The translations under genes were made by a program, and so were the position numbers. From positions 1 through 30,624 of IMG/VR virus record IMGVR_UViG_3300047550_000815: 30,624 bases of DNA. One strand, 5' to 3'. Source of the DNA: a virus. This document shows positions 1 through 30,624 of the stretch, one piece after another. The notes beneath the pieces are model-generated. The model saw nothing but the letters and a program-made list of their open reading frames with translations, searched no databases and was not told where the DNA came from. Position 1 is the first letter of the stretch. Each line of letters opens with the position of its first letter.

Positions 1-96
1 CTTGTCTTCGTACATCTTACGCATACGTTCCATTTTTGTTTGTAATGACCTATTTTGCTTTTCAAGGTCGTAGATTTTCTGATAAGGGTTTTCCAT
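1..96 (-). CDS. 5' part of the DnaA domain IV-like gene (cut by window edge)
   Basis: The ATG lies at 96-94 and the frame runs off the left edge after 32 codons. It encodes the charged N-terminal helical part of the protein given in full at 30034-30534, of which this is the duplicate end. The mom-like gene stops at 98, so one base separates the two genes. They are probably cotranscribed across the circle junction. Confidence 0.9.
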   Translation of the reverse strand, partial: MENPYQKIYDLEKQNRSLQTKMERMRKMYEDK

Positions 97-186
97 TTTA
101 AAATAATTTTGTTTGTGTTGTTGGTTGATAACTTGCATCATATCTTTTATTTTCACCTTTTGGATATGGTTCTAATTGATATGGTA
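1..186. repeat. Terminal direct repeat, left copy
   Basis: These bases recur at 30439-30624 with one mismatch: G at 111 against A at 30549. The repeat holds the 5' end of the DnaA-like gene and the 3' end of the mom-like gene. Joining the ends therefore makes both genes whole and continuous. A circular genome or a terminally redundant linear one explains this. The mismatch suggests a mixed population or a sequencing error rather than an exact packaged repeat. Confidence 0.95.
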
Positions 187-763
187 ATTCTTTCATCATT
201 TTCTTTTTATCTCGTTTATCTGCAATAAAATAAAAGTATCGATGTTTTCTTGGTCTTTCTTTCATATACAACTTATCTCCAAACTTTTGCTTTAACCATT
301 CTACCCTATTCTCTTGACCTCTTGACATATCAAATACACTTGCTCCGTGTAAATGTTCCATACCTTTAACCATATAATCCATAAATTTTGCAGATAATCC
401 CGTATAAATCCAATTAGTCGCTTGATAGATATACCCGTGATGATTTTGCGAAGTATCTGCATAAGATACTAATACACTTGGTTTGGGCAAAAATTTAAAA
501 GTTTGTGCAACAAAAAAAGATAATGTGTTTTTTGGTAAATTATCAGAAACAACTAAACGATTTAACTCATATAATTTATACGATGGAAATAATTCTCTTA
601 AAACTGAACTGACTGGAGTACCATAACTACATACTCCTATCAAAATATTATTATCATATAATCCAAAACAAAACTCAATAGGTGGTATTCTATGAGCATA
701 ATGCTTTTTTAAAAACCACTCTTTGCAATCTTGATAATCTATTGGTTTAACTTGGTAAATCAT
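98..763 (-). CDS. mom: Mom-like DNA adenine modification protein (GNAT fold)
   Basis: This 221-aa protein resembles the Mom family. Phage Mu Mom converts adenine to N6-methylcarbamoyl-adenine on phage DNA, hiding it from host restriction enzymes. The supporting region is residues 101-122, which begins YADTS and continues through HHG, IYQATNW and IYTG. This matches the conserved core I recall for Mom, with an ELNRLVV strand at 66-72 before it, as in GNAT folds. Length is close to Mu Mom (about 230 aa). The ATG at 763-761 overlaps the dnaB stop as ATGA, so it is translationally coupled to the replication genes. Mu mom is tightly controlled (by Com, Dam methylation and OxyR); nothing like com is visible here. 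The basic C-terminal half fits DNA binding. The modification chemistry in this phage is inferred. Residue 218 is Thr here and Ile in the right-end copy. Confidence 0.8.
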   Translation of the reverse strand: MIYQVKPIDYQDCKEWFLKKHYAHRIPPIEFCFGLYDNNILIGVCSYGTPVSSVLRELFPSYKLYELNRLVVSDNLPKNTLSFFVAQTFKFLPKPSVLVSYADTSQNHHGYIYQATNWIYTGLSAKFMDYMVKGMEHLHGASVFDMSRGQENRVEWLKQKFGDKLYMKERPRKHRYFYFIADKRDKKKMMKELPYQLEPYPKGENKRYDASYQPTTQTKLF

Positions 764-1992
764 TTTTCTCTGTAATATGTTCTACTTGGTATAAATTCAG
801 TTTCTATCATTCCTACCTCTCCGTGACGATTCTTTGCAACTATCAATTCGCTATCCTCAATGTCGAGTAATTGCCTATCGTAGTAGTTTTGTCGGAATGG
901 AAATAAGATAACGTCTGCATCTTGTTCTATACTTCCGCTCTCTCTAATATCGGATAACATCGGTCTTTTGTCTGCTCGTTCTTCACACTTCCGTGATAAC
1001 TGAGCCAATGCAATAACCGTGATGTCTAATTCTTTCGCTAATACTTTAAGGTTTCGGCTTATGTCGGATATCTCTTGCTCTCTGTTTTGTTTGTTGCCTT
1101 TGATTAATTGTAAATAGTCGATTACCAATATATCAAGTCCATACTTGGCTCTATGTATTTTTATCTTACTTTTAATTGTTTGTACATCAACGATTGCTTC
1201 ATCATCAATGAAAAATGTTATGTTATCAGAATTAATTGCATTTGCAAGTCCTGTAATTTCATAGTCATTTAAATTACCGCTTCTAATCTTATAATTTGCT
1301 ACATCGTGCAATAAACTCATATATCTTTTACCTATTTGCTCATTGCTCATCTCTAATGATAATAATAAACACTTTGCACCAAGTTTAGCAGCGTTACGAA
1401 TAAAGGTTAAAGCAATAGCCGTTTTACCTGAACCTGGTCTTCCTGCAATAATAACTAAATCAGATTTATTCCAACCACCTATTACTCCATCTAATTTATT
1501 CCAACCTGTTTGTAATCCACTTAATCTGTCACCTCGTTTTATTGCAATTTCCATTGTATCAAATGCAGTTCCAACAACTTTATTAATACTTATTGCATCT
1601 TTTGTAAATGTCATCATTGCTTCTTCTAAATACTGATTTAATTTAGTTGTTAACTCTGATAACTCCATTGATGAATTAATACTACTTATATTTGATAGTA
1701 AATCACGTTTCTTTGCGTTCTGCTGCAATAAAATAATATGACGCTCTATATTACTATCTCCATCGCATTTGTTGCTTAAAACGGCTAAATCGTGTGCATA
1801 TTGCATTCCTATTTCGTGACCTATCTCAAACAATCCAAACTCTTTGTTTTCAATGTAGAGTTTTGTCATTGCTATAATTATCTTTTGGTACAACGAATCT
1901 GTAAACCAATTGCTTTTTAATCTTGGCAAATACACATAGTTCTTAGTGTAAAATAAAAGATTACTAATAATATGTTGTTCTATGTTATTCAT
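760..1992 (-). CDS. dnaB: DnaB-family replicative helicase
   Basis: A 410-aa hexameric RecA-fold helicase that would unwind the phage replication fork. Walker A GRPGSGKT is at residues 184-191, a LSLEM segment is at 211-215, and Walker B (DILVIDYLQL) starts at 287. A conserved late motif with SDIRESGSIEQDAD is near 327-340. The N-terminal 130 residues are helical and match the DnaB N-domain poorly, as is common in phage versions. It is a little shorter than bacterial DnaB (about 450-500 aa). The ATG at 1992 shares a base with the upstream stop (TAATG), so it is coupled to the preceding replication protein, a plausible loader. The mom-like gene follows with an ATGA overlap. Confidence 0.95.
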   Translation of the reverse strand: MNNIEQHIISNLLFYTKNYVYLPRLKSNWFTDSLYQKIIIAMTKLYIENKEFGLFEIGHEIGMQYAHDLAVLSNKCDGDSNIERHIILLQQNAKKRDLLSNISSINSSMELSELTTKLNQYLEEAMMTFTKDAISINKVVGTAFDTMEIAIKRGDRLSGLQTGWNKLDGVIGGWNKSDLVIIAGRPGSGKTAIALTFIRNAAKLGAKCLLLSLEMSNEQIGKRYMSLLHDVANYKIRSGNLNDYEITGLANAINSDNITFFIDDEAIVDVQTIKSKIKIHRAKYGLDILVIDYLQLIKGNKQNREQEISDISRNLKVLAKELDITVIALAQLSRKCEERADKRPMLSDIRESGSIEQDADVILFPFRQNYYDRQLLDIEDSELIVAKNRHGEVGMIETEFIPSRTYYREK

Positions 1993-2612
1993 TAGAATAC
2001 TTTGTATTTAGGTTGTACTTGTGTTTGTATTGTACTATTTGCGTTTTGATTTTTCTTCCAGTTAATTACTGCTGATTCCCAACTCTTCATTTTATTTTTA
2101 CCTACCATCCAACCTTTAGATTCGTAGTAATGGTAAAAACGTTCTGAATCATCAATCATATTTTGTTTAAGCATTTCTATTCTTATTTCTTCAATTGTTG
2201 GTTTGATAAAACGTTTTGTTGGTTTATTATTACTATCACTCTTTTTATCATTAACACTATCACTTACACTATCACTTACACTATCACTTACACTAACACT
2301 ATCAGGTTTTTTGGGTTTTTCTAAAAAGGCTTGGGTTTCTTGGGTTTCTTTGGGTTTTGATGGTCTACCACCTTTACTTCCGTTAAGTTTCTGTTTATCA
2401 ATGTAATCCTCCCATCGTTGTAAATCTCTTTTTAAACATTGCTTAATGGGTTCAAAAGCGATATTGATAATTAAATCTTCGCTAATAGGGTTTTCGTCAT
2501 TCACATACTTGAATATGTGTTTGATTAGTTTACCTGCGTACTCATCAGGTAGTTGCTCAAATACGCCTTTTTGGTCAGCGTAGAGAATGAATGATTTTTT
2601 ATTTTTTGCCAT
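1992..2612 (-). CDS. DUF6291-like replication protein, candidate helicase loader
   Basis: This 206-aa protein has two parts. The first (about residues 1-85) begins with KKSFILYADQ, has a LPDEYAGKLIKHIF helix and ends in GSKGGRPSK, matching the DUF6291 family of Bacteroidota phages. The second (about 133-190) contains FYHYYESKGWMVG and SWESAVINWKK, a motif usual at the C-terminus of phage replication initiators and loaders. A low-complexity linker at 105-121 made of SDSV units joins them. It lies immediately upstream of dnaB with TAATG coupling, which suggests a helicase-loading role, inferred from position. Its ATG at 2612 follows a hairpin and seven U in the RNA (see 2613-2665), so expression is probably regulated at that leader. 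Confidence 0.75.
   Translation of the reverse strand: MAKNKKSFILYADQKGVFEQLPDEYAGKLIKHIFKYVNDENPISEDLIINIAFEPIKQCLKRDLQRWEDYIDKQKLNGSKGGRPSKPKETQETQAFLEKPKKPDSVSVSDSVSDSVSDSVNDKKSDSNNKPTKRFIKPTIEEIRIEMLKQNMIDDSERFYHYYESKGWMVGKNKMKSWESAVINWKKNQNANSTIQTQVQPKYKVF
2254..2289 (-). repeat. 12-bp tandem repeat inside the replication protein gene
   Basis: There are three perfect tandem copies of ACACTATCACTT on the plus strand, followed by a decayed copy to about 2303. On the coding strand each unit encodes Ser-Asp-Ser-Val, making a flexible acidic linker. The 12-nt period keeps the frame, so copy number can change by slippage without breaking the gene. Confidence 0.9.
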
Positions 2613-2665
2613 AAAAAAAGCCCATCAGATTTGAGGCGGTAAGAGCGCACACAAACCCAACAGGC
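2613..2665 (-). promoter_or_regulatory. Structured RNA leader: long hairpin plus U7 abutting a start codon
   Basis: On the minus strand, GCCTGTTGGGTTTG (2665-2652) pairs without interruption with CAAATCTGATGGGC (2633-2620), giving 14 pairs including six G-U wobbles. A further GCG/CGC helix lies inside. Seven U (2619-2613) follow at once, and the next base is the A of the ATG at 2612. The wobbles become A-C mismatches on the other strand, so the fold belongs to minus-strand RNA. It has the form of an intrinsic terminator or attenuator ending exactly at the start codon of the replication protein. Confidence 0.75.
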
Positions 2666-2712
2666 AAATATCTTTTTAACTATCGGATTCTCTTACAATC
2701 CAGTTAACTCTA

Positions 2713-2745
2713 CAAATATAGTATTTATTTTTTACAAATACTATA
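2713..2745 (-). promoter_or_regulatory. Inverted repeat next to a TATATTTG element
   Basis: TATAGTATTT (2717-2726) and AAATACTATA (2736-2745) form a perfect 10-bp inverted repeat with a 9-bp spacer. On the minus strand the element TATATTTG (2720-2713) matches the Bacteroidota -7 box TAnnTTTG. No TTG lies at the 19-bp spacing used elsewhere in this genome (the nearest is 14 bp away), so promoter function is uncertain. The inverted repeat could be an operator or a hairpin at the end of the HTH gene, whose stop codon it includes. Confidence 0.45.
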
Positions 2746-2941
2746 CTTGACCTACAAAAGTATAAACTGCATAACCTTGCTTGTCATCTGTGGTAATAGT
2801 ACAATTATACTTATGTCTTAAATCGTGTATTCGTGCGGATAAACGATAAATGCCGTAACGATTCCACGCTTCCATTGGATTGATAGTTAGATTCACTTTC
2901 AAGTGTTCTAATAATTTCTGATTTTGACTATCTGTTTTCAT
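2741..2941 (-). CDS. Small helix-turn-helix protein (HTH_39-like)
   Basis: This 66-aa protein reads as a single winged helix-turn-helix. It opens with QNQKLLEHL, then NPMEAWNRYGIYRLSARIHDLRHK (residues 21-44), then a two-strand wing ending GYAVYTF. The pattern of repositioned helices with R-L-S-A-R-I-H-D-L matches the HTH_39 family, found in small phage proteins. It probably binds DNA, possibly the inverted repeat over its own 3' end, which is speculation. The ATG overlaps the end of the upstream gene by 14 bases. Confidence 0.65.
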   Translation of the reverse strand: MKTDSQNQKLLEHLKVNLTINPMEAWNRYGIYRLSARIHDLRHKYNCTITTDDKQGYAVYTFVGQV

Positions 2942-3179
2942 AAGTTTTCTCCCAATATTCGTCTGCTAATAGACCATTCTGTTTTAACATAGAGATTCTA
3001 CCTTGTGTATATGATTCTAAAATCGCCTGTTTAAAGTGTTCTGTTTGAGTTGCTAATATGTAGTGATATAATGCCTCCGCTTCGTGTTCTGTTTTAAACT
3101 CTCCGACTAAATCGCCATTCTTCCAAACTCGGTAAACTTCTACGCCATTAACAATTGATTTGTGGTGGTAGATTATCAT
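2928..3179 (-). CDS. Hypothetical protein, 83 aa
   Basis: I do not recognise this protein. It starts with a short beta-rich section (YRVWKNGDLVGEF, residues 17-29) that looks like a small sheet, followed by a helical C-terminal half. There is no signal peptide or membrane segment. The ATG sits in the CAACTATG context shared by several genes here, and it overlaps the upstream gene by four bases. It is in an early gene run between a small membrane protein and an HTH protein. Confidence 0.6.
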   Translation of the reverse strand: MIIYHHKSIVNGVEVYRVWKNGDLVGEFKTEHEAEALYHYILATQTEHFKQAILESYTQGRISMLKQNGLLADEYWEKTYENR

Positions 3180-3388
3180 AGTTGACCTCCTCTATACATT
3201 CTATTTGCTTCTTTCTTCCAATGTGTTGTAACATCGTTAAAGTTGCTGATTGGTTGGTCTTTCTCGAACTCGTAAGGTTGTGCCTCCGGTAGTTCGGATT
3301 TGCTCGTTAACTTCTTCCAAGCCTTGTGCATTAAAAATGCCACAGGTAAACTGATGGGATACAAGATTAAAAATTCTATTGGTAACAT
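3176..3388 (-). CDS. Hypothetical small membrane-anchored protein, 70 aa
   Basis: Residues 3-20 (PIEFLILYPISLPVAFLMH) form one hydrophobic segment, followed by AWKK and a polar tail. This suggests a single N-terminal membrane anchor with a cytoplasmic C-terminus. The function is unknown. The ATG lies in the context ATAACTATG, and the palindrome at 3407-3424 lies just upstream. It overlaps the next gene by four bases. Confidence 0.55.
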   Translation of the reverse strand: MLPIEFLILYPISLPVAFLMHKAWKKLTSKSELPEAQPYEFEKDQPISNFNDVTTHWKKEANRMYRGGQL

Positions 3389-3406
3389 AGTTATAGGTTT
3401 TAAAAT

Positions 3407-3424
3407 GAGGGCAATTAAGCCCCC
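3407..3424. repeat. GGGCAATTAAGCCC palindrome (copy 1)
   Basis: GGGC (3409-3412) and GCCC (3419-3422) flank AATTAA. The same core, with a longer stem, recurs at 5484-5501. Both copies sit between a promoter-driven small gene and the next ATG. On the minus strand, copy 1 is followed by UCAUUUU, so it could be a weak terminator or an mRNA end-processing hairpin. Confidence 0.6.
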
Positions 3425-3437
3425 TTGATTTAGTTTA

Positions 3438-3734
3438 TTAAATTCCGTAATACATTGAATCCTGACAACAAGAGCAGATACCTCTAAAACAATCTTGCTT
3501 TAACGCTTCTGCTTTCTCTTGTTGAAAGATAGCGTCATAAATCGCTTCACCTTTACGTGAATTACCATCCCAACCTATTAACTCGTGATGCAATGGCTTA
3601 GATTGTGGCATTTTAAACCAAGATTGCTTAGGCAACCATTCTTGATACCAAGACGGGGTGCTTGAAAATTGCTGTCCTTTAAACTTGCCAAAGTTTAATA
3701 CAAAATCGTTGATTGAGTTGTTTAGATTTGTCAT
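3438..3734 (-). CDS. Hypothetical protein with FGKFKG motif, 98 aa
   Basis: Residues 13-40 contain LNFGKFKGQ, a short gap, then WYQEWLPKQ. This resembles the small FGKYKG...YLEWL domain seen at the end of exonuclease X and in DUF3820 proteins. The C-terminus has a Cys cluster (CFRGICSCCQD) that could bind metal. I place the start at the ATG 3734-3732, because the longer frame opens at a TTG inside the promoter -7 box. The context is ACAACTATG with no Shine-Dalgarno. It is a single-gene unit with its own promoter and a downstream palindrome. Nuclease accessory function is a guess. Confidence 0.65.
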   Translation of the reverse strand: MTNLNNSINDFVLNFGKFKGQQFSSTPSWYQEWLPKQSWFKMPQSKPLHHELIGWDGNSRKGEAIYDAIFQQEKAEALKQDCFRGICSCCQDSMYYGI

Positions 3735-3755
3735 AGTTGTATCTGTTTGATGATT

Positions 3756-3785
3756 CAAATATACATCGAGTTTTCAATATTGCAA
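3756..3785 (-). promoter_or_regulatory. Bacteroidota-type promoter, copy 1 of a duplicated cassette
   Basis: Read on the minus strand, TTG (3785-3783), a 19-bp spacer and TATATTTG (3763-3756) match the TTG-N17-23-TAnnTTTG consensus. The gene ATG is 21 bases downstream of the box. The surrounding sequence recurs at 5834-5938, including TTGCAATATT and the 14-mer TTTAGTGAATGAAC (plus strand, 3803-3816). Confidence 0.8.
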
Positions 3786-3824
3786 GTATTATTTTGCATT
3801 TCTTTAGTGAATGAACACTTTTTC

Positions 3825-4451
3825 TTAGTAAACGATACTTTTTAGCAACTCATATGCGTGAAATAGTTTCTCATCTATATCCTCTTTGACATCGTCCAAC
3901 TCGATAACTGATTGAAATAACTTGTGAGAATCGGGCATTCGTGGATCGTAAGAAACAAATATCCCGTGATCATTTGCCGTTGCTAACATTCCGAATTGCA
4001 TTTGCCAGTAATACTCAGGATGCAAAGATTTTAAATCTTCCGCATTGTTGATGGTTGCGTTTTTCAAATGTATAGCAGAATTAAACGGACATTTAATCTC
4101 CAATATTCCATTACCTAACCCATCGGGAGAATATCCGCTATACTCGTTGTATTCTATGAATGTAAATGTTTCGCCTCCGTAGTATGTCCACTCATCAAAA
4201 GATTCTAAGGAGAAACGGTTAAATGCTTCCGATTCGTGGGTTGTTCCCCATTCCAACGCCCTACCGAATACTTCTGGTTGTTGACCTGTTAACATAACTG
4301 CGGCTTTCTCGTAGACATAGGTTTTAGCCGTTTCGCTTAATACCTCCGATTTATTCCGTGGGCTGCCCATCAGTTTATAAATCTCACTCGCAGTAAAGCG
4401 CGATTGTCTTAATGACAACCACGCTTCTTCGTTTAAATTAGTACTAATCAT
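3825..4451 (-). CDS. YqaJ-family (lambda exonuclease-like) recombination nuclease
   Basis: This 208-aa protein belongs to the YqaJ viral recombinase nucleases (PD-(D/E)XK fold), which resect 5' ends of double-stranded DNA. The order of motifs fits: SRFTASEIYKLMGSPR near the N-terminus, EWGTTHESEAF, then GYSPDGLGNGILEIKCPF, where D and the E-x-K supply the active site, and HPEYYWQMQFGM with the conserved Gln. I chose the ATG at 4451; a GTG at 4475, overlapping the upstream stop, would add eight residues. It directly follows the ERF annealing protein. The pair is equivalent to lambda Exo-Bet. Confidence 0.88.
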   Translation of the reverse strand: MISTNLNEEAWLSLRQSRFTASEIYKLMGSPRNKSEVLSETAKTYVYEKAAVMLTGQQPEVFGRALEWGTTHESEAFNRFSLESFDEWTYYGGETFTFIEYNEYSGYSPDGLGNGILEIKCPFNSAIHLKNATINNAEDLKSLHPEYYWQMQFGMLATANDHGIFVSYDPRMPDSHKLFQSVIELDDVKEDIDEKLFHAYELLKSIVY

Positions 4452-4471
4452 AATATTTCTTTTTCTTGCAG

Positions 4472-5011
4472 TCACTTAATACCTTTTAACAAAGTCAAAT
4501 GCTCAGGCTTTAATTGGTATTTCTTCAATACATCCTCAATCTTACCGCCTTGTTGGATGTGCTTGGTTGCTTGTTCCCATGCCGTCATTGCCGGGTTGAG
4601 AAATGGTTTCTCTTCTACCTTTGCATTCCGTGCCATTGCCTTTTCTCCGTCATCATCTTCGTCAATGTTTAACCCAAGAGCAGCTCCAAGTGCATACCTA
4701 CGAGCGTAAGTAATAGCCGAACCCATCGCTTGTGGGTCGTTGGCTTTAACTACTGGCATCGTGTAACTTGCCTCAATCCATTCTCCGCTAATGTGCATTA
4801 GAATCGTTGTTAAACACTCTTCATCAGGTAATTGACAAAACGACAACCCTGCATCTGCTAATGGTTTTTGGATGACATCTAAAATGTTCGCAAGTGATGC
4901 GTACTTAGATTTGAAAAACGGATTGGTTGCTTCCTTTTTAACCTTTCCGATGTTGGCTTGGAACTTGCACAATGCTGCTGCAAGATTCGCAATTGATTCT
5001 GATTTATTCAT
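4472..5011 (-). CDS. erf: ERF-family single-strand annealing protein
   Basis: This 179-aa protein matches the ERF superfamily of phage recombinases, which anneal complementary single strands during recombination and genome circularisation. Diagnostic segments are NPFFKSKYASLANILDVIQKPL (about residues 31-52), GLSFCQLP, and MGSAITYARRYALGAALGL (about 96-114), followed by an acidic DEDDDGEKA stretch. The rest is a variable helical tail. The ATG lies in the ACAACTATG context. It is followed at once by the YqaJ exonuclease, its functional partner. Confidence 0.9.
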   Translation of the reverse strand: MNKSESIANLAAALCKFQANIGKVKKEATNPFFKSKYASLANILDVIQKPLADAGLSFCQLPDEECLTTILMHISGEWIEASYTMPVVKANDPQAMGSAITYARRYALGAALGLNIDEDDDGEKAMARNAKVEEKPFLNPAMTAWEQATKHIQQGGKIEDVLKKYQLKPEHLTLLKGIK

Positions 5012-5282
5012 AGTTGTAATGTGTTAATTTTCCCGAAATCCACCCCAAATAAACGTGACACAAAAAAGCGTCTTGGTGGTCTTTTTCAAACTGCTCAAAG
5101 TCAAACCAATTTTCAAAGTCTATGCAATCCTCAAAAGGTACTGCCGTAGATTTATAATATTGGTTAACTAATGAATCTTCCAATGAAACGAGATAAGCCT
5201 CTACATCGGATTTTCTAAAGTAATACTGAACGGAATGGTAGTCTAATACTACATCATTCGCCAAAACTGCTACCCACTTCAT
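5004..5282 (-). CDS. Hypothetical acidic protein, 92 aa
   Basis: I do not recognise it. The protein is acidic and rich in Phe, Tyr and Trp (for example FENWFDFEQF), with no membrane segment. It overlaps the ERF gene by eight bases and the upstream regulator by 29 bases, so it belongs to the same transcription unit. An anti-host or recombination accessory role is possible by position only. Confidence 0.55.
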   Translation of the reverse strand: MKWVAVLANDVVLDYHSVQYYFRKSDVEAYLVSLEDSLVNQYYKSTAVPFEDCIDFENWFDFEQFEKDHQDAFLCHVYLGWISGKLTHYNYE

Positions 5283-5460
5283 TTTCCTTAATTAATTTGT
5301 AAGCCGTTGATAATACTGTTTTAGCGTTTTTTTGGTAGATATCTCCGTGAAAATATCTTCTAATGGTTGGTAAACTCAACCCTGTTCTGTGTTGGATGTC
5401 CTTATAAATGCCGTGATAACGCTTTTTAAGGATTTCTTCTCTGATTTGTTCTATTGTCAT
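5254..5460 (-). CDS. Small HTH regulator (Cro-size)
   Basis: This 68-aa protein contains a helix-turn-helix at about residues 15-40: GIYKDIQHRTGLSLPTIRRYFHGD, with the turn at TGLS and a recognition helix following. This is the size and form of Cro or small phage repressors. It is the first gene of the ERF-exonuclease run and lies just after the palindrome at 5484-5501, so it may regulate the neighbouring duplicated promoters (inference). The start context is AAAACTATG. No lysogeny module accompanies it. Confidence 0.65.
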   Translation of the reverse strand: MTIEQIREEILKKRYHGIYKDIQHRTGLSLPTIRRYFHGDIYQKNAKTVLSTAYKLIKENEVGSSFGE

Positions 5461-5483
5461 AGTTTTAATTTTTAATTATTATT

Positions 5484-5501
5484 GGGGGCAATTAAGCCCC
5501 C
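5484..5501. repeat. GGGGGCAATTAAGCCCCC palindrome (copy 2)
   Basis: A perfect 6-bp GC stem (GGGGGC/GCCCCC) flanks AATTAA. It includes the TAA stop of the zinc-binding gene at 5492-5494. The core is identical to copy 1 at 3409-3422. Downstream minus-strand sequence is AT-rich but has no clean U-tract, so a terminator role is unproven. Confidence 0.65.
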
Positions 5502-5836
5502 TTTTTCATTTTCTTTAAACATCTTTCGCAATTTATATGAGATTGATTTGCTTCGTGTACAATTTTTTTCTGACCATATTTAAAAGTTGTGCCACAAGTA
5601 CTATATATATAATCTATAACTCTTTCACCATTTACAAGTATTGTATGTACTTTTAATTTGTGCAATACATTATTTGCCCCAAAATAACCAACACAATCAA
5701 CAAATCTTCTACCAATCATTTCAGAATATTCTGCTGGTGTTTGACCCTCTGAACAGGACGGAACAATGTCTAATTTGTTAATAAATCTCAATGATTTTAA
5801 ATCGATTTCGTTCTGTGTTAATGTTGTGTTTGTCAT
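5492..5836 (-). CDS. Hypothetical zinc-ribbon-like protein, 114 aa
   Basis: The last third holds a likely zinc site: Cys in STCGTTF, His in IVHEANQ, then HINCERCLKKMKKG (C-x2-C). This resembles treble-clef or zinc-ribbon ends of small phage proteins. The rest is unrecognised. The start is the ATG at 5836-5834; the longer frame begins at a TTG within the promoter. Like the gene at 3438-3734, it is a solitary gene with its own promoter and palindrome, though the two proteins are unrelated. Confidence 0.6.
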   Translation of the reverse strand: MTNTTLTQNEIDLKSLRFINKLDIVPSCSEGQTPAEYSEMIGRRFVDCVGYFGANNVLHKLKVHTILVNGERVIDYIYSTCGTTFKYGQKKIVHEANQSHINCERCLKKMKKGA

Positions 5837-5857
5837 AGTTGTATCTGTTTGATGAAG

Positions 5858-5887
5858 CAAAGATACACATAGTTTTTAATATTGCAA
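5858..5887 (-). promoter_or_regulatory. Bacteroidota-type promoter, copy 2 of a duplicated cassette
   Basis: On the minus strand, TTG (5887-5885), a 19-bp spacer and TATCTTTG (5865-5858) form the promoter. The ATG is 21 bases downstream, as in copy 1. Upstream, the 14-mer TTTAGTGAATGAAC (5925-5938) is shared with copy 1. Here it overlaps a 6-bp inverted repeat, TTCACT-TTTTT-AGTGAA (5917-5933), a candidate operator. Confidence 0.8.
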
Positions 5888-5948
5888 CTATTACTTGCAA
5901 TTTATTTTCATTTTATTTCACTTTTTTAGTGAATGAACTAAAACTTGA

Positions 5949-6488
5949 TTAAGATTTGATATCTAACGAGAAAATAATATTACCCAACTTAGAGGCTAAC
6001 TCATTAGCAAGTTCTTGTTGGAGTGATTCAGTAAATGAATCTTCGATAAAGTGTTTGCCTTTGTAACCTCGTCTGTGAATCTTCCTTGCAATTGCACGAG
6101 CCAATGTATCGTAACTTACACCTTTGTTTGGTTTGATACCTTTAAACGCCATCCACTCTTTGATAGATTGCCATAGATATGGAGTACCCTCTTTATGACC
6201 GCTTTTAGTGGGTTTTCTGCCGAACTCTACTTGTTCCCAATAGTCTTCCATTAGGAAAGTAATCAGTAACGAGGTAGGAGTTTGTGTTATTTCACCTGGT
6301 TGTATAGACTGCTTTAATGATGATGAAGCGTTGGCGTTCTTGTTGTCCAACTCTTTACGCATCAAATTAACCGCTTTATTTGACCAATCAGCGATTATCT
6401 GTTGTAATAGTGATGATTCTTCCGTGAAAAGGTTTTTGTCCTCTCCTAAGCGATTTATTAAGTCCTCTATTTTGATAGTATCAGCCAA
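5949..6488 (-). CDS. Probable tail completion / head-tail joining protein
   Basis: This 179-aa protein has an N-terminal helical section and a central part VEFGRKPTKSGHKEGTPYLWQSIKEWM (about residues 87-113). It ends with ARAIARKIHRRGYKGKHFIEDSF. The FG-R-P...I..W...KI..RGY.G..F pattern is that of small virion morphogenesis proteins such as the HK97 gp10-like group. The start is a TTG at 6488 overlapping the endolysin stop; no in-frame ATG lies near. It is the last late gene before the early block. The assignment rests on motif shape only. Confidence 0.6.
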   Translation of the reverse strand: MADTIKIEDLINRLGEDKNLFTEESSLLQQIIADWSNKAVNLMRKELDNKNANASSSLKQSIQPGEITQTPTSLLITFLMEDYWEQVEFGRKPTKSGHKEGTPYLWQSIKEWMAFKGIKPNKGVSYDTLARAIARKIHRRGYKGKHFIEDSFTESLQQELANELASKLGNIIFSLDIKS

Positions 6489-7101
6489 TGAGATTGAAGT
6501 GTATTAGTTCACCACTTGTAAAATATTTTATTACATCTTTCCAATAAGCATCAGGTACAACTTGGCAACCTGCACTCCATCTATCTACTAAACTTCCTGC
6601 ACCTGCTCTATGGAAGTTAATCCCAAATAGTCCGTTTTGGGTTTTTGTCTTGTCAATTACTCCGTCCTTGTTACCATCTCTGTAAATATCTATCGCTTTA
6701 ACTTGTTTGAAGTATGGCATCCCCAACCATAGAGATTTCCAATTGGATGAAGTAATAAATTGATGTGTCCATAAGTATTGTGCAGGTACTGCGACTGCCG
6801 TTCCGGTAACTCCTCCGTGTGTTATTGGATTTTGTACGTAGAATTTTCCTGCGGTAGTTGAACAAGGCACGATGGATACTACACGCTCGTTTACAATTAT
6901 TAATAAAAAGTCATCGAATGTATTGGTGAGTTTATCGTCTGTACGGACAAAAACTAAACTCTTAGGTGTCCAAATCCAACGCTTAACGGAAAAATAGTTT
7001 TGTACCCACTCGTTAGCAGCGTCTAAGGTCTTTTGACCGATAACTCCGTCAACTTTAAGATTAAAGCCCCGTTGGTTTAGAAACTGCTGCACGTTTTTCA
7101 T
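6481..7101 (-). CDS. Probable endolysin: peptidoglycan-binding plus YkuD-like domain
   Basis: This 206-aa protein begins with a PG_binding_1-like repeat (VQQFLNQRGFNLKVDGVIGQKTLDA, about residues 4-28). The C-terminal half holds the catalytic pattern of L,D-transpeptidase (YkuD) folds: His164 in GINFHRAG and Ser176-Ala-Gly-Cys179 in DRWSAGCQV. A DGNKDGVID loop at 142-150 looks like an EF-hand/dockerin calcium site. It has no signal peptide, so it would need the holin. In this family it may cleave rather than form cross-links, which is inferred. Portal-connector and spanin-like genes lie upstream, consistent with a lysis role. Confidence 0.72.
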   Translation of the reverse strand: MKNVQQFLNQRGFNLKVDGVIGQKTLDAANEWVQNYFSVKRWIWTPKSLVFVRTDDKLTNTFDDFLLIIVNERVVSIVPCSTTAGKFYVQNPITHGGVTGTAVAVPAQYLWTHQFITSSNWKSLWLGMPYFKQVKAIDIYRDGNKDGVIDKTKTQNGLFGINFHRAGAGSLVDRWSAGCQVVPDAYWKDVIKYFTSGELIHFNLIG

Positions 7102-7306
7102 ACAATTCCATTGTTTTATTTAAATAGTAAGATGCCTTTAATAAATCAGTTTTACCGCCTTTCATATCATACCGCCAAACGTACTTTATTACATTTCCGA
7201 TTGTGTACGCTTCATCAGGTGGTAGTCCTTTTACGGCGGTTAAGATTGCATCCATTGCTTCGATTTCGCCCTTGTTATAATGCGATGGTTTGTTTACGAT
7301 ATCCAT
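7061..7306 (-). CDS. DUF3310 protein
   Basis: This 81-aa protein matches DUF3310, a small family common in phages: NKPSHYNKGEIEAMDAI at the start, then IGNVIKYVWRYDMKGGKTDLLKASYYLNKTMEL. Members are sometimes labelled nucleotide kinases on weak evidence; the biochemical role is not established. It overlaps the endolysin start by 41 bases and the upstream gene by 13. Confidence 0.8.
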   Translation of the reverse strand: MDIVNKPSHYNKGEIEAMDAILTAVKGLPPDEAYTIGNVIKYVWRYDMKGGKTDLLKASYYLNKTMELYEKRAAVSKPTGL

Positions 7307-7524
7307 TCTGCTACAAATCTATTAATATCCATCGTAATTAGTAACATTTGACCTCCTTTAAAAAGTACATTAGTGTAATCGTAGTTGGCAATCGCTCCAC
7401 TAACATCGTCTAAATTGATATATCCATCCTCCAATACTTCGACAATATCCGCACCTAATCCAACCTCTTTGTATATTGAATCTTGTTGTTCTTGGTGTAC
7501 GATTTCAACCTTTAAGATTCTCAT
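7294..7524 (-). CDS. Hypothetical protein, 76 aa
   Basis: I do not recognise it. It is an acidic, beta-rich small protein (MRILKVEIVH..., GADIVEVLEDGYINLDDV) without a membrane segment. It overlaps both neighbours (the phosphoesterase stop and the DUF3310 start), so it is translated in the same run. No function can be given. Confidence 0.55.
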   Translation of the reverse strand: MRILKVEIVHQEQQDSIYKEVGLGADIVEVLEDGYINLDDVSGAIANYDYTNVLFKGGQMLLITMDINRFVAEWIS

Positions 7525-8507
7525 ATTATTTTGCCGTTAATGATTTTTAGATTGTTAACGTGGAATGTAGCATCTTCGTTAACGTCTACACAAGCGAATC
7601 CGTGCGACCATTTAGTATAAGCATAAGGTCTGTAGTCAGGTGATAGGGTACACAAACAACCCATTGACCACACTCCCGTAGATTCTCCGTTTATGTTATT
7701 CTCGGAGTGGTGAGATACTTGGTGGTTATGCCCGAAGATAGTTGACGATTTAGCCTTTAAAAACATACCACGTGCAGGGTTAACAGGTGAGAATACACTC
7801 TCTCCCATTTCATGCCCATGTAATACGTTCAATTTGCCTAATTTAATTATTTCACGATTAACCAAGTTGATTTTAAATTCACTCAATCCTAATAGGTTTT
7901 CAAACTTTAAATTGTCAACGTCGCTAAACTCTTTGGCGTTGCGTAGTAGGTAATTTCTTACACGCTCCTCGTGGTTGCCTAACTTGTAATATATCGGTAT
8001 AATGGGGAATAGTTCACGCAAGTACGCAAAAAAAGCCTTAGTCATTTCTATTTCCTCTCTTAACGATGGCATACCTACTTCTTTAATAAACGAACTAACT
8101 GGATAGCAGTCCATAATATCGCCATTCAAAACAATACAATCTACATCGTTGTTTAATCCCCATTCTAATGCAGTAGATAACGCCTCCATATCGTGGTAGG
8201 GAATATGAATATCGGATAGGATTAGATAACGTCCCTCGTTTAGATGAACATTAACCATTTCTTTGTTGTGGGAGAATACTTTAAGTTTTTCTAAGCCCTC
8301 TTGAATGGTAGATTTATTAATCACAAATGTTTTGTCTACTAAAGAATTGAGTTCACGCTCACCTTTTACACCCCTATAATATCTAATTTTAGCCCGTATT
8401 TGTTCAATATTATTAAATTGTGGGTTTTCTTCCAAGATTAATTTCGCCAATGTGCGATTTGGAGCGTCGGGGTACTTCTCCAAGTAGGATTTGATTATGT
8501 CTTTCAT
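7521..8507 (-). CDS. Calcineurin-like metallophosphoesterase
   Basis: This 328-aa protein carries the ordered metal-binding motifs of the superfamily: SDIHIPYHD (D-x-H), NGDIMD (G-D), GNHEER (G-N-H-E), HGHEMG and FGHNHQ (G-H-x-H). It would hydrolyse phosphodiesters or phosphomonoesters with two metal ions. Substrates in phages include nucleic acid ends and nucleotides; none can be named here. The N-terminal 70 residues are a helical, HTH-like region (RTLAKLILEENPQF...AKIRYYRG) that could bind DNA. The start is the ATG at 8507, overlapping the upstream stop as ATGA. Confidence 0.88.
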   Translation of the reverse strand: MKDIIKSYLEKYPDAPNRTLAKLILEENPQFNNIEQIRAKIRYYRGVKGERELNSLVDKTFVINKSTIQEGLEKLKVFSHNKEMVNVHLNEGRYLILSDIHIPYHDMEALSTALEWGLNNDVDCIVLNGDIMDCYPVSSFIKEVGMPSLREEIEMTKAFFAYLRELFPIIPIYYKLGNHEERVRNYLLRNAKEFSDVDNLKFENLLGLSEFKINLVNREIIKLGKLNVLHGHEMGESVFSPVNPARGMFLKAKSSTIFGHNHQVSHHSENNINGESTGVWSMGCLCTLSPDYRPYAYTKWSHGFACVDVNEDATFHVNNLKIINGKII

Positions 8508-8839
8508 AAAAATATTGCCATAATTGTTACTAATATTGCCCACATTCCTACGCCTTTTATGACATCTTTCTGTAATGAAATAGTATTATTACGATTTTGA
8601 ATTTCAACGCTTAACGAATCTGTCTTAATTTCAAGACGTTCAATCACCGAATCTTGGTAGTTAATTATTACAGAATCAGCCTTGACTAATTTGTTTAATC
8701 TAATAACATCTCTACGAGCATTAGCACCCTTTACCAAATACTTATTAGCGTTCGATACTATCGAGGTGTCTATGCAAATCAATTGCCCGTTTAAGCCCAT
8801 TGGAATCACGAGAAAAAGTATCAATATACAACGTGTCAT
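8504..8839 (-). CDS. Spanin-like protein with signal sequence and C-terminal membrane segment
   Basis: This 111-aa protein has an N-terminal signal (CILILFLVIPMGLNG followed by Q, a typical Bacteroidota signal peptidase I site) and a polar alpha-helical middle with coiled-coil spacing. It ends with a hydrophobic segment, GMWAILVTIMAIFL. Signal plus C-terminal anchor spans the periplasm as a unimolecular spanin would, although no clear lipobox is present. It overlaps the upstream membrane gene by 95 bases in another frame, as in nested Rz/Rz1 pairs. The spanin role is an inference from topology and overlap. Confidence 0.5.
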   Translation of the reverse strand: MTRCILILFLVIPMGLNGQLICIDTSIVSNANKYLVKGANARRDVIRLNKLVKADSVIINYQDSVIERLEIKTDSLSVEIQNRNNTISLQKDVIKGVGMWAILVTIMAIFL

Positions 8840-9014
8840 GTTTTAAGAGCGTTAGACGGACTTTCTTCCACTTTGTAATACTATCAGTCCACTTTATTAT
8901 CTGAGTGTCTGTAGTGTGCTTATAATGCGTTATTTCACGCTTTAAAAAACAATTATACAGGCACAACGCAAGTATTAGCCAAATAAGGTACTTGTATAGA
9001 GAAGTTAATTGCAT
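8745..9014 (-). CDS. Type II membrane protein, i-spanin candidate
   Basis: This 89-aa protein has one N-terminal membrane helix (YLIWLILALCLYNCFL, residues 9-24) and a charged helical exterior. This is the topology of inner-membrane spanins such as Rz. The next gene starts inside it in another frame, which is the classic spanin gene arrangement. It overlaps the upstream tail-terminator-like gene by 62 bases. No sequence similarity to Rz was recognised, so this is a positional and topological call. Confidence 0.5.
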   Translation of the reverse strand: MQLTSLYKYLIWLILALCLYNCFLKREITHYKHTTDTQIIKWTDSITKWKKVRLTLLKHDTLYIDTFSRDSNGLKRAIDLHRHLDSIER

Positions 9015-9390
9015 ATCCTGCTAAAATGTCCGTTCGTGAATCGTAAAATGGTGAGGCGTTTTGGTTGACTACTAATTGCCACACTTCGTCTTGGTATTCA
9101 GAATCTAACAATGCAAAAATGTCACCCATTATTTGAGCAGTATCCGATAAAACTTCTATCACGTTAGATTCAGATTCAAACACTCTGTCCATAACCAACA
9201 AAGCAAAGTTGTAAGTTTGGAGTTTGTTCGCTAAATCTAAAGTAAAACCATCAGGGTAAAGCCAAACAAGCGGATAGTATTCTATGTTCTCAACCGTTAG
9301 GTTGCTTTGTTGACCCACTCCGAACTTGCCCACCATTTTGTGACTTTCGGCTTGTGTTTGAATTTTTGCGATTATTTGGTTTAGCGTCAT
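8953..9390 (-). CDS. Probable tail terminator / head-tail joining protein
   Basis: This 145-aa protein has mixed alpha/beta composition with YYPLVWLYPDGF, LQTYNFALLVMDRV and VIEVLSDTAQIMGDIF in order. That pattern is usual for small tail terminator or joining proteins of Bacteroidota phages. It comes directly after the connector gene and portal, which supports a neck role. No enzymatic motif is seen. The ATG at 9390 is preceded by 44 non-overlapping bases. Confidence 0.55.
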   Translation of the reverse strand: MTLNQIIAKIQTQAESHKMVGKFGVGQQSNLTVENIEYYPLVWLYPDGFTLDLANKLQTYNFALLVMDRVFESESNVIEVLSDTAQIMGDIFALLDSEYQDEVWQLVVNQNASPFYDSRTDILAGYAINFSIQVPYLANTCVVPV

Positions 9391-9434
9391 TTAAAAACTT
9401 AATTAATTTGGCTTCGTTATTTTTCTGCCATTTA

Positions 9435-9989
9435 TTATTGCGGATAGTCATAGTTCCAATAGCAATCATCCATATCATCCCCAAGATAGAACCCACCATA
9501 AAAAGATGTGTTCTTAGGTCTAATCGTATCAAATCCGCTGCCAGGATTGAGGAACAATGGATAAGTATTTGTGTTTTCACGTAGATAATCTCTTAGTCTG
9601 TTTGCATAATATTCGGCTTTATCACGAAATCGCTTCTCAATCATTGTAAGTTCGTCAATACTAACCGCTCTTGCGTTCTCTGCCTCCCTTGCTGCTACGC
9701 TCTTATTCATCATTTTAAACGTCATAGGGAGCATAGATTCAGTTATGGTGTAGTACTTCAAACAAGGTGCAATATACGAATCTAAAAGCGTAGTATTTAC
9801 GTTTGTCAAAGTTCCTGCAAAGGCTTGGGTTTGCAATTCATCGTACAATCCTGAGCCAATAATATCACGAATGTAAATCTCTTGAGCCTCTTTAATCGCA
9901 CTTTTTAATAGTTTATCGTCTACATTCTCGTTGATTGCGGAATTATCCTTGAGGTAGGATGTGCTTATAAAATATACGAAGTTGCTCAT
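9435..9989 (-). CDS. Head-tail connector (DUF6712-like)
   Basis: This 184-aa, mostly helical protein follows the portal gene with a four-base overlap. It has the form of the connector that docks under the portal: ISTSYLKDNSAINENVDDKLLKSAIKEAQEIYIRDIIG at the start, and LLDSYIAPCLKYYTITE in the middle. Both segments are familiar from DUF6712 proteins of Bacteroidota phages. The aromatic C-terminal tail (GGFYLGDDMDDCYWNYDYP) is unusual and acidic. No catalytic motif is seen. Confidence 0.7.
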   Translation of the reverse strand: MSNFVYFISTSYLKDNSAINENVDDKLLKSAIKEAQEIYIRDIIGSGLYDELQTQAFAGTLTNVNTTLLDSYIAPCLKYYTITESMLPMTFKMMNKSVAAREAENARAVSIDELTMIEKRFRDKAEYYANRLRDYLRENTNTYPLFLNPGSGFDTIRPKNTSFYGGFYLGDDMDDCYWNYDYPQ

Positions 9990-11704
9990 TTCTTTCTAAT
10001 CATTACCTTTTGTGCAAAAATATGGCGGCATTGTGGGGTATTAGTATCCGTTTTTGGGTTATGATACCAACCACCTCTACGTTTCCAAACGTCATAGCCA
10101 AGTTCAGCAGACATCTGATTGATATCTTCACGGCTGAATACCTTGTTAGATTCTACAATTTTACGGCAAAAATCACGAGATGTTGGTATTAATAAACCGC
10201 CCTCAATACCGGGTGCTAATTCGTATTGATATCTAACCACTAATTCAGTTTCTAAGCCTTTTATCAAATCACGTCCTTTAGCGGTAACTTTATATCCGTT
10301 CACTTCGGGTGCGATTCTATCTGATTTAATCAACTCGGTTAACGCATCCATTACATTCTGTGCAGGTTGTTTAGTCAAGTTTACCAAATCGCCTGTTTGC
10401 AAACCTGGATTCTCTGCTAATATGTTTAACAACGCTTTGTTTAACGCATCGCCAAACTCAAATTTTACTTCCTCGTATAAGTCAGCAGATTCTCCGTATT
10501 TAGCAAACACTTGTAAATCTCTTTCGTCATCCCAACCAAAAGGGTTTTGTGCGGATAGTTTTACTTTAGTTTCAAACCCTAACTCTTTTCTAACTTCTTC
10601 TCTGTCTATAATCCCTGCGGTAAATAGTTCTTGGTAGTTGATACCTAATGGTGGTTTGTTTTCACTTCGTAGTTGTACCGGTGCAATATATTCAAACAAG
10701 TACGTTAACGCATCGTCTAACTTTTTCTGTCTTGGTTCAACGTAGGAAGATTGAAACATCTCATAGGCTTCTATTAATTCACTTCTACCGCCTAATTGAC
10801 CCTCTACACGCACTCCAAACAACATTGGGGAGTTTACCTTATGCGATACAAAAATCTCTTGTTGTACGGTCTTATTTAAGATATCGAATTGTTTGTCAAA
10901 ATCACTTGGTTGTAGATTGTTGATTATGCTTTCCTTTTCGTTCGGGTCGTTGTACTGAATAATCAATCCACCTGCGTTATCCGTACCGGTGTAGTTTTTC
11001 TTTAACGCTCTTTCGGTCTTTCTCGCTTCTTCTGGTGTTGGATAACCCTTGAACATTTGTATTAATGTTTGAGCGGAAAATCCGTTTTTGATGGAGTTTA
11101 AATGCCAATTAGAAATCTCCGTGTCAATTTCAATGTACTTCAATCCACCTACATAGTCGGGTAAAGGATAGATTCCTTGTCCTGCTCTATATAGTTGGCA
11201 ATAGTACAACTGCTTAGATTCACGAGTGATTGGGTTAAATGGGGTGTATTCGATTATCTCACATTTTCTATCTGACCAATCCTCACAAAATGCAAATTTA
11301 TCGTATAATGTTTTACGGACTTTTTGAAAAGGCAAGTGGTAAATCTCGGATATCTTTTGTTTATCACGTGACCATATAATTTCCATTGCAAATCCATTGA
11401 ACAATTCTAAGTCATCGGCTACCTTTGCTTTTAGTTCGTCTAAACTCTCGTACGCATTGATAGATTCAACCTTTTGTTGAGCCTTTGCAATTATAGCGGT
11501 ATCTTGTCCTTTGATTGACGTACCTACCCCTGCAACATAAGATGCTTTAGCCGAAACAATAGCGTTATGTTTAGGGCTTTTATTGTACATTTCAATGAGA
11601 AATTCAGGGTAAAGGTTGTCTTCTCCAAATGTATAGATACCCTTTGCCTTATTCTCTTTGAAAGCAGGTAGTTTATTGTCGTGAAAATTAATCCGATGAA
11701 ACAT
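9986..11704 (-). CDS. Portal protein with C-terminal extension
   Basis: This 572-aa protein has portal features: an early NLYPEFLIEMYNKSPKHNAIVSAKASYVAGVG (about residues 30-61), LELFNGFAMEIIWSRD, and the mid-protein FVSHKVNSPMLFGVRVEGQLGGRSELIEAYEMF helix region. It would form the dodecameric DNA channel and join the terminase during packaging. The last 140 residues are extra. They contain a winged-helix-like part (ENPGLQTGDLVNLTKQPAQNVMDALTEL) and a tail with DVWKRRGGWYHNPKT and TPQCRHIFAQ, reminiscent of minor head proteins. I use the ATG at 11704; the longer frame opens one codon earlier at GTG. Confidence 0.85.
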   Translation of the reverse strand: MFHRINFHDNKLPAFKENKAKGIYTFGEDNLYPEFLIEMYNKSPKHNAIVSAKASYVAGVGTSIKGQDTAIIAKAQQKVESINAYESLDELKAKVADDLELFNGFAMEIIWSRDKQKISEIYHLPFQKVRKTLYDKFAFCEDWSDRKCEIIEYTPFNPITRESKQLYYCQLYRAGQGIYPLPDYVGGLKYIEIDTEISNWHLNSIKNGFSAQTLIQMFKGYPTPEEARKTERALKKNYTGTDNAGGLIIQYNDPNEKESIINNLQPSDFDKQFDILNKTVQQEIFVSHKVNSPMLFGVRVEGQLGGRSELIEAYEMFQSSYVEPRQKKLDDALTYLFEYIAPVQLRSENKPPLGINYQELFTAGIIDREEVRKELGFETKVKLSAQNPFGWDDERDLQVFAKYGESADLYEEVKFEFGDALNKALLNILAENPGLQTGDLVNLTKQPAQNVMDALTELIKSDRIAPEVNGYKVTAKGRDLIKGLETELVVRYQYELAPGIEGGLLIPTSRDFCRKIVESNKVFSREDINQMSAELGYDVWKRRGGWYHNPKTDTNTPQCRHIFAQKVMIRKK

Positions 11705-11720
11705 CACTTATAAATAGGAT

Positions 11721-11924
11721 TTATTCGATTGTGAAAAAGTTTGATAGGAATTTGCCTAATCCACCAACTACTGCACACCCTATCATTACGGATGGTTCAG
11801 ACATATTAAATCCTGCAACCATTATAGACGCAGCAGCCAATGAGTCGCCAAAAATGCGAATTCTTTTGGGTGTTGGCGAAAAATAACTTTTAAATTTTAG
11901 CCTTGTCCTCTGTTTGGTTTGCAT
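11721..11924 (-). CDS. Small two-helix membrane protein, holin-like
   Basis: This 67-aa protein has a basic N-terminus (residues 1-25) followed by two short hydrophobic stretches, LAAASIMVAGF and VMIGCAVVGGLGKFL. They are separated by NMSEPS, consistent with a membrane hairpin. Position near a second small membrane protein suggests a holin/antiholin pair, but it could be a virion membrane-contact protein. It overlaps the 38-aa basic gene by 28 bases. Confidence 0.5.
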   Translation of the reverse strand: MQTKQRTRLKFKSYFSPTPKRIRIFGDSLAAASIMVAGFNMSEPSVMIGCAVVGGLGKFLSNFFTIE

Positions 11925-12013
11925 GATTTGTGTTTGTTAATGTGTTTTGTATGTCTGCCTAATTTGCGTTTTGGCTTTTTACGGAATAGTACTACTACTT
12001 TAGCCTTTGCCAT
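11897..12013 (-). CDS. Tiny basic protein, 38 aa
   Basis: The ATG at 12013-12011 opens 38 codons ending in TAA at 11899-11897. The product starts MAKAKVVVLF, continues RKKPKRKLGRHTKH and ends in CKPNRGQG, with about one third Lys or Arg. It resembles very small Lys/Arg-rich proteins ending in RGQG that I recall from late regions of Bacteroidota phages; their function is unknown. It overlaps the holin candidate by 14 bases and the next gene by 28, filling what looks like a gap. DNA or membrane contact is a guess from charge. Confidence 0.65.
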   Translation of the reverse strand: MAKAKVVVLFRKKPKRKLGRHTKHINKHKSCKPNRGQG

Positions 12014-12191
12014 CGATTTGCTTAATTTTTCTTATGTAGTAAATAATCGCAAACAAACCGCTCACTATCCCCACAATGGCTAATACAAACGCTGCGACTG
12101 GCTGCCAAGTTTGGCTGAAATGTATTATCGTAGCACTTCCACTTATTCCGGTGGCAATGGCTGCGGTGGTGTCGTTATCTAAGTGTTTCAT
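12000..12191 (-). CDS. Holin candidate, 63 aa
   Basis: This 63-aa protein starts MKHLDNDTTAAIATGISGSATIIHF and has a strong membrane helix, VAAFVLAIVGIVSGLFAIIYY, followed by a basic tail KIKQIDGKG. The earlier residues 8-24 form a second, weaker hydrophobic stretch. Small size, one to two helices and a charged C-terminus fit a holin. The ATG at 12191 shares a base with the preceding TAA (TAATG), so translation is coupled to the proline-ended protein upstream. The longer frame to 12308 merely shadows that gene. Confidence 0.6.
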   Translation of the reverse strand: MKHLDNDTTAAIATGISGSATIIHFSQTWQPVAAFVLAIVGIVSGLFAIIYYIRKIKQIDGKG

Positions 12192-12409
12192 TATGGAAAT
12201 GGTGGTGGTGGTGGTGGTACATATTCGCCTTGTGGTAGGTTTAAAACCCAAGCGTATTTGGAGGCTTCCACAAGTGGGATATCTTGTTCGCTTAAAAATG
12301 TGAACCAAACTTGATTAATATCTTGAACGCAATTAAAGAAAATGTCAGGTGCAAAAAATTGACCTTGAATTTCTTGGTATTGTTTGGTGGTTAGAATGTA
12401 TCCTTGCAT
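12191..12409 (-). CDS. Small protein ending in a proline run, 72 aa
   Basis: The N-terminal part (GYILTTKQYQEIQGQFFAPDIFFNCVQDINQVWFTFLSEQ) is of a type often found directly after fibre genes in Bacteroidota phages. The C-terminus is YVPPPPPPFP, six prolines coded by an uninterrupted CCA run (GGT repeats at 12201-12218 on the plus strand). Proline runs slow ribosomes unless EF-P acts, and the holin start lies three codons further on, so this may tune coupling. It may be a fibre-associated factor; function unproven. Confidence 0.65.
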   Translation of the reverse strand: MQGYILTTKQYQEIQGQFFAPDIFFNCVQDINQVWFTFLSEQDIPLVEASKYAWVLNLPQGEYVPPPPPPFP

Positions 12410-13254
12410 TATACTTGACGTGATAGGGTTGTTTGAAATGCTTGAACGGATGTATAAAAATTAGTAACTTCTGTGTCTGTTAAACCATCCCCAATGGTTG
12501 CTAATGCGTTTTGTCTGGTATCATAGTCAGAAGTAGAACCGTTATTGTTAAATGCCCCAATATAAATATTTCTTGACGCAGGTGTTGAAGAATTATTAGT
12601 ATTTGATGTTTTGGATGTATTTTGAAAAAATTGTTCCGATGTTGAACTTAATCTTGACGCAATAAATAATCCAAGTGAAGAACTTACCGTTCCTGCTGAA
12701 TTACCATTAGTTGAATTGAACGCACTAAAATAAGCACTTGTACCAACTAATTTTGGATAAATATACATTCCATTATTTGCACCTGCTCCACTTGCTCCAA
12801 TTGATACGGTGGCACTTGTAACATTAGTTCTTAAATATACACTAATATGTGCATTGTTTTGATTCAATTGCAATGACATATTTAACCCACTATCCATATA
12901 TGCACTTGTTCCATTTGGCGTTACTCCAGTACTCGCAAAAGTCCAACCACTTGTAAATGTACCAGTAAAACTTGAACTTTTTAAATTTTGACTACATGCT
13001 GCTGCACTTGCTCCAACCATCGGATATATAGCTTTCATTTTTGTCCATAACCCATAAGATTTTAAATCTAAAACAAGTTTATTAATAGCAATTTGTTCTA
13101 TTGTAGATAAGCTACCACCTGCCGTTGTGACTCGATTATAAAATGCTATTGCATCTGTATCATCATAATCATTAGAATTCATACCCAATTTAGTAGGCAA
13201 TTGACCTTGAAAAAGTTTATCGCCAAATCCGCGAAATTGCCCAAAATCTGCCAT
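12409..13254 (-). CDS. Tail appendage / fibre protein with jelly-roll-like region
   Basis: This 281-aa protein is rich in Ser, Thr, Asn and Gly and looks like a beta-sandwich receptor-binding or appendage protein. The first 90 residues include NDYDDTDAIAFYNRVTTAGG and the helix IEQIAINKLVLDLKSYGLWTKMKAIYPMVG. The middle (SSFTGTFTSGWTFASTGVTPNGTSAYMDSGLNM) is typical of LamG/concanavalin-like modules in phage tail proteins. The C-terminus has a LTDTEVTNFYTSVQAFQTTL helix. Its position downstream of two other fibre-type genes supports host recognition. Confidence 0.7.
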   Translation of the reverse strand: MADFGQFRGFGDKLFQGQLPTKLGMNSNDYDDTDAIAFYNRVTTAGGSLSTIEQIAINKLVLDLKSYGLWTKMKAIYPMVGASAAACSQNLKSSSFTGTFTSGWTFASTGVTPNGTSAYMDSGLNMSLQLNQNNAHISVYLRTNVTSATVSIGASGAGANNGMYIYPKLVGTSAYFSAFNSTNGNSAGTVSSSLGLFIASRLSSTSEQFFQNTSKTSNTNNSSTPASRNIYIGAFNNNGSTSDYDTRQNALATIGDGLTDTEVTNFYTSVQAFQTTLSRQV

Positions 13255-13658
13255 TAATAATCTCCTTTAATTGCGAATATGTTTACTCCGTCAGTAACTG
13301 CAACCGTAATTCCTACCAAAACTTTTTGACCGCTTTTCAATTGTAGGTCGCTATATGCAGTAACATTTCTAAATGATGCTTGTGTTGTACTTGCAGTAAT
13401 AGGAGTTAGTGCAATTTCATCAAATAACTTCGGGCTTGTCCCACTTGTGTTGGTAATAAATATCAAAACCGAGGTAGCAGAGTTACTCCCAGCAACCTTA
13501 GCACCTATCTGTGTTATCTTAGTTCCGTCCGTTGCAGCGGTTAGCAACTCTACCAAGTTAGTAGTCGTCGCCCCTGTTCTATCTGTTGTTGCAGCCGTTA
13601 CCGTTACGATTTTTGTTTCGGGTACAAGTGCGAAAATTGGTGATGTATTTGCAGCCAT
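13254..13658 (-). CDS. Fibre-associated structural protein, 134 aa
   Basis: A Thr/Ala-rich, beta-strand-rich protein (TVTAATTDRTGATTTNLVELLTAATDGTKI and KVLVGITVAVTDGVNIFAIKGDY). Small proteins ending in VFA-x-KGDY occur with tail fibre genes in many phages, where they are probably fibre tips or caps. It overlaps the start of the appendage gene by one base. No enzymatic motif is seen. Confidence 0.6.
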   Translation of the reverse strand: MAANTSPIFALVPETKIVTVTAATTDRTGATTTNLVELLTAATDGTKITQIGAKVAGSNSATSVLIFITNTSGTSPKLFDEIALTPITASTTQASFRNVTAYSDLQLKSGQKVLVGITVAVTDGVNIFAIKGDY

Positions 13659-13660
13659 TT

Positions 13661-14383
13661 TTAATAGTTATAAAATAAATATAAATCTCCACCCGTTGAT
13701 GGGGAAACTGGTAAGTTTGTTAATTGTGAACCATCCACCGCAGGGAGTTTGCCCGTTGCATCAAGTTGAACTAATTCATTTGCTCCATTGAATGTATTCC
13801 CCATCTTGGTGACATCCTCCGCGGTTAGTACATCCTCAACTCTTGTAGTGGTAAAATATAGGTTGGTGCCTTCGGTTAAATCGTCCGTGGTTTTCGTTGC
13901 AAGTGACGCATCAAATAATCCCTCCGCATAGTATAAGTTTGTGGTTCCCTCGGTTAGGTCGTCTGTGGTTTTAGCGGCTAAACTCGCATCAAATAGGGTA
14001 TCGTCATAATATTTATTTGTTGTACCCTCCGTAATATCGTCCGTATCTAACACAACCGCACCAGTTTGTCCGTTAACGCTTAGCACATTTCCACTTGCTG
14101 CGATGGTTATGGTTTGTAGTGAATCATTATACGTAAACGACACATTAGAACCTGCAACTAATGCAGCTTTAACCTTTGTATAAACGCGTGTATTGGTAAA
14201 ATATAGATTGGTAGTACCCTCGTCTAAAGAATCGGTTGTATTCGCGTCTAATACACGCAAACCGATATTGGCTAAGTTAGTTCTTTTAGTAACGCCTTCG
14301 CTATAGTCAACTATAGGAATACTATCGAGATTCGCATCGATAGTTCCGATTGGGTCAAGTTGTGAAATCTTCCTATTTGGCAT
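13661..14383 (-). CDS. Repetitive tail fibre protein
   Basis: This 240-aa protein has an N-terminal KISQLDPI...DANLDSIPIVDYSEG section of the type that heads fibre proteins. It is followed by imperfect repeats of TDDLTEGTTNLYY plus a helix (FDASLAAK, RVEDVL). At least four copies of the LTEGTTN unit are visible between residues 50 and 200. This unit is widely seen in trimeric phage fibres. The last part has VQLDATGKLPAVDGSQLTNLP, another fibre hallmark. It likely projects from the tail and contacts the host surface. Confidence 0.8.
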   Translation of the reverse strand: MPNRKISQLDPIGTIDANLDSIPIVDYSEGVTKRTNLANIGLRVLDANTTDSLDEGTTNLYFTNTRVYTKVKAALVAGSNVSFTYNDSLQTITIAASGNVLSVNGQTGAVVLDTDDITEGTTNKYYDDTLFDASLAAKTTDDLTEGTTNLYYAEGLFDASLATKTTDDLTEGTNLYFTTTRVEDVLTAEDVTKMGNTFNGANELVQLDATGKLPAVDGSQLTNLPVSPSTGGDLYLFYNY

Positions 14384-14409
14384 TTCTAAGTTTTGTTAAT
14401 TTTGCTTGG

Positions 14410-14631
14410 TTAGCCATAATAATCTATAATCCTTCCTCCGTCCTCTAATAATAAAAAATCTCCGTTCTCTTGCAACAGAAAAAACGCCTCCAATGCATCT
14501 ACCTCATAAGTCCTTTTCTCTAAATCCACAATATGACTTGTACCCATATCCCTATTTGTAACAAAGATTTTCTCTTGCTCTGTTACATCATGAGTTTTAT
14601 TGTACTGAGTATGGGTATAAATCTTCTTCAT
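14410..14631 (-). CDS. Small tail-region protein, 73 aa
   Basis: A hypothetical protein with a C-terminal LLQENGDFLLLEDGGRIIDYYG segment, a hydrophobic-Gly strand repeat seen in small tail proteins of this phage group. It overlaps the upstream gene by four bases. It lies between structural and fibre genes, so it is probably a virion component. No other feature stands out. Confidence 0.55.
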   Translation of the reverse strand: MKKIYTHTQYNKTHDVTEQEKIFVTNRDMGTSHIVDLEKRTYEVDALEAFFLLQENGDFLLLEDGGRIIDYYG

Positions 14632-14978
14632 GATACTTCGTAGAATAACTCATCGTTAACCAATGGGATAACTTTTAATATTCCTGATTCTACCAATTCG
14701 TCTGCATTGTTAGGATTTAGGTTTGTAGATGAAATTTGAGCATAGATTTTATATTCGTGTTCACCTATCTCCAATGTCTTTGCGTCTGTTGCTCCCTCAT
14801 CGAATAAAAATTTGTTATATCGCTCCGTGTGGGTTGATACATCAGTCAATAAAAAATTCTTAGTAGTATCTGTAAGCCTTGATTTAATTGAAAATAAAAA
14901 ATATGGGTTAGCAATTGTAACCTTTTCCGTTGCCGTAACATACCAATAAACAGAATCTTGCTTGTTAACTACTAACAT
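14628..14978 (-). CDS. Structural protein of the tail region, 116 aa
   Basis: A beta-rich protein (DSVYWYVTATEKVTIANPYFLFSIKSRL, then LEIGEHEYKIYAQISSTNL) that ends LVNDELFYEVS. Small proteins of this style, with NPYFLF and a GEH-YKIY strand, are common in late gene clusters of Bacteroidota phages. The ATG at 14978 is preferred over the TTG one codon earlier. It is the first gene after a strong terminator, so it needs read-through or its own promoter; none with TAnnTTTG is visible just upstream. Confidence 0.6.
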   Translation of the reverse strand: MLVVNKQDSVYWYVTATEKVTIANPYFLFSIKSRLTDTTKNFLLTDVSTHTERYNKFLFDEGATDAKTLEIGEHEYKIYAQISSTNLNPNNADELVESGILKVIPLVNDELFYEVS

Positions 14979-15011
14979 CAATTATAAATAGTAACTACAA
15001 ACAATTGTAAT

Positions 15012-15038
15012 AAAAAAAGGGAGAACCGAAGCCCTCCC
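15012..15038 (-). terminator. Intrinsic terminator with UUCG tetraloop
   Basis: On the minus strand GGGAGGGC (15038-15031), loop UUCG, GUUCUCCC (15026-15019) form an 8-bp stem with two G-U pairs. It is followed by seven U (15018-15012). The plus-strand version has two A-C mismatches and no T-tract, so it acts on leftward transcription. It lies 26 bases past the stop of the tail-tube-like gene and would limit or end transcription of the highly expressed capsid-tube genes. Confidence 0.9.
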
Positions 15039-15063
15039 CTTTCAAACTATGAGAAACCTATAA

Positions 15064-15570
15064 TCAGATGCCTAATGTGGTCAATACACCGCTCTGTACT
15101 TTGTATGGGGCTTCAGATTCGATTGCGGAAAGAGTTACCTCATATCCTGTTGAATCTCCCATTGCAGTACCTGTGTTTGCAACCATCGAAGTAACATCAC
15201 ATCCGTACTCGTAACCAACCAAGAAAGCGTCATCGTTATTGGTTTTTACAATCGCATAGCAGCGACCTTGTGCCAATAATTTCATTTCGTTTCTTTTAGC
15301 GGTTGACAATCTACGAAGTTTGAACGCTACGTCTGATTGATTGAAAACAGTTCCGTTTTCTACACTTACATTAGTAGTTGTAGTCATAGAACCCGTACCC
15401 TTTGGAAGTTCGTAATCGAATACATCGCCCGAAGTCAAAGTGGTGGCAGTTACCTCACCACTTGCAACGGTAAATTTAGAAGCAACCCAATTCATTAAGT
15501 GGATGCTCTTAATACCTCCGACTGAATCTTTGCAGTCTAAGGTAAATCCTTGTGTGAGTAAACAAGCCAT
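15064..15570 (-). CDS. Probable major tail tube protein
   Basis: This 168-aa protein is beta-rich with small residues: TQGFTLDCKDSVGGIKSIHLMNW, GTGSMTTTTNVSVENGTVFNQSDVAFKLRRL and VTLSAIESEAPY in order. Size, composition and position directly after the major capsid gene, with a strong terminator behind it, suit an abundant tail tube subunit. The KLRRLSTAKRNEMKLLAQG helix followed by a TNNDDAFLVGYEYG hairpin fits the tube fold. A second decoration or capsid-associated protein is the alternative. Confidence 0.6.
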   Translation of the reverse strand: MACLLTQGFTLDCKDSVGGIKSIHLMNWVASKFTVASGEVTATTLTSGDVFDYELPKGTGSMTTTTNVSVENGTVFNQSDVAFKLRRLSTAKRNEMKLLAQGRCYAIVKTNNDDAFLVGYEYGCDVTSMVANTGTAMGDSTGYEVTLSAIESEAPYKVQSGVLTTLGI

Positions 15571-15581
15571 TTAGTTAAAGA

Positions 15582-16511
15582 TTAAAGGGTGAAATAAACG
15601 ATTTCAGCAGGGTAAGCAACCTGTACTCCGTATTTGAAAGAAGCACGGAATCTTACTTCGTCGTTGTCTTCGCTATACCAGAATTTGTATTGCTCCTCTT
15701 CGTTAGCAAGGTCAGTTCCTACGAAGAAGTTGCTCAAAGAACCTGCGATGATTTTGTTAGTTCCGTTCAAACCACCAACTGCGATAACTTTCATGTTAGA
15801 ACCGGGGTAAACCATTTCCATGTTAACAGCAGCCTCAGGAGTGTAGTGGAACAAGTTAGCGTTCTTCAAGTTAACCAACATCAATTTGAACACGTCTACT
15901 CCAACGAAACAAACTAAGTCAGTCTTAGAAGCAACACGTGCAGGTAATACTCCGTAGATTTGGTCTAAGATATCGTCAATATTAGCGTTAGTGATTGAAG
16001 TGAAAGTAGTAGGAGCAGAGTTACCCAAAGTTGGAGAAGAACCGCTAATTACTTTTACGAAACCATCGAAACGATTGATGTTAGGGTCACCACTTGCAGT
16101 GTCACCTTGCCACATAGCGATTTCGATTTGCTCAGCAATAACGGCAGCCTTTTCAGCACCGAATTGAGCCTCGAAAGGAAGTGCAGTTGCAGAACCGGGA
16201 GCGATTTGAGTTTGCATCCATTTAGCCTCTAAAGTCTTAGGGCAAAGAGTTTCTTCAACTTTAACCGCACCAACAGTGATAGCACGTTGAGTTAAAGTAG
16301 TAGTACCGCTTGGGTTGTAACCACATCCGTCGGCTTGGAAGAACACGGTAGAACCTACCAAAGCCAACTTAGAAGAAGATTTGATGCCAGGTTGAACCTG
16401 ACCAGCAGATTGCATTACAGAAGCGGTTTTAGAACCGAATAATGCTTTTACTAATAATTCGGATTGTTGCTCATTAGTGTAGTTAACCAATCCTGATACG
16501 TTAAATGCCAT
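15582..16511 (-). CDS. Major capsid protein (HK97-fold)
   Basis: This 309-aa protein starts MAFNVSGLVNYTNEQQSELLVKALFG and has the features of a HK97-like capsid protein of Bacteroidota phages. These are an E-loop-like section (TLCPKTLEAKWMQTQIAPGSATALPFEAQFGAEK), a long helix (AAVIAEQIEIAMWQGDT), and a C-terminal stretch, RASFKYGVQVAYPAEIVYFTL. The codon choice is notably uniform, as expected for high expression. It lies between a probable scaffold and a probable tube protein. It lacks its own visible promoter and is read from upstream. Confidence 0.85.
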   Translation of the reverse strand: MAFNVSGLVNYTNEQQSELLVKALFGSKTASVMQSAGQVQPGIKSSSKLALVGSTVFFQADGCGYNPSGTTTLTQRAITVGAVKVEETLCPKTLEAKWMQTQIAPGSATALPFEAQFGAEKAAVIAEQIEIAMWQGDTASGDPNINRFDGFVKVISGSSPTLGNSAPTTFTSITNANIDDILDQIYGVLPARVASKTDLVCFVGVDVFKLMLVNLKNANLFHYTPEAAVNMEMVYPGSNMKVIAVGGLNGTNKIIAGSLSNFFVGTDLANEEEQYKFWYSEDNDEVRFRASFKYGVQVAYPAEIVYFTL

Positions 16512-16515
16512 TGTT

Positions 16516-17052
16516 TTATTTATTAATTGATTTTGCGAATTTTAAAAGATTTTCAAATTGTTGCTCTTTCTTAGATGGAGCGATAGGAGTTTTAGTCGGT
16601 TCTGCGCTTGGCATTTCTGCTAACGCCTCAACCAAACTAACTACTTTAGACATTGCCTCTTTAACAGATGCTTTCTCAGCGATTAAAGCGTCAATCTTTG
16701 AGTTTAATTCTGCGATTTTTTCGTCAACTCTTAGGTTAACAGATTCGATTGCAGAATCAAATTCGTTCATTTGAACTTCAACCTCAACTTCAGGTTCAAC
16801 GATTTCAGTTACAATACCACCAACGGTAGTAATCAACATTCCACCTTCTACTTCGTGAGTTGCATCAGGAGCGGGGATATCACCCTCAGCGGTTTCTACA
16901 AAGATTGCAGTACCTACGGATAATTCACCCTCCCATTTAATAATAGTTCCATCGGTCAAGGTTGCAGACGCAAACTCAACCTCTGTTTTAGGTTCTTTGC
17001 TTGAAAATCCAAGCAATGACCTAATTTCGGTTAAAACTTCTTTAGAGTTCAT
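16516..17052 (-). CDS. Probable scaffolding protein
   Basis: This 178-aa acidic protein has an N-terminal LTEIRSLLGF helix and a beta-rich middle with FASATLTDGTIIKWEGELSVGTAIFV. A Glu/Val-rich hinge follows, then a coiled coil of about 50 residues (NEFDSAIESVNLRVDEKIAELNSKIDALIAEKAS) and a basic C-terminus ending FAKSINK. Acidic coiled coil with a basic end that docks on the capsid is the scaffold design. It lies just before the capsid gene and after the protease, as expected for a capsid assembly set. Confidence 0.75.
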   Translation of the reverse strand: MNSKEVLTEIRSLLGFSSKEPKTEVEFASATLTDGTIIKWEGELSVGTAIFVETAEGDIPAPDATHEVEGGMLITTVGGIVTEIVEPEVEVEVQMNEFDSAIESVNLRVDEKIAELNSKIDALIAEKASVKEAMSKVVSLVEALAEMPSAEPTKTPIAPSKKEQQFENLLKFAKSINK

Positions 17053-17089
17053 TTGTGTAAAATATTAAAGTGTAAAAATTGTTATAGTT

Positions 17090-18367
17090 TTAGTTGCCAT
17101 TCCATTGACTTACAACACGTTTGATTTTGTTGTAGAGTTCGGTTTCTTCGTCTACAAAGTCAAACATTCCCTCAACTGAAAATCCTTTGAACTCCCCGTC
17201 TTTTACTTTTGCCCATACTTCGTCATTGTCCACCAAGTAAGACACAAACCAAGAGCCATCTGCAATCTTTTCAAAGCCTTTTGGAGGGTTAACGCCACGC
17301 TCTCGGTCTATTAGGTAGGATTCCAACAAGTGAACACCTTTAACTTCGCTTTCGTGGTGTTGGTTAACGCTTGAATACTTGCCGTTTCTTGCCCATTTCT
17401 TAGCAAGTTTGAATATTGCCTCTCTATCGAACATTACATAATACTCACCGCGAATAGAATCCCTCCGATAAATTGGTAAATCAGCAACCATAGCAACGCC
17501 CGATACAATCCTTTTTTCTTCATTTGTTATGCTAAATTTATTAAAGTTCAATTTAGATTCAGCCCAACGCAACATTTCTTCACCACCCCATAATAGATAG
17601 GAGATTGTTCCACAAGCGGTATCATCTGATGGGTTGTAATACTCTTTAGCACGGGATAGGTAGGAATATACACGCTTCACGGTTTCGTCTGATATCGGTT
17701 CACTATTGGCTAATTGTTGCGCTCTTACTTTACCTACTTGTGTTGCGCATTTGTTGCCTTGTTCCTCGTTCAATCGAATACCACGTTTAGCATTTTCTTT
17801 AGCGGCTTCTGGATAGTCGGTATAGGATTCAAACTTTTGACCGATTCTACCAAGTTGTGAAATTACATCTGCATTATTATCGTAGTGTCGTACAATACCA
17901 AGTTCTTTAATTTTTTCAATCTTTGCTGAATTGCTACCTGTTGCGTAAACTCTACTTTCGGGTATTCCTAAATCGTTAGCAAGTGATAACATACCATCCT
18001 TATCTTGACGTGCAGAAATAATGTATAGTGTAGAATTATCAATCAATTCGTTTTTGGCTAATTGTAAACCTTTAGCAGTATCCAAAGTATCATCATAATC
18101 GAATGAAACTTTTTCACCTGCTGCAAAGTTTTGTTGCCACATAGAATAGCATATTGCAACTGCTTGTTCTTGTTCTTTACCCTCATCCATAACATATTTA
18201 ATGCACCGCTCCATAAATGCAGTTTCATCTTCATTTGGTTTTGGTTCAACAAATGAGAACGCAACAAAATCTTTTTGAATGGCAGGTGCTTCAACCAAAG
18301 AGATAAAATCTATTCCACTATCTTCATCAAATTCGTTGATGTCTAATTTATAAACTGGTAATTTCAT
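17090..18367 (-). CDS. Prohead protease (XkdF-like) fused to a HAD-like domain
   Basis: The protein has 425 aa. The C-terminal 140 residues (IVSGVAMVADLPIYRRDS, YYVMFDREAIFKLAKKW, SSVNQHH, FKGFSVEGMFD) match the XkdF-like/Peptidase_S78_2 prohead proteases, which trim scaffold and capsid. Before it lies an unusual middle. A HAD-type phosphatase domain has motif I FDYDDT (Asp90, Asp92), motif II IISAR and motif IV with Asp163/Asp167. A domain containing KCATQVGKVRAQQL and TACGTISYLLWGG follows. The first 80 residues contain CIKYVMDEGKEQEQAVAICYSMW. The HAD catalytic acids look intact. A ready upstream neighbour is the tape measure, with a 15-base gap. Confidence 0.82.
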   Translation of the reverse strand: MKLPVYKLDINEFDEDSGIDFISLVEAPAIQKDFVAFSFVEPKPNEDETAFMERCIKYVMDEGKEQEQAVAICYSMWQQNFAAGEKVSFDYDDTLDTAKGLQLAKNELIDNSTLYIISARQDKDGMLSLANDLGIPESRVYATGSNSAKIEKIKELGIVRHYDNNADVISQLGRIGQKFESYTDYPEAAKENAKRGIRLNEEQGNKCATQVGKVRAQQLANSEPISDETVKRVYSYLSRAKEYYNPSDDTACGTISYLLWGGEEMLRWAESKLNFNKFSITNEEKRIVSGVAMVADLPIYRRDSIRGEYYVMFDREAIFKLAKKWARNGKYSSVNQHHESEVKGVHLLESYLIDRERGVNPPKGFEKIADGSWFVSYLVDNDEVWAKVKDGEFKGFSVEGMFDFVDEETELYNKIKRVVSQWNGN

Positions 18368-18382
18368 CGTAATTAAATAGTT

Positions 18383-20053
18383 TTATTCTACAACTGATAC
18401 ACCTCTGTTCATTCCTACTCGTTGTTGAGTACGTCTAATGTCACCCTCTAACACATAAACTTTACCGCCTGTGGTATCCTCAGGTAAACTTGAACCTGTA
18501 ACCATTTGAGGCGTTGGCGTTGAAATGTTTGGGCTTGAACTAAAACTTCCTAAACTTGTATTCCCGCTTTTAACAATATCCCTTGCTCTTTTTACGTTTG
18601 TTAAAATGGTTGCTGCTAATGCAATGTATTTTGCAACACCTGCAAGACCACCTGTCGCTACGTTGTCAGGTGTAGGAGATTGTGAGTTTCTTAATGCACT
18701 TGACAATGCAACGCCTGTATCTGCCGCAATACTTGCTAATGCTATCCCTTTTCCAAGTTTGCTTTGTTCTCCTGCCAATGCTATCACTGCATTTGCTAAT
18801 TGAATGGAATTATTGTATAGTTCTTTTTTGACAAACTTGTCAAAGTTCAACGTCTGATATCCATATCGTTTATCTTCTTGGTCAGATTTTTCTCTATAAT
18901 CATTTTCAGCATTTTCTCTTAATTTGTCATAATATTGTTTTATTTTTAACTTTTGCGCTTCGTTATTTTCAAATTGTTTTTGTTCTTCTCGTTGAGCAAT
19001 ATCTAATTGAGCGATTAATTCATCGTGTTGCTTTTTAATATTTTGCAATCGAATGTAATGCTCCGTATTTGCCTTTGCCGCTTGAGATTTAAAAGTTAAT
19101 GTATCAATATTGGTAATCTTGTTTTTATTATCAATTTCTTGCTTCAATAACTCATCCTTATGTTTCTGATTGTTCTCTTGAATGGCTTTGTTTTGGTCTG
19201 AAATAAATTTAGCACGTTCAGCATCAATAATATCTAATGAATCGTTTAACTTTTTCTGTTGAAGAATCAATTGTTGTTTTTGTTCTTCATCCATATCGAC
19301 TTGCAATGCTAATTGTTGCTCAATATCCGCTAATTCTGCCTTTGCTAATTTTTTACGCTGTTCAAATATTTCTAATTCTGTGTTATTTTGCAATGAAAGT
19401 ATCTCAATACGTTTTTCAATTTCTGCAATTACAAGGTCGTTATTAGATTTAAATGCTTTATATTGAGCGGCTTCTCGATATCCTAATCCAAAGAAATCAG
19501 AAATCTTAAATCCGATTTCGGTTAAGAAATCTCCTAATTGTTTTAATCCTGGTATTATCCCAATTAAACGCTCGAAATTAGCAACAATCAAAACAATGAT
19601 ACCAAGAGTACCCGCCAATGCTTTTTGTAGTTTAGTTGCACTCGCGATTAATTGCCTTAATTGTTGTTGTACTTTACCCAAACCCTCTAAACCTTGCGAC
19701 AACGCCATAGCGGCTTGTAGTTTAACGAATGTTTTCTCTACGCTTTCAGTTGTGCCTCCAAGTAAAACCATTGCACCTTGAGCCGCTTGGAATCCATTAG
19801 CAACGGAAGATACAACCGTGTTTAACTGAGCGAACTTGTCAGGGTTAACCGCTGCTACTCGGTCATTGAAATCATCCATTCTATCCCTTAATTCAGCAAC
19901 TCTCTTTGCTGCTTTTACGGCTTCGGGTGAGAACTCGCCAAATTCTATTACGGCTTGTTGTGCCTCAAGTGTTAATTGTTTAAGTTGTTGCCTAAATCCT
20001 TTGAGGTTAGGTTCTTTAACTTCAAGTTCTATTGCGGTTTTTATCGTACTCAT
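18383..20053 (-). CDS. Tape measure protein
   Basis: This 556-aa protein has the expected order for a tail tape measure. A helical N-terminus (ELEVKEPNLKGFRQQLKQLTLEAQQAVIEFGEF) is followed by a Gln/Ala-rich segment and a hydrophobic stretch near residues 145-165 (GTLGIIVLIVANFERLIGIIPGL). Coiled coil covers residues 210-400 and ends with QDEKRYGYQTLNFDKFVKK-like spacing. A Gly/Ala-rich membrane-seeking segment (GLAGVAKYIALAATIL) lies near 470. If the usual 0.15 nm per residue holds, the tail would be roughly 80 nm. It overlaps the upstream tail gene by four bases (ATGA). Confidence 0.88.
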   Translation of the reverse strand: MSTIKTAIELEVKEPNLKGFRQQLKQLTLEAQQAVIEFGEFSPEAVKAAKRVAELRDRMDDFNDRVAAVNPDKFAQLNTVVSSVANGFQAAQGAMVLLGGTTESVEKTFVKLQAAMALSQGLEGLGKVQQQLRQLIASATKLQKALAGTLGIIVLIVANFERLIGIIPGLKQLGDFLTEIGFKISDFFGLGYREAAQYKAFKSNNDLVIAEIEKRIEILSLQNNTELEIFEQRKKLAKAELADIEQQLALQVDMDEEQKQQLILQQKKLNDSLDIIDAERAKFISDQNKAIQENNQKHKDELLKQEIDNKNKITNIDTLTFKSQAAKANTEHYIRLQNIKKQHDELIAQLDIAQREEQKQFENNEAQKLKIKQYYDKLRENAENDYREKSDQEDKRYGYQTLNFDKFVKKELYNNSIQLANAVIALAGEQSKLGKGIALASIAADTGVALSSALRNSQSPTPDNVATGGLAGVAKYIALAATILTNVKRARDIVKSGNTSLGSFSSSPNISTPTPQMVTGSSLPEDTTGGKVYVLEGDIRRTQQRVGMNRGVSVVE

Positions 20054-22785
20054 TTTGATGCTATTAAATAGTAATTAGTGCCATCGGTCACAATCCAATG
20101 GGTATCGTTGTTGTTAGTCATCGTGAATGTATTCGCTCCGTCTATGGTGCTATCGTCTGAGGTATCAATAGTTAACTGATGATTTGAACTTGTTTTTTTG
20201 AAAATCCAATGTTTACCACTTAATCCCGATGGGTCAGGCAAGGTTATGGTAATTGCACCTGCTGAAGTATCACATAAAAATAACCAATCATTTGCCGTTG
20301 CCGTGTAATTAGCAGTTATTGTCTGAACGTTACCTGCACTTACCCATAATGGATAAAGTTTGTAATTTTGATAGTACAAAGTGTCAGATTCCTCAGGGGT
20401 GAAATTATCACAAGCAACCAATGTACTATTATTAATCATTGGAGGTATGTACACTTCGTTGCCTCCTAAGACGCTATTTGTCAAACCACCTACCGAAGTA
20501 TTGGAAGCATTTATAATTCCTTGCGATGGGTTTGAATCATCGTTATTGAATCCAATATTGATGTAGGGTTGTGTAGGTGCTTCGTACTTATAACCATACG
20601 GAAATGTTTCGCCATTAGTGATAGTTTCTGAACCCGTTTCTGCACCAATTACTTTAATTGTAGGACTGAATGGTTCAATGTATTGACTGAGTAAAAACTC
20701 GCACTTATATACTCCATCGCTGAGTGGATTGTAATCTTCTATCTTATTAAGTTTCCAATACTGACCCTCGAAGAAATAATTATTGGCAAATCGTAGGTTG
20801 TAGAAATCCGCAGGACTTAATCTAAAATATCCGCTTACAATTTTGGAGTTTCGGTTTGTAATCTCGTACATAAACCGATACCAATATTGATTGAATAGGT
20901 TGTTTGATGAATACGAATATCCTGCACCTAACAATACTTCACGAGGCATACCGAATGACAAATCAAAGTTCATATTGGTGATGCTATCAACGTGAGTAGT
21001 TATTGGTAATTTATTTTGTTGCCCTCCAATTATGGTTGTAGGGGATACCACATTCTCAACAAGTGACAGATTGACATTTTGAACTAACCCTGAATAGTAC
21101 AATATGCGATATCCTAATTTATCACCCGGTACATAAGACAATACAAAGTTCTTTTCACTTCCATAACTCCGCATCTGTGTTGGTTGGAAAATCGTTTCTA
21201 TCTTTTTCTCTCCCTTGACAAATTCATTATCTATGAAAAACTTTCTACTTCCGTAGGTTTGATAATAATACGTTTGATAGGATTGGTTCGCGTCATCTCC
21301 ACCCTCTTTATAAGTGAAATAATATGGATTTGCGTTAAGTTCTCCCATTGGGATGATTTCTAATGGCTGAGAATAATCCAACTTATTTGATAAGTCAATT
21401 GTTGGCTCATTGTAAAAGTCATCTCGTGGAACAATACGCAACTTCTTTGGAAAATCTTTGTCGGGTTCGATGTATAGGTTAAACATCCGAATTAACGATA
21501 CTAAGAAATCCGATTGCTTACCCTCAGCATTGAAGAATTGACCAAAATCTACCACATTACCTGCCCCAAAATTGATGGCTGACATATTATTATACCACAC
21601 AGAATTTTCTACATTCACTACAAAATCTCCTAATACTGGCACGGTTGGTCTGTCGTTGTCATATACACGAGAAACAACTACCGAAACTTCATCGTTGCTA
21701 TACATATAGACATTTGGGAAAGCCAATATTTCACCACTAAAAGTGTATATATCATCGCTACCACAACTAATTACGGATGTAGATTTTATATTCCCATTTA
21801 CTTTTAACGCAACAACTAAATAAATATCCTTGTCGTTGGTATGCCCGTAATCCGTGGTGTTAATATTGCCTAATAAATCGACATAAAAAGTGTAACTACC
21901 ACCAACAGGTACTGTATAAACACCAGTAGTCGGATTATAATTATTCCCATTGTCAAAATTACCGCTCGTTGAATCATTATCAAATATCCAATTAGTTGTA
22001 TAATTAGCGATATTCTGTGCAGTATTTCTTTTCGCTCTAAACAATCGTGATGTGGCAGATGTTGTATTGATAACTAATCCTGCTGGAGCAGGTATTATTA
22101 AGCGTTTAAAGCGGTCTGTATTGAAGAATGAATCGTTAGTGTATGAATATCCCTCTTCAGAAAAAATCTTGTCTACAATGGTCTTTGCATATAGACAGGG
22201 AGTTGCTTCATTGATTTGCCAAACCCAATGATTTGTAAGTTTTTTATTTTGTCTATCAATTAAAGCGTATACATATCCATTCCCATACTCAAAATTGACA
22301 GTCGAGTTATTAACCTTAATCGATGTATCCCAAGAGTTCTTGACATTGTCAACACTCAGCGTGTGATTGTACTCGCTGAAATCTAACTCGTATAAGTTTT
22401 TCTCAGAGATAGACGAAAACAAGTCTGCGGTTTGTCCGTGAATCGAACATTCATAGGCTATGTTTGCCGTGTCCGTTACTTGTATCTTAATTAACCGAAT
22501 AAAGCCTTGTATCTGCTCAATCCCATCTACCAATACTACCGCACTCGCTTTCTTGTTTGGGTTGAAATTAGGGCTGAATTGGTTATCACTTAGAACGGTG
22601 TGTTCAACCTCGAATATATGACCAAATATCTTATTGTTATTCTTTGTACCTGGTAGAACTATCGTCTTTGTCCAATCGCTTGACCGCTTTTCAGGTTCTC
22701 TTACATCGGCTATGGATTTGTTTATGAGTATATCAAACGCTTGTCCGATATCTACTCTCTGATTATTTAATAATATTTCTATCAT
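20050..22785 (-). CDS. Large tail / baseplate protein
   Basis: This is the largest protein here, 911 aa. The N-terminus (NNQRVDIGQAFDILINKSIADVREPEKRSSDWTKTIVLPGT) is shared by large tail proteins of Bacteroidota phages. The middle is beta-rich with many aromatic strands. The last 110 residues (NVQTITANYTATANDWLFLCDTSAGAITITLPDPS then THWIVTDGTNYYLIASK) look like a separate fibre-like or carbohydrate-binding cap. It lies between another tail protein and the tape measure, so a tail tip or baseplate hub is likely. It overlaps both neighbours by four bases. Confidence 0.72.
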   Translation of the reverse strand: MIEILLNNQRVDIGQAFDILINKSIADVREPEKRSSDWTKTIVLPGTKNNNKIFGHIFEVEHTVLSDNQFSPNFNPNKKASAVVLVDGIEQIQGFIRLIKIQVTDTANIAYECSIHGQTADLFSSISEKNLYELDFSEYNHTLSVDNVKNSWDTSIKVNNSTVNFEYGNGYVYALIDRQNKKLTNHWVWQINEATPCLYAKTIVDKIFSEEGYSYTNDSFFNTDRFKRLIIPAPAGLVINTTSATSRLFRAKRNTAQNIANYTTNWIFDNDSTSGNFDNGNNYNPTTGVYTVPVGGSYTFYVDLLGNINTTDYGHTNDKDIYLVVALKVNGNIKSTSVISCGSDDIYTFSGEILAFPNVYMYSNDEVSVVVSRVYDNDRPTVPVLGDFVVNVENSVWYNNMSAINFGAGNVVDFGQFFNAEGKQSDFLVSLIRMFNLYIEPDKDFPKKLRIVPRDDFYNEPTIDLSNKLDYSQPLEIIPMGELNANPYYFTYKEGGDDANQSYQTYYYQTYGSRKFFIDNEFVKGEKKIETIFQPTQMRSYGSEKNFVLSYVPGDKLGYRILYYSGLVQNVNLSLVENVVSPTTIIGGQQNKLPITTHVDSITNMNFDLSFGMPREVLLGAGYSYSSNNLFNQYWYRFMYEITNRNSKIVSGYFRLSPADFYNLRFANNYFFEGQYWKLNKIEDYNPLSDGVYKCEFLLSQYIEPFSPTIKVIGAETGSETITNGETFPYGYKYEAPTQPYINIGFNNDDSNPSQGIINASNTSVGGLTNSVLGGNEVYIPPMINNSTLVACDNFTPEESDTLYYQNYKLYPLWVSAGNVQTITANYTATANDWLFLCDTSAGAITITLPDPSGLSGKHWIFKKTSSNHQLTIDTSDDSTIDGANTFTMTNNNDTHWIVTDGTNYYLIASK

Positions 22786-23918
22786 CTGCGTTGTACTTTG
22801 TCAACAAAGGCAAATTCTAAGTCTAATTGTAGATTGAACATCTTGTCGTTTACCCATTTCTTTTCCTCGTATGTGTTGTTAGTCACGTTGCAACTGCGTA
22901 ATATTGACCCATCCCAAATGTAAACAACAGGAGATTCTATCAATTCTCTTAACCATACGCTTTCCGTGTCCGTTATCCAATTACTAAACAAGGTTAATTT
23001 CTCTTTACTCTCTCCGTAGAATTGAGTGTTATTGAATGAATCAGTACCATACGTCCAACTTGCTGCGTTATTGTTTAGCGTGTACGGATTTTGTCTGTAC
23101 GTTTGTCTTGTTATTTCGTGCGATGTTTTACTAACTCGGTTAAAGCGGAATGAATCAAACCCACCTAATCTATTTAACCAAAACAAATCGTAGGTTTCGT
23201 ATTTAGAACATTCGTCTTTAATGTAGAATCGGTAACTCTCCGATATCTGCACCCCATCTACATCACGAAGATAACAATCAAAATATGTTGCACCTGATGG
23301 AGTAGCCAAATTAACTGGTATTCGTACCATTCGCACATTCGGCAAATTATAAGTAGAAGTTGTCGCATCTGAATAAACTATTCTTAAATTGGTTGCTACA
23401 CCTCGTAGAGCATATAACCACGCCTTTTGCGTTCTGTGGATTGATTGACTACGAATTGATGTTAAGAACTTACGGCTTGAATCAGTATAGGTGTCTATAT
23501 CAAACGAAACAAAATCATATGGATTTAATGCAGCGTTCCAAATGCTACCACTTGCGGAGGCTTGGTTCAAGTATTCCGTTACCGCACCACTTGCACTTGC
23601 TGAATACTCATATCCTACTTTGAAATTGTAATCCTTTGTTGAGTTAGTGCAACCACTCGCCAAAGTATCGGAATGGTTGAAATCGTGTGTAACATAGGAT
23701 TCTAAGATTCGTCCGATATTGAACACACCCTTGTTTGTGCTTCCGTAGTAAATTGGTGCTTTTAGTTTTGCGATGGTTGTAGAATCCACGACAACCTCTC
23801 CAATCCATTTGAAATTGTCCTTATTGTAGATTGTTGAACTCGATTCACTTACAAGGAAGTTAATATCGTTGTAAGCAGGAGTTGTACTTTCGGGGTTTTG
23901 GTTAATTGTAACGCTCAC
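22782..23918 (-). CDS. Tail structural protein, 378 aa
   Basis: A beta-rich protein with YNDINFLVSESSSTIYNKDNFKWIGEVVV at the start, repeated aromatic strands, and an ESVWLRELIESPVVYIWDG segment near residue 325. Proteins of this layout pair with the large tail protein in Bacteroidota phages and may be distal-tail or baseplate parts. The start is a GTG at 23918-23916; no ATG lies nearby. It is the first gene after the 265-bp intergenic region, so a promoter should lie there; only a TATTTTTG box without a -33 partner is seen at 24047-24040. Confidence 0.65.
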   Translation of the reverse strand: MSVTINQNPESTTPAYNDINFLVSESSSTIYNKDNFKWIGEVVVDSTTIAKLKAPIYYGSTNKGVFNIGRILESYVTHDFNHSDTLASGCTNSTKDYNFKVGYEYSASASGAVTEYLNQASASGSIWNAALNPYDFVSFDIDTYTDSSRKFLTSIRSQSIHRTQKAWLYALRGVATNLRIVYSDATTSTYNLPNVRMVRIPVNLATPSGATYFDCYLRDVDGVQISESYRFYIKDECSKYETYDLFWLNRLGGFDSFRFNRVSKTSHEITRQTYRQNPYTLNNNAASWTYGTDSFNNTQFYGESKEKLTLFSNWITDTESVWLRELIESPVVYIWDGSILRSCNVTNNTYEEKKWVNDKMFNLQLDLEFAFVDKVQRR

Positions 23919-24025
23919 GATATAAAATAGTTTTACTTATAATGCGTCCTAAATCACATTAAAGTGCGATAAATGCTATTTAATGTCACAATTATGCGTC
24001 AATTTGTGTATTATATAACACTTTA

Positions 24026-24042
24026 TTGTGATTTTCTCACAA
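24026..24042. repeat. Perfect inverted repeat TTGTGA-N5-TCACAA
   Basis: The two 6-bp arms are separated by TTTTC. The spacing and sequence resemble a dimeric operator half-site pair (TGTGA-N6-TCACA is the CRP-family style), though a simple hairpin is equally possible. It is 3 bp from the first iteron. Confidence 0.6.
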
Positions 24043-24045
24043 AAA

Positions 24046-24127
24046 TAAACTTATAGTTTAATCTTTTTCATAAAAATAAACTTATAGGTTGATAATAAAG
24101 ATATTTAGTAAACTTATAGGTTGATAA
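24046..24127. repeat. Iteron-like direct repeats, three copies
   Basis: TAAACTTATAGGTTGATAA occurs identically at 24077-24095 and 24109-24127. A shorter copy, TAAACTTATAG, is at 24046-24056. Starts are spaced 31 and 32 bp apart, about three helical turns, so a bound protein would sit on one DNA face. The reverse complement of each full copy begins TTATCAACC, which shares seven of nine bases with the DnaA box TTATCCACA. Confidence 0.8.
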
Positions 24128-24183
24128 CACTTTCTCGTAACAATTTTGTACTATTATTTGTTACAACTCGGATATTTACCGAA

Positions 24184-24474
24184 TTACAACATCTCATTTA
24201 ACACCGCTACAATATACGTCTGATATCCTTTGTTGGCGGCTTGTTCTAAACGCTTGGATTGTTCCTTTTTGGTTGACTTGTAAAATGCAACCGTATTTAA
24301 GAACTCAATCAATCCCATTTGTAGGAAGTAATCCCATTTAGTTCTATCACCCCTACAAAGTTTATCTACCAACTCCAACCATATTAGGGTAGGTCTAATT
24401 CCTGTTGTAGGTTCTCCACTTCCTGCTTCAAATAAGATAGGGTAGTCTTCAATAATTCGGGATAAACTTTCGAA
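24184..24474 (-). CDS. gpT-like second half of the tail assembly chaperone (frameshift frame)
   Basis: This segment is open in the -1 frame from the slippery run (24474) to its stop at 24184. It adds 96 residues to the first 149 of the upstream gene, for a 245-aa fusion. It includes LIWLELVDKLCRGDRTKWDYFLQMGLIEFLNTVAFYK, a motif I recall for the second half of chaperone pairs in Bacteroidota phages. There is no credible ATG start, only a TTG at 24378. This is the arrangement of lambda gpG/gpGT, in which the fusion recruits tail tube subunits to the tape measure. Confidence 0.8.
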   Translation of the reverse strand, partial: FESLSRIIEDYPILFEAGSGEPTTGIRPTLIWLELVDKLCRGDRTKWDYFLQMGLIEFLNTVAFYKSTKKEQSKRLEQAANKGYQTYIVAVLNEML

Positions 24475-24920
24475 AAAAAAAGAGCGTAATTGTACGCAAT
24501 CGCAAAATCTAACGATTGGAAGTCTTCACATCGTTGGTCATATTCTTTTTTCCCAATGTCACGTTTGCGATTGAACCAACTGGATTCTACTGCCAACAAA
24601 GCCATAATCTTATTAAGGGATTCGATAATATCTCCATTGTAGATTTCTTGCAATTCAATCCATTGGTGAGCCTTTAACTCTAATGGGTTAGTCAGTAGTT
24701 TGTATTTCTTCCCTAAGTGCTTAAAAGTAAATTTAGGTTCTGTCTTACTTGGGATAAAGTTGAGTGTCTTAAACTCCTCTAAAATAGCATCCATTGACAT
24801 TTCTTCTACTTCGTCAATAGTTTTGTCAGTAAGAATAGCCAACGCCTCTATTTTTTTATCTAAATTGCTCAAGTCACCTAATGAGTGAACTTCTTGTATT
24901 TGTCCGATTGTGTATTTCAT
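24384..24920 (-). CDS. Tail assembly chaperone, gpG-like
   Basis: This 178-aa helical protein has KFTFKHLGKKYKLLTNPLELKAHQWIELQEIY (about residues 63-94), as in gpG-type chaperones of related phages. The frame ends ordinarily with QQELDLP. Before the end, at residues 147-149 (codons CTT TTT TTT), the -1 frame stays open into the gpT-like segment, so two products are expected from one start. The terminase gene lies upstream with a four-base overlap. The tape measure is two genes downstream. Confidence 0.8.
   Translation of the reverse strand: MKYTIGQIQEVHSLGDLSNLDKKIEALAILTDKTIDEVEEMSMDAILEEFKTLNFIPSKTEPKFTFKHLGKKYKLLTNPLELKAHQWIELQEIYNGDIIESLNKIMALLAVESSWFNRKRDIGKKEYDQRCEDFQSLDFAIAYNYALFFSKVYPELLKTTLSYLKQEVENLQQELDLP
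24474..24480 (-). promoter_or_regulatory. Slippery heptamer T TTT TTT for -1 frameshifting
   Basis: Within a run of nine T (24473-24481 on the minus strand), the codons CTT-TTT-TTT contain the heptamer T-TTT-TTT in the correct phase (X XXY YYZ). Shifting back one base opens a 96-codon frame; staying in phase adds 29 more codons before the stop. No strong stimulatory hairpin was found by eye. Confidence 0.8.
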
Positions 24921-26104
24921 ATGTAATAAAATGTTCCTTGTCGATTTGTGTGCTTACATTCTAACGCCAACGCCAAACTCATAACGCAGTCATCGTGCAG
25001 TCCTGATGGTGCTGCGTATCTTATACCCGATTGGGTGTATTCAAACTCTATATTCTGCATCTCGTACCCTATTGGGTCTAATGGGAAGAAGATTTTTTGT
25101 TGGTGACAATGGGCAACCAAGTTCTCCATTATCTGTTGTTTACTGATTGAGGTAAATTTAAAGCCTTTAACTCGTGGACATCTACGCTGAATCTGCTCAA
25201 CGATAGGGTCACCAACACCGGTACTATCCATAACCGCAGGAATGTTTCCAACAATAGAAACTATTTTCTCCGTAGTTGCTGCCCAATCCGCTTGGAATCT
25301 ATCGACATAGGCTACCTCGTTATTAGCGTTTAAACCGATTATCACAGTCCAATCCGTATACTTTGCAAGGTCAACACCATACGCTACTACTTGGGAGTTT
25401 TGAACGGGTCTAATACATCGTTCTATGTTATCCAATCCGAATGGGTTAGATTTATCGTCTGCAGGTTCTGCAAGGTACAATTCATCAAATACCGCCTTTG
25501 GTAAATCCCTCTTGGCTTGTTCTATTTCGTCAAGTGATAATATCCCCTCTCTCGCTGCATCATAAGCGGTTATTTTGAAAAACTTATAATCTCGTTCTCC
25601 TTGTTTTGCTCGTTCACCTAATTTATAAAACCAATTCTTTTTCCCTTTTACGTTTCCGATTAGTTTGCACTTACCTCGTGTAGCGGTTAGGGTTGAACGT
25701 AACGCAAACCAACTTTCCTCTCTTGCTCGTGACGCTTCATCGAATACCGCTGCATACACATCCTCTCCGTATAGGTTGTCGGGGTTTTCTGCGGATTTAA
25801 ATTCTATCCTGGCGCCATTGGGTAATATATGCACTAACTTAGATTCGTTGGACTGAAAGAAATCTCGATGCGATACTTGGGATTTCATTCTTCGGTAGGC
25901 AATCTCCGCTTGTTTGTACACTGGAGCAACCCACCAAACAGATTGATTGTCCTTAAGTGTTAATGCCTGTTCAAATAGCCAAATAATGTGCGATGCAGTC
26001 TTGCCTGTCTTTGTCGATGCTGCGGTAATAGTATAGCGTTCGGGAGCGTCTAATATCTCCCGTTGGTAGGTTGTAAGATATGGTCTGATATATTCAATCT
26101 CCAT
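24917..26104 (-). CDS. terL: Terminase large subunit
   Basis: This 395-aa packaging motor has an ATPase and a nuclease domain. Walker A is the variant STKTGKT at residues 30-36, and Walker B with the catalytic acid is VFDEAS (121-126, D122 E123). The nuclease acids are D245 in GVDLAKYTDW, D293 in VMDSTGVGD and D371-D372 in GLHDDCVMSL, the usual three sites of the RNase H-like fold. It is slightly short for the family (about 420-600 aa). It overlaps the glycosyltransferase stop by 11 bases and the chaperone start by four. Confidence 0.93.
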   Translation of the reverse strand: MEIEYIRPYLTTYQREILDAPERYTITAASTKTGKTASHIIWLFEQALTLKDNQSVWWVAPVYKQAEIAYRRMKSQVSHRDFFQSNESKLVHILPNGARIEFKSAENPDNLYGEDVYAAVFDEASRAREESWFALRSTLTATRGKCKLIGNVKGKKNWFYKLGERAKQGERDYKFFKITAYDAAREGILSLDEIEQAKRDLPKAVFDELYLAEPADDKSNPFGLDNIERCIRPVQNSQVVAYGVDLAKYTDWTVIIGLNANNEVAYVDRFQADWAATTEKIVSIVGNIPAVMDSTGVGDPIVEQIQRRCPRVKGFKFTSISKQQIMENLVAHCHQQKIFFPLDPIGYEMQNIEFEYTQSGIRYAAPSGLHDDCVMSLALALECKHTNRQGTFYYI

Positions 26105-27098
26105 TTATAATCTTCTTGTAGATTAACTCACGCTCTCTACACCAATGTTCTAAATTGTAGTGCTTACGGCAATACTCACCATTTAGTTTACCCATTCCTA
26201 TTCTTGAATCCTCAGACATTAATATCATTTTTTCGATTCTATCCTCCCATTTATCGTTGGTGGCAAACAATACACCCAAGTTATTCTCGCAGTACTTGTA
26301 AGGATAACAATCGCTAACTACTATTGGCAAATTGTATGCACTGGCTTCTAATATCTTCAACTCTGATTTGTGGTTGTTGAACGATTCATTGAGCAAAGGT
26401 GCTATTACGAAATCTAAGTGTTTATAAGCGTGTCCGTATTCAAAAGTATTAACACCGCCCACTATCTTAGGGTTGTTAAATAACTTGACAATTTTATCCC
26501 ACTCTTGACCTCCTGTATATCCGCAGATATAAAACTCAAAATCATAATGCGATTGTAGCCTATTTACTGCCTCGTTAACCAACTTTAAATCCTCATAGTG
26601 TGTTATACCTCCAACCCATCCAATTCGTAGGTTGTAGGACTTCGGTTTTGATTGCGACCACTGCTCGTGTTCGTAGTCTAAACAATTCGGTACTATGTAG
26701 CAATTGCGGTTAAACTCAAATACTTTTGTTTGTAGGTGCGGTGTAGTACAGATTACTGCGTCCGCATAGTGCATCGCATCCTTAATCGCTTGTTTGATTC
26801 CTTTCCGGTAGGCTTGGTATGCAGGATTATAACGAGGCAATGCCCAATAGTCATCTACATCAACTGCGTACTTAGTGCCGCTCTGTGCTATCTTCTTCAG
26901 TACGTCATAGTGTTTCTCACCCAACCACCTTGAAAATATAATCAAATCGTAGGCTTTGTAGTCGATATCTAAAAACTCCGCAGGGTTTTGGCAAACATCA
27001 ACATTTGCCAAACCCATCAATTGCATACGGAGGTGAGGTGTTGCGATACGATGGTATATTACCCCATTCATTCCATCGCAGAGTAGTAGTAGGTTCAT
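26094..27098 (-). CDS. Glycosyltransferase (GT4-like)
   Basis: This 334-aa protein resembles GT-B glycosyltransferases of the GT4 type. It has LRIGWVGGITHYEDL (a nucleotide-sugar-binding-type start of the second Rossmann domain), then VIAPLLNESFNNHKSELKILEASAYNLPIVVSD, the E-x7-E-like donor loop region with KILEA. The N-terminal half (DLIIFSRWLG, YADAVICTTPHLQTKV) fits the acceptor domain. It would attach sugars to a phage or host target: DNA, a tail or capsid protein, or a surface glycan. It lies between probable small and large terminase genes, an unusual place, with small overlaps on both sides. Confidence 0.78.
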   Translation of the reverse strand: MNLLLLCDGMNGVIYHRIATPHLRMQLMGLANVDVCQNPAEFLDIDYKAYDLIIFSRWLGEKHYDVLKKIAQSGTKYAVDVDDYWALPRYNPAYQAYRKGIKQAIKDAMHYADAVICTTPHLQTKVFEFNRNCYIVPNCLDYEHEQWSQSKPKSYNLRIGWVGGITHYEDLKLVNEAVNRLQSHYDFEFYICGYTGGQEWDKIVKLFNNPKIVGGVNTFEYGHAYKHLDFVIAPLLNESFNNHKSELKILEASAYNLPIVVSDCYPYKYCENNLGVLFATNDKWEDRIEKMILMSEDSRIGMGKLNGEYCRKHYNLEHWCRERELIYKKIINGD

Positions 27099-27280
27099 TC
27101 AGTTGGTGTTAAAGGTATAGGCATCCAATACGATACGAAGATAACCCGATTCGTAAATTCACAAATCCACATATCTTCATAGTATCGGGCGAGTGTTTTA
27201 TCGCCGTTGTCTTGAGATACCAACACGAGAAAATCATCGTTTGGTACTTGTTCAAGTGTACTACGCCAGGTTTTCTTCAT
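27095..27280 (-). CDS. DUF551-like protein, 61 aa
   Basis: This 61-aa protein has VNF-like strands (DDFLVLVSQDNGDKTLARYY) and ends VSYWMPIPLTPTE. The late W-x-P-I-P pattern after a short sheet is the signature of DUF551 proteins, which are common in phages and of unknown function. It overlaps both neighbours by four bases. Confidence 0.6.
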   Translation of the reverse strand: MKKTWRSTLEQVPNDDFLVLVSQDNGDKTLARYYEDMWICEFTNRVIFVSYWMPIPLTPTE

Positions 27281-27519
27281 AGTTCGTATAGGTCTAAATT
27301 GTGTCCGCTTAGTTCATTGTGCAACCAAGTTCTTACCTTATCGTATGTCGCAACCTCAATATCGTTATCTTCATCTTGTGCATACTTTACTTTTGCTCGT
27401 AGGAATTGGTCAAGTTCCCACAATATAGAATGCAACTTGGCGGAATTTACCGCAAGTTGAAATTCGCTCTGTTCTTCGGGTAAGTTAAAATCCAATCTCG
27501 CTCTCATTTTTGTATTCAT
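27277..27519 (-). CDS. Hypothetical protein, 80 aa
   Basis: A small, acidic, helical protein: RARLDFNLPEEQSEFQLAVNSAKLHSILWELDQFLRAKVKY. The NLPEE...LAVN...LWELDQ-LR pattern recurs in short proteins across many phage genomes, with no assigned role. An alternative start at the second Met (27507) removes four residues and cannot be excluded. It overlaps the upstream gene by 35 bases. Confidence 0.6.
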   Translation of the reverse strand: MNTKMRARLDFNLPEEQSEFQLAVNSAKLHSILWELDQFLRAKVKYAQDEDNDIEVATYDKVRTWLHNELSGHNLDLYEL

Positions 27520-27718
27520 AAATTCTCACATAGTGGGTTGCCTTGCTCTTGGCGTTTGGTTCACGAAGTTTACCGATTCTGATTCTTACATCTCCGTAAG
27601 TGTTAACTTGTGCTTTGCCGTTCTCGATTGCTTCTTGTAGTTGTTTCATTGAAAGCGAAAGGGTAATTCCGTACTGGTCTTCCCAAGCCGTTCCTACAAA
27701 TGTTTTACTGTTCTCCAT
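27485..27718 (-). CDS. Hypothetical protein, 77 aa
   Basis: I do not recognise it. The protein has ITLSLSMKQLQEAIENGKAQVNTYGDVRIRIGKLR, a helix-strand unit, and ends with YVRIYEYKNESEIGF. The start overlaps the upstream probable small terminase by 14 bases. It lies in the early part of the packaging gene run. Confidence 0.55.
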   Translation of the reverse strand: MENSKTFVGTAWEDQYGITLSLSMKQLQEAIENGKAQVNTYGDVRIRIGKLREPNAKSKATHYVRIYEYKNESEIGF

Positions 27719-28085
27719 TTAAATTTAAAGTTATTTTAATTGATTTCTCTGTTATGTTTTGGTCTATAGTTTCCTTTGGTTTGCCTTGACTGCGATTTAA
27801 AAGTAAGTCAAGATTGAATAATGAGTTCTTATCGTGTGATTTCAATAGTGTACCTGCAATGATTCGTTCAAGGATGGTGTATTCTTCGCTCTTGTCTATT
27901 TTCTCTAACTCTTTCCGTGACATTGTAAGCATTGCGTTAATGGTGTCTTCTACTTGACTTTTGTTATATCCTATCTCCTTTAATTGGGTGATTAATTTCT
28001 TCGGTCTGCCTTGAATATTACGCCTTTCATCTTCACCTTTTTTGAATGGTTTTAGATTATCTAATACTTTTGGGTTATTTGCCAT
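27705..28085 (-). CDS. terS: Probable terminase small subunit (DUF5681-like start)
   Basis: This 126-aa protein opens with NLKPFKKGEDERRNIQGRPKKL, a DUF5681-like leader often found at the N-terminus of phage small terminases. It continues as a helical protein (QVEDTINAMLTMSRKELEKI, EEYTILERIIAGTLLKS). The final IKITLNLNGEQ is a short beta tail. Small terminases recognise the packaging site and recruit the large subunit; the latter lies four genes downstream. Function is inferred from the leader motif, size and position. Confidence 0.6.
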   Translation of the reverse strand: MANNPKVLDNLKPFKKGEDERRNIQGRPKKLITQLKEIGYNKSQVEDTINAMLTMSRKELEKIDKSEEYTILERIIAGTLLKSHDKNSLFNLDLLLNRSQGKPKETIDQNITEKSIKITLNLNGEQ

Positions 28086-28097
28086 ATCATTACAGAA

Positions 28098-28352
28098 TTA
28101 TTGCAGATTCATTTTATCATTGTGTTTGTCTATCCACTCTTGTCTAAATTGTTTTTTATCTCCTTTTTCGATATGACATTTTCGACAACAAGCGACTAAA
28201 TTTTCAATTACATCTTTTGATTTACTTCCTCCCATACCTCTTGCAAATATGTGGTTAATATCCACTGCCTTTTGTCCGCATAGTTCGCAAGGAATAAAAT
28301 CTGTTGTGTCATATCCGAAGTAGTCTAAATATACTTTAACGTGTTTCTTCAT
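28098..28352 (-). CDS. HNH endonuclease, 84 aa
   Basis: The protein has a compact HNH (treble-clef) nuclease: CELCG (C22, C25), INHIFARGMGG (H34), ENLVACCRKCHIEKG (N51, C56, C59, H60). The two C-x2-C pairs bind zinc, and H34 would be catalytic. In tailed phages a free-standing HNH beside the terminase can assist DNA packaging or cutting at cos sites; homing is the alternative. It overlaps the methyltransferase gene by four bases and precedes the probable small terminase by 12. Confidence 0.85.
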   Translation of the reverse strand: MKKHVKVYLDYFGYDTTDFIPCELCGQKAVDINHIFARGMGGSKSKDVIENLVACCRKCHIEKGDKKQFRQEWIDKHNDKMNLQ

Positions 28353-28909
28353 TTGCTAAACAAAATTGACCAAGGAGTTGGTAGGATTAAATCTCTCTCA
28401 TATCTAAATCCGCAGGTTTGAAATAAGTCAATCCATTGGTGTTTGTTCTTTATGTTGATGTGACCCCATTCTTTGTCTAATCTACTTTTATAAGGTGTGG
28501 AACTAAAATGGAAGTAATTACATTGTAAGTCCTTTAAAAATGGTACTAACTTGGTATCTGGTATATGTTCAAATACTTCTATTGAAGCAACCAAATCTCC
28601 TTTGATTTTCTCTTGTGTAAAATCGCAGTTATACGCTATTGTGTTCAATACTCGGTCAATGTAGTATTCATAGTGGAATTTATTTTGGTCATAGTATCTC
28701 ACGCTAATACCTTTATCTCGCATTGCTAACGAATAGCCACCCATTCCACCGCCTAAGTCAACGAATTGTTCGGGGTGACATATTGGTGTTATATAATCAG
28801 CGGTTGCCTTGAATAGGTTTAGATAGCCGATATCGTCTAAATGTATGTTCCATTCAAACTCTTTGTTGAAACACTTTTCATCATCCCAAGTTCCACCGAA
28901 ACTATTCAT
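28349..28909 (-). CDS. SAM-dependent methyltransferase
   Basis: This 186-aa class I methyltransferase has motif I FVDLGGGMGGYSLAM (about residues 46-60), the acidic end of the second strand at YYDQN, and SIEVFEHIPD (about 109-118), typical of small-molecule or sugar/peptide methyltransferases (Methyltransf_11/23 style). It lacks the DPPY or PC motifs of DNA base methylases, so a DNA target is not supported. Late WGHINIKNKHQWIDLFQTCGF fits this family. It could modify a glycan or protein made with the nearby glycosyltransferase. Confidence 0.78.
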   Translation of the reverse strand: MNSFGGTWDDEKCFNKEFEWNIHLDDIGYLNLFKATADYITPICHPEQFVDLGGGMGGYSLAMRDKGISVRYYDQNKFHYEYYIDRVLNTIAYNCDFTQEKIKGDLVASIEVFEHIPDTKLVPFLKDLQCNYFHFSSTPYKSRLDKEWGHINIKNKHQWIDLFQTCGFRYERDLILPTPWSILFSK

Positions 28910-29232
28910 TTTCTTTTTCTCTTTGGCTTATGCTCATCATCTGCTAATTGTGCCAACTCTATCTCGTTAAACGCGGTTTGTATTTCCGATTCAATCGCTG
29001 CGGCTTTTTCTTCCTTTTCGATTTCGTCTAATCGTTGTTGTGAGAATATCAGAAGCGACAAAAACGCATCAGCAAAACAAGAACTACAACTTGGCAAATT
29101 ACGCCCATAGATTTCTTTATAAGCGTTGTTTAATTTAGCCTGTTCCTCTGGTGTTAGGTTCAATACTTGCGACCTTTTAAAGTCATCATACTTGGGTGCT
29201 AATGAGCGTATGTATAATAGTTGTTCTTTCAT
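28906..29232 (-). CDS. Hypothetical Cys-containing protein, 108 aa
   Basis: The protein is helical, with VLNLTPEEQAKLNNAYKEIYGRNLPSCSSCFADAFLSLL, where C-x2-C may bind metal. A long acidic helix follows (DEIEKEEKAAAIESEIQTAFNEIELAQL), then a basic tail KPKRKRK. I do not recognise a named family. It lies between the membrane protein and the methyltransferase with four-base overlaps. Confidence 0.6.
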   Translation of the reverse strand: MKEQLLYIRSLAPKYDDFKRSQVLNLTPEEQAKLNNAYKEIYGRNLPSCSSCFADAFLSLLIFSQQRLDEIEKEEKAAAIESEIQTAFNEIELAQLADDEHKPKRKRK

Positions 29233-29489
29233 ATCTTAGGGTCTATTAGTGCTACAATTACAGAGGATATAGAAGCGTAAAGTATTCCTACCCATCCGTA
29301 GGTAAATAGGAAAACTGATAAGCCTATCCACCAAGACATACAGAAAGCACAATCAATTGGTTTCATAGATTGCCAGTGATACGGATTGTTGCCATAGATA
29401 AACCGCTTTAAATAGTCAGCAGGTTTGCCGAAGTTGACAAGGATAATCGCAAAACACGCTACCCCTATAATTTCAAGAATTGTATTCAT
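29229..29489 (-). CDS. Small membrane protein with DCAFCMSWW motif
   Basis: This 86-aa protein has hydrophobic stretches at residues 5-20 (LEIIGVACFAIILVNF) and two further ones after a DCAFCMSWWIGL motif. It looks like a two- to three-helix membrane protein. The C-x2-C-x-S-W-W motif recalls DUF1360-like small membrane proteins found in phages. The function is unknown; a role in host envelope change or superinfection exclusion would be speculative. It overlaps the sigma-like gene by 17 bases. Confidence 0.65.
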   Translation of the reverse strand: MNTILEIIGVACFAIILVNFGKPADYLKRFIYGNNPYHWQSMKPIDCAFCMSWWIGLSVFLFTYGWVGILYASISSVIVALIDPKI

Positions 29490-29979
29490 CTCTTATTTGT
29501 TGTTTTACTTTTTTGATAACTCTGAGTATTTCGTTGATACTGATTTTTGTTTGCCGGTGAATGGCACGAGCCGAATTTCCTTCCATCCATATCTCGAAGA
29601 TTTTACGTTCATACCAATGTAACTTCGGCAAGGTTCGCTCAATGGCGTTGTACTTAATCTCCTGAGCCTCTTTGTAAGGTATGGATTCTTCATCTGAAAA
29701 TCTATCCTCCACTTCATCGCTCTCTTGGATTCGATGTTTTGCAAACGGACTGCACTTACCGTGTATTGCGTTGTACAAGAGCCGTACAACATAGAAGCGT
29801 ATATAACCACCCTCATAAATTTCCTCTATTTGTTTATTTGGTTTTTCTAATATCGCAAGAAACGCATACTGATATAACTCCTCAGCCGTGTCCTTGTTAG
29901 GTGCTATCTTATAACACGCCTCCAAGAACCACGACTCAGTTGTTAACCATTGTATAATTTCGTTTCGTTTGATACACAA
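29473..29979 (-). CDS. Sigma-70-like protein with a non-ATG start
   Basis: This 168-aa protein resembles small sigma-70 family proteins. NKDTAEELYQYAFLAILEKP (residues 28-47) is region 2-like, and a C-terminal helix-turn-helix (LPKLHWYERKIFEIWMEGNSARAIHRQTKISINEILRVI) is region 4-like. It may direct host polymerase to phage promoters. No in-frame ATG precedes residue 131. The frame opens at TTG 29979, but that TTG is the end of the promoter -7 box and is probably absent from the mRNA. An ATC at 29973-29971 is the next plausible start (IKRNEIIQW). I therefore give the formal TTG limit. Confidence 0.62.
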   Translation of the reverse strand: MCIKRNEIIQWLTTESWFLEACYKIAPNKDTAEELYQYAFLAILEKPNKQIEEIYEGGYIRFYVVRLLYNAIHGKCSPFAKHRIQESDEVEDRFSDEESIPYKEAQEIKYNAIERTLPKLHWYERKIFEIWMEGNSARAIHRQTKISINEILRVIKKVKQQIRDEYNS

Positions 29980-30006
29980 ATTTAAAACTTTTTTTCAATT
30001 TTACAA
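29977..30006 (-). promoter_or_regulatory. Bacteroidota-type promoter of the sigma-like gene
   Basis: On the minus strand, TTG (30006-30004), a 19-bp spacer and TAAATTTG (29984-29977) give the same geometry as the two cassettes at 3756-3785 and 5858-5887. The three bases TTG at 29979-29977 are both the end of the box and the only apparent start codon of the sigma-like gene. Confidence 0.75.
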
Positions 30007-30033
30007 GTATATCCTAACTTTTTATATTTTTTC

Positions 30034-30534
30034 TCATAATATACCACTTCGGACTCGTTGTACAGAATGATTATTGACGTGTACAAGCCCTTTGTCACTA
30101 TTAAATCCCAATACCTCAAGGATGGTGGCGTAGTTTCTTTGGAGGATTTTGTCATATTCTAAGTAGTATTCGATTGTTTTACACGCGTGAATTACTGTTG
30201 TATGGTCTTTTATTAGTATTCTACCTATTGCAACTACTTTCATCCCGTAATGAAAGCGTAGTATATAACAGAACAAATGTCTTGGAGCGGTGTATTCCAT
30301 CTTACGGGAATTGCTTATTACCATTGCAGGAGTTACGTTATACACTTTGCATATTTCCGCTAATACAACTTCCCAATCTTCAAGTTTCTTCGTGTACTTA
30401 ATACGAGGGTTTAATATCTCGTGTCTTAGTTCTGCTAACTTGTCTTCGTACATCTTACGCATACGTTCCATTTTTGTTTGTAATGACCTATTTTGCTTTT
30501 CAAGGTCGTAGATTTTCTGATAAGGGTTTTCCAT
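30034..30534 (-). CDS. DnaA domain IV-like DNA-binding protein with coiled coil
   Basis: This 166-aa protein has a charged coiled-coil start (residues 1-45). A region similar to the DnaA C-terminal origin-binding domain follows: EVVLAEICKVYNVTPAMVISNSR (55-77), APRHLFCYILRFHYG, and the signature DHTTVIHA at 110-117. The ATPase domain of DnaA is absent. The DHTTV motif contacts DnaA boxes in bacterial proteins, so this could bind phage iterons and act as a replication initiator or decoy (inference). The ATG at 30534 is within the terminal repeat. The mom-like gene stops two bases before it on the circle. Confidence 0.85.
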   Translation of the reverse strand: MENPYQKIYDLEKQNRSLQTKMERMRKMYEDKLAELRHEILNPRIKYTKKLEDWEVVLAEICKVYNVTPAMVISNSRKMEYTAPRHLFCYILRFHYGMKVVAIGRILIKDHTTVIHACKTIEYYLEYDKILQRNYATILEVLGFNSDKGLVHVNNHSVQRVRSGIL

Positions 30535-30624
30535 TTTAAAATAATTTTATTTGTGTTGTTGGTTGATAACTTGCATCATATCTTTTATTTTCACCTTTTG
30601 GATATGGTTCTAATTGATATGGTA
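30439..30624. repeat. Terminal direct repeat, right copy
   Basis: This copy matches positions 1-186 apart from A at 30549 in place of G at 111. Reading into the left end at 187 continues the mom-like gene without a break. On the closed circle the repeat counts once, giving a genome of about 30,438 bp. Confidence 0.95.
30536..30624 (-). CDS. mom: 3' part of the mom-like gene (cut by window edge)
   Basis: This is the last 29 codons plus stop of the modification protein, whose complete copy is at 98-763. The single base difference at 30549 changes residue 218 from Thr (ACA) to Ile (ATA). It is a duplicated end, not a second gene. Confidence 0.9.
   Translation of the reverse strand, partial: PYQLEPYPKGENKRYDASYQPTTQIKLF

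Follow-up and report, generated by a model that had tools for sequence, protein, structure and literature searches.

To our knowledge, the examples of phage replication under RNA control come from just a handful of Proteobacteria phages. The systems that appear nearest in logic to the leader RNA described here are the CI RNA system of satellite phage P4, IsrK, and the c4 RNA of phages P1 and P7. In P4, the leader of the replication genes is subject to RNA-controlled premature termination (CI RNA, seqA-seqC), and the IsrK RNA of Gifsy-1 is related (PMC4825925). The c4 RNA acts at antirepressor genes (PMC12197685) and is represented by a motif in Rfam (PMC2864571). A search of the literature, incomplete in its coverage, found no description of the present leader. 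Rfam 15 covariance models run at the gathering threshold on the window (see below) and 26 related loci gave no match except a tRNA, which bears out the earlier note on this DNA, to which no named RNA family had come to mind. That search included the c4 consensus structure (RF01695), which had no match.

The window, meaning the whole stretch of 30,624 nt that was analysed, is a virus record of 30.6 kb whose genes, nearly all on the minus strand, make up a conventional phage complement that includes terminase, portal and DnaB helicase. A gap of 128 nt separates a small winged-helix ORF (2741-2941) from the DUF6291 gene (PF19808, 206 aa; 1992-2612, minus strand), and the next gene in the operon, also assigned by domain search, is a DnaB-type replicative helicase (760-1992, minus strand). 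The DUF6291 product had been called a replication protein in the earlier note. The helicase gene directly next to it points the same way, as does a PHROG hit, albeit weak, to a primosomal protein, but the ORF itself is just a Pfam DUF6291 and its role in replication stays putative. Directly after the helicase gene, and still in the replication operon, lies a Mom-like DNA modification gene (PF25680; 98-763, minus strand). The ORF at 30034-30534 (minus strand) carries a bacterial DnaA C-terminal DNA-binding domain (PF08299), and a DnaA protein is also annotated near the same operon in Cellulophaga phages phi13:2 and phi19:3. The first ORF of the window (1-156) repeats the N-terminal part of this DnaA_C-domain ORF (30470-30624); the record therefore probably ends in a direct repeat and is probably a complete or circularly permuted genome. 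GC skew, read for an origin, was negative throughout the window and uninformative. Scans for sigma-70 promoters and simple terminators stayed at background level and are likewise uninformative for this organism.

The leader occupies the gap upstream of DUF6291 and reads on the minus strand. It is preceded by the box TATATTTG (2713-2720), identified as promoter-type by its match to TAnnTTTG, the Bacteroidota -7 consensus. In most relatives the same box is found, 17-25 nt ahead of the first loop. The box of the window is overlapped by a perfect 10-bp inverted repeat, TATAGTATTT/AAATACTATA (2717-2745), which is operator-like; lying beside the winged-helix (HTH_39) ORF, it is a possible operator for that protein, and none was seen upstream of relatives such as L002-L006. 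The predicted RNA of roughly 95 nt starts near 2708, ends at 2613 and folds into two hairpins. Hairpin 1 (HP1; UUAACUGGAUU-loop-AAUCC-GAU-AGUUAA, 2676-2707) carries the loop GUAAGAG (K5, 2690-2696). An A-rich linker, AAAGAUAUUU (2666-2675), delimited from the extracted instances and similar to those of other subtypes (AAAG(R)AAUU/AAAUAUU), joins it to hairpin 2 (HP2, 2620-2665). The latter consists of a 14-bp terminator stem without interruption, GCCUGUUGGGUUUG/CAAAUCUGAUGGGC, and an inner helix of 3 bp (GCG/CGC) bearing the loop CUCUUAC (K3, 2639-2645). HP2 is followed at 2613-2619 by a U7 tract, the signature of an intrinsic terminator, which the AUG of the DUF6291 ORF abuts at 2612. Folding of 2600-2680 gives a minimum energy of -24 kcal/mol; shuffled versions average -14.4, and none of 200 does as well (z -3.5). 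Because 5 of its stem pairs are G-U, the hairpin is strand-specific. K5 (2696-2690) is the exact reverse complement of K3 (2645-2639), so that the two loops form a 7-nt match. The earlier note had described, from the letters alone, a strand-specific hairpin of 14 pairs with an inner helix, then U7 and AUG, and sequence and folding confirm each of these. Its element of 53 nt is real as a hairpin but makes up only the 3′ half of a two-hairpin element whose start lies near 2707, and its account passed over what proved to be the conserved core, the kissing of the HP1 loop with the HP2 loop. Further copies of the element were sought within the window and none was found.

Relatives were collected from the upstream regions of DUF6291 relatives in IMG/VR, GTDB genomes and cultured phages. 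A detector of the topology, in which the loop of a terminator hairpin is paired to a segment further 5′, returned approximately 65 nonredundant cases for which no or almost no shuffle was as good. An unbiased scan for promoter plus architecture, covering 148 loci and 646 kb on both strands with the strict TAnnTTTG box required, gave 66 matches on the gene strand versus 1 on the opposite strand. Seventy-six candidate leaders were extracted; without five dubious ones they present 46 distinct loop pairs, all complementary, and the automatic segmentation of some instances is wrong in detail (e.g. L076, L103, L104). The plan is shared whilst the letters differ, the loop pairs including GUAAGAG/CUCUUAC, GUAGCAG/CUGCUAC, GUCAGAU/AUCUGAC, GUAGAAG/CUUCUAC and CGUCUAAC/GUUAGACG. 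A covariance model of the window clade, run on 13 genomes or records behind other loci, found nothing, since the subtypes do not share a conserved sequence.

Among cultured phages, replication operons headed by the element occur in those of Cellulophaga, Flavobacterium, Olleya and Polaribacter. In Cellulophaga phi13:2 and phi19:3 about 20 nt separate it from the gene downstream. Where a small ORF precedes DUF6291 in cultured phages the element precedes that ORF and thus stays at the operon head, with offsets of -269 in elemo phage, -151 in phage 11b and -398 in Harreka, and placed by inspection in Muminvirus. When five other cultured Bacteroidota phages were scanned, the element turned up immediately ahead of the primosomal gene in Polaribacter P12002L and ahead of the antirepressor operon in Riemerella RAP44; shuffling the genomes three times yielded none. 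The background of this wider search (5 weaker opposite-strand matches, 3 in shuffles) makes single new matches less certain than the DUF6291 set.

Pairing is strongly conserved in the relatives, with many compensatory changes, where an absence of conserved pairing would have told against the earlier note. When 26 RNAs of the window clade are aligned on sequence alone, the covariation score, loop-loop helix included, is 0.585, compared with 0.192 for shuffles (0/500 as high) and at most 0.14 when slid, and 92% of cells are paired. Compensatory changes are present in every helix of the clade. The loop-loop helix shows two-sided compensatory changes at all 7 of its 7 pairs with 98.9% of cells paired, whilst the HP1 helices are 83-95% paired, also with two-sided changes. 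For a second subtype of 16 RNAs, unrelated in sequence, the score is 0.489 vs 0.206, and 6 of the 8 pairs between its loops show two-sided changes. Within the window clade, 14 of 111 alignment columns are invariant, mostly in stem and U-run. The HP2 internal loops, UGAA..GGAU or GAGUA..GAAA, are kept within subtypes, and the second of these resembles, as far as its letters go, a bulged-G motif.

The lengths of the connecting segments bear on whether the loops pair within one molecule. The K5-to-A5 link length scales with the A5-to-K3 distance (Pearson 0.59 for 74 instances, 0.68 for 39 unique pairs); the Spearman coefficient is weak (0.27-0.30), as lengths hardly differ among most members. Between the first loop and the terminator stem there are usually 19-27 nt if the second loop lies 16-23 nt into the hairpin; the link grows to 37-40 nt for a second loop at 38, and to 39-48 nt for one at 46-53. 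This scaling favours pairing within one molecule. ColE1 RNA I/RNA II likewise has two fully complementary 7-nt hairpin loops in a replication context that change together, but its loops sit on two RNAs of opposite strands, whereas here there is one strand and one RNA. The packaging RNA of phi29 offers another comparison, since this phage RNA too carries a pair of hairpin loops complementary to each other, which co-vary from one phage to another. By analogy, the present RNA might multimerise through intermolecular kissing and act as a scaffold, for which its two hairpins, with complementary loops that co-vary between phages, would be suitable. We consider this highly improbable, since architecture, position and packaging machinery all differ: the two-hairpin fold has no three-way junction, the window encodes a conventional large terminase rather than a phi29-type packaging ATPase, and the length scaling argues for intramolecular pairing.

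The same geometry bears on a second possibility, namely that the terminated RNA acts in trans, as P4 CI or P1/P7 c4 RNA does, in immunity or copy-number control. Its exposed loop would pair with the partner loop of the nascent leader of another genome copy and enforce termination, which would amount to sensing gene dosage, or superinfection by a relative whose loop is identical. The genetic position is that of P4, the leader of replication genes (PMC4825925), and that of c4, before antirepressors (PMC12197685). AntA/KilAC genes follow the element in RAP44, L185 and L208, whilst replication genes follow it elsewhere. Moreover, the RAP44-type relative L185 has two tandem long-range copies (1150-1670) upstream of its AntA/KilAC antirepressor gene, each with a 15-bp pairing, and their pairing sequences differ. 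Loop pairs also switch by coordinated multi-pair jumps between near-identical RNAs (L132/L133/L137, L126/L128, L002/L064, L083/L088), as expected of specificity determinants. However, both partners are in one RNA, with link lengths that suit pairing within the molecule; several carriers were isolated from plaques, lysogeny not being evident for most of them; and loops were not found to evolve faster than stems on average, showing only these occasional jumps. We therefore regard action in trans as plausible but doubtful.

As with P4 CI and IsrK, the RNA is the leader of a phage operon (replication in P4, antirepressor in IsrK), pairing inside the leader would be tied to premature termination, and one promoter is predicted to give both a small RNA and a read-through mRNA. 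The P4-type feature of a replication-gene leader with internal complementary segments is present. The differences from P4 CI are that here the partner is the loop of the intrinsic-terminator hairpin itself, so that two loops of one RNA pair, that promoters and phages are those of Bacteroidota, and that there is neither an Rfam match nor a sign of RNA processing. With c4 (RF01695) the leader shares loop-borne complementarity, a variable pairing sequence and, in some members, a place upstream of antirepressor genes; here, in contrast, both partners lie inside one terminator-bearing RNA and not at the ribosome-binding site of ant. Sharing position with these RNAs without matching Rfam, the leader is not filed as a P4 CI or c4 member.

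The features of an intrinsic terminator, a stable hairpin with a U-run directly after it, are present in the window and recur in most relatives. With no U-run required, a run of at least 4 U was found just after HP2 in 90% of 69 instances compared with 9% of background positions. Seven of the 69 lack one in this free scan, and for at least three of these (L067, L132, L133) the scan had taken the inner stem and U7 follows further on. In the window, where the AUG abuts U7, any transcript of DUF6291 has to cross HP2, save one started from a promoter within the hairpin. Contact between U-tract and AUG, which the earlier note had treated as a trait of the element, is limited to the window clade; in other subtypes the two are separated by approximately 10-27 nt, or the element lies 150-1,600 nt upstream of DUF6291. 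This spacing weighs against control of translation, in which the hairpin at the start codon would occlude the ribosome or, in some subtypes, a linker ORF through HP2 would couple translation to read-through. The AUG 7 nt after HP2 in the window clade would suit the former, and in L021, L103-L113 and L173 an AUG whose reading frame stays open across HP2 would suit the latter. The 10-27 nt gap applies to most other subtypes, most have no leader ORF, and the conserved U-run is not needed for occlusion, so that we judge translational control quite improbable. A leader peptide through HP2 was rejected as a general feature, as the frame is open in some subtypes (e.g. L103-L113, L173) and broken by stops in others. 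In L103-L113 the linker, about 200 nt ahead of DUF6291, contains a start codon from which a frame of about 30 codons crosses the terminator hairpin, a possible leader peptide of that subtype judging by its letters. A third copy of the loop before the AUG, considered as a translational switch, is not general either (one match vs 0.8 expected). In L021 (2880-3001) a direct repeat of the first loop plus flank, AAAUACCUACCA, stands immediately before the ATG of the gene, and the terminator loop could therefore pair with either copy. A similar case with a 7-nt loop copy was seen by eye in L031.

With attenuators and riboswitch leaders the element has in common a promoter, a structured leader, an intrinsic terminator and an operon; it differs in having no conserved aptamer-like core and no conserved antiterminator. 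The window RNA does contain a classical antiterminator, whose energy, as long as the 3′ arm has not emerged, is -16.6 to -18 kcal/mol versus -7.2 for HP1. Across 68 relatives, however, this fold is no better than in shuffles (mean z +0.22), a separate check of its conservation gave 71% paired, and no sensing or release mechanism is therefore visible. A riboswitch was rejected for want of a conserved ligand-binding core, 14 of 111 columns being invariant even within the window clade. Of the riboregulator or attenuator proposed in the earlier note, the terminator-bearing leader thus remains the best reading, given conserved pairing and no Rfam match, whilst the alternative fold, present in the window RNA, is not conserved.

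We therefore favour, with a probability of roughly 0.52, a self-contained leader of the replication operon with its own promoter and two loop-locked hairpins, the second an intrinsic terminator, that attenuates the operon. The promoter would produce an RNA of about 95 nt folding into two hairpins locked by loop-loop pairing. Most transcripts would stop at U7, probably releasing a compact small RNA, and the replication genes would receive only read-through, the element limiting or delaying their expression. From the sequence features we infer that termination occurs in vivo and that read-through is the control point. Loop-loop pairing may tune termination or the stability of the released RNA. 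In the fold, both loops are already able to pair before the 3′ arm of the terminator emerges, and the lock may thus speed or hinder terminator formation. The released RNA might instead be the point of the system, a stable phage small RNA acting elsewhere (on a host target, by binding protein, or as replication primer or R-loop), with read-through as leakage and the replication gene incidental. A self-contained transcription unit with promoter box and terminator, a nearly constant length, and HP2 internal loops conserved within subtypes in a manner compatible with protein binding would all fit. We consider it unlikely, however, as the element always heads replication or antirepressor operons in the loci read, is single-copy in the window, and in the window clade is tied to the gene by an ATG that abuts the terminator.

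The leader looks like an undescribed switch on phage replication, one whose architecture has been kept while evolution rewrote its sequence. One architecture recurs in dozens of distantly related Bacteroidota phages, metagenomic and cultured. Almost no sequence is conserved across subtypes, and homology searches such as Rfam therefore miss the element; covariation between hairpin loops, which searches for nested structure ignore, may thus be able to reveal hidden RNA families. For cultured phages, the leader raises the questions of whether the loop-loop lock in the terminator times the start of replication and whether the pairing code decides which phages can share a cell. More speculatively, it may be that these leaders form a widespread and undescribed class of Bacteroidota-phage RNA, in which a terminator loop is locked to the 5′ end and an exchangeable, phage-specific pairing code acts as a self-recognising brake on replication or antirepressor genes. 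If true, an RNA mechanism based on an intrinsic terminator would control superinfection or copy number.
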